Part shown: positions 1-64,000 of the stretch, piece by piece
How the letters are laid out: every line of letters begins with the position of its first letter
Position numbering within the stretch: position 1 is the first letter of the stretch
Origin: Chaetoceros tenuissimus
Taxonomy: Eukaryota > Bacillariophyta > Thalassiosirophyceae > Chaetocerotales > Chaetocerotaceae
Direction: 5' to 3'
Assembly (NCBI GenBank): GCA_021927905.1
Contig: BLLK01000022.1
Span: 1,984,001 to 2,048,000 of the forward strand
Length of the DNA stretch: 64,000 bases
Made by a program: the position numbers and the translations under genes
The notes under the pieces: generated by a model
What the model saw: the letters and a program-made list of their open reading frames with translations, nothing else
Databases searched by the model: none
Told to the model about the DNA's origin: nothing

Positions 1-103
1 TGGCTTCTCATTATGCATAGCATCAAGGTAGTTCTCATTATAATAACAATCGAGTATTAATTATATCCTCATTCATTCAGCGTTGATATACAGTCAGTTT
101 ACA

Positions 104-633
104 ATGGGGATTTTCTTGAAGTCTGTACCTGTTAGATCGAGAAAGGAAATACGTGCTCGTAGATACAAAGATGAAGAGTACACAGTTGCTGATTTCGTTG
201 CAGAACTTGTTGAAGAGGCCGAAGTTCACAAGACAGAAATCAAAAAACGAAGTTACCAATTAGGCGAGCAAGTGATCAAAACATTCTATGAAGTACAAGA
301 AGGTCTCAACAGAAAACAGTCATTGAGAGAAGAGAGAGAAAAGATTCATTCACAACATGAAGTTTTGAAGTCAAGAGGAAAAAGAAGATATTTTACAAAG
401 GTGCAATTAGGGCCAAAGTCTAGTACCCGTTCTATCAAATCCTATGAAGATACCCCTGATACAAGTGATGAGGTTTCGGAGAAGGCTTACTACATTCATT
501 ACTCTCTACTGGATGAGAAACTGCACTTATGGTGTTTCAGAGGATGATGATACTTTTACCAATCGAACGGAAAAGAAGAGCAGAGGATAGTGAAACAAAA
601 ACAAGAGGAATAGGTAAGAAAGCTGAGGATTAA
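104..633 (+). CDS. Small basic protein, cluster member 1 (unknown function)
   Basis: I do not recognise a function. The start is the ATG at 104; the only earlier in-frame candidate is TTG. The preferred model is join(104..472, 541..633), removing a 68-nt intron (GTTTCG...TTTCAG). It gives 153 residues ending in a basic tail with Arg-Gly-Ile-Gly-Lys-Lys close to the C-terminus. Without splicing the frame stops at 547. The N-terminus is Met-x-Ile-Phe followed by a very basic stretch. An acidic patch and Tyr-Thr-Val-Ala-Asp-Phe follow at about residues 23-31, which resembles the start of the gene at 2657. The middle is charged and probably helical. There is no signal peptide or membrane segment. 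It looks like the first member of a local family of small Lys/Ser-rich proteins. Confidence 0.5.
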
Positions 634-1175
634 ATACAGAATACACCTTCACTAGGATAAGACTTTAGATTTCGAGTTCGTTTGGGAACATCTGCAAAAG
701 TGATAGAGTTAGTCAATTAGAAAATAATAAGTGTATGCATAGAACCAAGAGTATTACTCTTCCATAGATGCTTCAATGATTGCTGCGATAGTATTTTGAT
801 TATATCTATCTCATTATTCATCACGATATATCAATATTGTTGTTTGACGAGTCCAATAATCTCTTTGCCAAAAACAAAAGAATTCTGGAAAAAGAAAGAT
901 TTTCTAAAAATAAGGAAAGCTAAATTTGCAGATGAAGATGTCAATGACGTAGAGTAGTCTTGTCATGCTGTTTCAATGATGAGGTATTGAGTGAGTTAGT
1001 GAGTCAGTCTCATTTATCTTTTCATTTTCTATTATTTCAGTACCATCAACCAACAACCATCACACAAAAAGAACGCACAAACCACCTCGAGTATCACTGA
1101 ATTCCTCATATTCTATTCTATTTCGAAAGATGTGTGCTCCAACAATCGCTGACCCAAAAGGAAAGAGACAGACTG
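634..1175. other. Intergenic, no gene seen
   Basis: AT-rich spacer between cluster member 1 and the reductase gene. A TGACGT bZIP-type core lies near 946. An ATG at 1130 opens a 28-codon frame that stops before the reductase reading frame begins. It may be a short upstream ORF or the remains of an alternative N-terminus. Confidence 0.5.
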
Positions 1176-2285
1176 ATGAGGGTAAATCTGACTCTTCATG
1201 CGTACGTAACAAATAAGAAATGGATACTTAGAAAACGACCTGAAGGAATGTTCTGTGCTGATACAGATGTTGAATTAAAGACGGAAGAATTAAAACCACA
1301 CTCTCTGAAAAGTAATGAAGTAATGGTAGAGACACATGTTCTAAGTTGTGATGCATTCATTCGTACAATTTTAGATGAAGAGGCCTATCATGGCGTCGTT
1401 GAGATTGATGGTACATTACCTGCGATTGGATATGGAAAAGTCATCGCTGCTGGACCAGAGGCAAACTTAAAAGTAGGAACGATGGTTTCAGGAATGATGG
1501 GGGCACAAACACATACTGTTATCCAAGCAAACCAAGCTTTTAGAATGACGACGTTTCCTTTCATGAGTCCTACATCAAGCCTAGGATTGATGGGTCTTAC
1601 GAGTGGTCTCACGGCATATGTTGGATTGTTTTATGTATGCAAACGTCCAAGAAAAGGAGAAACTGTCGTTGTGACTGGTGCAGCTGGTGCTGTTGGAAGT
1701 ATTGCAGCTCAACTTGCAAAGAGTACAAAAGCCAGGGTCATTGGAGTAGCAGGCGGTGAAAAGAAATGTAATTTTCTCAAGGATGAGCTGGGTTTAGATG
1801 GTGCAATTGACTACAAGAATAAGCAAGCATCACTCGAAGAACAACTGGCGATTAACTGTCCAAATGGAATTGATTATATATACGATAATGTCGGTGGCTC
1901 AATCCTTGATTCATTACTAGATAAAATCAATCCCAAAGGACGTGTTGTCATATGTGGAGCCATTTCGCAGTATTCTGGCAATCTGAATAAAGGAAAGGTT
2001 CAAGGTCCTTCAAACTATCTCAAGCTTGCTGAGCGAGGTGCAGAAATGAAAGGATTCAACGTCATGCAGTACATGTGGAGGATCCCAATGGCCCTTTTTG
2101 GTATGTTTTTTATGTATATGCGGAATCAAGTGAAGATGACGGAGCATATTGAAGATGGAATCAGCAGCTTTCCAAACGCACTTCATAAAATGTTCAATGG
2201 AGGTCACATTGGAAAAATGCTAGTCGATGTAAATGGTAGTTTGAAGAATGAGAAGAATCCTGTCATCCAAAAGAAACAAGATTAG
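1176..2285 (+). CDS. Medium-chain reductase/dehydrogenase, prostaglandin/alkenal reductase type
   Basis: This is an NADPH-dependent medium-chain reductase of the leukotriene-B4 12-hydroxydehydrogenase/2-alkenal reductase group. Enzymes of this group reduce the C=C bond of reactive enals and enones in the cytosol. An N-terminal GroES-like half contains the family phrase Lys-Arg-Pro-Glu-Gly shortly after the start. The Rossmann half has Thr-Gly-Ala-Ala-Gly-Ala-Val-Gly as the dinucleotide loop, then an Asp-Asn-Val-Gly-Gly segment typical of the family. No structural or catalytic zinc ligands are seen, as expected. I chose the ATG at 1176; the frame is open further upstream but only with a GTG at 1134, and an out-of-frame ATG lies at 1130, so the true N-terminus could differ. 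The enzyme sits inside the basic-protein cluster but shares no sequence with it. Confidence 0.88.
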   Translation: MRVNLTLHAYVTNKKWILRKRPEGMFCADTDVELKTEELKPHSLKSNEVMVETHVLSCDAFIRTILDEEAYHGVVEIDGTLPAIGYGKVIAAGPEANLKVGTMVSGMMGAQTHTVIQANQAFRMTTFPFMSPTSSLGLMGLTSGLTAYVGLFYVCKRPRKGETVVVTGAAGAVGSIAAQLAKSTKARVIGVAGGEKKCNFLKDELGLDGAIDYKNKQASLEEQLAINCPNGIDYIYDNVGGSILDSLLDKINPKGRVVICGAISQYSGNLNKGKVQGPSNYLKLAERGAEMKGFNVMQYMWRIPMALFGMFFMYMRNQVKMTEHIEDGISSFPNALHKMFNGGHIGKMLVDVNGSLKNEKNPVIQKKQD

Positions 2286-2554
2286 AAGTTAATTAAAAAT
2301 ATAATGTAAAATTATTTGGCCAGAAACTCTACTCTATCCAATCAACTCTATCATTTGGTAAAATTTTTAATTGACAGAGGGTTTTCTCGTTCGTGCACTG
2401 TAAGGAGACTATTATTATGATCATTCATTTTAAAAACAGCGAAAGAGAATTAAAAAACTAAATTCCTAGAAACAGATTTCAATCTTGCAAAAATTGAGCT
2501 ATTGACACTGAAAAAGACAATCTTATCCCAACCGTTAAGTGAGTCTTTTTGAAA

Positions 2555-3427
2555 ATGTTGCAAACCATCGGGATTTGCAAAACTTGGGAACAAAAGGACT
2601 CTCAGATAGAATACACAAGAAAAGTAATCAAAAAAGAGTCTAGACTAAATCTTGATATGAAGATTTTTAAGAAAAAGCGGACAGGGAAAGATCCTGGAAA
2701 GTCCGTGCAGTTCAGGGATGATGATGACTACACGGTGACTGATTTCTTAACAGATTTTGAAGGTCATAAAGAGGATCTTCAAGAATGGGGACGAATAGTA
2801 AGAAGCTTTAGTATGTTTGAGGAGCATGGAGGACAGATTCACCAGTCTCGTTCAATTCATGGTGTGCAAAAAGGTATGAGTAAAAAGCGAAGCGATAACG
2901 AAAATACTCAAGAGGGAAAAGCCTTGTATAATTTGAGAAAGAAATTGATGAAAAAGAAAAATCTTCAAAAGAAGAAACAGAGACAATCCAAAGTTGAAAT
3001 TTCTAGGACCTATAGTAATCTTACTTCTAAAATGGAGAGAAAAGAAAGAGTAGGAACTGCATCTTTTGGAAGAACAAGATCAGATTCTTTTCTAGGTGAA
3101 GATGTGAAAGGAAGAACTATCGGAATCTACAATAAATCTCGAGAGGAAAGAAATCCAGCGTCTCTAGCAAGACACAACGCATATGATCAGAGGGACTCCC
3201 CTTTTTTGGAAGAACCTTGTTACTGTGGTACTTTGGAAGATACTTTGGAAGATACTTTGGATACTTTGGGGGATACATTGGAAGAATATCACAACAGCAT
3301 GGAAGCTGAAAGAATGCAGAGGAGAGAACAAATGCTGAAGGAGAAGACAAACATCAAGAGAGAGAAATTTAACAAGAAGGCCAAGAAGAAGACTCTTAAA
3401 AGAAACATTCGTAAAGGTTTGAAATAG
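2555..3427 (+). CDS. Lysine-rich basic protein, cluster member 2 (unknown function)
   Basis: I do not recognise a function. There is an ATG at 2555, and a second at 2657 whose product begins Met-Lys-Ile-Phe and then matches cluster member 1. A run of Asp is followed by Tyr-Thr-Val-Thr-Asp-Phe, where member 1 has Tyr-Thr-Val-Ala-Asp-Phe. By that comparison 2657 may be the real start (256 residues). The rest is Lys/Arg/Glu-rich, with a Lys-rich coiled-coil-like middle and a short tandem of Thr-Leu-Glu-Asp/Gly-Asp units encoded at about 3230-3285. The C-terminus is Arg-Lys-Gly-Leu-Lys, a motif repeated at the ends of neighbouring genes. No signal peptide or membrane segment is seen. Nuclear or matrix-like roles are possible but not shown. 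Confidence 0.7.
   Translation: MLQTIGICKTWEQKDSQIEYTRKVIKKESRLNLDMKIFKKKRTGKDPGKSVQFRDDDDYTVTDFLTDFEGHKEDLQEWGRIVRSFSMFEEHGGQIHQSRSIHGVQKGMSKKRSDNENTQEGKALYNLRKKLMKKKNLQKKKQRQSKVEISRTYSNLTSKMERKERVGTASFGRTRSDSFLGEDVKGRTIGIYNKSREERNPASLARHNAYDQRDSPFLEEPCYCGTLEDTLEDTLDTLGDTLEEYHNSMEAERMQRREQMLKEKTNIKREKFNKKAKKKTLKRNIRKGLK
3230..3285 (+). repeat. Degenerate 12-15 bp tandem repeat inside cluster member 2
   Basis: The unit ACTTTGGAAGAT and variants recurs four to five times. It encodes Asp-Thr-Leu-Glu/Gly repeats and is a likely site of length change within the gene. Confidence 0.7.
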
Positions 3428-4086
3428 ATTGTAGAGAGGAGAGGGATACTATCTATGTACGATCCTGGAACATATGAAAAGATCACGAATGAGGGTATGT
3501 AAAGATAGCTTTTGCTCAAGTGTAAGATACGTTATAATATAAGTTGTATAAAAGCAATCGTTTTGAAAATAGAAAATCATAAATTACATCAAATGTCTTG
3601 TTTTTTATATCAAGTGAGTGAAATACATAATGGTATGCAAAACAATGATGTAAATTCTGTACTGGGTGAAAATGCAAGGTAAAAGCGAAGTTTCTGCGTT
3701 TATGATTATCATACCTCCTATATCTAAGAATCTAAAAAATACCTTGTCCATATGTTATGTAGATGATTCCAATGGGAATGTAGATCAAAAAAAAATTAAG
3801 ACTACGAGAACTGAAAAACTAAAAAATTTCAAATTAAAACGGACTAGATGTGGGATTGATTTCCGTTGGCCAGATGTAAATCACAACGGATAATATTACA
3901 TTATTTTAGTCATACAATAGGCCTAAAAACCGACAGCCGTTCTTAATTAAATAGATAAAAAATGAGGATGACCTGCTAAAATCTGTTCTTCTCGTGAACG
4001 GAAAAAAAGTAAAGCATTCTTCACACATCACTTCCTCTAATTGTTTCAACCATTTACAAAAGTACAAGTTAAAAAGAAGTAGAAAG
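3428..4086. other. Intergenic region with five CCGTT/AACGG motifs
   Basis: This 659-bp spacer separates cluster members 2 and 3. A 75-codon ATG frame at 3666..3893 has no recognisable features and I do not call it a gene. Copies of CCGTT or AACGG occur at about 3838, 3863, 3885, 3937 and 3997, just upstream of member 3. This pentamer is the core of MYB-type (MSA-like) binding sites. Related copies precede other cluster members (2532, 5733, 5802, 7591, 8337, 8347). Function is inferred only from motif identity and clustering. Confidence 0.4.
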
Positions 4087-5490
4087 ATGTTTGGTATACT
4101 TCGTGGAAATAAGAAAAAGAAGAGCTATAGGAAAAGCACTGCCTCTGTTTACTCAATGGAGGAGGATGTCCCATGCTTTTTGCCAGAAGATTTTAATTTC
4201 CAGAAGAACAGAGAAGGGAAATACGTTTTCGATGGGGAAGGGTTTCAGGAAGATATGGAAGGCATCTTGGATGTTCTACAGTGCCAAGGTGATTATGATG
4301 ATGAAACTGTAAATACAAGAAGAACCAAGAGCAAGAGCAGTAAAAGCGTCACCCAAAACAAGAATGTTGATCTAACTCTGGAATCTCCAACGGATCTGGT
4401 ACGTAGTCTTTCCAATGTAATCATGGGAGTGGAGAGTGACGATGGAAATACTTTAGAAACTTATGATTACAGCACAAAGAAGAATAAGAAATTCTCAAAG
4501 TGGAATATGTTTCGCAAGAGGAAGAATAAGATCGACGAAGAATCAGTGATGAGCGAGGATAGAGAAGACGGCTTTTCCAAAATTATCTCCGATCTTTCAT
4601 TTGGTGCGATCAATACTTCGCGTTTTATGAAGGATGACTCCGACGATGATTATACAGAGGAGGAAGAATCAATCATTTCCAGACAAAAATCAGCATACTC
4701 CAAAGGAATGACTCGATCCTCTCCATCAGTCAAGAGAAGTGTAGTCAGTAGAGCTGCTTCTCCCCACAGACCAAGATTGAACACTGCGCCAAGCCGCATT
4801 TCATCTAGAGCACAGAGCTCAATAGCAAAAAGCTCTCTCGGTATGAGAAGTGCAGCTTCTGTTGTATCTAGAAAGAGCTATTTGTCACGAGCAACATATA
4901 AGTCGAGAATGTCAAGGAAAACATCACATTCTACCAAGGTTAAGGGTCCTGTTGAAAAGCCTGTGGTTGCAAAGAATACAGCTCCCTCTGTAAATATTGT
5001 TCAAGGTCTAAACACTAGAAAGCAATATCTTCCTTCACCATTTGCAAAGAAGGAAGTTGCTAAACCAGATGAATTTGTAATTGCAATCAGTGACGATGGA
5101 GATAAGGAGAATGACAACATCTCGATTCTCACTGATGATCCAAAACTAACAGAGAGTGCCAAGAAAAAGCTTGAAAAAAGTTCTGTACCCAACCTGGGAT
5201 CGTGGGGTTTCAGCAGATCTTCTGATAACCATTCAACTGCTCTTAGTTACAAGAATCCAAAACATCGCATGGTTCAGAAAAGTATGCAAAAAGCAAGGAC
5301 AAGAATGGAGTATGCTGAAAATTACCTTGAGTCTTTGCCAAAAAATTCTTTCAAGGAAGACGAGAAGCGCAAGAACAGGTCTTTAGCAAAGAACAAGTAT
5401 GCTGATGAGACTAGCGTCGTTGTCACTACGAGATCAAGTCAAGGTAGAGTTGTGAAGAATATGGTGTCTTTGAAGAGTGGTCTAAGATGA
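4087..5490 (+). CDS. Ser/Lys-rich basic protein, cluster member 3 (unknown function)
   Basis: I do not recognise a function. Translation from the ATG at 4087 gives 467 residues; the open frame extends upstream but only with a GTG at 3994. The protein starts with a short hydrophobic patch and a Lys run. It continues with acidic stretches containing Asp-Asp-Asp-Tyr, then a Ser/Arg-rich central segment with many Ser-Arg and Arg-Ser pairs. The end is Leu-Lys-Ser-Gly-Leu-Arg, matching the basic C-terminal motif of members 2, 4 and 5. No transmembrane segment or signal peptide is present. The composition suggests a disordered, heavily phosphorylated protein, possibly nuclear, though this is only composition-based. 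It is preceded by the cluster of CCGTT/AACGG motifs. Confidence 0.75.
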   Translation: MFGILRGNKKKKSYRKSTASVYSMEEDVPCFLPEDFNFQKNREGKYVFDGEGFQEDMEGILDVLQCQGDYDDETVNTRRTKSKSSKSVTQNKNVDLTLESPTDLVRSLSNVIMGVESDDGNTLETYDYSTKKNKKFSKWNMFRKRKNKIDEESVMSEDREDGFSKIISDLSFGAINTSRFMKDDSDDDYTEEEESIISRQKSAYSKGMTRSSPSVKRSVVSRAASPHRPRLNTAPSRISSRAQSSIAKSSLGMRSAASVVSRKSYLSRATYKSRMSRKTSHSTKVKGPVEKPVVAKNTAPSVNIVQGLNTRKQYLPSPFAKKEVAKPDEFVIAISDDGDKENDNISILTDDPKLTESAKKKLEKSSVPNLGSWGFSRSSDNHSTALSYKNPKHRMVQKSMQKARTRMEYAENYLESLPKNSFKEDEKRKNRSLAKNKYADETSVVVTTRSSQGRVVKNMVSLKSGLR

Positions 5491-6019
5491 AGATGATTAG
5501 TAGGGTATGTAAAGTGAATAATTAAAGATTTAAATGCATATTATATTTTTAATTTTATTGTCTATTTTAAAAATCGTTGCGTTGCATTGGATTTTTAGAT
5601 GATTTCGACCTGATTGCATACATAAATATAGACATGGGCATATCAACTAGTTGCAACTACAAAAATATCGTTTATAATAGCATAAGTACAAGGATTCTAT
5701 TGATGAAATTGTATTCAAAACTTTTTCTGAATCCGTTTTGATGGGACTGGAAGTAGTTCGCAGGAGGAAAAGGAAAATCTACTTTTTTCTAATTTCATAA
5801 TCCGTTGGGATGGCCAAAATTCTGATAAATATGGCTATTTTGATTTATACGACAAAAGGGTTTTTGAAATTGTCGTCGGTTGAAGATTGTGTTTTGTCAA
5901 CAGATTTTCGTTCCTCATTGATCTGGATGTTTGCACATCAGCCAATGTCTTGACGTGAAGTAGACTGTTCATTACCTCTTTACTTGAAAAAATATAAATC
6001 TTTCTTTCATAGCTCAACT
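5491..6019. other. Intergenic, CCGTT motifs
   Basis: This 529-bp spacer has no convincing gene. Two CCGTT motifs (5733 and 5802) precede cluster member 4; the second is a CCGTTGG heptamer also found at 3863 and 7591. Confidence 0.4.
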
Positions 6020-6394
6020 ATGCTTGAAATTATCAGTAATCTCATTAGCACTAGCAAAAGCAATGATCAAGCAAGTGCTCAAGAATCCTACAAAACAGCT
6101 TCTGATTCGATGTCTGCGGACTCTTCATATTTTTCCTCTGGTTGTAACATAAACATAGGTGGAATGCTTACTGATGCATTTTCAACAATCATGAGCACTG
6201 GAGATGATTTCGAAGAGGAGTATGACGAAGACTATGATGCTCACAATTTGATAGGAACAGAAATAATAATACGAAAAGAGAGGAAATGGTTCGGCAGAAG
6301 ACGCAGTACTAAAGGGCAAGTCAATATGATTCGATTGAATAGCAATGTATCTTCAGGTGTGAAGAGAATGAAATTAACGAAGGGATTGAAATAA
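6020..6394 (+). CDS. Small acidic/basic protein, cluster member 4 (unknown function)
   Basis: The frame begins at ATG 6020 (124 residues); the upstream extension has only a TTG. A Ser-rich N-terminal half precedes an acidic Asp/Glu/Tyr segment, then a basic tail ending in Lys-Leu-Thr-Lys-Gly-Leu-Lys. That C-terminus is nearly identical in character to member 2 (Arg-Lys-Gly-Leu-Lys) and member 3 (Lys-Ser-Gly-Leu-Arg). The segment before it (Val-Lys-Arg-Met) also resembles the Val-Lys-Asn-Met of member 3. No signal peptide or membrane segment is seen. Function unknown; it looks like a short paralogue of member 3. Confidence 0.65.
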   Translation: MLEIISNLISTSKSNDQASAQESYKTASDSMSADSSYFSSGCNINIGGMLTDAFSTIMSTGDDFEEEYDEDYDAHNLIGTEIIIRKERKWFGRRRSTKGQVNMIRLNSNVSSGVKRMKLTKGLK

Positions 6395-6567
6395 AAATAT
6401 TGAAGATCTTCTCTTCGAAAGATTTGAGAACAAAAGATGATGGTAGAACGTAGATCAAGAATAATACTAAGTAATTATCCTTGTCCGTGGATGGCAGAAT
6501 GGAATGGACGTGTTAAGAAGTATGAATCATAAGTTTTTGTAACATAGATATATGCTATTTATCAAAG

Positions 6568-6570
<3 letters not shown>

Positions 6571-6613
<43 letters not shown>

Positions 6614-6614
6614 T
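6571..6614. repeat. (AT)n microsatellite
   Basis: A run of about 18 perfect AT units followed by an interrupted ACATATAT. It lies between the converging genes at 6020 and 7444. Confidence 0.95.
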
Positions 6615-6790
6615 CCAATATACTCTTTGTAATGACCATTGTATGAAATGTATAATTTTATATTCACTACTTTATTTCGTACCTTGAAATACCTGGATTT
6701 CATCGCCCCGAGGAGAATCCACTTTTGAAATTATTTTCTTAGATAGTCTCGCAAAACCAATATAAGACGCCTTCACCATTTTCATCGTGT

Positions 6791-7444
6791 TTAATTTCTT
6801 GATTTAATTCCCCGTTGCATGTGTTTCGTAAATGACGATCTTCTGGCTTGCTTTGATTTCTTTACATCTGAAAGTGTTGTAAAAGACCTCTGCTTGGTCA
6901 AGCCATGTGTTTGATTCAGATTGAACGATGAATCCATCTTTGTACGTGAGTTGACTTTCACCAAAGTGTATCCATCTTTGATTGCTTTGTTACTAGTCTT
7001 GTTCTTTGACTTCTTTGATTTCTTTTCTTTTCGTAGTCCCAGTTTCATGTTACCTGTTTTCATTGATGATTTTCCGTTTTTGTTTCCTGCTTTTTCAGTG
7101 CTACTGTTTGATACAGCACTTCTTGTAGTACCACTGTTGAGAGTTTGATCGGAGGTTTTGACAGTACCGTCTGTGGTATCGTCTAGAAAGGTTTTGGATA
7201 TGGTTCTTCTCAATTCAACAACATCATTTCCCAAAGGATCGAGGATATCATCACGAAGTGCCTCCCCAATGTAATTGAACTCATCAAATTCCCAATTGGT
7301 GATGGAAGAGTTGTCAGTGTTACTAGTTGCCTGATTACTGTTCTTTCTGCGCTTCAGGATTCCCCTGCTTGTTGGCTCAGTGGCTTGATCTTGACTTTGT
7401 GCACCATACGCTGCACAGCATGATTGAAGGAAGGTTTGCAACAT
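6791..7444 (-). CDS. Lysine/serine-rich basic protein, cluster member 5 (unknown function)
   Basis: This 217-residue protein reads from the ATG at 7444. It has a Cys-Cys near the N-terminus, an acidic middle with a Leu-Arg-Arg-Thr-Ile-Ser phosphorylation-like site, and a strongly Lys-rich segment. The tail is His-Met-Gln-Arg-Gly-Ile-Lys-Ser-Arg-Asn, a variant of the basic Gly-hydrophobic-basic C-terminus of members 2-4. It is on the opposite strand, convergent with member 4. No membrane segment or signal peptide is seen. Function unknown. Confidence 0.7.
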   Translation of the reverse strand: MLQTFLQSCCAAYGAQSQDQATEPTSRGILKRRKNSNQATSNTDNSSITNWEFDEFNYIGEALRDDILDPLGNDVVELRRTISKTFLDDTTDGTVKTSDQTLNSGTTRSAVSNSSTEKAGNKNGKSSMKTGNMKLGLRKEKKSKKSKNKTSNKAIKDGYTLVKVNSRTKMDSSFNLNQTHGLTKQRSFTTLSDVKKSKQARRSSFTKHMQRGIKSRN

Positions 7445-8480
7445 GATCCTCTATTGATGTTCAGCTTGATGTGGGAAAACGTATACTTGTGGTTTAAGTT
7501 TGTATTGCGATGTATTGAAAATAATCACATCAATGTATGTTGTGGGATTCAACGCACCAACTTAGAATAAAATTTTTTGTTTTTTATCAACCGTTGGACT
7601 TTTGCTGAATGGATTGACTTTTGCTTAAAGGGCAATCCATTAAGTTACACATATTTAGCTCATCAATAATCTATATTAGCTATTATTCTCACGTTCTTCA
7701 TCGCCGAAAATTGGTTCTCATTCTTTCTTTATGAGTGAAGGTGGGACTGGTAAAACTTACGTAGGTACTGCAAATGTGTCATATTTTCGTACCATAGATC
7801 CTTGTTTCCTACGAAATGAAAATGCATCAGAAATTGGAAATGATTACAATTCAAATGTAAATATTTTGGAGGCGCGTTCCAATATAGCTGAAAATATGAA
7901 AGAAAACCTGGCGACAAATGTTTTTGAGGAGATGTTTTTTATAAGTGTTCTACTAGGCAGGATCTTAGCTGCATACTAGTTGTCCACTGTTATATCATTA
8001 TTTTGAGGATGGAGATTCAAATGAATTTGGAGATGATAATTGGTAATCCTACTTTCTTCTCTATTAGCTACTCATGATTTTTAATGGGCAAAAATCTAGA
8101 AATTTGACTGATCCGATTTTTCCTTTTTCTATATTTCGTGTCCAAATTGAAAATATGAAAATACAAGATTCTCAAATCACATTTGAAGAATTTGGAATGA
8201 ATGAATCTGTAAATTTAGTACTAAAGAAGTCTAAAGATAGGAATTTGGGAGATAATTTTAGTTAGCACATGGTGGGAAGGTTCACATCTACGGTTAAGTA
8301 TTTTGTCTGAAAATGTCAATTAGCGTCCGTTAGATGACGGAGCGTGAACGGTTGGCGTTCAGGTTTGTCCGGAAGTGAGGAATGCACCGGAAAATCAAGA
8401 AATCTGAAGAACACTTTCAACATAGTTGCCATCACATATTGGATTAGCAAATTTACAGATTGACTCTCTGAACCAGCAAA
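7445..8480. other. Intergenic, divergent promoter region of cluster members 5 and 6
   Basis: Just over 1 kb. Two short ATG frames (7731..7979 and 8074..8265) have no recognisable domain and unremarkable composition, so I do not call them genes. A CCGTTGG heptamer lies at 7591, upstream of member 5. CCGTT (8337) and AACGG (8347) lie within 15 bp of each other upstream of member 6. Confidence 0.4.
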
Positions 8481-9068
8481 ATGCCCTCTAGAGGCAATGG
8501 TTTCCTCGGTAGATTTGGTCAGCAAAAGAAGAACAAGAATGGTCTCCTCAACATGATGAAGAAGAAAGAGAAAAAGCAAACGGAGATGTTAAGCTTCTCA
8601 AGTTTAGCTCCTTGGTTTGGCTGTGGTGTAGTTGATACAACTACAGATAGTGATGATAAGCTATATCATCGAAAGAGCATAAGATCAAAAAGTAGGGGGA
8701 AAGGTCAAAGACGGAGTCGCAGTCGAAGTAATAGATCAAGCAGAGGATTGAAGGTGGTGTCTTCTAAAAAATATGAAAGTCGGCATGTATCAAATACAAG
8801 AGATCGTTCTCCCGCAAAAAGAATTGGACAAGCTTTTCAATGTGGAGAAATAGATATTGACACTCGTAATGTTGTTGCAAAACATTTGCAATGCGCAAAC
8901 GTCCCGTACTACAGTGATGAGGAAGGCAAGTCTGACGATTATCTGTATTCGTCAGGAAGTGAATCGAGCGCTGATTATAGCTGGAATAGTCCGCCAGTTG
9001 TAGATCTCAAGAAATACAAGGTTTATAGAGGAACAGTTCGAAGATCTGATCCTCACTATCTCTCTTAG
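8481..9068 (+). CDS. Basic Ser/Arg-rich protein, cluster member 6 (unknown function)
   Basis: This 195-residue protein starts at ATG 8481. The N-terminus is Gly/Phe/Lys-rich, with a Lys run reminiscent of member 3. Next comes a short hydrophobic Cys-containing patch, an Arg-Ser repeat segment (Ser-Arg-Ser-Arg type), and an acidic/Tyr-Ser C-terminal half. It lacks the Lys-Gly-Leu-Lys tail, so its membership of the family rests on position, N-terminal composition and the upstream CCGTT motifs. No signal peptide is seen. Function unknown. Confidence 0.65.
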   Translation: MPSRGNGFLGRFGQQKKNKNGLLNMMKKKEKKQTEMLSFSSLAPWFGCGVVDTTTDSDDKLYHRKSIRSKSRGKGQRRSRSRSNRSSRGLKVVSSKKYESRHVSNTRDRSPAKRIGQAFQCGEIDIDTRNVVAKHLQCANVPYYSDEEGKSDDYLYSSGSESSADYSWNSPPVVDLKKYKVYRGTVRRSDPHYLS

Positions 9069-9163
9069 GCTGAAGTTTTTCATAAGATAACGAAGTTAAT
9101 ATTGAAGTTTAATAGTAAATGAAAGTTTGTTTATTGTATACACTATCTGTACTGATAGAATAT

Positions 9164-10694
9164 CTAAATTTCCATTTCAAGTCTTGAGCTAAAGCGAGAC
9201 TTTGCTTTATTCTCGTTTGTTCTATTCTTGTCATGTTGTTGACCAAGATGTCCAACATATTTTCCCATGTCAATCATATCAATCCATCGACCTTGACACC
9301 CAGTATCATTCATAGTTTCGTATGAGTTTTGAGAGGGATTACGTGATATAGATAAGACTTTGCTCTGGGTCCTTTTACTGGATGCGAGTGATGGTGGAGG
9401 GGATATCTCTGAAAGAAACTTGTTTGAAATATTTGACTCTTTGTCAGTATGATTCTTTGATGGATAATGACCTGATTTCCTACTGTATGGTGCACTTTGT
9501 CCATCATTGATTATTGATTCGACATCTGTCATTGTGCAATGAATATCATCCATGATCATATCAATATTATCTTTGTATTTCTGTTTTGTCCATGAAGTTA
9601 AGAATTGAAAGTGGTGAGATATCATAAAAAGCAATATATTATAGATTGCCAAACTCATAACTTACTCTCTCGCTTCGATACGTTTCGTTGACATTAGAAG
9701 CATTATACTGTTCTACTACTTCTTCGTAATTTCTTTGTCCAAACGAAGCATTTTGAAATAATTGTTCATCATGTGCACACGACTCGGTAGGAGTCTCAGC
9801 ACAACCTTTTGCAAGGGAAAGTAAGGACTCATCTGAACTCATTTCTTCCAAGTCGAGATTGAGTCTTGAGGATGGCCTTATATATTGGACGGGACTTCTA
9901 TATTGTTGGTTAGGATTGTTGGCTATTATATTGGTTGGGGTCTTGTTCCCAACTTGTATCATTTGATGTTGAATTGGATTGGTATTAAACTCGTCTTTGT
10001 TTTCAGTCCGTCTTATTTCTGCATTTTCAACATCAGATACATTATCTAAATCATCCTCATATCTTTTGCGTAAGCTTCGGTCCACCAAAAATATAAGCAT
10101 CAATGCAACTGTACATCCTCCAGCTATGAGAGACACAATCAAAACAGGGAATTCCCGTTGAGTCTGTTGCACTTGAAATGTATCGCCGACAAGGATTGCT
10201 CTTTGTGCACTAATGCTATCTGTTATACTTCTATAATTGCTTTCAAAACATTTTGAGATTGCCTCTCTATCGCTTTTTTCGTTGATGATGCGATTTGCAT
10301 CGGTGGATGTATGCAGAGTAATGTCTAGGATTAAAAAGTCTCGATTGATGGAAAGAGATTGATCATTGACTTGTACATCATGCACTTTCATTACATCAGT
10401 GACTAAATCGCAACTTTCATTTAGCAGTTGTAAAGAGGTGGATACAAGTGCATCTACTTCACTGTTTAACATGAGTTCCTCTGCTTGAAATTCAAGAATG
10501 AAATCATAGTCTATCAACGTTTCCGTGGATGGAGAAGATGTAATAACTCCCTCAGTTACATCATTCATGTTTGTATATATGTACGTTGTGTTCTTTGAAG
10601 TTGTATATGGAACTGAGAAATACGGATCAGTCTCAACTGAAGATGCTAAAGATGATCTTGACTGAATGTTCAATGTACAACATGAAGAACACAT
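9164..10694 (-). CDS. Single-pass membrane protein, two exons (unknown function)
   Basis: The gene model is complement(join(9164..9580, 9666..10694)), with an 85-nt GTAAGT...AG intron in phase 0. It joins two frames that otherwise overlap and gives 481 residues. The N-terminal half, about 175 residues, is Ser/Thr/Asp-rich with few cysteines. One clear transmembrane helix follows at about residues 180-203 and ends at a basic stop-transfer sequence (Arg-Ser-Leu-Arg-Lys-Arg). The cytoplasmic half is polar, with acidic clusters and Ser/Pro stretches. No signal peptide is seen at the present start. An in-frame stop lies eight codons upstream with no usable splice acceptor between, so ATG 10694 is likely real. 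This layout (ectodomain, one helix, Ser-rich tail) resembles the proteins at 13275 and 28396. Function unknown. Confidence 0.75.
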
Positions 10695-11211
10695 ATGATG
10701 TTCGTTTTTGTTTGTTTGCAGATGAATTCAGCGATGCCTCGCCATTTGCAGACTTTTTTATTCATAAGTTAGCCAAATTATTCTTTTTTGGGAATCAAAT
10801 CATTTAGTCTTTCAAAGATATGTGCACTGTGCAGTCGTATCTAAAGTGAAAGTATGAATATTGTGATTGCAACTTATGCAGCCGCTGGAAGATCATCACA
10901 ACTATCAAATAGATTTGAGTTCATGCTGTAAAGCTTGAATATTGAATTTAGATTGTCTAGGGGTAGTGAAACTCGAATTTCCAACTACAGTTGAACTTTT
11001 TTAAACTAGACTGGGAATGACTTTTCTTTGTGTAGCTATAGAGAATAGCTGAATTAGACGAGGAAGCGTCAATTTTTAATTTTAAAAAGATTTGATTGAA
11101 TGTGAAGGTACTGCCTTGTACATGCCTCTCTACTAATTATTGGTAGATATTGCTGCAGAATAGCACTCTGTATTCTTCGCAAAGAGAGAAGGAGGGACAA
11201 GTGATTGAAGG
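10695..11211. other. Intergenic (divergent promoter region)
   Basis: 517 bp between the divergent membrane-protein and LRR genes. I see no gene or distinctive element. Confidence 0.4.
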
Positions 11212-12048
11212 ATGAGGGTCGCTACAGTCGATGGTCTAGTGACTCTCTTCTATGACGGATCGGAGAGACTCCGCAATGAAGAACTACATGAGGAGTGGAT
11301 CATTGCGTACAATGATTATGATCAGAACGATGAGAATTGGGAAGACTGGCCTCTATCAGATGAATGTAAAGATTATTGGCGACAACGACAATCATGGCAG
11401 CAGATAATAGTTGAAGATGGTACCACTACAATTGAACGGGAGACTTTCTACAGATGTTACAACATCAAAAGAGTTGTATTTGCCGATACCGTCATTCGAA
11501 TTGAAGATGGGGCATTTTCATTATGCCGCAGTCTCAACTCTATCGAGCTGCCAATCAATTTGGAATTTATTGAGCAATATGCATTCTGCCATTGTGATCT
11601 AGTTAGTGTCTTCGTTCCGCCAAGATGCCGTGAGATTGGCAATGCTGCATTTCATTCAAACCAGAATTTAACCATCTTTAATATACCTCCACAAACAGAG
11701 ATTGGGTACCGTCCTGTGATTCATACAAAGCTTTTCCGTGAATCTTCTTTCTATAAACAGGCAATCGATAATGATGATGACATATATGATAATGATTTGG
11801 ACGTCAATATACTCAATTGGATAAAAAACGTCAACAACGACGAGAAATACACTCTACATAGAGCTTGCTCTTCGTTTCAACCTCTTGATGAAATCATTCA
11901 TAACATTATCGAAACCAGAGGTATTGGAGCATTTGCAAAGAAGAATGAGATGGGCATCACGCCATCGCAGTATTTACAAGAGAATCCTTATACAGATGTC
12001 AAGGAGATGGATGTCATTCGAGGTTATGTGATGAAGATGATGGGGTAA
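11212..12048 (+). CDS. BspA-type leucine-rich repeat protein
   Basis: This 278-residue protein starts at ATG 11212. The N-terminal segment contains Asp-Gly-Leu-Val-Thr-Leu-Phe-Tyr-Asp-Gly and a Trp-rich stretch. About four BspA/Treponema-type LRR units (LRR_5) follow at about residues 65-165, each with the pattern Ile-x-x-x-Ala/Thr-Phe-x-x-Cys/Asn-x-x-Leu (for example Gly-Ala-Phe-Ser-Leu-Cys and Tyr-Ala-Phe-Cys-His-Cys). A C-terminal alpha-helical domain begins with Asn-Ile-Leu-Asn-Trp-Ile. From family knowledge these are solenoid interaction proteins, and Chaetoceros genomes carry many of them. No signal peptide is visible. A broken copy of its N-terminus lies just downstream at 12286. Confidence 0.82.
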   Translation: MRVATVDGLVTLFYDGSERLRNEELHEEWIIAYNDYDQNDENWEDWPLSDECKDYWRQRQSWQQIIVEDGTTTIERETFYRCYNIKRVVFADTVIRIEDGAFSLCRSLNSIELPINLEFIEQYAFCHCDLVSVFVPPRCREIGNAAFHSNQNLTIFNIPPQTEIGYRPVIHTKLFRESSFYKQAIDNDDDIYDNDLDVNILNWIKNVNNDEKYTLHRACSSFQPLDEIIHNIIETRGIGAFAKKNEMGITPSQYLQENPYTDVKEMDVIRGYVMKMMG

Positions 12049-12285
12049 ATATGAAATACTGAAAAATGTGGTATTTTGGCAAGGCAACATGAGACTCACG
12101 CGAAGTGACCTCTTTGCAATACTCATCTAAAATATAGTGATTGTTTTTGCTTCCATTCAAATGATCGATGATATGTAAAATCTTTCCAAAGCCTTTTCAT
12201 TACTTTTGATGATATTTTTCCTCGTACATTTCTCATAGAGGTTTTGAGAGCTCTTACCAAACAAGGAAGCTGGGAAGTCGCGAGT

Positions 12286-12363
12286 ATGAGGGTGGTAACT
12301 AAAGTCGATGGCTTCATGACTCTCTCTTCCAGTGGATCCGAAGAAATTTGGGATGTTTCATAG
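12286..12363 (+). pseudogene. Truncated copy of the LRR gene 5' end
   Basis: A 26-codon frame begins Met-Arg-Val-Val-Thr and continues Val-Asp-Gly-Phe-Met-Thr-Leu, matching the first 20 or so residues of the intact LRR gene at 11212. It then stops. The upstream sequence also resembles the flank of the intact gene (a gaagtcgcgag-type lead-in). It is a relic of a local duplication. Confidence 0.6.
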
Positions 12364-12550
12364 AGAAGGTTGGGAGAACGCTTATCTCTTAGATATATCA
12401 TATGGATTAGATTATCATGTATGATACAAATTCCCTTTACTCAGCCAACAGGTAACTTTTATACTCACTAGTCCCCCACACATCAATTGAATTAAGTCAG
12501 AGGCACATGTTAAGGTTGAAGAAGAGATGAAGATCATCCGCATAGGTTAG

Positions 12551-12762
12551 TCCCCGAATAACCCAGAGCTTGCTTATCTATATTACGATAAGTACAACGA
12601 AGCTCCGTTCCATTCTATTGTAAGTACTACCATACCTTATTCATCTTGTGATCGTATATTCTACAGTTTCCATCTCATGAAAAGCTGCTGAATCTATTAG
12701 TTTCATCGAGATACTCTGTCCCAATGCATTTGGAATACTTATTTCAATTGGCACGAAACTGA
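12551..12762 (+). pseudogene. Possible exon pair of an unrecognised decayed gene
   Basis: A 69-nt open segment after an AG acceptor encodes an Asn-Pro-Glu-Leu-Ala-Tyr stretch. It ends at a GTAAGT donor at 12620. After 47 nt (CTACAG at 12661-12666) the frame continues for 31 codons to a TGA at 12760. The product is not recognised. Because the intron would be unusually short and no start was found, it is more likely a remnant than a gene. The rest of 12364-13274 shows nothing else supportable. Confidence 0.25.
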
Positions 12763-13274
12763 TGACTTGGTATCTGACAGACTTCATGAGGTATTTCCAA
12801 GTCTTCTCGGTGCAAGTGGAAATTGCTCGTGGAATAATCTGTTTCTTTATCTCAAGACTCGTTACTTGACGAGTTTGGGACGGATGTTATATTTACAGAC
12901 TCGTTCCTTTCTTATAAAAAAGTAATTTTGTTCCTTACGAATGCCTCAAAGATAAAATCAAAACTACAGTGACCATGCACAACTTTTCATGCATGTTACA
13001 ACAGGATATACTAACCATATCAATAGACCCTTGTTTTCAAGCATGTTGTAGTTGGGATCGCAATAGCTTTAAGAGACTTAATAATAGAGAAATCATCCAC
13101 AGGAATGACAATATTTCTTCTACATATTCAAATACAAGAAAGTCATTCTATCCATGATTTTAGTAACTTCTTACAAAATCATCTTATAATAATTCATTAG
13201 AAGACCATGTTCATGATTCACATATACATCATAGCACTCAACGTACTAGAAAAGATTCCCTTGTATTTTTCTTT

Positions 13275-15542
13275 TTAATGACTCATTGGACGGAGAAGAG
13301 TGATCTTTCTCTCAACCTGCTGAGATTTACTTGCCATCAGTCTCGTCAAAGTTGGTGCAGTCATTTGTCTAGTGTCTACGCTGTCAAGCCCGACAATAAT
13401 ATCACCAGGTGCAATAGAACCTAGTAATTGTGACGTTGGTTTTATTGCATGTACCATTGGACCCTCTGGTGTAGTATCGATGATAATACCCAGCGGACCT
13501 TGAGGAGCTTCGACAACGTAGCTCTTGTATACTAGACGTCCACTTTTATCAGGGAACGATTGAGAAACTCCTGTTTCTTGTGGAACAAATGAAAACGACT
13601 GGTTCTGCTTTTTTGCCTCGAGGATTGCTTCTGGGGATACGTTAATTCCAAGTGAAACGGAGCTTGTAGAAGAACCTGTCGGAGTGCCATTCTCTGACGA
13701 ACTTATATCAAACGACTGTAATGAATACTGGAGACTAGAGAGTTGAGACTTGGTAGAGTACACATTTGGAATGATGTATGGATTGCCTTTCTCCAAATCT
13801 TTCTGGATATTCTCGGCAGTATTAGTTCTCCAATCCCATTGAGTAACCTTCACGTCCTCACAAGGACTACTAAGATCAACCTCACTGAACTCGGAATCAT
13901 CTTCTGATGGTGTAAATTGACTTCTAATCTCTTGAATTCGTAGTGCATTTCTCTTTCTTCTAACCAAAAGTAATGCAGTTGCTAGAACCATACCTCCAAC
14001 ACCACATGCAATGGAAATGTACACGACAAGATTTGTGCTACCATTTGCAGTCTTGTCCTCCCCGTATCCATTACCTTCACCTTGGATTTGATTGTAGACA
14101 CTGAATGCATCATCAAGCTCTGACTCAAATTCCACAAAATTTTGCTGAAATCCAGGAGAAATAGTTTTTGCAAATGAAAAATCTTCTGGTAGACTACCAT
14201 AACTAACGTCGGCTGTTACAAGCAATTCCACCAAAAGACCTTCGTTATTTGATTGCAAAGATCTCTTTCTCTCTTCTTTAGGTACATCTTGAATTTGAAT
14301 GAAACCATTGGACGATCCTTTACTCCTCAATTGACGCACGACCTCTACATTAGTCACATTGACAGCTACGTTTTCATTATTCACCTTGATATGATTTACA
14401 ATGAATTTCATAGCTGTATTTTCAAATGTTTCCTTCTCATTATCATCCATTGCTGATTTAAATGAATCTAGTTCAAGAATAACCTTTGAACTCATTGACT
14501 CGACATTGGTCACTGTTGGTGATTGTGATGGTGTATCAGAAGGAAGGCTTGTGGGAGATACTGATACAGTCGGAGAAGAGGATGGTGACTTGGTTGGAGC
14601 GGCCGATGGAAAATCAGTTGGACTAAAAGAAGGTGTGGAAGATGGAGATTTCGTCGGTGAGACAGATGGACTGCTCGATGGCTTGTCAGAAGGTTTTGAT
14701 GTCGGACTGGAGGAAGGTGATTGAGAAGTGGTTGGACTGCTCGAAGGTTTGTGAGTTGGACTCGTTGAAGGAAGCATAGTTGGACTAGTTGACGGAAGAG
14801 CAGTTGGACTAAAAGAAGGTGTGAAAGATGGAGATTTCGTCGGCGAGTTTGACGGACTGCTTGATGGCTTGTCAGAAGGTTTCAAAGTGGGACTGGATGA
14901 AGGTGCCTGAGAAGTGGTTGGACTGCTCGAAGGTTTAAAAGTTAGACTCAATGAAGGAAACATAGTTGGTGAAAAAGTTGGAGTCAAAGATGGCGAGTGT
15001 GACGGACTCGTTGTTGGAACATTGGTTGGTTTCACTGAACTTGTAGGTTGATGAGATGGAGATGATGACGGTTTTGCCGATGGTTTTATTGATGGTGAAT
15101 AGGATGGCTTTGCCGTAGGTGAAGATGAAGGTGTCACCGTTGGAAGTAAGGATGGGCTTGAAGTTGGATGTGCACTTTTTGTCTCAGTTGGCTTACTACT
15201 ATGAGTAACTGAAGGAGAAGATGTGGGTTTCATCGAAGGAGATGATGAAACAGTTGGCCTAGCAGTTGCATTCTTTGGCTTTTTTGTAGGCGACATTGTT
15301 GCTGGTGCCTTTGTCGGAGAAGAAGTGATTGGTGCTTTAGTCGGAGATAAAGTTGTTGGAGCAAAGGAAGGAGATTCAGTCAATTTCTTCATTTCTGGTT
15401 CATCTTCTACAAATACTGTTTGCCAATCAAAATAGATGGGTGGAACATCTGGCATATTACTTGCTTCCTCGGCATAAACACAACTCATGGAAGATGCTAA
15501 CAGAGCCCCTAGAGCAACAAGACTCTTTTTTTGATATCTCAT
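13275..15542 (-). CDS. Type I membrane protein with Pro-Thr-Ser ectodomain and cytoplasmic PDZ domain
   Basis: This 755-residue protein starts at ATG 15542 with a signal peptide (about residues 1-24, cut near Val-Tyr-Ala). About 270 residues of Pro-Ser/Thr repeats follow (Ser-Pro-Thr/Ser-x-x-Pro units), with an obvious internal duplication around Lys-Pro-Ser-Asp-Lys-Pro. A globular extracellular domain of roughly 160 residues comes next, then a single transmembrane helix near residues 510-530 (Val-Tyr-Ile-Ser-Ile-Ala-Cys-Gly-Val-Gly-Gly) with an Arg-Arg-Lys-Arg stop-transfer. The cytoplasmic part is Ser/acid-rich and ends in a PDZ domain: Gly-Pro-Leu-Gly-Ile-Ile-Ile as the carboxylate-binding loop, then Gly-Asp-Ile-Ile-Val-Gly-Leu and Lys-Ile-Thr-Leu-Leu-Arg. 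The Pro-Thr-Ser ectodomain suggests a wall- or frustule-facing stalk. A signalling or tethering role is inference. Confidence 0.85.
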   Translation of the reverse strand: MRYQKKSLVALGALLASSMSCVYAEEASNMPDVPPIYFDWQTVFVEDEPEMKKLTESPSFAPTTLSPTKAPITSSPTKAPATMSPTKKPKNATARPTVSSSPSMKPTSSPSVTHSSKPTETKSAHPTSSPSLLPTVTPSSSPTAKPSYSPSIKPSAKPSSSPSHQPTSSVKPTNVPTTSPSHSPSLTPTFSPTMFPSLSLTFKPSSSPTTSQAPSSSPTLKPSDKPSSSPSNSPTKSPSFTPSFSPTALPSTSPTMLPSTSPTHKPSSSPTTSQSPSSSPTSKPSDKPSSSPSVSPTKSPSSTPSFSPTDFPSAAPTKSPSSSPTVSVSPTSLPSDTPSQSPTVTNVESMSSKVILELDSFKSAMDDNEKETFENTAMKFIVNHIKVNNENVAVNVTNVEVVRQLRSKGSSNGFIQIQDVPKEERKRSLQSNNEGLLVELLVTADVSYGSLPEDFSFAKTISPGFQQNFVEFESELDDAFSVYNQIQGEGNGYGEDKTANGSTNLVVYISIACGVGGMVLATALLLVRRKRNALRIQEIRSQFTPSEDDSEFSEVDLSSPCEDVKVTQWDWRTNTAENIQKDLEKGNPYIIPNVYSTKSQLSSLQYSLQSFDISSSENGTPTGSSTSSVSLGINVSPEAILEAKKQNQSFSFVPQETGVSQSFPDKSGRLVYKSYVVEAPQGPLGIIIDTTPEGPMVHAIKPTSQLLGSIAPGDIIVGLDSVDTRQMTAPTLTRLMASKSQQVERKITLLRPMSH

Positions 15543-16111
15543 ATCTTGTGATTTGTGTTATGGTTGTGTGTTTATATAACTTGGCTTTCAAATGGACTTG
15601 GAACTGCAATACCAAAAGTTTCACTATATCAGTATTTCCAATCCAATATGTACTCAATCGTCGTCGTCTGCTACTATACGTTTCGTATTTAAAATCAGTG
15701 ATAGCTATAGCACTCCGAATATATAAAATGGAGTTTCACAATAAAGGTTATACACATGTGTATTGCTCTCTCTCTTTGAATGCACATCTTTCTTCGGCGA
15801 TGATGAAATTCATTTTTTGGAAATGGGATTGTCTGTACCTGGTGTCAATTTCATGTCAAACTGTTCTCACGACTAAATTTCTTTCTATGTTTCCACTCTC
15901 CTTTTCCTTCTCTTTTCTCACATGACATCATCTATCACATCTCCGTTCAAAAAATTCCACTTCACACTTCACCTGCCACTCATCTTCATCTCTATTTCAA
16001 TATTACATGTTATTGTGTATTGAATTAGGCACATCACCTACCAACCACTTAATAAAGCATACAGTCCAATCAGCTCTCAAGAGAAAGACATTGCAAGTAA
16101 GAGAAATAAAT
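15543..16111. other. Intergenic (divergent promoter region)
   Basis: Spacer between the PDZ-protein gene and the methyltransferase gene. A long frame across the 15.4-15.9 kb strand opposite the PDZ gene continues into it, but it has no gene-like features. An in-frame ATG at 16007 could be an alternative start for the following gene. Confidence 0.4.
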
Positions 16112-17181
16112 ATGCCAAGAGCTTTATCAAAGGGGATAGATTGGATCCAATATCGTCTGGATTTTCGACATTGGAAACATAATTCACAATTCTCAGGTGA
16201 AAAGGTGTGTCTTCCTAATACATCACATTTCATTTTCACTGTATATTGATATATTCTAATTCTCCTCTATCATGTTCATGTAGGGAGTGGGAAGAGTGGC
16301 TTTCATTGCATGTGTCCTCAGTTCGGCACTTACATTCAATCTCATCGTCTTGCTTGTTACATCTATGGATCGAATAGGTATTACAAATATTGGGATATTC
16401 AAGCCTGAATTCAATACATTTTGTTCGCAAGAAAGGGTCGTCCTCATTGTACAAATCATATTGTTTGCTACGACATTATGCATATTTCATCTTTTGGAAT
16501 TCTTCGTGACGGCTTTGTACAATCCTACTGTGGTGACTGCTACTTCGTTTGTGGTAAATCATAGTCGATCATATACCATTGCAATGTTGGTAAGTAATGA
16601 AAATTCTTTTCTCGACAACTTGACTCAAAGAATATAAAGTCTGATTTCAATTGAAATATAGGTATCGTTGATTGAATACATTATTCGCTTCATCTTTTTT
16701 CCAAGCATAAATAGCAAAATGATGTCCATCATTGGGATTTTCTTGGTGATGCTTGGACAATCCATCAGGTCTCTTGCAATGATTACATGCGGTGAAAGTT
16801 TCAATCACATTATACAATTGTCAAAAAAACAAAATCACGCGTTGGTCAAGAGTGGAATGTAAGTTGTAAAATCTTCATCATACAAAGACACTTTTCATGC
16901 AAATCTTTTGACTCACTTTCTTTTGGAATAGATACCAATATCTACGTCATCCAAGTTACTTTGGATTTTATTATTGGTCAGTCGGAACGCAAATGATGTT
17001 GGGAAATTTCATAAGTACATTTTTATTCGCAGCAGCTTCGTGGGCATTCTTCAAACGGCGCATTCCATACGAAGAGCAGACTTTGGTCAAAATGTTTCCT
17101 ACTGAATATCCAGAATATATGAAGAGTACCATGATTGGCATTCCATTCATTCATTCCAATAGAAAGCAAAACACAGATTAA
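16112..17181 (+). CDS. ICMT: Protein-S-isoprenylcysteine O-methyltransferase (four exons)
   Basis: The model is join(16112..16204, 16284..16589, 16662..16858, 16932..17181), with introns of 79, 72 and 73 nt and frames that join without a stop, giving 281 residues. ICMT methylates the C-terminal prenylcysteine of Ras-like and other CaaX proteins at the ER membrane, using S-adenosylmethionine. Several hydrophobic helices are visible. The family C-terminal signature is clear: His-Ala-Leu-Val-Lys-Ser-Gly, then Tyr-x-x-Leu-Arg-His-Pro-Ser-Tyr-Phe-Gly-Phe, then Trp-Ser-Val-Gly-Thr-Gln, and near the end Arg-Arg-Ile-Pro-Tyr-Glu-Glu with the cofactor-binding Glu. The signature spans the exon 3/4 junction. 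An ATG at 16007 would add 35 residues; 16112 gives the usual family length of about 280-290. The first donor is GTGTGT, weaker than the other two (GTAAGT). Confidence 0.92.
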
Positions 17182-17309
17182 TGAGACCGATATTAATGAG
17201 TTTGGGAAAGGGGCACATTATGCTATTTGTAAATGTAATTACATGTTATTTTACAGCAATTGTCTTGAATGTGCAACTTTATGAATATGAATAGTTCCAT
17301 AGCTTTTGT

Positions 17310-17643
17310 TTACGAACCACCTAATAAAATTTCAAATACAATTGTCACGACATTCAATGCAATCACTGGTACTTTAAGAAATTGCACAGCTGTCAATATT
17401 CCAACTGCTTGATACTTGATGGGGTTCTCCATCGGACGTAAATTATGTATATCATCAAGTCCATATTTTGCAAGGAATCTTGGTTTATTCAGAATCATCA
17501 ATGCGTTGACACATAGTAAGCCAGCCTATAAGGAGAAATGACTAGTGAGAATCAAAAGATATTTTTCATTGTTCGAGTAGCATGGGATAGTGGAGCTTCG
17601 TTGACTAACTTACCTTGACGATGTTATACAGAGACAACCCCAT
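17310..17643 (-). CDS. YOS1: Yos1/IER3IP1-like ER-Golgi protein (two exons)
   Basis: The model is complement(join(17310..17525, 17614..17643)): a 30-nt first exon, an 88-nt GTAAGT...TAG intron, and an 81-residue product. Yos1 is a small membrane subunit of the Yip1/Yif1 complex needed for ER-to-Golgi vesicle transport. The first exon encodes Met-Gly-Leu-Ser-Leu-Tyr-Asn-Ile-Val-Lys. The second continues Ala-Gly-Leu-Leu-Cys-Val-Asn-Ala, the family hallmark of the first helix, then an Asn-Lys-Pro-Arg-Phe-Leu loop. A C-terminal helix follows (Val-Pro-Val-Ile-Ala-Leu-Asn). The length agrees with the family (about 80 residues). The tiny first exon makes the gene easy to miss. Confidence 0.9.
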
Positions 17644-18131
17644 TTTCGATATTCAATAATCTAGCTATATCTGAGATTCCAGATAAACAAACGTAGTAGC
17701 TTGGTGATGGAGGTTTTATTTATTCACGAGAACTACAGGAGATTGTAAATTCAATGCAATTCATTTCGTTTTGATACCGTAGAGGTTATGGTACTACGTA
17801 CTGTATTGCATACTGCTGTTTTAGAGTGGTGTTTAGCTTCAGATTTTAGGTTCAGAACCTACTACATCTCCATTGCTAAATTGTATACCTAGGTATTCGA
17901 GTCGTGAAAACAAGCTCACTTTTCTAAAAAACACCTCTCATCGAGCACCTCTGCCGATGTGAGTATCACAAGAACGACTTCTTCCCTTCGTTGCAAAGAG
18001 CTGGGGATATTTGTATCAAACACTCTAGCCATTACTACAAAGAACCGGACCGTGAGTATGAATAGCGTTTCCTATCAGCTCTAAAGTTTGATCTTTTACT
18101 TATCTACTGCTTCCCTACAAACTTGAAGAAG
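17644..18131. other. Intergenic divergent promoter region (YOS1 and sulfatase)
   Basis: 488 bp between divergent genes. I recognise no gene or motif. Confidence 0.4.
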
Positions 18132-19914
18132 ATGAAACAGCTACTAGTCTCTCTATCCATATTCTATTATTGTACACTTTTTGCAAGTGTACGAGCCCAG
18201 AACAAGAAGCCAAATATTATGATAATCCTTGCCGATGATGTAGGTCAAGGTGATATCCCCTTATATTTCAACTCAAGTGCTGTGCAAATGCCAAATATTG
18301 AACGATTGGCTTCACAGGGTTTAGTCTTTCACGATATGCACTCTACCCCACTATGTGCTCCATCGAGGTACATGTTACTATCAGGTAAGTCTTTTTCTTG
18401 AAAGTTGAAGCAATCTAACTTTTACGCAAAGTACTCATGACTCTTTTTAGGAAACTACCAACATCGGGGACGGAATATAAAGGGCACATGGTCCCTGACA
18501 GAGAGTAGAAACCAATTCAAAAAGAATCAAAAGAGTCTTGCACATGCTTTGAAAGATGCAGGGTATAAAACAGGAATGTTTGGAAAATATCACTTGGGAT
18601 CTAAAATACCACCTGGAGGTGTCATTGATCGGGATAAACTGCTCAGTTCAGAATTTCATGATTGGAATCTACCGTTGCTGGAACATGATATTGGTTTTGA
18701 TTTTACCTACGTTACCATGGAAGGAATACAAAGACCTCCGTATGCATTCTTTCGGAATGGATATTTGGATATTCACGGTGGTTCTGTCAAAGATTGGTCT
18801 GTCGGGGAGTTTACAATGGAAGGTGGAACTTCCAAGATCATTGTGGATGGTGAAGGATCGGAATCTTGGGATAGTACAATATACAATCAAATTGTTGTGA
18901 ACGAAACAGAAGCATTTCTCGACAATCACTTGAAATTCAATGCAAATGATCCTTTCTTCTCATACGTTGCTTTAGGAGCAATACATTTACCACATTCTCC
19001 ACCTACTCATTTTATGGATGGGAGTGCAGTTGCAGGTGAATACCCAGTGGAACAACTAGATATGCTTCATGAGATGGATTTGACAGTTGGCAAAATAATT
19101 GATATTTTAGAAACTAGAGGCTTGGCACAAGATACTATAATTATCTTTACCTCGGACAATGGAGGATTACGACCCCCAACAGGATCAGACTTGTCACATG
19201 AGCCAAACGGAAATCTACGTGGTAGGAAGGGGAGCCTCTATGAAGGAGGAACTCGTGTTCCTTTTATCTTGCGTCACGATGGATATGTACCAGCTGGTGA
19301 AAGTAGAGACAAACTGCTTTCTCTTAGCGATGTCTTTGCAACTTTATGCGAAATTGTGGGGATTGAAATCCCAAAGAAAGCAGGTATGCAATTTGACTTA
19401 GATTCCATTTTCTTTATATTGTCATTCATCGACAATTCTAACATTCTTCATAGCAAAGGACTCAGTCAGTTTTGCAAAATATCTCAAATCAGAAAGCAAC
19501 GCTGCCGGTCTTCGAAGCAGTTATGCTTCATGGAAAATTGCTGGTAAAAACTTTCACTCGGCGGCTTTGAGGAGAGGCAATTACAAGCTTATTCAAAATC
19601 ATCATGATAGTACTATTGAATTCTACGATCTGAGCAATAATTTATCAGAGAAAAACGATTTAAGCACAGACATGACGCACGAATCTTTGATATTTGAAAT
19701 GACATCTGAACTAATCGAGCTTGGACCATGTGCTGAAAACAAAGTTGGTGATTTTGATATTACTTTAGATGGAGGTGAAATAGAAACAGTGAATTGCACT
19801 TGGTTCGCGTCTCAAAGAAAAGAAAGGTGTGGAATCATCAAGAAATCAAAAACCAGAAAGCTGTGTCCAAGAGTATGCGGTAGATTTCGAAAGTTTTGTG
19901 ATACTCTCAATTGA
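18132..19914 (+). CDS. Secreted formylglycine-dependent sulfatase (three exons), copy 1
   Basis: The model is join(18132..18384, 18451..19383, 19454..19914), with introns of 66 and 70 nt, giving 548 residues. Sulfatases hydrolyse sulfate esters, for example on sulfated polysaccharides, in the secretory path or outside the cell. A signal peptide covers about residues 1-24. The metal-binding start of the fold is Ile-Ile-Leu-Ala-Asp-Asp-Val-Gly. The active-site signature Cys-Ala-Pro-Ser-Arg spans the end of exon 1; its Cys is converted to formylglycine. Later motifs are Gly-Lys-Tyr-His-Leu-Gly and Thr-Ser-Asp-Asn-Gly-Gly. After the catalytic domain a short Cys-rich tail follows (Cys-Thr-Trp, then Cys-Pro-x-Val-Cys-Gly-Arg-Phe-Arg), also present in the second sulfatase at 62206. 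The initiator is ATG 18132; the frame upstream has only a TTG. Confidence 0.93.
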
Positions 19915-19968
19915 CTTCTTGTTATTTTATAAAACTTTTATCCCATGGTTTAGCATTTACTTGCATGT

Positions 19969-20899
19969 TCATGTATTCGCCCATCTTCCGTTTCTCTGGC
20001 ATCCATTACAACAAGTTCCACGATCGCAAGAAAGTCCACGAGCAATACACTCATTTGGATTTGGACCGCCTACAGGTCCGTCGGAAACACATTTGACTCC
20101 GTTCCAACTGCATCCAGATTCCTTTTTACATTTGCCTTTGTTAGGAAAAACAGAGCATCGATCAAATGCTGTTGGACTTGGAGTAGGTGCTGGAGAAGGT
20201 GGAAGTGTCGGTGCCTTCGTTGGCTGTTAAGGACAAAAATGATTGTGAGTCAGCTTGTGAAGATATCAATTTGAAGAATTGATCACCGAAGCAGTAGGAC
20301 TGGAAGTTGGAGAATTTGTGGGTGCAGAAGTTGGAGAACTTGTTGTTGGTGACTGCGTAGGCTATGGCAAAATGGAAAAAGGCAAAATGAGATCATGAAC
20401 TTTGAAGACTATTCTTTGGTGTTTCCGAATACTTACGCTTGTGGTAGGTGACTCTGTTGGTAGCGGAGTCGGAGCATTTGTAGGCTAGATTATTGATACA
20501 AATTATATGAGCTTCAAAGATCAAACAATAAGGAATTTTCTAAGAATAGGATTTGATCGAAGATACTTACCTGAGAGCATTTGTTAGACAGAGATGTAGA
20601 AACAACATATGATAAGTAACATTTCCAATCCAAAACGAACTTACTGCTGCTGTCGTAGGCGAAGCTGTAGGACTTGCTGTACTTGCTGTCGGGGAGTTTG
20701 TAGGCTACAAGAAAGAAAATGAGAAAGAGACTTTTGTTAGACAGAGATGTGGAAACAACATATGATAAGTAACATTTCCAATCCCGAATGCACTTACTGC
20801 TGCTGTCGTAGGCGAAGCTGACGGGCTCGATGTGGGGCTAGCAGATGGGTTTGAAGTTGATACACTCGGATGAAATGAAATTGTGGGTGGAAAAGAGGA
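19969..20899 (-). CDS. Pro-Thr linker protein with C-terminal Cys-rich domain, built from small exons (5' end not found)
   Basis: Five coding segments are visible on the minus strand: ?..20798 (open up to 20899), 20645..20704, 20437..20484, 20287..20361 and 19969..20223. The complete exons are multiples of three in phase 0 and the splice sites are GT-AG (introns 93, 160, 75 and 63 nt). The small exons encode Pro-Thr-x-x-Pro linkers. The last encodes a Cys-rich domain of about 60 residues (Cys-Lys-Lys-Glu-Ser-Gly-Cys-Ser-Trp...Cys, then Cys-Ile-Ala-Arg-Gly-Leu-Ser-Cys-Asp-Arg-Gly-Thr-Cys-Cys). No start or signal peptide is found: the first segment meets an in-frame TGA at 20900-20902, and an RCC1 gene begins 34 bp beyond. 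It is probably a secreted protein whose 5' part has been lost or lies in an exon I cannot place. Confidence 0.65.
20580..20820. repeat. 153-bp tandem duplication carrying an intron and Pro-Thr exon
   Basis: The block 20580..20667 recurs at 20733..20820, an offset of 153 bp, with only a few differences. Each copy contains an intron sequence with a GTAAGT donor and the end of a Pro-Thr exon (Ser-Pro-Thr-Thr-Ala-Ala). The linker protein is being lengthened by duplication of intron-exon units. Confidence 0.85.
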
Positions 20900-20935
20900 T
20901 CACCTAAAAACAAATCGACGCCGCGTAAAGTAGCA

Positions 20936-22608
20936 ATGAATGTTCCTATTCAAAAGATTTCTCAGAGCCACAATCACACGTTATTGTTGACAACAACCAA
21001 AGAAGTCTATGGATTTGGAGGAAACACAGGCAACAAGCTGGCTTTGTCAAAAAAGAGTGTACAACTCCCAACAAGAATTAAAATCGAAAATTGCATCGAT
21101 GTTGCATGTGGAGAATCGTCTTCTGTATTTTTGCTAAACGATGGAAGCGTCATGTCCAGATAATGGTCGTTTAGGTTTGGGGAGTGAAAACGGAGCCACA
21201 ATGATCTCATCGCCGAGGTTGGTGGACTTGGAAGTCCAGATGAAGGATGCTGTATGCGGTTCAGCACATACGCTCTTACTTTCAGTAGATGGAAATGTCT
21301 ATGCATTTGGTTGGAATCAATTTGGGCAGTGTGGAGTTGATCCTGTCATTATGGGAGATGTTCATGTTCCTACACTCATCAAAGGTATTGCAGAAATACT
21401 TTTAATAAAAGCTGGTTTCGCACACTCAGCAATCGTGACAGAAGCAGATGTACAACTGTTTGCCTTTGGCAACAATGAGAATGGACAACTAGGACTAGGA
21501 AATGAGACGAATCAAAGCAAACCTACCAAGGTAGTGCATTTCCACCATGATTCTAGATACTCTACTTATAGTGTGATTGATGTTGATTGCGGGAACTTGC
21601 ATACACTTGCTTTGGTTGTTCCCGTAGACTTCCAAGAATATCAAGAACATAAATCTTTGATTCGCAGAATGAAATGTGGGATACTTGTTCTTGAAAAGTT
21701 TGCCAGGTTAGTGTTAATGCGGAGAAGGATAAGAAACTTCAGAGAAACATTGAAAAGTAGGAAAGAAGCCCAGATTCAGGTAGTTAAACCTCGACTTTCC
21801 AGTCCACTTTTAGAACAAAATCAGAGTGAACATTCTGACGAAAGTAGCACTGAATCATCAAATCATTCAACCAACGACGAGGTCATCCAAGTGACAAGTA
21901 CATTAGATGAACTGGTTGCGTTTGAGTCTGAAGATGAGATATCGAAGCTCCTGACTAAAAGAACACTCCGACTTGAGGCTTACAAACAAAAGAAAAAGTT
22001 GATTCTTCTTACTGAAGTTGAAAGGGAGCGAGAGCAAATTCGAATGTTTCACGAAGACATACTTTCTCGAAAGAAGAGCCACCGAGATTGAATAGAAAGA
22101 TTGAGGAAACGCATACAAACTCGAAAAATAGATGAAACTCGAATAGAAGACAAGAGTAAACTATCTACAGTGAACCAGAACATCCAGAAGCCTCTTCAAA
22201 CAATGAAAAAGAAGAAGAAAACAAAGATATTACCTAGTAGACCAACGAAATTATTGACGAAAGAAAAGAATATTTCTTTGGTACGAAGGAAAGAGCCATC
22301 CAAACCTAAGATGCCATCAAAGAAGCGTAATGATATTCTTCTTGAGAGAAGAAAGGCTAGACTTGTCCAACAAGCATTGAAGGAACAACAAGAACAAGAA
22401 AGAATAGTAAAAGAAGAACGACAAAGGCAACTTCATGAGGATGCAGCAAAGAAAACACAGGAAAGTGTAGAGCTGGAAAGGAAAGAACGTTTTGTTTGTA
22501 GTGCAGGTAGATGCTACAGGACAGGAGAAGAGGGATTAATTTATCAAAAATGCCAATCTTTTTTTGGCTAGATTAAAGTTAGGATGCTTTCGAGAATGTG
22601 TAGATTGA
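20936..22608 (+). pseudogene. Decayed RCC1-repeat / coiled-coil protein gene
   Basis: The first frame (20936..21163) encodes RCC1-type repeats (His-Thr-Leu-Leu-Leu, Val-Tyr-Gly-Phe-Gly-Gly-Asn) and stops just after Asp-Gly-Ser-Val-Met-Ser. The next repeat resumes in another frame at about 21158 (Asp-Asn-Gly-Arg-Leu-Gly-Leu-Gly). That frame runs through two more RCC1 blades and a basic helical region to a TGA at 22089-22091. It is open again in the same frame to 22571 with a Lys/Arg/Glu-rich coiled coil. A further indel in an A/T run near 22545 would restore an alternative end at 22608. Together: one frameshift with a few codons lost, one nonsense codon, and probably a second frameshift. RCC1 repeats form a beta-propeller used for chromatin or GTPase contacts. 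A sequencing error could explain an indel but not the substitution stop. Confidence 0.7.
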
Positions 22609-23225
22609 TGGTTTTCATAACACTTGACTTGTACAACAATTGAATTTGCACTCATGAGTATCCATAATATTGAAAATATGATCATGTTCTAACTTGATAT
22701 CAAAAAGATGAAACCATTATTTTCAAAGCTTTCAAGCAAGTAGTACCTCCTCTCAGCATCTATCGCCTCAGCTTCAGCTATCAAAGAAGAAAAGCGGAAG
22801 AACTAGAAGATGACGTTTACTCTGACGTACTGGTTTGCAAGGTATCTACCTTGCTGGTTTGCTGACCACGCAGTCGTTTATGTTACAATGACTGTCACAT
22901 CATTGGTCACGAACTTTGTCACAAGGTGGAGAAGAAAATCAAAAGGGAAGAAAGGGGAAGGAAAGGGAGGCGTATTCGTTGGAGAACACATCATCATTCT
23001 CACCGAAAAAAAGAAACATGAATAAAAAGAAACATGAATAAAAAGAAACGTCATAATTACTTCTTGATCTGCAAACCAAGATAGATAACGTAAAATCACC
23101 TTTCTGCTTTCTCGGAAAACTACTGTAATATTTGATCTTTGAAGATTTCCGGAAAACTCGGTGCTTTTGGATTACGAGTAGATTGAGACCAACATTCAAT
23201 TTGACACTGAAAAGAAGGAAAAGTA
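22609..23225. other. Intergenic with three TGACGT cores and a perfect hairpin
   Basis: TGACGT occurs at 22811 and 22823 and inverted at 23048, upstream of the thylakoid-lumen gene. A perfect 8-2-8 palindrome spans 22837..22854 (GCAAGGTA, TC, TACCTTGC). A 16-bp unit (AAAAAGAAACATGAAT) is repeated in tandem near 23010-23045. The 71-codon frame at 22810 has no coding features. TGACGT is the bZIP core known from CO2/cAMP-responsive diatom promoters; its role here is inferred. Confidence 0.4.
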
Positions 23226-23874
23226 ATGATGAGAAAGTCGAGACGAATATCCTTCTTGAACTTCTACTGTTTCTTCATATACCTCGTAGCAATATGTAAT
23301 GTACAGATTTGTGATGCATTCTATAGTTCACACCGACCCTTCAGGGAGAAGATAGGTTTGGATCCTTTTGACAAGAGACAAATTGGCTCAAAACAAAGTT
23401 TCTTTCGAACCAGTATCAGCAACAGTTGTAAAAGCGAATCCTTTGTCTCTCTGGCTTCCAGCAGCAATACTACTTTTCACATCGCAACCGGTAGAAGCTG
23501 CAGACTTTTTCACACGCGCAAATGAACAATTTCAATCTTCCAATAATCTAGTCATTCCACAAAATTACGATGCACGAAAGAAAACAGCCATGAAACAATT
23601 GATTGATTTGCAAAATTTACAAGATGAAAGGTTGGATCAATGTGTAGACAAGGGAATAGATTGGGAACAATGCTTCATGTTTGGAAATTCATCTTCTGTG
23701 ACCTTTGCAGATGGTCAAGGTAATGATTGGCAAAAGGGATTAGGTATTAAGATTCCTGTGAATAAATTGAGAGGTCCAGAGTTGCCTGTACCAAGTCCAG
23801 GTTCTTTGTTAGGCGAAGATAATGCAACTCAGGGGACTACGCCATTACAGTCTCGAAGACCTCCTACTTGGTAA
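23226..23874 (+). CDS. Probable thylakoid-lumen protein with bipartite targeting sequence
   Basis: Two frames must be joined. The first begins at ATG 23226 with a hydrophobic signal peptide ending Cys-Asp-Ala before Phe-Tyr. That is the plastid-import junction of diatoms, with Phe just after the cleavage site. The second frame holds another hydrophobic segment ending Val-Glu-Ala-Ala, a lumen-type cleavage site, then a mature part of about 120 residues with two cysteines. An intron with acceptor AG 23397-23398 joins them in phase. Donors at 23326 (73 nt, usual size here) or 23356 (43 nt) both keep the frame; neither is a consensus donor. A simple 1-nt frameshift is the alternative. The mature domain (Gln-Asn-Tyr-Asp-Ala-Arg-Lys-Lys, then Cys-Val-Asp-Lys-Gly-Ile-Asp-Trp-Glu-Gln-Cys) is not recognised. 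The location is inferred from the targeting signals alone. Confidence 0.65.
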
Positions 23875-24265
23875 AGATAGAGTACTTGTTATCCGTATGA
23901 TTGGATGAGAATGAATGTTTTCACATGGAGCGGTGCTCCGAAGGGTCTTGCAAGTCTATGCAACATTCATCGACAGTGTTTCGACGCTTATTATGTTAGT
24001 TAATTTCGGTAATGGTTTGAAAAGTAGAAAAAGCCATGGATTAAGGTATACTCCGGCGATTCAATTTGATTGATATGTTTTAACAAGTCCGAAAATAACA
24101 TCTCACTGAAGATAAAATGTACAAAAGTTTGGAAAGAACGAAATGAGTTGACACTGTCATCACTGCACCAAGTTTCTCGTAGGTAGTAATAAATAAATGA
24201 GTATTATGTAATATGCAATTGATAAAATTGTACTTGTGTGTGACATTGAACAGTAGAATGAAAAC
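23875..24265. other. Intergenic, nothing recognised
   Basis: 391-bp spacer. I see no gene, repeat or clear motif. Confidence 0.4.
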
Positions 24266-24442
24266 TCTCTGAAAGAAATACTTTCAACAGCTCTTATTCC
24301 AGTGCAAGCCCTCTGTAAAGCCACAAGCCTCAGGACAATGATCTCCAATGTCAGAGGCTTTTGTACAATCTTCACTCGAAAAGCAGTATATGTTTCTTCT
24401 ACCGTCAATAGCATTAGGATTTCTTGATATCCATGAGCATGG
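24266..24442 (-). repeat. Inverted repeat, left arm (3' end of EGF relic)
   Basis: This arm pairs in inverted orientation with 25342..25524. Both encode the same Cys domain, including the identical run Lys-Ala-Ser-Asp-Ile-Gly-Asp-His-Cys-Pro-Glu-Ala-Cys. The arms are clearly homologous but not identical, so this is not a very recent event. Confidence 0.8.
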
Positions 24443-25341
24443 CTTTTTCTTTTTGTTCTTCGTCAGCTCGAAGGTGAAGTTAGGATCATCTTTGTATACA
24501 CCGCATTTGTTGCATGCAATTGGGCAAGCAGCTGCGATATGAGTATCGTCGAGCACTGGCCTTGTTGGAGTTTCTCGAGATCCAAGCACAGTGCACTTCT
24601 TTGTTTGGTGAGTTGATGAGTGGAAACTTGAATGTATCAATGTCATCACAAACAATAGCTACACATTTGTGAGTAGTATAGTCAAGCTGAAATCCTTCTT
24701 GACATGTACAAACGTCTTCTTGATCAAGGCATTCGCTATCTTCGATGCAGGTTGGAAATGTATTTCGACCATACTGAGGGTCGATTGGGTCGTAAAAGTT
24801 TACCTTTTTGTATCCTTGCTCACAGGAACAATGAGCCTCAAGGTCCGACAATCGGATGAATATTGTACAGTCATGTATTACAAGTGATATCGTAATAGTA
24901 GGGCCAATCACTACTGTAATCAACATCTAGAGTACCACAGGCAGGGTTGGAACAAGACTTCTCGATAGGGTTGTATATGGGAGTATGCCAATATCCTCTT
25001 TCGCATTCACAAATATACCCATTAGGTATATTTTTGCAAAATCCCATCCCACAAATATCAGGATGTTCTCCACACTCATTAGTCTCGATGCATGATTCTG
25101 AATCCTCATCAAAGTAAGTTCCCTCGCGACAATCGCAGTCGTATCCTCCTTCGGTGTTGGAACATTCTCCTGATGGACGTTTATATGAGTAGAAATCACC
25201 ATACCAGTAGTAGGTGTACTGTAGTTATAAGAACCGCAAGCTAGCCAATCCTCACATTCATTGACATCTACACATTCATTCAAAGCCTCATCCATTTCAA
25301 ATCCATCCTTACAGACACATTTCTCAAGTGTTGCGTCAGAT
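24266..25341 (-). pseudogene. Frameshifted EGF-repeat protein with C-terminal Cys domain
   Basis: Reading the minus strand from about 25340, EGF-like and calcium-binding EGF motifs follow one another. They start with Glu-Lys-Cys-Val-Cys-Lys-Asp-Gly-Phe-Glu and Asp-Val-Asn-Glu-Cys. After a frameshift near 25205 the frame gives Gly-Gly-Tyr-Asp-Cys-Asp-Cys and Glu-Thr-Asn-Glu-Cys. A shift near 24880 gives His-Cys-Ser-Cys-Glu-Gln-Gly-Tyr and Cys-Thr-Cys-Gln-Glu-Gly-Phe. A last shift near 24590 leads into a diatom-type Cys domain (Cys-Pro-Ile-Ala-Cys, Cys-Ser-Trp-Ile, then Asp-His-Cys-Pro-Glu-Ala-Cys-Gly-Phe). None of the breaks fits a GT-AG intron. No start exists: the 5' end abuts an inverted copy of the gene's own 3' end. 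It was a secreted or membrane EGF protein; now a relic. Confidence 0.7.
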
Positions 25342-25524
25342 TGTGCATGGATAGCAAAGAACCCTAATGCCATTGATGATCGTAGAGAAAAGTATTGCTT
25401 TGCAACGGATGATTGTACAAAAGCCTCTGACATTGGAGATCACTGTCCAGAGGCTTGTGGTTTTACAGAGGATTACATTGGAATAAGAGCTGTTGAAAAG
25501 TGTTTCGAAGGTGTTTCTTTCTGA
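25342..25524 (+). repeat. Inverted repeat, right arm (Cys-domain fragment)
   Basis: The plus strand encodes Cys-Ala-Trp-Ile-Ala-Lys followed by the same Cys-Pro-Glu-Ala-Cys-Gly-Phe domain as the left arm, ending at a TGA at about 25522. It sits exactly where the 5' end of the EGF gene should continue, so it looks like a duplicated, inverted 3' end that replaced or displaced the gene's start. Confidence 0.75.
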
Positions 25525-25687
25525 GTATATTTCTTCCATTCATCAATATTTATATACATACATTTTCAAAGTTACGCAATACGAAATCGCTAGGAATAAT
25601 GATTGAAAATAATTCTAATTTCAAATGAATATTATATTTTACGCATAACTATAGAAAGATGACAAATATGCCTCCTCAAGCACTTTT

Positions 25688-25728
25688 TCAAGATATGGAG
25701 ATTCTTTTCGTTCTTCATATTCCGTCAT
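25688..25728 (-). promoter_or_regulatory. Candidate SECIS core in the selenoprotein W 3' region
   Basis: On the minus strand an ATGA (25728-25725) and a TGA (25690-25688) flank an 11-12 bp helix. The upper part pairs ATATG-A-AG with CT-C-CATAT (one mismatch), and the 12-nt apical loop starts with AA. Quartet, helix length, AA loop and position about 95 nt after the stop agree with a form-1 eukaryotic SECIS. The lower helix is weak, so this is a candidate only. Confidence 0.4.
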
Positions 25729-25821
25729 TCACTTCTCATCTTTTCCAATACGTATGCGATATGATAATATTTCAAATTTCTGTTTATCATCCATGTTCTG
25801 AAGCATAGTTGACAATACTGT

Positions 25822-26249
25822 CTATAGCTCTTCGAGAGCATCTTCAATATGAACTGCAATAGCATTCATACTTGAATCAGTCATCAATCCCATACCTCGA
25901 CGTTTGGAATGAATCAACTTGTTATTCAATTCAACAATGGTCACTTCGAAATTTCCAGTGATGCTTGAATCCATTTGTGCAGTCATTTGAATATCGGATG
26001 CGAATGGTTGAGACATGAGGAATGTCTGTAGCATTTTGTAATAGCGAATGTAGCCTATGAAAGAGTGAAGAAGATGAGCAAGCTTAGGAGAGAAGAAAAA
26101 GAATGATTCGATTCTGCAAATGGTAAATTCTTGAGAGAAAGAACAAGGACTAGACTCAGCGAACTTCTCTCTGGACGAATGTTAGATTTCAGTTGTTACA
26201 TACCTCACCCGCCACAGTATTGCACGTTAATAGTTAGTCTTGGAGCCAT
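25822..26249 (-). CDS. SELENOW: Selenoprotein W with in-frame UGA (two exons)
   Basis: The model is complement(join(25822..26054, 26204..26249)), with a 149-nt GTATGT...TAG intron and a 92-residue product. SelW is a small thioredoxin-fold (Rdx) redox protein of the cytosol that works with glutathione or 14-3-3 partners. The 46-nt first exon starts at ATG 26249 and encodes the beta strand plus the redox motif Cys-Gly-Gly-Sec: codon 15 is TGA (26207-26205), exactly at the Sec position of the family. Exon 2 continues Gly-Tyr-Ile-Arg-Tyr-Tyr-Lys, then Thr-Gly-Asn-Phe-Glu-Val, and the conserved Lys-Leu-Ile-His-Ser-Lys-Arg-Arg-Gly-Met-Gly. A plain frame search finds only a 70-residue piece from an internal Met. 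A candidate SECIS lies 3'. The gene is divergent from the LNR membrane protein at 26550. Confidence 0.85.
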
Positions 26250-26549
26250 TTCAATGTAATCAATAATACTACTATGAAGAGAACGACTGACCTTCGTTTT
26301 AGAAGTGTTTCCTTCTTTTTCCTTCGTCTTCATTCTCAGTTCTCAGTTGTTCAGCTTCTTTTTTTGGATCGTCATTGGAAAAGTGGCTAGGTAATGTTGC
26401 TGCATAAAGAAGACATCTTTGACCGTTTGGGTACCGTAACTTCAAAAGTAACCGTTACATTTTTGAAATAAAAAAGGGGAACTCCACGTTTTACAACATA
26501 AAAAATCAAAGAGATACATATTTTCTTATCTAACCACATCACTAGAATA

Positions 26550-27911
26550 ATGCCTTTCTTTTCCAATTCTACATCCAAGAAGAAAGCCGAAGATGAAGAC
26601 ATCAGCTATGCTGATGAAGAAGAACAGAAAAGTCTACTCGCATCTACTCAAGCTGAATTTCAACAGTACAAACTAGAGAATGAAAAGAAATTGAAGAAAC
26701 TAGAAGAAGCATTGGGAAAACTTGAAGATAAAAATGATACTGAAGAAGAAGATATTTCAGTTGACGTAAAGTTGGAAGAGGATACCTTTTCTCTAATGAT
26801 GCTGAATCCAATTTGCTCTTGGGCATATGTACTCGGTATCGCGACTTTTTTTGCACAGTTTGCTTTGGTCATTTTACTTCTTTTTGCAAATTTTGAAAGG
26901 GAGTTTGAGCAGATACAAGGTGGAGGAGTAAACGAGGACAATAGAACGTATCTTTCTATCCCTATTGGCGTGCCTCATAGTGTGAGAGTCGGACAATATT
27001 TTGTAGCAATTCTTTCTATTTGGCTACAAGCTGATGTACAAATTGCTATTCAGTACTTATTTTTACTAAGAAGTGGAACTACCAATATGGAAACTTTGAA
27101 AAGACATCAGGTTGCAAATAAAGGTGAACAAGGATCGGAAAAAAATCAGAAAAAGGCGAATTTTCTATTCATGATTAGAGCTGTATATATTCCAAATTTG
27201 TTACGTTTGGTACAAGGCTTACTCGTCTTGATAATGTTGACACTATTGATTGTACAGAATAATGACTACATTGAACTCCTGATGAATTTTACAGCACTTT
27301 ATGTGATTTCAGAAGTAGATGACATCATGTATAAGCTTGTACGCCGAGGATTCTTCTTTTGCTTCCATGTAACCAAGTCCGCAGCAGATATGGAAAACAT
27401 TGTACTAAGAGATAACAAACGAAAAGGAACCTGCTCTTCAGCTTGTTCCTCTTATATGTTTCGATCCATTATCCTTACCGTTTTGAGCATATCAATGCTT
27501 GCTGTCGTTTTCACTGTGGCGCAAATGCAGAACAATGGTTTCTTTCTTGGTAAAGTGTATCCAAATTGTAAAGTGTCTGTTCCTTCTTACATCAGCGATG
27601 GATACTGCGACAATAATGGCATGTACAACACAAAAGATTGCGGCTATGATGGTGGAGACTGCGATGAAATCAATGAACAATTTGGTGAAGATTTCGATGG
27701 AGAAGGATGCGTGGTGGAAACTCCGGCGTGGCTTGGAGATGAAATTGTAAGTACGATAAGTCTATTTCTTGTTTTACGTATTTGCAAGTACTCTATCTAA
27801 TTTATATCTGCAACATAGTGTGACGACTGGCCTTACAACTCTGCACAATGTAATTGGGATAATGGAGATTGCCTTCCTACAACTGTAGATGAAGCGCCAA
27901 CATTCAACTAA
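26550..27911 (+). CDS. Multi-pass membrane protein with C-terminal Notch-type (LNR) domain
   Basis: The model is join(26550..27746, 27819..27911), a 72-nt intron in phase 0, giving 429 residues. An acidic/Lys coiled-coil N-terminus of about 85 residues faces the cytoplasm. Hydrophobic segments follow near residues 90-113, 145-175, 210-235, 245-265 and 310-330. After the last helix comes a Lin-12/Notch repeat: Cys-x-x-x-Val-Pro-Ser-Tyr-Ile-Ser-Asp-Gly-Tyr-Cys-Asp, then Cys-Gly-Tyr-Asp-Gly-Gly-Asp-Cys. A second partial Cys module is in exon 2 (Cys-Asp-Asp-Trp-Pro, Asn-Gly-Asp-Cys). LNR units bind calcium and keep receptors closed in animals. The combination with a multi-pass core is not a known receptor type to me. 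Function unknown; the LNR probably faces outside. Confidence 0.82.
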
Positions 27912-28395
27912 TTTTGTTTCGAATTCGTATTATTGCACGTTATTGGAATTAATATCCATGAAATTCATATAAAGCTTTTTTATCACTTTTCTCTGTTCCT
28001 CTCACGATTTCGCTTTAACAAAACTGTGTATTGTAGGTTGATAGGTGGAGGAAAGGAGAAAGTGACAAAAATGGATTGAGCACAAAATAGAGAACTTACT
28101 CACGACACAATCCAGAGGCATTCCTCATAGGTTGATTCAATTAAAAGGCTTCTGGTTCCACTATATACAAAGTTGTAAACATAATAGTATTGAAACAGGC
28201 AGGGAGGTGATCACTGCAAGAAGTTTAAACTATAGCAGAGATTGTCATCTCAATATCTCATCATACGCCCACGTACATCAATAGCCACATATTGATTGAA
28301 ACAAACAAAGCGCACTTGCAACTCCGAGTCGTCAATACAAACGAGACTTGATTCGAAATACTTACAGCCTTCAAACACATATATTTACATTTACC
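27912..28395. other. Intergenic, nothing recognised
   Basis: 484-bp spacer. I see no coding frame or motif worth naming. Confidence 0.4.
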
Positions 28396-29895
28396 ATGGG
28401 CAAAATATGGGCAGTTATTTGCATAGTTGCAGTCACCATTTTATTGATTGGGTTAGATGCATTCATAAATAAATCAGAATTAGAGATGGATGAAACATAC
28501 CAAGATAGTTACAAGAAAAGGGACTACGTAGAACTTGCAGAATCGTACCGCTTTCTACAATTCGACGACGACGATAGACATGGTAGTAATCCAAACGATA
28601 AGGATTCCACAAACTCTCCAAATAGTGGCTTTACATACGTTCCATCAGATCGGCCGACCATGACACCTAGTCAGTCCCCATCTCATTTTCCTACATTGCA
28701 CCCATCATTAATTCCAATTTCTAGCCCCAGCTTTATTCCAACGAGCGGGCCAAGTTCTTCACCAACTTTCTTTCCGAGTGGTAAGATTGGACATGGAATA
28801 CCTTTTCTAGAGTAAGGTCCTCATTGAAGAGAGTTACGCAACATTTGCTAGGTGTTGGATTGTGGAATGAGCGACTTTGACTCTTTTAATTTTTGTTTTC
28901 TTCAAATATTGTTTCATCTCACGTGTTTTCTTTCTCCATAGCTCAACCATCTTTGGAACCCAGTTCAATTCCAAGTAGCACACCTTCATTGGATCCATGT
29001 AAAGGCTATAACGGGAAATTTGGTATCAATGATGGGGATTTCTTTACCATTGGTTTCTTGTACGGAATAGAGGGTGATAAAAACTTGATGGATATGACTT
29101 CTACCTCACTTTCTGTCCAAGTGAGTGAAGTAGAGCAGAAACTTTTGGATCTGTTAATTCCTAAGATTTTCCCCGATTGCGACGTAGGAAAAAGAATCCA
29201 TGATGCAAGACGGCTAAATGTTTTCGGAAAGGCGACAGGTCATTTTGAGTCACAGGAATCGGAGACGAGACAGTCAGACGTGATTATTTCGAGTGAACAT
29301 CAAGATATAATTGTTGGTCTTGAATCTATACCCATGGATTTAGCAACAGGAGGTAAGTTCGAGATATGCATATAGCACTGAACAACCACTAGCTAGGTCT
29401 CACATTGGAAAAATATTTTCATCAGATAAATGTGTTGGTGAATTTCAAGACGAACCTGGAGTTTTGTCGGATTGTAGCGTAATTGCTGGGAGAATGAATG
29501 TGTATCTTACTGATACATCAAAAGTAAGCGAAGCTAGAACTTTATTACTTCAAAAGATCAAACAAATTATGGATGATAAGTTACTTGATGATTTCCATAT
29601 TACTATAATGAGAGTCATGTTCCTGGAAAATATTCTTGGTCCTCGCACCCCTACCGACGATGACGAGTATGAAGTGGAACCGATCGAACCTCTAACTGGA
29701 GGTGCATGGATGTACGCACTAGCTGGTGCATTATCGGTATTTGTAATGGGTACAATAATCAGGTACATGTATTCAAGACAATCCAATACCGACGGGTCAA
29801 AAAAGGATGAATATGAAGAGTTTCATGATAGTAGTGCAGATTTCGTCGAGTCTAAATCAAGTCTTGCTGCAAGTAGAACAGACGATTCATTCTAA
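28396..29895 (+). CDS. Pro-Ser-linker single-pass membrane protein (three exons)
   Basis: The model is join(28396..28780, 28942..29352, 29426..29895), with introns of 161 and 73 nt, both phase 1, giving 421 residues. It begins at ATG 28396 with a hydrophobic signal or anchor (Val-Ile-Cys-Ile-Val-Ala-Val-Thr). A Pro-Ser/Thr linker follows (about residues 90-150), interrupted by the first intron and ending Ser-Leu-Asp-Pro-Cys. A globular domain of about 210 residues with few cysteines is next, then a transmembrane helix near residue 355 (Met-Tyr-Ala-Leu-Ala-Gly-Ala-Leu-Ser). A short acidic/Ser-rich cytoplasmic tail ends the protein. The architecture parallels the gene at 13275 but without a PDZ domain. 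Function unknown; cell-surface location inferred. Confidence 0.8.
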
Positions 29896-30300
29896 CTCTA
29901 AAAAATTGATGTTATTTTTCAATGTCTTCATCTAGAGTGTGGTACTTTTGATAACAAATCGAACTTTATTCTGTATGATGCCCTCAACAAATGATTTCAT
30001 GAGTCTTGTGAATGTAATCCATTTCAAAACTAAAGTCTCTTCAGTGACTGTTGAAGAAGTTCTTTGACAATTTCATATATTCAAAAATAAGGATTCCGTT
30101 ACCTTCATTTGTTAAAACAAACCTTATTTCTTTGTTTTCTGTTCATTTTTCTTTACAGTTTTCCCCCATCCTGCAAAAGGCAAATCAGCATCTGCATCCA
30201 CAAAACCAATACAGGTACGAAAATGAGGATGAAGCTTTGAACAAAATGCATTCACGTACTATAAACTATAAGCACATCATATTTTCCCCTTTCACTTACT
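29896..30300. other. Intergenic containing a GT61 3'-end relic
   Basis: Spacer between convergent genes. The segment 30123..30232 is a copy of the last coding bases and stop region of the GT61 gene (see the separate repeat entry). Nothing else is recognised. Confidence 0.5.
30123..30232 (-). repeat. Relic copy of the GT61 gene 3' end
   Basis: About 110 bp closely match 32018..32129, the end of the glycosyltransferase gene (shared run GCAAAAGGCAAATCAGCATC). The copy carries small indels and is not coding. It points to a former larger tandem duplication of the GT61/monooxygenase block. Confidence 0.85.
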
Positions 30301-31821
30301 CTAACTTACAAGTGGCACGAGCTGTTCGCGTACGTCCAAATCTTTCCCAAACCATTCCATTTGCCAACGATAATGAAATCCAAAATCCCCAATGATTGAT
30401 GGAGTAACCAGTGGTTGTAGTTTGTAAAACATTCCTCCAAGATACAACAAAGAAAGTGCCCACGCAGATTGATCACGGGCGCCGTTTAATTTTCGATAAA
30501 TGCCACTTATAATTTGCAGAAACTTTGGAGATTTGTATATTGTTGGATAGTGTGGGTTATCCAAATATGCAACTGCTAATCCTGCAATCAACATGGCGTT
30601 GACCGGGGCAATTTGAGAAAAGCTATGCACTGTAAAGATACCATTTGTGTTACATCGTGTATCCATCGAGGGAAGATGAAGTTTGAATGAATGATCATTA
30701 GATCCGCAAAGATTCAAATTCTCGTTTGTAGAATGTCTTTGTCCAGTACAAAAGATGACGACATCGTTTTCTTGGACTTGGTAGGATTCTGTTGCACTAT
30801 GAAACTCGATTATTCCATCAGAATTCACACGAATACTCTTGCCTTCATCATTTTCTTTCAAAAGAATTTGCCGATCGTAACTAAAATTATTTTCAACACT
30901 TTTCAGCACATCTCGACTTTCAATACCACCACGAAAAGGTATCTTTGTCAAAGGCTTTCCAATTGCTGGGAAAAATGGTACAAATCTGCTTACTTTCGAT
31001 AATATCCCAAATGCCTGTATATAGCATATCCACGATGCTAAATGATAGACATACTTGCGTATATATTGCACCAAAGTGTTGGAAGAAATCATCCAGCTCT
31101 CCATCGATTCTCTTGATGTAAAAAAGTTATGTCCTCTATGAATCCATTTAATCTGTTGTACCAAATCACTCTGCGACGAAAATTGATACAGGATATCAAT
31201 CGCAGCTTTACTTGAACCAACAACGTAAATATTCTTTGCTTCTTGCAGATTATGAGAATTACGAAAGGATGCCAAGTCCGAAGAATGAATGGCAAATGCT
31301 CCATTTTGTACGCGTTCTGGGTCAATAGGAAGATGCGGGGTTCCTGACAGAGTCCCTACTGGCCCTGTTGCGTAAATTACTATTCGCGACTGAATTGTTG
31401 CATTGATTTGCTGCGAGCTTTCTCCCTTGGAAATTTGATATTGCAAAAGATATGATGTCGCACCTGTATCTTTTGATACATTCTCACATTGCTGCAATGT
31501 TGCATTTGTTTGGACATGAATAGAATCATGATCTACCAATGAGTGAATGTAATCTAGAATTTCACTCTGTGTGGGACGATACAAATTTGATGCACTATTT
31601 TTCTGCCACGAAGGGGCTTTGCTCCAACATCTGTAGGGTGCTGATAGACCATGAAGTCTGAGCCCAGGATATTGATTATTCTGCCACACACCACCTATGG
31701 ATTTGCTTCGTTCCAAGAGCAATACATTGTATCCACAGGATGCAACATCTCTCGCAATGGCACATCCTGATATGCCTCCACCAATGATTGTTATATCATA
31801 TTGCTTCACTGCTTCATTCAT
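30301..31821 (-). CDS. FAD-dependent monooxygenase, FMO/Baeyer-Villiger-like
   Basis: This protein of about 506 residues starts at ATG 31821; the open frame begins further upstream. Such enzymes insert oxygen using FAD and NADPH. The FAD-binding motif Ile-Ile-Gly-Gly-Gly-Ile-Ser-Gly is at about residues 11-18. The FMO-type Gly-Gly-Val-Trp-Gln-Asn-Asn-x-Tyr-Pro-Gly-Leu-Arg-Leu-His-Gly follows. The NADPH site is Val-Val-Gly-Ser-Ser-Lys-Ala-Ala-Ile-Asp, where the usual Gly-x-Gly-x-Ser/Ala-Gly has lost its second Gly. A later Cys-Thr-Gly-Gln-Arg-His belongs to the ATG-containing region of FMOs. The FMO fingerprint (Phe-x-Gly-x-x-x-His) is altered to Phe-Ala-Ile-His-Ser-Ser. Substrate unknown. TGACGT cores lie upstream near 31898-31905. 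Confidence 0.82.
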   Translation of the reverse strand: MNEAVKQYDITIIGGGISGCAIARDVASCGYNVLLLERSKSIGGVWQNNQYPGLRLHGLSAPYRCWSKAPSWQKNSASNLYRPTQSEILDYIHSLVDHDSIHVQTNATLQQCENVSKDTGATSYLLQYQISKGESSQQINATIQSRIVIYATGPVGTLSGTPHLPIDPERVQNGAFAIHSSDLASFRNSHNLQEAKNIYVVGSSKAAIDILYQFSSQSDLVQQIKWIHRGHNFFTSRESMESWMISSNTLVQYIRKYVYHLASWICYIQAFGILSKVSRFVPFFPAIGKPLTKIPFRGGIESRDVLKSVENNFSYDRQILLKENDEGKSIRVNSDGIIEFHSATESYQVQENDVVIFCTGQRHSTNENLNLCGSNDHSFKLHLPSMDTRCNTNGIFTVHSFSQIAPVNAMLIAGLAVAYLDNPHYPTIYKSPKFLQIISGIYRKLNGARDQSAWALSLLYLGGMFYKLQPLVTPSIIGDFGFHYRWQMEWFGKDLDVREQLVPLVS

Positions 31822-32018
31822 ATCTTTTCGTTTGTGATGTGTGATGTTGTGATGTTTTCGGTGCGTTGGGCGTTCGGTGTGGTGCGCTCTGTATGTCAAT
31901 GACGTACGTAGAATCTTCTACAGTTCTGACGATACTACGTGTGCATAAGGCCTATTTAGAAATTGTATTGTTGTTCGTCATTGGAACTTATCTTACTTCA
32001 TTTCATAATTACCACTTC

Positions 32019-33311
32019 TTATTTCTTTGTTTTCGATTCATCCTTCTTCTGTACAGTTTTCCCCCATCCCGCAAAAGGCAAATCAGCATCTGCATCCACA
32101 AAACCAATACAAGTACGAAAATGAGGATGTGGCTCCATGATTGCCCTCAATTGTTTCGTCACTTGATCCGCCGGAACGGTAAAATTAGCATGAATGGCAA
32201 CCCACCATTGATTCGGCATTCCTTTAAACTTTCCATTATCATCTTTGGTCACAACCCTTCTATTCCTTTCCACTTCCGGTTGAATCCCTCTCTCAAACCA
32301 CTGCAAAGCAATCCCATCGACTTGTTCAATAAGAGGTTCCAAAGATGGAAAATAATATCCAGTAGGGTACATTTGCAAAACTACAGTTCCAGGCGTAATC
32401 CATAATGAATTGGTAAATGCAGCACCATGTGGTCCTACAATGATATCTTTGGTTGCAAACCATCGTATTTGATCTTGAACATTTGGAATGTTAAATTCCG
32501 AATAGGTAATGTTTGCAGTAGGAAATTGTTTCTGAATCGAAGCTTGTATTTCATCTTCCAAATTCACAACTCTACGTTCAATTGACCGATTAATGATTCC
32601 AATTTGCAATGGCTTATCGTCACCCTTGACTTGCCTAATTTCAGAATCGTGTACAAACTGTCGTCTCAAGTAGTGTGCATGTTCGGGTGCATTAATGTAT
32701 TTGATGTAACTATATCTTGGAAACATTTTATACATGTTGTTTCTATATAGGATATCTCCTTCGGGTATAGGCGGTTTTTCTGTTCCTCCTCTTACATTTT
32801 TATAATATTGCACTTCACATCCAAGTTTATCAATGACTTGTGCAATGTACGGTGACATTTTTTCTGGTGTACATACCAATGTATCAATCATGAATCCACA
32901 GTTACTATCGATGATTGTTTCTCCAATATTCACGTCAGTAGTGGCAGTGACAATTGCTTTTGTTTCTATAAAGTGTGAATAACATTGAAGAACTCCTTCA
33001 AGTGCATGAGGGAAGTGATTAAAGTGCAACCTTACATTTTTGGGTAAGAATGCAAAATCTAAAACACACCATGTCTTTTGTGGAAGCGCTTTTGGCAATT
33101 CTTGCGTGACTTGTATTCGTCTATCTTGTTGTTCTTGTGGCTGTGAAAAGGAAGCGACTGCTTGTTGCAATGATTCTTGATGGGGTGACGATGATATCGA
33201 TGCAAATAGATAGATGTGTTGCTGATATGTCACTAGTGCTACATTAATACAGAACAAGGAAATGTTCAAGGCCAGCAGCGCTGGCTTCGATGAAAAAATT
33301 TTGCTAATCAT
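32019..33311 (-). CDS. Glycosyltransferase family 61 protein (Golgi type II)
   Basis: This 430-residue protein has an N-terminal signal anchor (about residues 10-30, Leu-Ala-Leu-Asn-Ile-Ser-Leu-Phe-Cys) typical of Golgi type II glycosyltransferases. The body matches GT61 (DUF563): a His-Phe-x-His-Phe-Pro-His-Ala segment early on and the hallmark Ile-Val-Gly-Pro-His-Gly-Ala-Ala-Phe-Thr-Asn. Thr-Val-Val-Leu-Gln-Met-Tyr-Pro follows. GT61 members transfer xylose, arabinose or GlcNAc to glycans and matrix polysaccharides; the donor here cannot be read. A relic of its 3' end sits at 30123. It shares a divergent promoter region (33312-33761) with the LETM1-like gene. Confidence 0.88.
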   Translation of the reverse strand: MISKIFSSKPALLALNISLFCINVALVTYQQHIYLFASISSSPHQESLQQAVASFSQPQEQQDRRIQVTQELPKALPQKTWCVLDFAFLPKNVRLHFNHFPHALEGVLQCYSHFIETKAIVTATTDVNIGETIIDSNCGFMIDTLVCTPEKMSPYIAQVIDKLGCEVQYYKNVRGGTEKPPIPEGDILYRNNMYKMFPRYSYIKYINAPEHAHYLRRQFVHDSEIRQVKGDDKPLQIGIINRSIERRVVNLEDEIQASIQKQFPTANITYSEFNIPNVQDQIRWFATKDIIVGPHGAAFTNSLWITPGTVVLQMYPTGYYFPSLEPLIEQVDGIALQWFERGIQPEVERNRRVVTKDDNGKFKGMPNQWWVAIHANFTVPADQVTKQLRAIMEPHPHFRTCIGFVDADADLPFAGWGKTVQKKDESKTKK

Positions 33312-33761
33312 GGATAAGTTTCTTTATGATTGAATTACAATACTTAGAAAGAAAAGCTTTTTTCTTTTCTTTGTTGCCTATCCGTTGGAAAACTCCCCCA
33401 CCCATCGCCAAAAATTGTAGGGGTTACAATAGGACAAAGAAACAAATACGATTCCAGTCTTTTGCTTCCCCTTTCTTTCTCTTTTACTAAACATATCATT
33501 CATGTATGTACTTACTCAGTATGGTACAGTTCCGCACAATGCGATGATGATGAAGATTGCCATCACATCTCTTGTGGAAAGAACAACCTAATTGAAGTTG
33601 TAAAGGACATCTATCTTCCATTGCAATCTATCAGACTGCAACTAGAAGTAAACTCCTACCAACAAATAAAATTCTGAAAACTAAAACATTGTAGCCTAAT
33701 TTCTTTTATCTAGAAAGCAAAGAATCATATCAAAACAACGTCTACAAACTGGAATGAAATC
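33312..33761. other. Intergenic divergent promoter region
   Basis: 450 bp between divergent genes. A CCGTTGG motif lies near 33384. A 71-codon frame at 33462 has no coding features. Confidence 0.4.
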
Positions 33762-35817
33762 ATGACGACTCAACGCATATTAACATCTACAGCAGTCACT
33801 CTCTGTCTACTTCAACTTCTTGTCGTATCACAACACACATCAGTAGCATTCACACCATCACATCATTCCATCTCTTTTAAAACTACAAATGAAAACTCAT
33901 TCACAAAAGAAAGTCTGCCTTTGTTTCAACGTACATGGCATCTTCCATCCACTACCAGCACTAGCAATAGATATTCACGCACCTCGAGATACATGTCATC
34001 CACTCAAAAACAAGAAACTATATCCACAACACAAACAAACTCAAAATTATCAAAATTAAAGGATAGAATGTGGGTACGTGAAGCATTGGAAGATTTGACT
34101 TCGGCGGAATTTGCATGTTCCATCGGTATTCAAGAGGATACAAATGGTAAAAAGAATAAAGTTGATTTTGAGAATATTGTTATGAAACTTGATCAACGGA
34201 TTGAGGATATGTGTACACTTGCCAAGGATGGTGAGGAGGGTGCAGAGTGTCTTGTGACGTATCCTTTAGTGGAGAGTGAGAGTGATGGTGAGCCAATGGA
34301 TGGGAAGGATAGGAAAGAAACTGAGGCACAGTGTTGGGTATTGAAAAAGGATTGTGGAATGGGCAGTGTGACTTATTCCGATGAGCAGAGAGATGCTCTT
34401 GTTCGGTAAGTATTGTAGAGACTTTAGAATATTTGAATATATATTTTGTTTCTTAGTTGCTCACTCATTACTATTCATAACTTTCTACAGTCGCATCTTA
34501 TCTTCAAGAAAAAAATTGTTGAGTGTCATGTCTGGAAAAGTGGAATCGACATCTACCAAAGATTTAGATGATATTAGAGAAAAGCTACAAACACCTGATG
34601 CAGTAGAAGAGGAAGAAAAGGATGAAAAACAACCAGATTTGTATGTCAGAGATGATGGAACCATTGATTGGGATGGTGCGCTGCAAGATAGGGCTGCTCT
34701 TAAAAAGTTTGGAACATCAGTATGGGCTAGAATTAATGGACAGGATGCAGATGATATTGATGAAGACTCAATTGGAGATGGCAATAATAGTCATGGACAT
34801 GGAGAGAAAAAGGTTACTGCCAAAATTAGAGATACTCCTGAAATTATTGAAAAGAGAGCGAAACTTCGTGCTGCGGAGCAGGAATTGAGTGAGATGGAAA
34901 AGGAAAACACTGCATTGTTGAACTCGGCTGTATCAGAAGGGTCAGTTGTTGCAAATGTTAATCTTGCAAGTTTGAATGCTGAAATGAGATTCAAGATTCG
35001 TGCCTCGAACGAAGAGTTGGAGCAGAAAAAGGCTGAGGTTACCTTCCAAAGATTGACATATGAATTAGAGAGAATCTACACATACCTCGATGGAGAGCTT
35101 GGAAACACTTCTGCAAAGGGATACATTCCACTGCAAGATAGGTTGAATGTTGCAGAGTTTGGTTTGTTTGAAGCTCAGCTTGAAAGTATGAACACTCAGA
35201 TTGCAAATGGAGACAACATTGACCTCGACGTGCTTTCTGTCATGATGGATGCTACTACTGATTTCAAAAGAAGATTAGGTATTGACTACTATGTATCTGG
35301 ACTCTCATTTGACCAAGAAGCAATCAAAATCTGGGCAGCAGATTTGTTTGAACAGTCCAAAACTGGATTAGGATTCTATGTCAAGGGAACCAAGTTACTT
35401 TTCAATGATGTAATTTTCTCTACTTCATTGATTGGTCGTGCACTTCAGGGATATACTTTAAAGCCGAGAGAAGTACGAACATTGAGACGTACCTTTAAGG
35501 ATGTCTTGACATTCATTCCCTTCGTTATTATTTTGATTATTCCTTTGACTCCTGTGGGACATGTATTGGTATTTGGAGCAATACAGAGATTCTTTCCTGA
35601 TTTCTTCCCAAGTTGTTTCACAGAGCGAAGACAAAACTTGTTTTCTCTTTATGAAAGTACAGAATATTCAGCTATTACTATTGATGAGAACTGGCAAGAA
35701 AAGGTTGTCCGTCTCACCAAGGCAGCAGGATTCCAGGTAATGGAAAATGCCAAAAAGCTATTTATGGACGTAGGACAAGAGGGAACGAATGGAACAGACG
35801 ATGATCGTAAAATATAG
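33762..35817 (+). CDS. LETM1-like inner-membrane protein, probably plastid-targeted (two exons)
   Basis: The model is join(33762..34405, 34491..35817), an 85-nt intron, giving 656 residues. A signal peptide ends at Ser-Val-Ala before Phe-Thr-Pro, the diatom plastid-import junction, and is followed by a Ser/Thr/Arg transit-like region to about residue 80. The middle has long charged coiled coils. The C-terminal part carries the LETM1 core: Arg-Glu-Val-Arg-Thr-Leu-Arg-Arg-Thr-x-x-Asp, a Pro-containing helix (Phe-Ile-Pro-Phe-Val-Ile-Ile-Leu-Ile-Ile-Pro), then Phe-Phe-Pro-Asp-Phe-Phe-Pro-Ser-Cys-Phe. Mitochondrial LETM1 mediates K+/Ca2+-H+ exchange. Plant and algal plastids carry LETM1-like proteins of less certain role. 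The organelle is inferred from the pre-sequence. Confidence 0.85.
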
Positions 35818-36074
35818 AAACTTTGGGAAAGAACAAAGTCCGTCTAGATTAAGCATATACAATAATTACAAGGGAAGAATAAAGTAAATAGAATAGTTAT
35901 TTCAATCTGAAGAATTGTGTGTGAGTGCAAAACTAAGAGGCCTTTCTAACGACTTCCACAGTAGTAATATCCATGCTGGCATTTCATTACCGAAACGTAA
36001 AGTAGATATTTCCTATAATTGCATAGTTTACAAATGAACGAATTCCATTACGTTTTAATATTTTGTTTCATGAA

Positions 36075-37397
36075 CTACATTCTTGGAACATGTCCAGCAA
36101 CACCATCTCGTTCTTGCCAACCACAAATTGTCAATGGATGAGTAACCTTGTATTCAAAGTTTTGAATTTGCACAAATCCATTACGTGTATGAAAGTCTCG
36201 TATCATATCAGATAAGTGAGGGATAGGCGTAGTCTTTATAGTTGGAATTTCAGTAGGTGACTCCAAGATAGAATTCAATAGTCGAACAACATAGTTCCCA
36301 ATGCCGAGAGAAGCAGTCAAACCAGTAGATCTTATTCCAGCTACAGCAACCCAACCTTGATTGGGATATAAATGAATCTGATAATCTCTCTTGTTAGTTC
36401 CAGGTCTAATTCCAACATAATGACCTACAAAATCTTTCTCAATATCAATTGCTGGTATTATGTTTTTCACATGATCATCTAGCTGATTTGCTACTTTTGG
36501 ATCAATTGATCGATCTGTTCGAGATGATTGATCAAGAGCTGTTGGTCCGACTACAATTTGATTGTATATGGTTGAAAATACAAATATCCCCTTTGTACGC
36601 TGAGTTGGAATGGGTTGAATAGGATGAGTAATACATGTATCAAGTGATGGTGAATATATTCTATATTGCCCACGTCTTGGTTTTGCCGTCCATGACTTAT
36701 CAGATGTACTTCCAATGCTTTTCTTTTGGACATGATCTGAAAATATTCCTGTAGCATTTACAATCGTCTTTGCTTTCAATATTCTTGGAGACTTTTCATT
36801 GCTACACTTTTCAATAACTGACCAAGTATTATTGTTTTCATTGAGATACGATGCATCTGGATCAAATTCAAAGTTTGTAAATATCTTTGCTCCATTTTCT
36901 CGAGCATGCACAGCCAATGAAATGCTATAAATCCAAGGATCGACCACTACTTCTCCTGGAATGTGAGTAGCACCTAAGCACCTTTTATTCAAGTTTGGTT
37001 CTTTTTGCTGAATCTGACTTGGAGATAGTATCGAAGCATGAGTGTCACCCGCATCTAAAGATTCATCCAACACTTGATACAATTTATTCTTTTGTTCCAT
37101 ATCCCATGCACAAACAAGTGAGCCACAAGGTCGGGTAGGAATGTTATGCCCTTTGCAATACAAACGAAACATAGAGTTTGCATCTCGGATCAATGCTCGT
37201 TCAAGTGTTCCAGGGGTTGCATCGACTCCTGTACATGCTATTCCTGAATTGCTTCCAGATGCATGAGACAAAAGGTGTTCATCTTTCTCGATAAGTGCAC
37301 ATTTGTATCCTTTGAGAGTTGCTGCTCTAAGAACTGCAGAGCCAACAACTCCACCTCCAACAACTACTACGTCGTATATATTGTTGTTATTATCCAT
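36075..37397 (-). CDS. FAD-dependent oxidoreductase, DAO family (L-2-hydroxyglutarate/glycerol-3-phosphate dehydrogenase-like)
   Basis: This 440-residue protein starts at ATG 37397 and has the DAO-family FAD loop Val-Val-Gly-Gly-Gly-Val-Val-Gly-Ser within its first 25 residues. The next motif, His-Ala-Ser-Gly-Ser-Asn-Ser-Gly-Ile-Ala, matches the Ser/Thr-Gly-Arg-Asn-Ser-Gly segment of L-2-hydroxyglutarate and anaerobic glycerol-3-phosphate dehydrogenases. Further on are an Asn-Ala-Thr-Gly-Ile-Phe-Ser-Asp segment and a C-terminal Gly-Ile-Arg-Ser-Thr-Gly-Leu-Thr FAD contact. No targeting sequence is obvious. The substrate is probably a 2-hydroxy acid or a phosphorylated polyol, but cannot be settled from the sequence. 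Confidence 0.82.
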   Translation of the reverse strand: MDNNNNIYDVVVVGGGVVGSAVLRAATLKGYKCALIEKDEHLLSHASGSNSGIACTGVDATPGTLERALIRDANSMFRLYCKGHNIPTRPCGSLVCAWDMEQKNKLYQVLDESLDAGDTHASILSPSQIQQKEPNLNKRCLGATHIPGEVVVDPWIYSISLAVHARENGAKIFTNFEFDPDASYLNENNNTWSVIEKCSNEKSPRILKAKTIVNATGIFSDHVQKKSIGSTSDKSWTAKPRRGQYRIYSPSLDTCITHPIQPIPTQRTKGIFVFSTIYNQIVVGPTALDQSSRTDRSIDPKVANQLDDHVKNIIPAIDIEKDFVGHYVGIRPGTNKRDYQIHLYPNQGWVAVAGIRSTGLTASLGIGNYVVRLLNSILESPTEIPTIKTTPIPHLSDMIRDFHTRNGFVQIQNFEYKVTHPLTICGWQERDGVAGHVPRM

Positions 37398-37743
37398 TCT
37401 GTAGAGATATTGCAAGAGATTCGTCTTCTTTAGTCAAAAATTTGTGTGTTCATGTGTGGAAAATGGAAAAATGAAGAAAAAACAAACGATCGGCAGCATT
37501 TTCCTTATCCATTTTGGTTTGGTAGAAGAATCTTTATTACTGATGGACGGACTGACATTAGCGGCCATGCGACTCCATTCTACTCAAGATTTGCTTCAAC
37601 CTTGCTTCTATTATCTTCCATCATTCATCGTTCGCATAGGAATGAGATTTGTAAGATGAGTTGATGTGATACAATTTCGTTATTAAATTTCTTCTCTTTA
37701 TAAATATTCTTCACTGAAGAAGAACAAGAAGTATTAGCAAACT

Positions 37744-38589
37744 ATGGTTTACAGACATTGCTCGTCCTGTGGTAGAAATTTACAGAAAGACTCATTCAGC
37801 CGTACGCAATGGAGTAAACCAGTTGGAATATCTAGGTGTTATGCATGTGTAGAAGGTGGAAACTCTCGAAACAATAATAGCTCTGCACTTGAACGACAGA
37901 CGGCTAGAAGAAATGATTCAACACATGCTACATTCCAGACACATGACCTAATACATCCCTTTGCAGAAGGCGGCTTCAGATGGGTTGCGAAAGGAAAATA
38001 CACCACTGGAAGTAGATCAGGTCAAGCTTGTGTTTGTAAATGGTTCAAGACAGGACATGTTTTTGAAGATTCTTTCTTTACACTTGACATACAAGCGACA
38101 GATAAAGCTTTGGCTTTGGTGAAGGAATGGAATAGTAACAATTTCATTGGCAGTACAATTATGGTCAATATTCCTCAGGTGTGGCAATTCCAACATGATG
38201 GTAATGCTTGGGGTGGGCGCAAAGTATTACAAGAGCCATATATTAACAATTATCAAAAGTTCAACTCTAATAGTGGATGGGCCGATGATTCGACTCCTTG
38301 GCCAAGAGTGATGCAAGCCTTGAGTCACTTCTCGTATCATATAAGTGGAGGACAGTTTGTATTGTGTGATTTGCAGGGTGGTATTTATTCGGACGCAGTC
38401 GTATTAACTGATCCTGTGATTCTGTCTAGAAGCAAGAGATTTGGTGTTACGGACTTGGGTCCTATGGGTATCAGTTCTTTCTTTAGTAACCATGTTTGCA
38501 ATGAGTTTTGTAGATCTAATTGGTCGATGCCTTCAGACAGAACAAGATACTATCGAGCGCAACAGGGAACAAGTATGATTGCAAGATAA
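37744..38589 (+). CDS. Alpha-kinase family protein with N-terminal zinc-binding motif
   Basis: This 281-residue protein starts at ATG 37744. The first 40 residues contain Cys-Ser-Ser-Cys and Cys-Tyr-Ala-Cys pairs around a Phe-Ser-Arg-Thr-Gln-Trp segment, a zinc-ribbon-like motif as in Stc1-type domains. An atypical alpha-kinase (MHCK/eEF2K) domain follows: Glu-Gly-Gly-Phe-Arg and a Lys-bearing strand (Val-Cys-Lys-Trp-Phe), then Val-Leu-Cys-Asp-Leu-Gln-Gly as the catalytic Asp-x-Gln-Gly. Thr-Asp-Pro-Val-Ile and a Gly-Pro-Met-Gly-Ile loop come before the zinc-binding Cys-Asn-Glu-Phe-Cys. These kinases phosphorylate Ser/Thr in helices. The protein is short, a kinase domain with just the N-terminal finger. 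Targets unknown. Confidence 0.85.
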   Translation: MVYRHCSSCGRNLQKDSFSRTQWSKPVGISRCYACVEGGNSRNNNSSALERQTARRNDSTHATFQTHDLIHPFAEGGFRWVAKGKYTTGSRSGQACVCKWFKTGHVFEDSFFTLDIQATDKALALVKEWNSNNFIGSTIMVNIPQVWQFQHDGNAWGGRKVLQEPYINNYQKFNSNSGWADDSTPWPRVMQALSHFSYHISGGQFVLCDLQGGIYSDAVVLTDPVILSRSKRFGVTDLGPMGISSFFSNHVCNEFCRSNWSMPSDRTRYYRAQQGTSMIAR

Positions 38590-39849
38590 ATAAAGTTGAA
38601 ATGCAACACGAAGCGCAATACTACTAGAATAAAAGGGAATATTGATGTAGTCCGTGCATAAGTACTTCGTTATATTTATAAAGTAGCTCGCTACCACACC
38701 ACCAAACTAGAATATAGTTTCATGTGAAAGGAGAGATCAACAAGCGTTAAAGCAAAAATACATTGAAACAGAAGGTATATTGCTGTATTGTAAAATATCG
38801 TATTTGCAAAACCATATTGTTAAAATGGTTTGAGATTTTTTCTATGTAAACCTCTTGCGTGTAGATAATTTCTAGTAGCTGCATTAGTGGAAGGACACGG
38901 CTGCTTTCTCAAAAGCAAAGAAGAAATTCGAGTAAGTAGCTAGCTAGAAAAATTTGTGTTTATGATGTTATCATCCATTTGCACCATCCGTGTCATGTCA
39001 AAAGGAGTAGCTAAAATTTTGCTGTGGACCCAACTGAACCAGTCATTTTTTATGTACCCTCTGACTAGTAAGGGATAACGATGAAGTGGACAGGAGCCAG
39101 TCATTTCGTAGATAAACGCTCCTTCATTTATCAACAATGACATGGATAGTAAGAAGTAAAAGAATAACTTGCGTCTTGCGCCATTTTACGAGGAGAAAAT
39201 GATATTCTCGTCTGGACGCACTTTCAAATTCTGCCACGATAGTTTCTGCAAGGTTTCTGGAATATTTTTATTTAAGAATTTGAATCATGTAAACGTCATC
39301 CCGATTTATTAGATTACGTACATTTGAGATCCACGCAAACGTCATTTCCAGGTAAGTCGAAGGTGTCACATGCGTCACTTTTAAGACGATATCTAAATGT
39401 GAATGATTTAGGTCCTGGATGAGATACCCTCTAGTGAATTTTCTTATATTACAAGTTTAAAAAGGTAGAAAATAGAAATTAGACTCGTGTCAAAAAGCCT
39501 TTTTATATAATTGACAGCATTGTCATTTTTCTTGCATGCTCGATAGGGGTTGAAAATGAAAGATTCCAGATGAGGATTTGCCATTTTCCTTCCACATTTA
39601 CCTCCGAGTTTTTTCTCATAATCTGAAATTGTATCAAATAGAGTACATTCGGGTTATTTCAATTTGATAAGCACTCATTGTTTGTCAAGCAAACTACAAT
39701 CGAGACATTTGTAAGTGTCACATCGTCACTTCGTCGTACATGTATTTGGAATTTCAAAAGCATATTCTTTCTTTCGTTTTCAATAGAATCTTGATTCATC
39801 ATCTTTCTTTTTTCATCTCACTTTCTCTTTTTATATTATATAGATTGTC
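38590..39849. other. Long intergenic region with repeated AAACGTCAT
   Basis: 1.26 kb without a convincing gene; the 67-codon minus-strand frame at 38940..39143 has no coding features. AAACGTCAT, which contains the bZIP/CRE core ACGTCA, occurs twice in the same orientation near 39292 and 39340. Further cgtcac-type half sites lie up to 39720. These could belong to the promoter of the large gene starting at 39850. Confidence 0.35.
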
Positions 39850-42800
39850 ATGGCTTTACTCTCAGAGAAATCACGCATAGCGTTCTTTGCAGCAATTGCT
39901 GCAGCTTCTGTCCTTCATATCGTTGGTAAGGCTGGATATCTATCCAGCAGAGGACCACATGTGTTGGAGGAAGGGGATCTTCGTACTGGAGACACATATC
40001 CTGATACTGCTTCGACCTCTGCCGGATTGAAGAAGAAGAAGACTCCAACCTTCTTGGATAAATCTTTGGATACTATCCATGCCGAGGAAGGAGAGTTTAA
40101 AGGATATCCCGACGAAGGACAAGAAGAGGATACTGGTTTGCATCATCTTAAGGATTTGTTGATGAGTCATCATGGTGCTTCTTATCCTCTCGATTCTTAC
40201 AAAGATGAGGGAAAAGACTTTGCCTATTCTTACAGTGAGATATTGGAAGGTGAAAAGAAGGACATTGGATTGGAGCGTACTGGAGAGACTACAGCAAGAA
40301 GTAAGACTTCTTCCAGTACCAATAACAGTTGGAAAAGTTGGTTGGACGAAATGGTAAGCAATTTGGCTTTCACATCGATCATACTACTTCTACGAGCTTC
40401 CTATCTAAACATGTAACACAACCATTTTGTTTATTTCAAGACCCGTTGGGAGTACTGGTACACTGCTGACCATCAAAAAATCGGTCCGCTTCAGAAAAGA
40501 CTGGATCTTGCTGGTGGTGGAAAGACAGATTGGAAGAAGAAGCTTCAGCAGGTTGAAGTTTTGGTAAGTTTCAACACCAATCATGTATCCCTGTTGGGAG
40601 GGAGTTGGAGTACTTTATCCCCTTTGGCCAACGAGGAGGGGGTCAATAGAATCTATTAGAGAAGTTTTGTGCCACTTTGTGTCACAACCGACTGACTCGA
40701 CTCTAGCTAGCTAGGCTCGACTTCACTCCTCACTTGACAATTGACAACACATCACCATTCCTTCATTACAATATCGTTTCTAAGTTATTCTTTTCTATTC
40801 CCATTTCTTCTCTAAGGAAACATCTGAAGTAGCTCCTAATGATGCCAAGCAAGTTGACAAGAAATCTAAAAGCATTTCTCACAAGAAGATCTTGGATACT
40901 ACTTCTACTAAGCAGCTAGTTTCACGAGTACTTCCCGAGAAAGATATTGGTGCTGCATATTTTCGTCTTAAGGCTACATTCGAAGAAGTCACGGCATACA
41001 ATTCTGGTGATGATATTGCAGCTAATGATGACCTTTCTGTGATTGCACTATCAAGCTTCGTTCTAGATGGCAGCAGCAACTCTGTTCAGAATGGTTCATT
41101 TTTGCCTTTGGTTACAATTCAGAAACTGATTGGTGAGGGATATGTCAAGACAAATGTACCTATGGTCGATGTAGTTGCATCTCCTTATCTAGATGATGCC
41201 CTTGCTCAACTTGCTGTAAGTGGAGATGGTTCCACCCTCGCTGTAGCTCAAGTATACTCTGTTCATGGCGTTGTTAATGCTGTGAGTGATAGTACTGTAA
41301 AGATTTACAGAGAGTCGGGAGGCAACTGGTCAGTCACTCATACACCATACATGGGAGATGCTGGTGGAGGAGGAATTAAACCAGGTATTGTAGTATCTTT
41401 GAATGAAAATGGTGATTATCTTTTAGTTGGACAGCGATACTTCAGTAGCAAAAAAGGGAAAGTGATGCTGTACTCTTTTAATGGAAGTACTTATGTACTA
41501 GATGAAACATTGAACATTGTCGGTGCGGAAGAGGGAGATGAAGTTGGGAGTAGTGTCATGATCTCTCGTGATGGAACTTGTTTTATTTATGGATCCGTAG
41601 GAGAAAATGGTGGAACAGGATCCGCTCATGTTTATTGCAAAGATGATAACGGAAGCTTTGCACATGATACTACCTTTGACGGAACAGATGTGAAGAGTGA
41701 ATTTGGCTTTAGTGTTGCAATCACAAGTAATTCGAGTGGTGAAAAAGTTGCTGCTATTGGTGCAAGACTTCATGATTCCGTCGGGAAGATTGACGCTGGT
41801 TTAGTCCAAGTAAACAAAAAACTTTCTAGTGTAAGCTCTTGGTCTCCGCTAGGATCCAATCTTGTGGGCTTGAGAGGAGAATCAATTGTAAATTATTATG
41901 CTGGAGATGAATTTGGATTTAGCATCAGTCTTGGAAAGATTCAAGCTGACAATTCTTTGCGTATTGCTATTGGCTCACCTAATTTTGATGCTGATGGTGG
42001 CGATAAGACTGAGTATTACCACGGCCAAGTCCGTTTGTATGAATTCAATGATGTCTCTAGTAGTGACTCTAATTGGACTGAAGTTGCAAATGGCATTGAT
42101 GGACAGACAAAAGATAGTGCTGGAACGTCAGTACTCATGAGTCAAGATGGAAAGAATCTTGCTGTTTCTTTACCTAAAAGAGGTGAGGACATTGTCAATG
42201 GTGTTAGCAAAGGTATTGTGGAAGTATATGTACAGGATGAATATAGTGAAGAGCCTAGTCAAGTCCCAAGTCTCAGTCCCTCTGTCACAGTTTTCCCCTC
42301 TTCTGTGCCCTCACTTTCGAATAGCCCTTCCATTGTACCATCACAATCACTACATCCGTCCACTGCTATTGCAAGTGATGTGCAATTGACCGCTACCTTC
42401 GTAATGGATGCATCTGAGGTAGACGCATGTATCTCTTTCTTGAAAATTGTGTTCCAAGAATTGCTTGGAATCGCAGATATTTCCACCATCATTATTGAGG
42501 TGGCTCAGTTTCCTCACAAGAGAGAAAGCTAGAATCCGTACTGATCACATTGAATATCATTCTTCCCACCAGAGTACCAGATTCAACAGTGGTCACTCGC
42601 GTGAGTCCTCAGTTGGAAGAAAAGATTAATGAGAGTTACGGGGACTCGATCCAAATGAAGAGTTTCAATGAAATTGCGAGTGATGTTCCTAGTATTACCC
42701 CTAGTGAAAGTCCAAGTAAGGTACCGTCTTCATCACCTTCTTTAGAGCCAAGTGACGTTCCATCGAATAATCCTAGCTCATTGCCCTCGGATATCCCTTC

Positions 42801-45800
42801 TGATATACCTTCATCAACACCAAGTTCTCAACCTTCATCGATAACCTTTCGGGAATTTGTTATAAAGTCTACTTATAACAATGGTGCTGATGATCTTTGT
42901 CTAACGGCAAGTAACTTAGATGTTCGAGATAACAAGCTCAATCTTCGCAAATGCCAACTTGATACTGAAGTTAGAAATCGTCAAGTTTGGATGTTTAATG
43001 AAGGAATGGGTTTACAACTTGCTTTGCCTAATGAAGGGAAATGCTTAAAGTCCATTTACAAACAGCTGGAAGTTTGGACTTGTGACGGATCGGAATCTGT
43101 TAAAAATTTTGAGTTTGTGTGCCCCAATGGTGGAGACGTGAGCTGTATCAATGGTATGTTGAAACAATATAGACCAACTACGAATAAAAACTTTTTCATA
43201 GGGTTCAATGGAAATCGCAAGTATGAACGCCTAGGATTTTTTAGAGAGGGTACAAATAATGAATCTTTGAATAAGTGGAAATTGGTTTTCAAAGATTCTT
43301 GGTGTGCTACTGAAAATCAATCTTTGATTGGTAATGGTCAGTGCGATGAAGAATACAACATCTTTAGTTGTGGGTACGATGGTGGAGATTGCCTTATGCC
43401 ATCTTTTGAACCTTCTGTTCAACCGAGTTCGGTGCCTTCAAGTGATCCAACTTCGATTGTAAGTACTTACCTTATGTCAAAATCTTTTGATTTCCAATTT
43501 CTCACGAGTTTATTCTGGCTAATTTAGTCGTCAGAACCTTCGATGACACCATCTGACATTCCTTCATTGCCGCCATCCGACATTCCATCCATGAATCCAT
43601 CCGTCATTCCATCCATGAATCCATCTGGCAGTCCCCAACCTTCAAGTAGTCCGACTTCATGCTTGAGAACGTGGGAGCCTGTTGGAAATACTATTAGTGG
43701 ACAAATGGACAATGATTGGGCTGGATGGTCTGTGTCGTTGTCGTCGGATGGGAAAACAATGGCTCTCAGAGCCCCAGCTTTCTCGAATGCAGACAATGTT
43801 GGGTATGTCCAAGTATTTCGTTTAACTGACTCTGCATGGGTGCAGTTGGGGAGTGACATCATTGGATCGGCTAAGGATGAATTTGGTTCCTCGGTGTCCT
43901 TGTCATCTGATGGTGAGACATTGGCAATTGGAGCTCGTTATGGTGATAATTTAGACGCTAATGCATTTGATTCTGGGTTCGTGGAAGTATATAATCTAAA
44001 GAATGCAGCTTGGGAACGACTTGGAAATCGAATTTATGGGGAATATGGGAGTGACCTTTCAGGTTTCTCTGTTTCCCTTTCTTCAGATGGGCATACTGTA
44101 GCAATCGGAGCTATGAAAAACTTGAATGCTGCAGGTCATGTGAGAGTATTTCGATTAAATACTTCCGACTCCTCTTGGATTCAACTCGGATCTGATTTGG
44201 ATGGAGATTACAATAATGGCCGTTTTGGACGGACAGTATCACTCTCATCAGATGGAAACACTGTAGCATCAGGCCAACCTGGTAAAAGTGCTGGTTTAGA
44301 TAAAAATGGTCAAGTGCGTGTGTATCGTTATTCAAATATTGAATCCACCTGGTATCAACTAGGAAACGATATAAATGGCGAATTTGCTGGAGATCATTTA
44401 GGTGACTCTGTCTCACTGTCTTCAGATGGTGAAACTGTAGCAGTGGGGTCTGAGGCTCACGATTTAAATTACAGTGCTGGTGACAGTGCTGGTGACGTAA
44501 AGGTGTATCGTCTATTGACGAATGAGAATGGTTCTGCCTGGACGTTGCTTGGAAATTCAATAGATGGGAAAGGTAGTGGTGAATATTTTGGGACTGTAGT
44601 ATCTCTGTCCTCAGATGGCAAAACTGTAGCAGTAGGGACTTACAGTAGAGAACGGGTGCGAGTTTATCGCCTTTCATCCGACGAATCTTCTTGGCTACAA
44701 CTCGATACTGATATTGTCGGAACAGGATCTAATGAAAAATTTGGTAGATATGGATTGGCCATTTTGTCAGATGGGGGAATTCTGTTGCAATTGGAGGTCC
44801 TATGAATGATGATAACGGAACTGATTCAGGTAAAGCATATGTGTTCAAATTTGGTGCCAGTTGTCCGACATCCAGTCCGACTAGTGCACCGACTTCGAGT
44901 CCATCCTTGACGCCATCCGACATTCCATCCATGAATCCGTCTGATATTCCATCCATTACTCCATCTGGCAGTCCCCAACCTTCAAGTAGTCCGACTTCAT
45001 GCCTAAGAACTTGGGAGCCTGTTGGAAATGCTGTTAGCAGACAAATAGATAACGATATGGCTGGTTGGTCCATGTCGTTGTCGCCGGATGGGAAAACAAT
45101 GGCTCTGGGGGCTCCTGCTAAGTCGAATGTAGACAATATTGGATATGTTCAAGTATTTCGTCTTATTAACTCGGCATGGGTGCAGTTGGGGAGTGACATT
45201 CTTGGATCTGCAAATGATGAATTTGGTTACTCGGTGTCCTTGTCATCTAATGGTGAGACATTGGCGATTGGAGCTCGCTTTAGCGATGGAAACGGTAATG
45301 ATTCTGGGCATGTGGAAGTATACCATCTGAAGAATGCAGCATGGGAACAGCTTGGTAACCGGATTAATGGGGAATGTGGGGGTGCTCATTCAGGTTTTTC
45401 TGTTTCCCTTTCTTCAGATGGGCAGACTGTAGCAATTGGAGCTCCCAGCAATATCGTCTCGAACACCAGTCCTATCTTTGGGGGTGGTCATGTAAGAGTA
45501 TTTCGATTGAATACTTCGGACTCCTCTTGGATTCAACTTGGATCTGATTTGGATGGAGATTACTGTTATGGTCGTTTTGGACGGACAGTATCACTCTCAT
45601 CAGATGGAAACACTGTAGCAACTGGCCAATCTGGTAAAAGTGCTGGTTTAGATAAAAATGGTCAAGTGCGTGTGTATCATTATTCAGAGATTGATTCAGA
45701 ATGGTATCAGCTAGGAAACGATATAAATGGCGAATTTGCTGGAGATTATTTCGGTTACTCTGTCTCTTTGTCGTCTGATGGGGGAACTGTAGCAGTGGGG

Positions 45801-46220
45801 TCTCCTTTTCATGACTTGAATTACAGTAACGGCGACAGTGCTGGTGACGTGAAGGTGTATCGTCTCTTGACGAATGAGAATGGTTCTGCCTGGACGTTGC
45901 TTGGAAATTCAATAGACGGAAAAAGTAGAGGGGATTTTTTTGGGACTGTAGTATCTCTGTCCTCAGACGGCAAAACTGTTGCAATTGGTTCTACCGAAAG
46001 AGCATGGGTGCGAGTTTATCGCCTTTCATCCGACGAATCTTCTTGGCTACAACTCGATACTGATATAGCTGGAGGAACTAATCAAAAATTTGGTGAAAAT
46101 GGTTTGGCTATTTCATCAGATGGGAATTCTGTTGCAATAGGAGCTCCTCTGAATGACGATAACGGAACTGATTCTGGTAAAGCTTATGTGTACAAATTTG
46201 GTGCCAGTTGTCCGGTGTAG
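39850..46220 (+). CDS. Giant cell-surface protein: anchor, beta-propellers, Pro-Ser linkers, ricin-type lectin, LNR (two frame breaks)
   Basis: The exons are 39850..40353, 40441..40563, 40817..43458 and 43528..46220 (introns 87, 253 and 69 nt). An N-terminal hydrophobic anchor (residues 8-25) is followed by a charged region. A first beta-propeller has Phe-Gly-x-Ser-Val and Gly-Asp-Gly/Ser-x-Asp-Gly blades. After it come a Pro-Ser linker and a short globular domain, another Pro-Ser linker, then a ricin-type beta-trefoil (about 42880-43290). One LNR follows (Cys-Gly-Tyr-Asp-Gly-Gly-Asp-Cys), then two near-identical linker-plus-propeller modules. Two frame breaks exist: near 42527-42531 inside the globular domain, and at 44772-44777, where five G replace the three G of the sister module. 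It is therefore either a recently damaged gene or one carrying assembly indels. It is probably an adhesion or carbohydrate-binding surface protein. Confidence 0.7.
43555..46213 (+). repeat. Tandem duplication of a ~1.3-kb linker-plus-propeller module
   Basis: Module 1 (about 43555-44865) and module 2 (about 44910-46213) share long identical runs. Each has a Pro-Ser linker ending Ser-Cys-Leu-Arg-Thr-Trp-Glu-Pro-Val-Gly, then about seven propeller blades ending Lys-Phe-Gly-Ala-Ser-Cys-Pro. Differences are scattered substitutions and small in-frame indels. Confidence 0.9.
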
Positions 46221-46633
46221 CTCCATTCATCCAAAGCAGAAAACGAATTTCCAATCATTTTTATGGCTATATGAAAATAAAATAAAGATGGGTGGTTTTA
46301 TCCAAATTGAAACTGAAACTTTTTCTACTCATCATAATTTCGATGGACTAATCAAGGTTAGGTCGGACTTTGTCGGATGGGAAAAAGCCCGTAGACACCA
46401 CGTAGGTACTTGTTGCAGTATGAAGAGAGAGCTAAAACAACGACGAGAGAATCGAATCATTTTCAAAAGTAGATGAAACAAATGAACTAATGTTTGACGA
46501 TGTATTCACCATTGCACGATCAGAACTATAATCAAATCATAGTTTATTATTTGATAGAGATATGAAGTCATCATCAATAAGAAACTAGAAGAATCTCTTT
46601 CCATCAACACTTGATTGCAACATTGCAACAGTC
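46221..46633. other. Intergenic, nothing recognised
   Basis: 413 bp between the surface-protein gene and REV1. No motif stands out. Confidence 0.4.
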
Positions 46634-49600
46634 ATGAAGCCTCCAAAATCTTGGCTCGAGGAATATTCCAATTCAAACTCCAAACAGAAAAATGGAAACA
46701 ACAAACAAGCCGAAGGATCCTTTGGAACAAATATGGACAATTCATTTCGGCATTACATGGGACGAAAAATTGAATTGCAACGAAATCAGTTTGGACTCGT
46801 CTTGCCTCCGACTCCTGAATCTTCACAGGATGAGAATTTGGAAAATACTGTCAGAGTGAATGATTCAAGTGAGAATAAATTGATATCTAATGGTGAGGCG
46901 AACATGGAAAATACCAGCAACAGTACCAGTTGTGGCATGAGTATGAGTAACGTGCTTAGCAGACTTGGAAAGAAACATAGAAAAAGTGCAAGCAAACATA
47001 AACAATTGCTAAAACGCAGAAAGAGAGCACGAAATGAATCACAAGAGGAATCTAGTACAATTGATTCTACATTTGAATCACCAGTAACAAATAGCACGCC
47101 CACAAGAAGTCAATCGCCGCCAAAGTCAAACTCTCAACGTAAGAAAAGACGCAAAGATTTATTTTTCTCAGGAATCACAGTACTAGTCAATGGATATACC
47201 GATCCATCATCAGATACCATTCAACGAATCATGCACAAACACGGTGGAGACCTTGAAAAATATGAAACAGATCAAGTGACACACATTATTGCGCAAAATT
47301 TATCCGATGCCAAAGCCAAAATTTATAAAAATCAAAAGAGACCTATACCCGTCGTTCATCCGGATTGGATTGTAGATTGTGTCAAGGAGAGGCGGTTATT
47401 GCCTCATGCGGATTATTTATTGCATCAAGTTCGGAATGAAAATGTAGGTGCTTCTGTAAAGTCATTTTTCAAGCCTCGTACAAGTGAGGGGAAATGTACA
47501 TCTAGAAATAAAGAGAATGTTGGAAATAAGTTTGAAACACCAACTTGTCTTGAAAAAGAATCAAAGCATACTTCAGCATCTGGAAAAGTTTCTCAAGTGA
47601 GATGGACGGATACCTCATTAAATCACTCACCAAGATCTATAGAGTCTCCTTGTAAACGAAGAGGGGATGGATTTACCTTGTTTCAAAATGAAAGGGAAAC
47701 TCCAGATTCTTTCCACAGTCCTGCATCGAATCGTTTTGATAATGATGATGTTTATGATTCACCGCAGTCACCATTGAATGGAATTTTGACTCAATTCAGT
47801 AATGTCAAGTCACCAGGATCTTCCGAAAAGGTATTGTCTCAGTCTCCAACGACACACAAGATTCTAAGCTTTGAACAAAGAGGAGAGGATAGTGATTGTG
47901 GCAATGAAATGAAAGATCATGACAAGAGTGTTGTTACTTCACCTACCGAGGCAAAAGTCAACAATAGAGTACCGGGTGGTAGTCCATATTCTTCACCTGC
48001 AAAGAAAAAAATCGACAATAAATTTCAGAGCAATAGTCCAAATGCGTCTCCTACCAAATCACATGGAAATGACTCTAGACGCTTACCAGATGGAACTATT
48101 AGAACAACAGGTACCGATCCTAACTTTTTAGATGCATACTTTGCCAGTTCACGATTGAGTTTCATTGGAAGTTTCAAGCAAAGATTAACGAAATCGCGTC
48201 AAAAAAGCCATACTGCAGCAAGAGGTTTGAATGCGAAGCGATTTGTATTTCATATAGATATGGATTGTTTCTTTGCAGCAGTAGCTATTCGCAAGTATCC
48301 ACAATATCGTGATTGTCCAGTTGCTGTTGGACATGCTTGGAGAAGTGATCCAAATGGAATTTGTGCTGGAGAACCTGACCCTACTCATGCATTTAAAGAG
48401 TCTTTCAAGTCAAGGGCAGAGCTTTCTACTTGCAATTACAAGGCTAGGGAGTATGGTGTGAAGAAAGGCATGTTTTTAGATAGTGCAAGGGAACTTTGCC
48501 CTGATTTAGTTGTTCTCCCGTACGATTATGAGGGTTATGAGTCCACCTCTAACACTGTTGGAGAAATATTGGTATCCTGTGGAGAGAAGTATCAGGGAGC
48601 AATCGAACAAGTTTCTTGCGATGAATCATACATTGAGATTTATTTGAATCATGAAAATGGGAATGCTGATGCAGAAATGATTGGCGAAAATATTCGCAAA
48701 GAAATATTGGAAAGCACCAAATGCAGTGCCTCCATTGGCATTGGTAATAACAAGTTACTTGCGAAACTTGCAACCAATACTGTCAAGAACAAGGGAGGCA
48801 ATGGTGTACATGTTGCTTCTGAATGGAAGTCTTTTCTTCGGAACATTAGACTGAAGGATATACCTGGAGTAGGTTACAGAATCAATGAAAAACTGCAATC
48901 CCTTGGCCTCACTCATGTTCATGACGTTTGGGATATTTCTCCGGGACAATTGGCCAGTATTATTGGAGAAGGTAATGCAGCAAAAATCTATGGTTACTGC
49001 CATGGACAAGATGATCGAGAAGTAAAAACGCCTGAAAGGAAAACTATAGGAGCAGAGTGCAACTGGGGAGTGAGATTTAATGGTCTTTATGGACCTGATT
49101 ACATGATTCAAGGATTGGCAAAGGAAGTTGAGAAAAGAATGACAAATACAGGATACTTGGGCACGCATTTGGTGCTGAAAGTAAAGCTACGAAAGGAAGG
49201 AGCTGGTAGGCCTGGCAAACACCTTGGCCATGGCAAATGCAACGACCACTCGAAAAGTTGTTATTTACCAGGACGCTACCCAACTAGAGATGCTGGTATT
49301 ATTAGCAAATCCGCTATCGAACTATTTAATGAGTTTGGTTTTGACCAAAATGAAATTCGAGGCATGGGAATTGTCATTGATAAATTGAAGAGTGAAGAAG
49401 ATGAAGAGGATGGAATCGCAGGTTGGTTGAACAAGAATACAAATTGCAAAACGAATCAGCCAAAAGTCCATGAAAAAATGTCAAGTGAGGTTGAACCCAT
49501 TGACATAATGGATGAAACGTCAATCATTGAATTAGATAATGAAAATGAGGATGAAGAAGAAAGTCCGGTCCTCATAGAAACTCCTTGTCAAGATACCAAC

Positions 49601-50305
49601 ACTTCGTTGCAGTCTTCATCGCATGTTAGTAAATATAAGCCTGCCAAAAGTGCCCCTCGTCTTAAAAAAACTGCAAATCGCGCCAAACCTACGAGAGTCA
49701 TGAATTCAGATGGTCAGTTCGATGTGAGGTCAATGTTTAAATTGGCATCGATTAAATCTGGGGAAGATCATCTAAGTCTTGGAGGCGAGCAAGTATCCTT
49801 GACACAACTAGATTCTTTGCCTCTAGAGATACAGTTGCAGGTTGCCAACAACGATCATGTAACCCAAAATTTGATAAGCAGGAAATCTTCTCCAAGAAGA
49901 GGAAAAGCACGAACTCGAATGATCCATAAAGAATCAGAGTCGTTAAAGAAAGGGCCTGTCTCAACCATCAGTACTACACATGACCAAGTTCTTGTATTAC
50001 CTCCCGAAAACGAGGATTGGTTGGTTAAGGAAGACGAAGAATATAACGTTGATGATTTGATTGTTTTAGCGAATTGGATGACTGAAAATCATAATCCGTC
50101 TGCTGAAGATGTCCAGCATCTTATCGACTTCCTGTTTATTTGTGTAGATGAAAGAAGACTAGATGATGTTGTTGTCTTCTTGAGGGCAGTGCGGATTCGG
50201 ACAGATAATTGGCGATCCAAATATGAAAATATTCGAACAAGAGTTGAAAATCACATCTACGAGAAACAAGGCCGAGTGTTAGATATAGAAGGATTATGTT
50301 TGTAG
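46634..50305 (+). CDS. REV1: DNA repair protein REV1 (Y-family polymerase)
   Basis: This single-exon gene encodes 1223 residues. REV1 inserts dCMP opposite abasic sites and scaffolds translesion polymerases. The order is a disordered N-terminus and a BRCT domain (about residues 170-270, Phe-Phe-Ser-Gly-Ile-Thr-Val-Leu-Val-Asn-Gly and His-Pro-Asp-Trp-Ile-Val-Asp-Cys). A long Ser-rich linker precedes the Y-family polymerase core: His-Ile-Asp-Met-Asp-Cys-Phe-Phe (metal-binding Asp), Tyr-Lys-Ala-Arg-Glu-Tyr-Gly, and Ser-Cys-Asp-Glu-Ser-Tyr with the catalytic Asp-Glu. Then come thumb and little-finger regions and a Leu-Pro-x-Glu-Ile-Gln UBM-like motif (about 1060). The C-terminal 100 residues match the REV1 C-terminal interaction domain (Phe-Leu-x-x-Cys-Val-Asp-Glu-Arg-Arg-Leu-Asp). 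Its last 94 codons are duplicated just downstream. The gene converges with the RAD16-like repair gene. Confidence 0.95.
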   Translation: MKPPKSWLEEYSNSNSKQKNGNNKQAEGSFGTNMDNSFRHYMGRKIELQRNQFGLVLPPTPESSQDENLENTVRVNDSSENKLISNGEANMENTSNSTSCGMSMSNVLSRLGKKHRKSASKHKQLLKRRKRARNESQEESSTIDSTFESPVTNSTPTRSQSPPKSNSQRKKRRKDLFFSGITVLVNGYTDPSSDTIQRIMHKHGGDLEKYETDQVTHIIAQNLSDAKAKIYKNQKRPIPVVHPDWIVDCVKERRLLPHADYLLHQVRNENVGASVKSFFKPRTSEGKCTSRNKENVGNKFETPTCLEKESKHTSASGKVSQVRWTDTSLNHSPRSIESPCKRRGDGFTLFQNERETPDSFHSPASNRFDNDDVYDSPQSPLNGILTQFSNVKSPGSSEKVLSQSPTTHKILSFEQRGEDSDCGNEMKDHDKSVVTSPTEAKVNNRVPGGSPYSSPAKKKIDNKFQSNSPNASPTKSHGNDSRRLPDGTIRTTGTDPNFLDAYFASSRLSFIGSFKQRLTKSRQKSHTAARGLNAKRFVFHIDMDCFFAAVAIRKYPQYRDCPVAVGHAWRSDPNGICAGEPDPTHAFKESFKSRAELSTCNYKAREYGVKKGMFLDSARELCPDLVVLPYDYEGYESTSNTVGEILVSCGEKYQGAIEQVSCDESYIEIYLNHENGNADAEMIGENIRKEILESTKCSASIGIGNNKLLAKLATNTVKNKGGNGVHVASEWKSFLRNIRLKDIPGVGYRINEKLQSLGLTHVHDVWDISPGQLASIIGEGNAAKIYGYCHGQDDREVKTPERKTIGAECNWGVRFNGLYGPDYMIQGLAKEVEKRMTNTGYLGTHLVLKVKLRKEGAGRPGKHLGHGKCNDHSKSCYLPGRYPTRDAGIISKSAIELFNEFGFDQNEIRGMGIVIDKLKSEEDEEDGIAGWLNKNTNCKTNQPKVHEKMSSEVEPIDIMDETSIIELDNENEDEEESPVLIETPCQDTNTSLQSSSHVSKYKPAKSAPRLKKTANRAKPTRVMNSDGQFDVRSMFKLASIKSGEDHLSLGGEQVSLTQLDSLPLEIQLQVANNDHVTQNLISRKSSPRRGKARTRMIHKESESLKKGPVSTISTTHDQVLVLPPENEDWLVKEDEEYNVDDLIVLANWMTENHNPSAEDVQHLIDFLFICVDERRLDDVVVFLRAVRIRTDNWRSKYENIRTRVENHIYEKQGRVLDIEGLCL

Positions 50306-50748
50306 AAAGAATAGTGTAAAGTAGAAGATTTAATGAATTTTATGTGACTTTAGTACGACATTACTCGAACTCCCTCCCGAAAACGAGGATTGGTTGGTTA
50401 AGGAAGACGAAGAATATAACGTTGATGATTTGATTGTTTTAGCGAATTGGATGACTGAAAATCATAATCCGTCTGCTGAAGATGTCCAGCATCTTATCGA
50501 CTTCCTGTTTATTTGTGTAGATGAAAGAAGACTAGATGATGTTGTTGTCTTCTTGAGGGCAGTGCGGATTCGGACAGATAATTGGCGATCCAAATATGAA
50601 AATATTCGAACAAGAGTTGAAAATCACATCTACGAGAAACAAGGCCGAGTGTTAGATATAGAAGGATTATGTTTGTAGAAAGAATAGTGTAAAGTAGAAG
50701 ATTTAATGAATTTTATGTGACTTTAGTACGACATTACTCGAACTCCCT
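50001..50748. repeat. 373-bp tandem duplication of the REV1 3' end
   Basis: Copy 1 is about 50001-50373 and copy 2 about 50374-50746, with an offset of exactly 373 bp. The encoded 94 residues are identical between copies, and the 3' untranslated part is repeated too. A CTCCCT microhomology sits at the junction and at both outer edges. Copy 2 (50394..50678) is not preceded by a complete gene and would be a transcribed relic at most. Confidence 0.93.
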
Positions 50749-50800
50749 GCCTGAGATTAATCCAAAAGCAACTCGATTACCAAACGTCTAATGGAGGAGT

Positions 50801-53800
50801 TTATGTGAAGAGAGACTTCATATCATCAACAGTCAGCATCTTCAGACTTCCTGCATCTCTTCCTACAGTTCCATCAAACACTAATCTCTTCTTCTCTTGA
50901 AGCTGGAGAATTCTCTCCTCAACAGTGTTCTCACAGATAAATCTCACAGCTCTGATGGGTCTGTACTGACCTAGACGATGCGTTCTGTCAATAGCTTGAA
51001 GTTCAGCTGCTGGATTCCACCTAATATAACCATACGATTAGCAAAAGATGTAAGGACCTAGAAAGATTATGCGTTGTACTTACCAGGGATCCATGAGATA
51101 AATGTGATTAGCTACTGTCAAGTTCAAGGCAACTCTAAAGATGAGGTTAATAAATATGTATTTCAAGAACACATTGTATGGGTAGAAGCTAGAACTTACC
51201 CGCCTGCCTTCAAACTCATCATCAATACTCGCACATTTGGATCTTCTTTGAATTCCTTCAAGGTTTGATCTCTTGCTTTTACATCCATGCCTCCATGCAA
51301 GGCCCTTGCCTCAAGTCCTATTTCACTCAAAAATGGATCGCTATGAAGCCTCCATCGAATCAAATCAAGCATATTCACAAACTGACAAAAAGCGACAGTA
51401 AAATTTAGGGTTGGTGCAAATAGAATATGACGTGACAAAAGTCAAATTCATCTCTACTCATACTTACCTGAGAAAATACTATAGCTTTTGAGCCTGGGCT
51501 ATTTTTACGCATGCTGATGAGTTCTTTCACCAAGGCTTCGATCTTCGTGCTAGTAGCAAACTTTGTCAAATCTATTCTTCTCAGAATGGAGCCACTAGCT
51601 ACATGACGTAACTCCTTCAGAGAAGGCAATCCAACAGTGCTGACTCTTTCATTTTTCCTCGGACTTGAGACTTCCTGATCATCTTCGTGGATATTGTTCA
51701 AGTCTATGGAAAAGGCATTACTGCATTGTGGGCATGAAACATCGTTTCCAACAGCTGTCTCCATATACTCAATAACACAGCTCTTACAAAATGCAGTCGT
51801 ACAACATGTACTGACAACTCTTTCTGATGGAGCCTCATCACAGAGATGACATTCGGTTCTCCCATTTGTTACGTTAGAACTATTCGATGTTGCTTTTTTG
51901 GAATGAAGAACTAGATAGGGATGAGCAACAGACTGTCGCATTCTCATTAGTAGATCAAAAATATGAGCATAATTGTTCAGAAGTGTTCCAGTGTCAGCAT
52001 AGTCATTGAATTGACTTGTAGTCTGGGTGTAAAGTGCATTGTAAAAATCCTCCTCTACTGGATGAAGTCTTAGCCCCTTGATGATAACAATTCTAGGTGG
52101 TAGATTCATATCTTCAGCCCTTGTCTCTTTAGTTCGACGCAATAGACATTTGTCAAGAACTTCATTCTTTAGAGTGAACATTGCTCTGCGACCATCGCCA
52201 CTATATCCATCTATGAGTATTGTTCAAAACTTTTTAGCCGCAAATTCAAAGAGACATACTGAATTGATAATTAGAAAGAATGCTACATACATACCTCTTT
52301 GGATTGGATTCAGAATATGCTTATTGAAGTGAGAAAAGTGATGAATACTGGAATGACCGCAATCTTTACATTTTCCGTGAAGCATACGATAATGTATTTG
52401 CTTACAATCACAATCTTTTGATTTGCACATGTAATGAGCCATTGGATCCAATCTCAAAAATCTGATTAATGAATAAAACTCTCCTACCCTGTTTTGCAGA
52501 GGAGTTCCACTCAAAGCCCATCTATGGAGAGCAATGAGAGCAAAAGCGGCTGCACTGGTTTGAGAGCTACGCGACTTGATCATATGTGCTTCGTCTAGAA
52601 CCACTCTCCACCATGATACAGAATGCAAGATGGACATGGATGCTCCAGCCTATAAACCGTATTTTGTAAACTATTTGAGAAAAAGATTTTGCGATGCCAA
52701 AATATTCACCTTTTTCAAACTTACCATTGCTTCTGCAACTAATTTGTCCATATCAATGTCATCAAGAGGATCTCTGTCTGAGTTCATACTTTCATCATCA
52801 GGCGATGACGACGACGACGAATCACTTGGCTCATCCTTAAATTTCTTTTTTCCCTTCACTTTCTTTTTCTTTGTAAATGACTTTTTCTTCTTATTCTTGC
52901 CCCCAAACGTCTTTTTCCCCTTTTTCTTAGAATCCTCCTCTTCAGATGAGGAGTAATCAGGTTCATCTTTGAACTTTTTCTTCTTCTCGTTTTTCTTTCC
53001 AGAACTAAATGTCTTCTTTTTACTTTTCGCTTTCTTCAAAGCTTGAGCTTGTCGAGCGATTGATCGTTTTAGCACGGGATTGTCTGTGGCACTATCTTCC
53101 TCATCTTCTGAAGAGTATCCTGCATCAGAATTTGATGAATATGCATCGTCGCCATCACTCATAGTTTGAATATCCGATACCTTCAGCTTCTCGCGTGCTT
53201 TTGCAGCAGCGCCTCTAGGTGATTTGCCTCTCTTCTTTATTTCTTCAACATCGCTTGCAATTGATAAATCACTTTCAGAATCATAATCATCAAATTTCTT
53301 TACTTTCATCGCATTCTTTTTGTGTGGAGTTGACTTTGTCCTCTTTCCAGTAGATCCTCCACGTCTGGAATTTTGACCTCTATTTGAAACATGATGATTA
53401 GTATCGTTGTCTCTTTCTGAGTTACGTATAGTTCTAGCCTGTGCCTCGGTACGCTGAGCTCCTTCTCCACAAAAGTACTTGAGGTGTACACGAAGCTTAT
53501 CCACCTTGAATTTAGCCCCACAATTTGGACATCGGACCTTATTCGGAGACACCATCTTCCGAAAATCAGCCTCAAGTACTTGATATGTAGTAAGAACTAC
53601 ATCGTATTTGCACAGTAGTGATCGAGACATTAGTTTCTGTCTGTCGGGGCCATGATATGTGGCTACGCTTAGAGCATTTTTCTCACAAAACTTTTCAATT
53701 TCATTTTTCCACTGTGTCAAAGCAATGACAGGACAAACAACCAATGTTCCAGCCGCACCACCTTCAGGCTCTCCTGCTTTTGATCTAGGTAAAATTGATT

Positions 53801-55312
53801 CATGTACATCACACATTTTCATCTCATGCTCCCAATCTTTGAGTCCTTCATTCCATAGACTCTCCTCTTTATCTAGTTCCTTCTTGTCAAAACCAGCTGG
53901 ATATTTACCTCCTGGAATAGCTCTTTGCAATTTTGGTCTATTGTCCAAAATAGTCACAATGGTTTGAAGTGTTTTTCCTGTACAAAGAGATTGATAGATA
54001 TAAGTGCAAATGAATGGTGATGAAAAAAAGAAAAAGAGCGCACTAACGTACCCATTCCCATTTCATCTGCAAGAATACCTCCGCGCACCTCAGGGCAACT
54101 AGTCTCTTGATTGTACATCCAACTTGCTCCTTCTTTCTGAAATGGAAGTAGATTTGCAGTCATTCCTTTGGGAGCATCTCGAAACTCTCCTTGGAATTGC
54201 TTTTGTACCAATTCATCAGGTTCTAATTCTTCCTTTTCCATTTCCACCTCCTTTGCACTCTCATCCACCCTCGCTGCAAGGGCGCAATAGTCGTCTTCTG
54301 TGAGATTTTCATATCCTGCTACATCTTCAGCACACTGGATTTCTTCCGAAAACACAATGCATTTCAAGTGCTTGTAAATTTGATATCCAGGCTTTCCACG
54401 AAATAGAGGTCGATGGCCTACTCGTATTTCATTCTTTTGAATACGAACATCACATCTCTTACAAGTCGAACGGCCAGTCTTGGCATATTCAATGACAAAG
54501 GTTGAACCTTGATTCAAGCCTCCACATCCATCTATGGCTCCACTTTCTACCGCATCGATAGCATCTTGCTTAGCTTTTGGGATAGAATTCTTTTTCTTTG
54601 TTACTTTTTTCTTGGGTTTCGACTTTGCAACACTTTCTTCAGTCAGCATTGGCTTTGAGGCTTTTGTACTTTTCTTTTTTGGTGCTGCCTTCTTTGCTTT
54701 TTTGGGAGCTTTTACTTCCTCCGGATCAGGCTTTCTTGGTTCTTCCTGTTTTACCTTCTTTGTCTTTTTGCCACCAGTATTACCTTGTTTCTTTGTAGAA
54801 TTCGATGATGATTTTCTTTTTTTAGAAGATTTACTTTCCTCGTCAACTTCCATTACATCATCTTTATTCTCATCATCAAGAACTTTTCGGACAGAACTAG
54901 ATATTACCTTTGAACCGAGTGTTCCTTCAAATTTCGCCTTGGTTGCTTCATGTGTAGCTTTGTCTTTTCCTTTTTCTTTCGTAGCGACATCACTGGATCC
55001 ATCAATATCCATGGCTACATCTTTTCCAAAATACGAAGAAGTTCTCGTACTTCTCCTACGAGATCTACCTTCTGTTTCTCCATTTATATAGCGACAGTTA
55101 GACGCTGGTACAACGTACTGACCCCCATCCATAAATTCCACCAAAAATCCAGTTTTATTGGATGGACTATCTTCATTTCCTTTCTTTTCTTCCTGTCCTT
55201 CCTCGTCACAAGATTGATTGAGAGCTAGAATCGTTGCCGGCATTTCATTCTTGTTTGCCGTTCCAACTTCTACCCAAACTGTATCTCCCACCTTTGGCTG
55301 TTGATTCGACAT
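50801..55312 (-). CDS. RAD16: RAD16-like SNF2/RING DNA repair ATPase (seven exons)
   Basis: The model is complement(join(50801..51020, 51084..51134, 51200..51381, 51468..52210, 52295..52649, 52725..53977, 54052..55312)). All introns are GT-AG of 63-86 nt and the frames agree, giving 1354 residues. RAD16 with RAD7 drives global-genome nucleotide excision repair in yeast. The N-terminus is Lys-rich. A zf-PARP-like domain lies at about residues 280-335 (Cys-Lys-Arg-Cys...Arg-Val-Gly-His...His-Leu-Lys-Cys). The SNF2 Walker A, Asp-Glu-Met-Gly-Met-Gly-Lys-Thr, spans the exon 1/2 junction. A long charged insertion with a Cys-x-x-Cys finger follows, then the DEAH box (Leu-Asp-Glu-Ala-His), a C3HC4 RING (Cys-His-Leu-Cys...Cys-Pro-Gln-Cys) and the helicase C motifs ending Asp-Arg-Thr-His-Arg-Leu-Gly-Gln. 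The zf-PARP-like domain is not part of yeast RAD16. Confidence 0.93.
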
Positions 55313-55623
55313 GATCCTGAGTGCTATGTTGATGCTTCAGTGTTGCGTTTTGGATATCAAGTGCATCAATTAGTTGGAATGTACATGTATGTGGTACTAT
55401 TCAGTCTCATCATCTCTGACACATGTTCTATAGAAGAAGGAAAAATGAGACAATACCGATCCTATGTGGATACTTGATGTCAACGAGCTAATTTTATAGA
55501 TGACATTATGAGAAAAAATGCAAATTTCCATTTGGTCTAAAAAGCTCTATGATAATCACAACTGAATATGAAAAAGAGCAAAAACATTAGTTTATATTCA
55601 TAGGTAAGTATCCCTTTTCATGT
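55313..55623. other. Upstream region of the RAD16-like gene
   Basis: 311 bp between the RAD16-like start and the TPR relic. No motif recognised. Confidence 0.4.
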
Positions 55624-55900
55624 TTATTTAACTGCCTGCGATGGATTTGCTTTTTCATAATATTGTTGAGATAATTCATCATCGCCCTTTTCACTATATA
55701 CATAACCAAGATTGCTGTAGGTGGAGCTCAAAAGTGGATGCTGTAAACCTAGCAATTCTTGATGCAAACAATCACCATAGAAATTAAAATACTCGATAAG
55801 ATACAACATAGTGCTTCTTCATATTCTATTGAGTGTTGTGCATCAGAGACGTCAGATAAACCATAGACGATCGAGAGAAGTGTATCAAATTGAGTGAGAA
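55624..55900 (-). pseudogene. Relic of a kinesin-light-chain-type TPR protein
   Basis: The minus-strand frame 55809-55624 encodes a typical TPR unit (Leu-Gly-Leu-Gln-His-Pro-Leu-Leu, Thr-Tyr-Ser-Asn-Leu-Gly-Tyr-Val-Tyr, Gln-Tyr-Tyr-Glu-Lys-Ala). Immediately upstream another frame gives Ile-Glu-Tyr-Glu-Glu-Ala-Leu, the end of the preceding TPR, so a frameshift separates them near 55810. The relic stops short of the retroelement at 55940. Only one or two repeats remain. Confidence 0.6.
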
Positions 55901-55934
55901 AAGTGAAAAGTGAGAAGTGTGCAGTGTGCAGTTA

Positions 55935-55939
55935 GTTTT
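55935..55939. repeat. Target-site duplication of the Copia element, left (GTTTT)
   Basis: GTTTT lies immediately before the 5' LTR and again directly after the 3' LTR at 61940..61944. Confidence 0.85.
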
Positions 55940-56230
55940 CGTTGGAAATAATAAAAGAAAGGTGACCAATGACAGTAGTAGCAATCATGCTAAAATTGTA
56001 GAACGACAAAAGAAAACGTATGCAGAAGCAGTAAAGGCTCAGAATGAAGAATGTGTGAAGGAGATGAAGCAACACGTAACGGCAGCATCATCTCATTAAA
56101 TAGAAACCATCCGTTTCTGTATCGAGTAAAACTAAAACTATAGAAGACCAAGTACTTCATCTAGCTACAGAGTATTATATACTACAAAGCTTGAGGAGCC
56201 CGTAGCTGCCAAAAGATAGGTATTTCAACG
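55940..56230 (+). repeat. 5' LTR
   Basis: 291 bp with imperfect terminal inverted ends (CGTTGGAAATA / TATTTCAACG). It contains a coding frame for the polyprotein tail up to a stop at 56097-56099. Directly overlapping that stop is a 14-nt segment, 56096..56109, complementary to the primer-binding site. Confidence 0.95.
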
Positions 56231-56244
56231 TGGTTTCTATTTAA
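56231..56244 (+). promoter_or_regulatory. Primer-binding site, complementary to the element's own LTR
   Basis: TGGTTTCTATTTAA abuts the LTR end with no gap, as expected for a minus-strand primer site. Its exact reverse complement, TTAAATAGAAACCA, occurs in each LTR at 56096..56109 and 61805..61818. The pairing ends in ...ACCA, so a primer cleaved there would place its 3' end at the LTR boundary. Confidence 0.8.
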
Positions 56245-56290
56245 AAGGATAACTCAAATCGCCAAAACAACCTAAGAACTGCAGCGGTTT

Positions 56291-56602
56291 ATGACCATCA
56301 GTCAGGTTAGTAACGACAAACTTTTAGAAGAGATTAGACTACTGAAAGCCACTGTGGAATCGCTTTCAAAGCAATTAAGTAACTTGAAGTTAGAGAAAGA
56401 TAGCAAAATCAAGGAGAAGCTCCCTAGTAAAGAGAAGAAACTAGTGGTAGGAGCGCGTGTAAGAGTGCTAACCAAGGCCAAATACGGGAAGCACGGAGAC
56501 TTCGCCGTAGTGACGCATATCGGGAAAGTGTTTGTGTCCATAAAATTGGAATCAAGTGGGAGAACGACGACCAGATTACCAGAGAATCTAAAGCTAGTGT
56601 AA
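56291..56602 (+). CDS. Copia ORF1: coiled coil plus KOW/SH3-like domain
   Basis: This 103-residue protein starts at ATG 56291. The first half is a Leu/Lys/Glu coiled coil. The second half (Val-Val-Gly-Ala-Arg-Val-Arg-Val-Leu, then Lys-Tyr-Gly-Lys-His-Gly-Asp-Phe-Ala-Val-Val) has the look of a KOW or SH3-like beta-barrel that binds nucleic acid or ribosomes. The stop at 56602 is seven bases before the gag-pol ATG, an arrangement that would suit reinitiation. A separate ORF before gag is not part of the textbook Copia layout. Its role is unknown; it could be an RNA-binding or assembly factor. Confidence 0.65.
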   Translation: MTISQVSNDKLLEEIRLLKATVESLSKQLSNLKLEKDSKIKEKLPSKEKKLVVGARVRVLTKAKYGKHGDFAVVTHIGKVFVSIKLESSGRTTTRLPENLKLV

Positions 56603-56609
56603 AAGCAAG

Positions 56610-59600
56610 ATGAGTGAGAGCAGTAACCAACAGCAACAGCAGCAGCCGGCTGCAGAGAACCAGCAGCAACAAGACCGGTCAGGGAACGTGAATGGCCCAG
56701 GTATTGATGATAGACAGAGAAACAACTACAGAAGTGGCGGAGGTAACGCATTTAGGAACTTCAAAGGACAAATCCAAGAGTTGCCGGTCATGGGAACTAA
56801 GGCGGAGAGCAGCAATCAGAACACAGCAAATTTCATCAAGAAATTTGCTGCATACATTCTGGTAAACTTCAAGAGCCCAAGCATACTATCTAGAGCAGTG
56901 GCAGAGCTAGAAGACCCGCTTGTACTCCTCAGGAATGAACTCCCAGACATTGGCAAAATTGTAACTTACTTGCAAATCGTGCAAGCTGAACCAGGAGAGA
57001 ACGAGACCGAAGCCGAGAGGGCCCTTCGAGTACAGCAGAATAGCATGGCAATGGCACCAGCGAATGCACTGTATGCACAGGAGATGAACCAATTTTCGAA
57101 GAAGAAGAGCCTGCTACAAGAGAACATGGCTAAGCTATGGGGTATAATTCTAGGCCAATGTACCAAAGCCCTTGTTGAGAACTTGAGAGCAGAACACGAC
57201 TTTGAGACACAGCAAAACGACTACAACGCCATCTGGCTACTGAAGAGCATTAAAAGGGTTGTACATGGCGTCACGACATCCTCGAATCCGATTCATACTG
57301 CCTTCACAGCAACTAGGGATTTCTATAAGACCAAACAGATGGGCAAGCCTCTGGAGGACTACCAAGCGGATTTCGAGAATGCGCAGGAATTGGTGGTTCA
57401 GGCGGGTGTCGACATTGTTGACCATGAAGATCTATTGAAGAAAGAGAAAGCTAAGGATCCAACCATCACGGACGAAGATGTAAGACAGAAGTATGCTGCT
57501 ATGGCATTCCTCATGAATGCAGATGTGAAAAGATTCGGAGGACTTTGGGACCAACTACATAATAGTTTATTGCAAGGACAGGACAATTATCCTACTACTA
57601 TGGCTGCAGCAATCCACATGATGACGAATTGGAAGAGTGGAAACAGCAACAATGGTGATAGAAGTAGTAATCAGCAGAGGAACAGAGGAGCAGGACGCAA
57701 CGGTATGCAATTTGCACAGAATGGAGGTGCAATGATCTGTCAGCCTGTAGCAGGTAGAACAGGACCGCTACGCCCTGACATTACCTGCTACAGGTGCAAC
57801 ACACCTGGACATTATGCAAATGATTGTCCAAATGAGAATGGCACCACAGGTAATTACATTATTCTCTCCCAATTTGGCTACATTTTTGTCCAGTCGCAAC
57901 CAAGACTCCCTGAGTCGCTTATCATTGTCGATACCGGCTCAACTTTCTCTTCTTTCTTTAACAGGGGGTTGATGGTAGGAGTAGGTGTGTGTTTACCGAT
58001 CCGAGGACATACGAATGGAGGATTCATGGACTATGACAAGAGAGGTCGTATTAAGTTATTACCAGCTTTGACTGCTTACTTCAATAGTAAGTCTCTGGCC
58101 AATATTCTTAGTATGGCTGATCTGGAGCGGTACTATCGAGTTTTCAAAGATTCCCAACATTCCAGCAGTTTCTTTGTTTTTATCTCCGACGATTACATCT
58201 TGGAATTCAAACAATTGAGCAATGGTCTCTACGGTTTCGATGTCAACAGTAGCAGTAACCTAAACAGGATTCACACATCTACTTCCTTCCATCACCTCTT
58301 CTTTTCAACTGTTAAAGCTAACAAGAGATTCTTCTCCAACGCTGAAGTGGAAGGAGCGGAGAAGGCTAGAATACTCCAAGGAAGGATGGGTTGGCCTTCC
58401 GATGCGGAATTTAAGCGCATTTTAAGTGGACAAGGCAACAGTATTATTAATGCTCCTGTAACAGCAGAGGATGTTACCAGAGCAAGAGCAATTTATGGGG
58501 GATCGGCCGAGCAACTCATCGTAGGCAAAACAGTAAGAAAGCGAGCCAACAAAAACAACAAGATACTCAGAACTGCTTTGCCATCAGATTTAGTACGCCA
58601 CCATCCTACAGAGATATTGGACATAGACTTTTTCTATAGCGACTATGCCCCATACCTCATCATAAGGGGCAGGAATATCCTCTTCATCATTGGAGTTACA
58701 TTTAACAAACGAAAAATAAGTGCAACAGGAAGAGTAACATACTACAGACCAACAGATGAAATAGTGAAGGCATTAAACGACGCGATAGCATTACACAACA
58801 ATAGAGGCTTTACCGTCGAACTAGTGAATGGGGATAACGAGTTTGAGAGAATTAAAGGGAAGGTGAATGCAACAGTCGAAACTTGTGCTGCAAATGAACA
58901 TAATCCGTTTGCTGAGAGAGAAATCAGATTTGTTAAAGACAGACAGAGATGTTACTGGGACAAGCTACCATACAAACAAGTTCCAAAGATCATGGTAGAC
59001 GAAAATATCATTGATGTATTTTACTGGATCAATCAACACCTAAGAGAAGGAAGCATTGCAAAAGACATAAGCCCTGGAGCTGTAATAGAAGGCCGAGGCC
59101 CACATGATGCCAGTAATCTTGAAGTCACTTTTGGAGCATATTGTTTGGTGTATAGGGAGTCGAAAAACAATAGAACACCAAGGTCTATTCGCGCAATAGC
59201 ACTGCGACCTTCCAATTCACAAGGGGGATACTACTTTATGTCTTTGAACACTGGAAAGAGAATACATGGCCATCAATGGGACGAATTAGCAATCACAGAC
59301 GAGGTGATTGACAGAGTACATGAACTAGCAGCGAAAGAGAAAGCAGATTTCTTAGATGAAGATGGAATCCCTAAACTTGGTTTGAGACCTGGACACAACA
59401 TGACCATTGATGACACTGATATAGATGAGGAAGATTCAGATGATGGCAGTGTTTATGTGTACGACGATGTCACAGTATCGTCCACTAGTAGTGAAGAAGA
59501 ATCAGACGGATCTGATGACAGCTCCTACCATACTTCGGATGTAGATGACGATGAATCACTGTCTGAAGATTCAGAAGCAGATATTTCGGAGGAAGAAGAA

Positions 59601-61808
59601 AGGAGCGAAGATGCTAGTGATGAGCATGAAGAACCAAGGAGCGAGGATGTTGAATTAAGGAGCGAGGACGTTGAACCAAGGAGCGAGGATGTTGAACCAA
59701 GGAGCGAAGACGATGCGGATGTAGAAGATAATAGCGTAGAGTCAAATGACGAGGATACCGAGTCGGAATATGAAGGAGAAGATAGCAGTGAAGCTACAAA
59801 TAGTAATGGTGCAGAAGAAAGACCGCAGAGGTCCCAAAGAGTTAGGAGACCACCACAAGACCCTTTGAATAACATAGGCAGTACCGATGGAAAAAGCTAC
59901 ATGCAGACAGAGGAGTTCAACTTCTCAAACTTAGCTGAGAACCTCAATCATACTACTACAAGACAATTGTATTCAAGGGCAGTAGACTACATGTTCAATC
60001 AGATGACAGCAACCGAAGGGATTAAAATATTCCAGGAACGAGCAGTTGCGGCTTTGATAAAGGAATACAAGCAGCTGAACGACATGTGTGTACTGGGAGT
60101 AATTGACTACGACTCCTTGACCGCGGAACAGAAGGCAAAGGCATTAAGAGCAATAAACTTAATTAAAGAGAAAAGAGATGGAAAAATCAAGGGTAGGTGT
60201 TGCAGTGATGGAAGTGGACAAAGGAAGTTCGTCCCCAGAGAGGAAGCATCATCATCAACCATGTCAGTCGAATCATTGATAGCATTAGTAACCATATTTG
60301 CGTTCGAGAAAAGAGATGTAGCAGTATTCGATATTCCAGGTGCTTACTTACATGCCGACTTGCCAGATGACAAGTTTGCACTGTTGAAATTCGAAGGACA
60401 ATTTGTAGATATCATGGTAGAAGTCAATCCAGACTTTGCTGAAAGCGTAAGATACGAGAAAGGAAAGAAGGTGCTATATTGCAGGATCCTGAAGGCTCTC
60501 TATGGCATGATTGAGTCGGCATTACTGTGGTATAACATGTTCGCTGACGTGTTAATGCAAGAAGGGTTCAAGATAAACAAAATAGACAAGTGTGTAGCAA
60601 ATAAAATTGTAGACGGGAAGCAACTCACAATTGGGTGGTATGTGGATGATAACATTGTTGGGGGACAAACTAAGGCAGTCACTGACCTCATCGAAAAGAT
60701 CAACAAACGATTCCCAGGACTGACAATACAACGAGGAAAGAAGCTTGAGTTCCTGGGCATAGATTTCTACTTTCGAGGAGATGGAAAAGTAGACGTCGGT
60801 ACAGTGCCATATATCAAGCAAATGATCAAGGACCTCGAGGAGGAATTAGGTATGGTACTAAATAGGAAGTACACGACACCACATGCGAAGTGGTTATTCA
60901 AAGTGAACAAGAAATCACCAAAGTTGAATAGAGAAAAAGCCGATATATTCTTGAAGTACATAATGAAAGTAGCATGGGCTATGAAAAGGAGCAGACCAGA
61001 CGTGGAGTTCACTAACACTTTCTTGATGACTAGGGTACATGAACCGAATAGGGAAGATTGGCATAAGTTTATGCGAATGATGAGCTGGATAAAGACTACT
61101 CAAGACGACCTCAGGACCGTAGGGGCTGATGATTTGTTGCATATGCTAACCATGACGGATTCGGCTCATGCTGTGCACGATGACATGAGAGGACATACAG
61201 GTCAGATAATTACGATGGGTACAGGTGTACTAGATCAGAAAGCATCCAAACAGAAGATGAATACACGTAGTTCGACTGATTGTGAATTAGTGGGAACCAG
61301 TGAGGGATTGCCGAAGAATATTTATTTCGAAATGTTCATGGAAGAACAAGGATATAAGCTTGAGAGTAATGTGTTGGCAAAGGATAATGAGTCAGAAATT
61401 AAGATCTTGAAGAATGGTCGGGATTCGTGTACGTCAAATATGAAACATGTAGCAATCAAGCAATTCTGGTCAACGGATAGAATCAAGAACGGAAATATTG
61501 AAGTTGTGTATTGTCCGACTGACGAAATGATTGCCGATTACAACACGAAGCCACTGATGGGTAAGGGCTTTACAAACTTCAGAAGAGCAATAATGGGATG
61601 GGACCATATAAGTGTATCATATACAGGGTACACTCACCCGAAGGAGCGCGTTGGAAATAATAAAAGAAAGGTGACCAATGACAGTAGTAGCAATCATGCT
61701 AAAATTGTAGAACGACAAAAGAAAACGTATGCAGAAGCAGTAAAGGCTCAGAATGAAGAATGTGTGAAGGAGATGAAGCAACACGTAACGGCAGCATCAT
61801 CTCATTAA
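56610..61808 (+). CDS. Copia gag-pol polyprotein
   Basis: This single open frame has 1732 residues. A Gln-rich start and helical gag region run to about residue 380. A zinc knuckle follows (Cys-Tyr-Arg-Cys-Asn-Thr-Pro-Gly-His-Tyr-Ala-Asn-Asp-Cys, near 395), then an aspartic protease (Val-Asp-Thr-Gly-Ser, near 440). The integrase core has Asp-Ile-Asp-Phe, Gly-Asp-Asn-Glu and a Glu after Asn-Pro-Phe-Ala as the D-D-E set. An acidic stretch with four 24-bp repeats (Arg-Ser-Glu-Asp-Val-Glu) comes before the reverse transcriptase (Ala-Val-Phe-Asp-Ile-Pro-Gly-Ala-Tyr, then Tyr-Val-Asp-Asp). RNase H follows (Thr-Asp-Ser-Ala-His, Cys-Glu-Leu, and the closing Ala-Asp-Tyr-Asn-Thr-Lys). The last 50 or so residues are encoded inside the 3' LTR. 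All key residues I could check are present. Confidence 0.95.
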   Translation: MSESSNQQQQQQPAAENQQQQDRSGNVNGPGIDDRQRNNYRSGGGNAFRNFKGQIQELPVMGTKAESSNQNTANFIKKFAAYILVNFKSPSILSRAVAELEDPLVLLRNELPDIGKIVTYLQIVQAEPGENETEAERALRVQQNSMAMAPANALYAQEMNQFSKKKSLLQENMAKLWGIILGQCTKALVENLRAEHDFETQQNDYNAIWLLKSIKRVVHGVTTSSNPIHTAFTATRDFYKTKQMGKPLEDYQADFENAQELVVQAGVDIVDHEDLLKKEKAKDPTITDEDVRQKYAAMAFLMNADVKRFGGLWDQLHNSLLQGQDNYPTTMAAAIHMMTNWKSGNSNNGDRSSNQQRNRGAGRNGMQFAQNGGAMICQPVAGRTGPLRPDITCYRCNTPGHYANDCPNENGTTGNYIILSQFGYIFVQSQPRLPESLIIVDTGSTFSSFFNRGLMVGVGVCLPIRGHTNGGFMDYDKRGRIKLLPALTAYFNSKSLANILSMADLERYYRVFKDSQHSSSFFVFISDDYILEFKQLSNGLYGFDVNSSSNLNRIHTSTSFHHLFFSTVKANKRFFSNAEVEGAEKARILQGRMGWPSDAEFKRILSGQGNSIINAPVTAEDVTRARAIYGGSAEQLIVGKTVRKRANKNNKILRTALPSDLVRHHPTEILDIDFFYSDYAPYLIIRGRNILFIIGVTFNKRKISATGRVTYYRPTDEIVKALNDAIALHNNRGFTVELVNGDNEFERIKGKVNATVETCAANEHNPFAEREIRFVKDRQRCYWDKLPYKQVPKIMVDENIIDVFYWINQHLREGSIAKDISPGAVIEGRGPHDASNLEVTFGAYCLVYRESKNNRTPRSIRAIALRPSNSQGGYYFMSLNTGKRIHGHQWDELAITDEVIDRVHELAAKEKADFLDEDGIPKLGLRPGHNMTIDDTDIDEEDSDDGSVYVYDDVTVSSTSSEEESDGSDDSSYHTSDVDDDESLSEDSEADISEEEERSEDASDEHEEPRSEDVELRSEDVEPRSEDVEPRSEDDADVEDNSVESNDEDTESEYEGEDSSEATNSNGAEERPQRSQRVRRPPQDPLNNIGSTDGKSYMQTEEFNFSNLAENLNHTTTRQLYSRAVDYMFNQMTATEGIKIFQERAVAALIKEYKQLNDMCVLGVIDYDSLTAEQKAKALRAINLIKEKRDGKIKGRCCSDGSGQRKFVPREEASSSTMSVESLIALVTIFAFEKRDVAVFDIPGAYLHADLPDDKFALLKFEGQFVDIMVEVNPDFAESVRYEKGKKVLYCRILKALYGMIESALLWYNMFADVLMQEGFKINKIDKCVANKIVDGKQLTIGWYVDDNIVGGQTKAVTDLIEKINKRFPGLTIQRGKKLEFLGIDFYFRGDGKVDVGTVPYIKQMIKDLEEELGMVLNRKYTTPHAKWLFKVNKKSPKLNREKADIFLKYIMKVAWAMKRSRPDVEFTNTFLMTRVHEPNREDWHKFMRMMSWIKTTQDDLRTVGADDLLHMLTMTDSAHAVHDDMRGHTGQIITMGTGVLDQKASKQKMNTRSSTDCELVGTSEGLPKNIYFEMFMEEQGYKLESNVLAKDNESEIKILKNGRDSCTSNMKHVAIKQFWSTDRIKNGNIEVVYCPTDEMIADYNTKPLMGKGFTNFRRAIMGWDHISVSYTGYTHPKERVGNNKRKVTNDSSSNHAKIVERQKKTYAEAVKAQNEECVKEMKQHVTAASSH
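59625..59710 (+). repeat. 24-bp tandem repeat in the Copia pol linker
   Basis: About four copies of a GAACCAAGGAGCGAGGATGTT-type unit encode Glu-Pro-Arg-Ser-Glu-Asp-Val repeats between integrase and reverse transcriptase. Confidence 0.85.
61636..61648 (+). promoter_or_regulatory. Probable polypurine tract
   Basis: The short purine run GAAGGAG directly precedes the 3' LTR, where plus-strand DNA synthesis would start. It is short and lies within coding sequence. Confidence 0.5.
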
Positions 61809-61939
61809 ATAGAAACCATCCGTTTCTGTATCGAGTAAAACTAAAACTATAGAAGACCAAGTACTTCATCTAGCTACAGAGTATTATATACTACAAAGCT
61901 TGAGGAGCCCGTAGCTGCCAAAAGATAGGTATTTCAACG
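61649..61939 (+). repeat. 3' LTR
   Basis: 291 bp, matching the 5' LTR throughout by eye. It carries the end of gag-pol with its stop at 61806-61808 and the second copy of the primer-complementary segment at 61805..61818. Confidence 0.95.
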
Positions 61940-61944
61940 GTTTT
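61940..61944. repeat. Target-site duplication, right (GTTTT)
   Basis: Matches 55935..55939. Confidence 0.85.
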
Positions 61945-62205
61945 AATAGATCATTCAAAAAGAGAAGATGAAAAGCGAAAATAGCCAAGCATTGTACGGT
62001 ACTACGAATACTCGTAGCTATGAAACTCTTCTTTGACAGCGCTCGCTTGCTTGACATCTTGTAAATTGGAAAAATAGTAGTATCTAAACGAAATGAGGAA
62101 GGATTCATTTTAATTTCATCTTTTTACTGGTTACAGTAAATAAAGCTTCTGGACAATTACAAAAATTGCAAAATAAATACATATATTATATTTCTCTATT
62201 GTTCT

Positions 62206-63964
62206 CTATAATTCTGTTCTATCATAAGCTGAGCATTGATCTCTAAACCGTCCGCATAATGAATTGCAGTATAGCTCTCCTACAATTTGAAAGTTGCATC
62301 TTTTTCTTCTTTTAGTTCGAAACCAGTCGCAATTCACTGTCTCCCCTTCTCTCAAACCGCCTCTCAATTCAAAGTTCATGGTATTATCCTTATCGTATGG
62401 ACATTGACCAAGCCTTCTAAGCTGAGTTTTCATCTTTTTCTTCATTTCTTCGTATCTTTTGTTGATGAAAACATTCCTCAAAAGATTGCTCTTCTCTTGA
62501 ATATCTCCTTTTAAATTATACAAGGATTCTCTTGGCTTCTGTAACAAATTTCCATTTTTATCTCTCAGTTTACGGATATACTTGAAATCTCCCATGCGTA
62601 TTGAGTCCCCACTCAATATATGACCTTTCTTTGGTATATTTATAAAATCCCACTCTGGAAGGTATCGACGAAGCCCAGACGTATTTCGTTCCGACTTGGC
62701 ATACGACGCAAAACTGAAGGAATCCTGTGCTGACTGGGAAGGGATATTGAAACCAATCATTTCTGAAAGAGTGGCATACACATCTGCCAGTGAGATGTAA
62801 TGACTGTCCCTCTTTTCTCCAGCAGGTATTACACCATCATATCGCATCACGAATGGAACTCGATGCCCTCCTTCATACAAGCTACCTTTTGCTGAACGAA
62901 GAAATTTATTTCGATATCCCATTCTTAGACCACCATTGTCGCTTGTAAATATGATTATTGTATTTTGTATTTCATTTGTTTCTTCCAATTTCGTAACTAT
63001 ACTTCCTATTATTTTGTCCATCTCCCATAGTTTATCAAGATGACTAGTTGCGTATGTCCCTGCTATTGGTGTTCCATCATGGTATTTGATTGGTGGAGAA
63101 TGAGGTTCGTGGACCATTCCGAGAGCAAGATACAAAAAGAATGGATCTTCTGATGCAGTATGTCTCTCTATAAAGTCTTCTGCTTTGATTACAAGATCCA
63201 TATCATATTGCGAACTATCCCAGTTTCTGTCTCCGTCGCAATTTTTATCAACCATGGATAAGCCATTTTGATTGGCAGTTTCCCATGTTGATCCTTTTTC
63301 ATAAAAAACAATATCTTCTTCTTTTGTGGTCAAGTATCCATCTTCAAAAAATGCATATGGTTCTCGAAGACCTTGCATTGAGAAAAATGACTCATCAAAC
63401 CCCAAATCATTTGGGCCCCCAGTAACTGGTTTTGTCCAGTTTAAATTACAACATGACAACATGTTGCGACCATTGTATTCACCAGGTACCCCAGCACCAA
63501 TACTTGTAGATGAGATAAAAGTGAGCAAATGTTTCAATCATTTGAACATAAAACGTTGAGATGTCCACTTACTGCCACTTCCCAAGCATACCAGTTTTAT
63601 AACCTATACTTTGAAGCATATGAGCGATACTTCTCTGTCGTTTCCGAAACTGAGATTGCTTATCTTCAAAACCCCAACTACCATATACTTTGGTGCCTCT
63701 GTGATGGTAATTCCCACTTAGAAGCATGTATCTAGAAGGTGCACATTTCGGTGAAGAGTGTGCATCCATAAAAGTAACTCCTTTGTCCTGGAGTTTTTGG
63801 AGATTGGGCATGTCGACAATATTATTTCCCCAATATCCAACAACATCTTCAGTACCAACGTCATCGGCTAGAATGATCAGAACATTCGGCTTCTTCTCTA
63901 TTGCAAATGTTTGACCTAGAAAAGAAAGTAGTATTGTCCATCTTATCATCAAATTTGACTTCAT
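62206..63964 (-). CDS. Secreted formylglycine-dependent sulfatase (two exons), copy 2
   Basis: The model is complement(join(62206..63502, 63573..63964)), a 70-nt GTAAGT...AG intron in phase 2, giving 562 residues. A signal peptide (about residues 1-21) precedes Leu-Ile-Ile-Leu-Ala-Asp-Asp-Val-Gly. The active-site Cys-Ala-Pro-Ser-Arg lies at about residue 75. Splicing recreates Gly-Lys-Trp-His-Ile-Gly, and Thr-Ser-Asp-Asn-Gly-Gly-Leu-Arg is in exon 2. A C-terminal Cys tail (Cys-Asp-Trp-Phe, then Cys-Gly-Arg-Phe-Arg-Asp-Gln-Cys) parallels that of the sulfatase at 18132. The two are clear paralogues, but the intron positions differ: the copy at 18132 is split within the signature exon and near the end, this one between Trp and His. 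Substrate is probably an extracellular sulfated glycan. Confidence 0.93.
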
Positions 63965-64000
63965 CTTGAATTTGTAGTTGTATCATCTAAAGGTCAATAG

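Follow-up and report, generated by a model that had tools for sequence, protein, structure and literature searches.

Sequence evidence for self-primed reverse transcription in a Copia retrotransposon clade of the diatom Chaetoceros tenuissimus

A Copia-type LTR retrotransposon located in a 64,000-nucleotide stretch of a Chaetoceros tenuissimus contig (hereafter the window) very probably primes its minus-strand DNA with its own RNA, in a Tf1-like manner. Its primer-binding site (PBS) can pair over 14 nt with a segment of its own LTR, and the two sites change together across five families of the same genome. This covariation, together with control families whose PBSs are of the tRNA type, provides strong sequence evidence that the Copia clade to which the element belongs self-primes.

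Architecture of the element and complementarity of its LTR and PBS

The complete-looking element spans positions 55940-61939 of the window. Its two LTRs (55940-56230 and 61649-61939; direct repeat D1) are 291 nt long and 100% identical, running from CGTTG to CAACG, and their boundaries were fixed by the flanking 5-bp target site duplication (TSD) GTTTT (55935-55939 at the 5' end and 61940-61944 at the 3' end). All features between the two TSD copies are on the + strand. The PBS (TGGTTTCTATTTAA, 56231-56244) is flush with the end of the 5' LTR and is followed by a small ORF of 103 aa (ORF1; 56291-56602) and by a gag-pol ORF of 1732 aa (56610-61808), which encodes a CCHC zinc knuckle and a reverse transcriptase (RT) and ends inside the 3' LTR. 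A purine-rich, PPT-like sequence (GAAGGAGCG, 61640-61648) directly precedes the 3' LTR, the relatives described below keeping GGAGCG or GGAGTG. The RT is of the Copia type (Pfam RVT_2, E 1.2e-17, residues 1185-1410), and the element also has the paired LTRs and 5-bp TSD expected of Copia elements. The RT domain is C-terminal, after a long region of the ORF, and no integrase Pfam model scored E 1 or better.

The 3' LTR holds a copy of the primer segment (61805-61818), the first bases of which are overlapped by the TAA stop codon of pol (61806-61808), so that in this family the same bases are under both coding and primer constraints. All five families have a small ORF of about 98-123 aa in the position of ORF1, between PBS and gag (L082, L086, L094, L098). 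Judged by eye, ORF1 is coiled-coil-like with a KOW-like C-terminus; the search of 56294-56602 returned no Pfam match above the cut-off, and the small ORF may encode a clade-specific accessory protein.

The PBS is the exact reverse complement of a 14-nt segment of the 5' LTR (TTAAATAGAAACCA, 56096-56109). This perfect match directly after the 5' LTR had been reported in the first-pass annotation together with a very low probability of its arising by chance, and both statements were confirmed: the number of flush 14-mer matches expected in the query LTR from its base composition is about 1.2e-5, and the longest complement to the 30 nt located 3' of the LTR never exceeded 12 nt in 1000 dinucleotide shuffles of the LTR. 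Chance is excluded as the source of the match. At least 17 genomic copies of the element have both 14-mers intact, and the 56 genomic occurrences of the exact 14-mer were all found in LTRs or PBSs of this element (56/56). The exceptions, an insertion in the PBS of one copy (L018) and one changed base in one 3' LTR, are expected of dead copies.

Covariation of primer segment and PBS in five families

Relatives were found by an RT protein search of the same genome, and their LTR-PBS junctions were read from the stretches around the LTR ends. Four divergent relatives (RT identities of 69%, 61%, 42% and 42%) keep the complementarity with different letters, which is the outcome of a check on related elements that the first-pass annotation had suggested. 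The comparison thus covers five family representatives, all from one genome. Segment and PBS are TTAAATAGAAACCA and TGGTTTCTATTTAA in the query, TTAAAAAGAAACAA and TTGTTTCTTTTTAA in C17, TTCAATAGAAACAA and TTGTTTCTATTGAA in C29, C32 and C57, TTCTTTAAGCCTAA and TTAGGCTTAAAGAA in C27, and TTCGTTTAATCTAA and TTAGATTAAACGAA in C36. In every family the match is exactly 14 nt long and leaves no gap to the LTR end (offset 0), and the distance from the start of the segment to the PBS downstream is 127-135 nt. When the LTR of one family was compared with the PBS of another, the complement was at most 9 nt.

With the adjoining LTR base pair included, the helix comprises 15 pairs, 12 of which are changed on both sides, and all 75 alignment cells hold standard pairs (75/75). 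In 500 shuffles, the paired percentage, the number of covarying pairs and the covariation score each stayed below the values observed, and pairing fell to about half when the partner was slid by one column. As a full-leader MAFFT alignment put the PBS of the 42% families in the wrong place, pairs were counted after positioning the two segments by the LTR boundary and replacing the loop by a short filler. The segments were chosen as complementary, which biases the paired percentage upwards; this bias does not extend to the changes of letters or to the comparison across families. The helix was present in both the MFE and the centroid structure of all five leaders (z from -2.3 to -4.2, single-strand folding).

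The flanks of the segment are also conserved, with TCA always on its 5' side (56093-56095 in the query, within an Inr-like TCATT) and YCC always on its 3' side (56110-56112; A|TCC or A|CCC at the junction in 5/5 families). Moreover, the base 3' of the PBS is always an A and stands opposite an A. The flanks and this A-A mismatch set the limits of the helix on both sides.

In an RT tree of 19 elements from this one genome, the five self-complementary families formed a single group (support 100/99), placed on a long stem and with uncertain nearest neighbours. Two further relatives (C40 and C65) have the segment in the 3' LTR, no LTR repeat being present in the 5' stretch examined. No relatives were found in viral contigs.

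The 5' and 3' LTRs of the C36 element (C36:82820-83520 and 88100-89500; L097/L098) agree to only 80% and differ in their primer segments: the 5' segment matches the PBS of the element, and the 3' LTR has a third version of the segment (TTCTTTAAACCTAA) with no match to it. These differing LTRs suggest a mosaic element. Compared with the C27 LTRs, the 5' LTR of C36 has near-identical bases on either side of the segment and a different segment between them, in line with fast, coupled turnover.

Priming mechanism and alternative explanations

The Tf1-like geometry proposed in the first-pass annotation is supported by the pairing of the PBS flush with the LTR end and by its retention in five families. 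In the proposed cycle, transcription would start in the invariant TCATT, at A56095 or close by, which would make the primer segment the 5' end of the RNA; judged from this motif, a start at A56095 is more likely than one at 56096. The RNA 5' end would then fold back onto the PBS and be cut after the 14th paired base (between 56109 and 56110) at the A|YCC junction, probably by the RNase H of the element, the enzyme that does so in Tf1. DNA synthesis would proceed from the 3' OH thus freed, beginning at the LTR end. A primer that remained attached to the cDNA and served as template for the plus strand would impose its sequence on the PBS in every cycle, and this would explain why pairing is perfect although the sequence turns over fast. 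Retroviruses rewrite the PBS from their primer, and the Tf1 self primer is reportedly not removed, to go by the title of a paper on it. The covariation may thus have arisen either through compensatory mutation, which requires the two segments to meet, or through templating of the PBS by the retained primer, which requires an LTR-derived RNA as the primer. More tentatively, the clade may self-prime independently of Tf1/sushi, with a primer free to drift because its retained copy is written into the PBS each cycle; primer identity would in that case serve as a self-consistent, fast-evolving tag that restricts each family to copying its own RNA.

Ordinary tRNA priming, in which a host tRNA would pair with the PBS through its 3' CCA end and the match to the LTR would be incidental, is extremely improbable. 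The query PBS does open with TGG, the complement of CCA, but those of the relatives open with TTG or TTA, which makes pairing with the CCA end of a tRNA impossible, and the ACCA at the end of the query primer strand, pointed out in the first-pass annotation, resembles a tRNA tail by coincidence, the corresponding strands of the relatives ending in ACAA or CTAA. No host tRNA ending in the complement of the PBS, as had been proposed for a check, was found to fit: the search for tRNA genes with the 3'-end pattern TAGAAA gave 35 hits compared to 37 in the reversed control, a near-match 14-mer scan for a tRNA primer was negative, and the best tRNA complement to any of the five PBSs was 6-7 nt among the 33 distinct tRNAs read (partial catalogue, 63 candidates scored). 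Moreover, tRNA priming does not require the LTR segment to covary with the PBS, and a hidden tRNA would leave their joint change unexplained. Priming by an internal tRNA fragment, as in hemiviruses, is very unlikely for the clade, although it has clear counterparts in the genome: three other Copia families have a PBS complementary over 14/14 nt to the initiator tRNA-Met gene. In one of them (C48:443200-443310; L067/L099), the PBS GGTTATGAGCCCGA fits positions 26-39 beside the anticodon, the arrangement of half-tRNA priming. In the other two (C25:3910-4020, L054/L100; C14:143920-144030, L053/L101) the PBS fits positions 10-23 in the D-arm region; priming there would call for a 5' tRNA fragment that is not as long as the classic half-tRNA. 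Half-tRNA priming is probably the mode of these other families, and none of the three (0/3) has an LTR complement of at least 8 nt at the junction. By comparison, all five self-complementary PBSs reached just 6-7 nt with an internal segment of any of the 33 distinct tRNAs read, and the exact 14-mer of the query is absent outside the LTRs and PBSs of its element.

The helix between LTR and PBS could instead serve a structural role (packaging, dimerisation, translation control or circularisation) while another RNA acts as the primer. Closure of the entire R-U5 leader by this helix in all folds would suit such a role, but one strand begins precisely at the LTR end, the point from which minus-strand DNA has to be made, the 14-nt length and the edges are constant, and the tRNAs compared include no other primer candidate; a purely structural helix is accordingly considered unlikely. 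Self-priming itself might also operate in trans, the primer being cut from the RNA of another copy. Retroelement particles normally package two RNAs, and the C36 element, in which the primer segments of the two LTRs differ and only the 5' one matches the PBS, is compatible with such an exchange. The intramolecular helix is nevertheless the predicted fold in every family, and with cis and trans inseparable by sequence, the trans variant of self-priming is regarded as possible but the less expected form.

Other Copia junctions of the genome showed different arrangements. A short-LTR family (C17:433200-433800 and 438590-438655, also given as C17:433-439k; L110/L112) has a bulged LTR-PBS complement of 9+4 bp, flush and 46 nt apart; it may be a second self-primed group or a chance match, and no PBS-like sequence was found after the LTR in two diverged copies. 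In another family (C16:499200-499640; L065/L103), the LTR is immediately followed by a perfect palindrome (TACTTCGAAGTA), which recalls the conserved hairpin site of GalEa elements. Finally, a PBS-like sequence after a short LTR (GGTTATTAAGCCC, C13:775205-775275; L114) is a candidate that could fit a half tRNA-Leu(UAA).

Relation to known priming systems

The mechanism class is known, and its use by Copia elements has been predicted elsewhere; what is new is this diatom Copia clade and the strength of its covariation. Primer choice can differ between Copia clades within one host, and this set of elements offers a test ground for primer-PBS coupling, the cleavage site and primer turnover. Pipelines demanding a tRNA-type PBS might miss such elements, and in one diatom study elements were retained only where a PBS had been predicted (PMC7466962). 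In the main texts of the openly accessible papers searched, self-priming was not found to be reported for any diatom element. The CoDi elements are likewise diatom Copia elements, for which an extra ORF upstream of the polyprotein, named ORF1, was looked for; in the main text of that paper, tRNA has no occurrence and PBS one, and tRNA primers are not discussed (PMC2806351).

Among other Copia elements, the fungal GalEa elements resemble the clade in having no tRNA-type PBS and an RNA structure at the LTR junction, in their case a Conserved Hairpin Site (PMC5445492). The GalEa hairpin is however downstream of the LTR and conserved in sequence, whereas the partner of the PBS is here inside the LTR and its letters vary. 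Hemiviruses and Drosophila copia, which use half-tRNA priming, share the Copia superfamily with the clade, but its PBS matched no tRNA fragment found. A Copia parallel comes from plants: a survey of plant elements predicted self-priming for 12% of them, among which is the Copia TAR lineage with Houba and Osr-1 (PMC6317226). TAR is a land-plant lineage, unlike this diatom clade, and the accessible part of the survey contained no covariation analysis. Self-priming, which the first-pass annotation called unusual for a Copia-type element compared with tRNA priming, is not unprecedented there, given the TAR prediction. Experiments have demonstrated self-priming in Tf1-type Ty3/gypsy elements; for Copia elements, the open literature searched offers no more than a prediction, made for one plant lineage.

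Self-priming is established for Tf1, a Ty3/gypsy element of the Tf1/sushi group, and has been proposed alike for Tj1 (PMC4600332). As in Tf1/sushi, the PBS located after the 5' LTR pairs with a segment of the 5' LTR and RNA, here over 14/14 nt in five covarying families. The RNA-5'-end feature of Tf1/sushi may have its counterpart in the invariant TCATT at the segment edge, which is suggestive, and the release of the primer by RNase H would correspond to cleavage at the conserved A|YCC junction. Unlike Tf1 and Tf2, which belong to Ty3/gypsy, the diatom elements have a Copia-type RVT_2 RT and not one of the Ty3/gypsy type, their helix is 14 nt long compared to 11 in Tf1, and from family to family their primer and PBS change in step.
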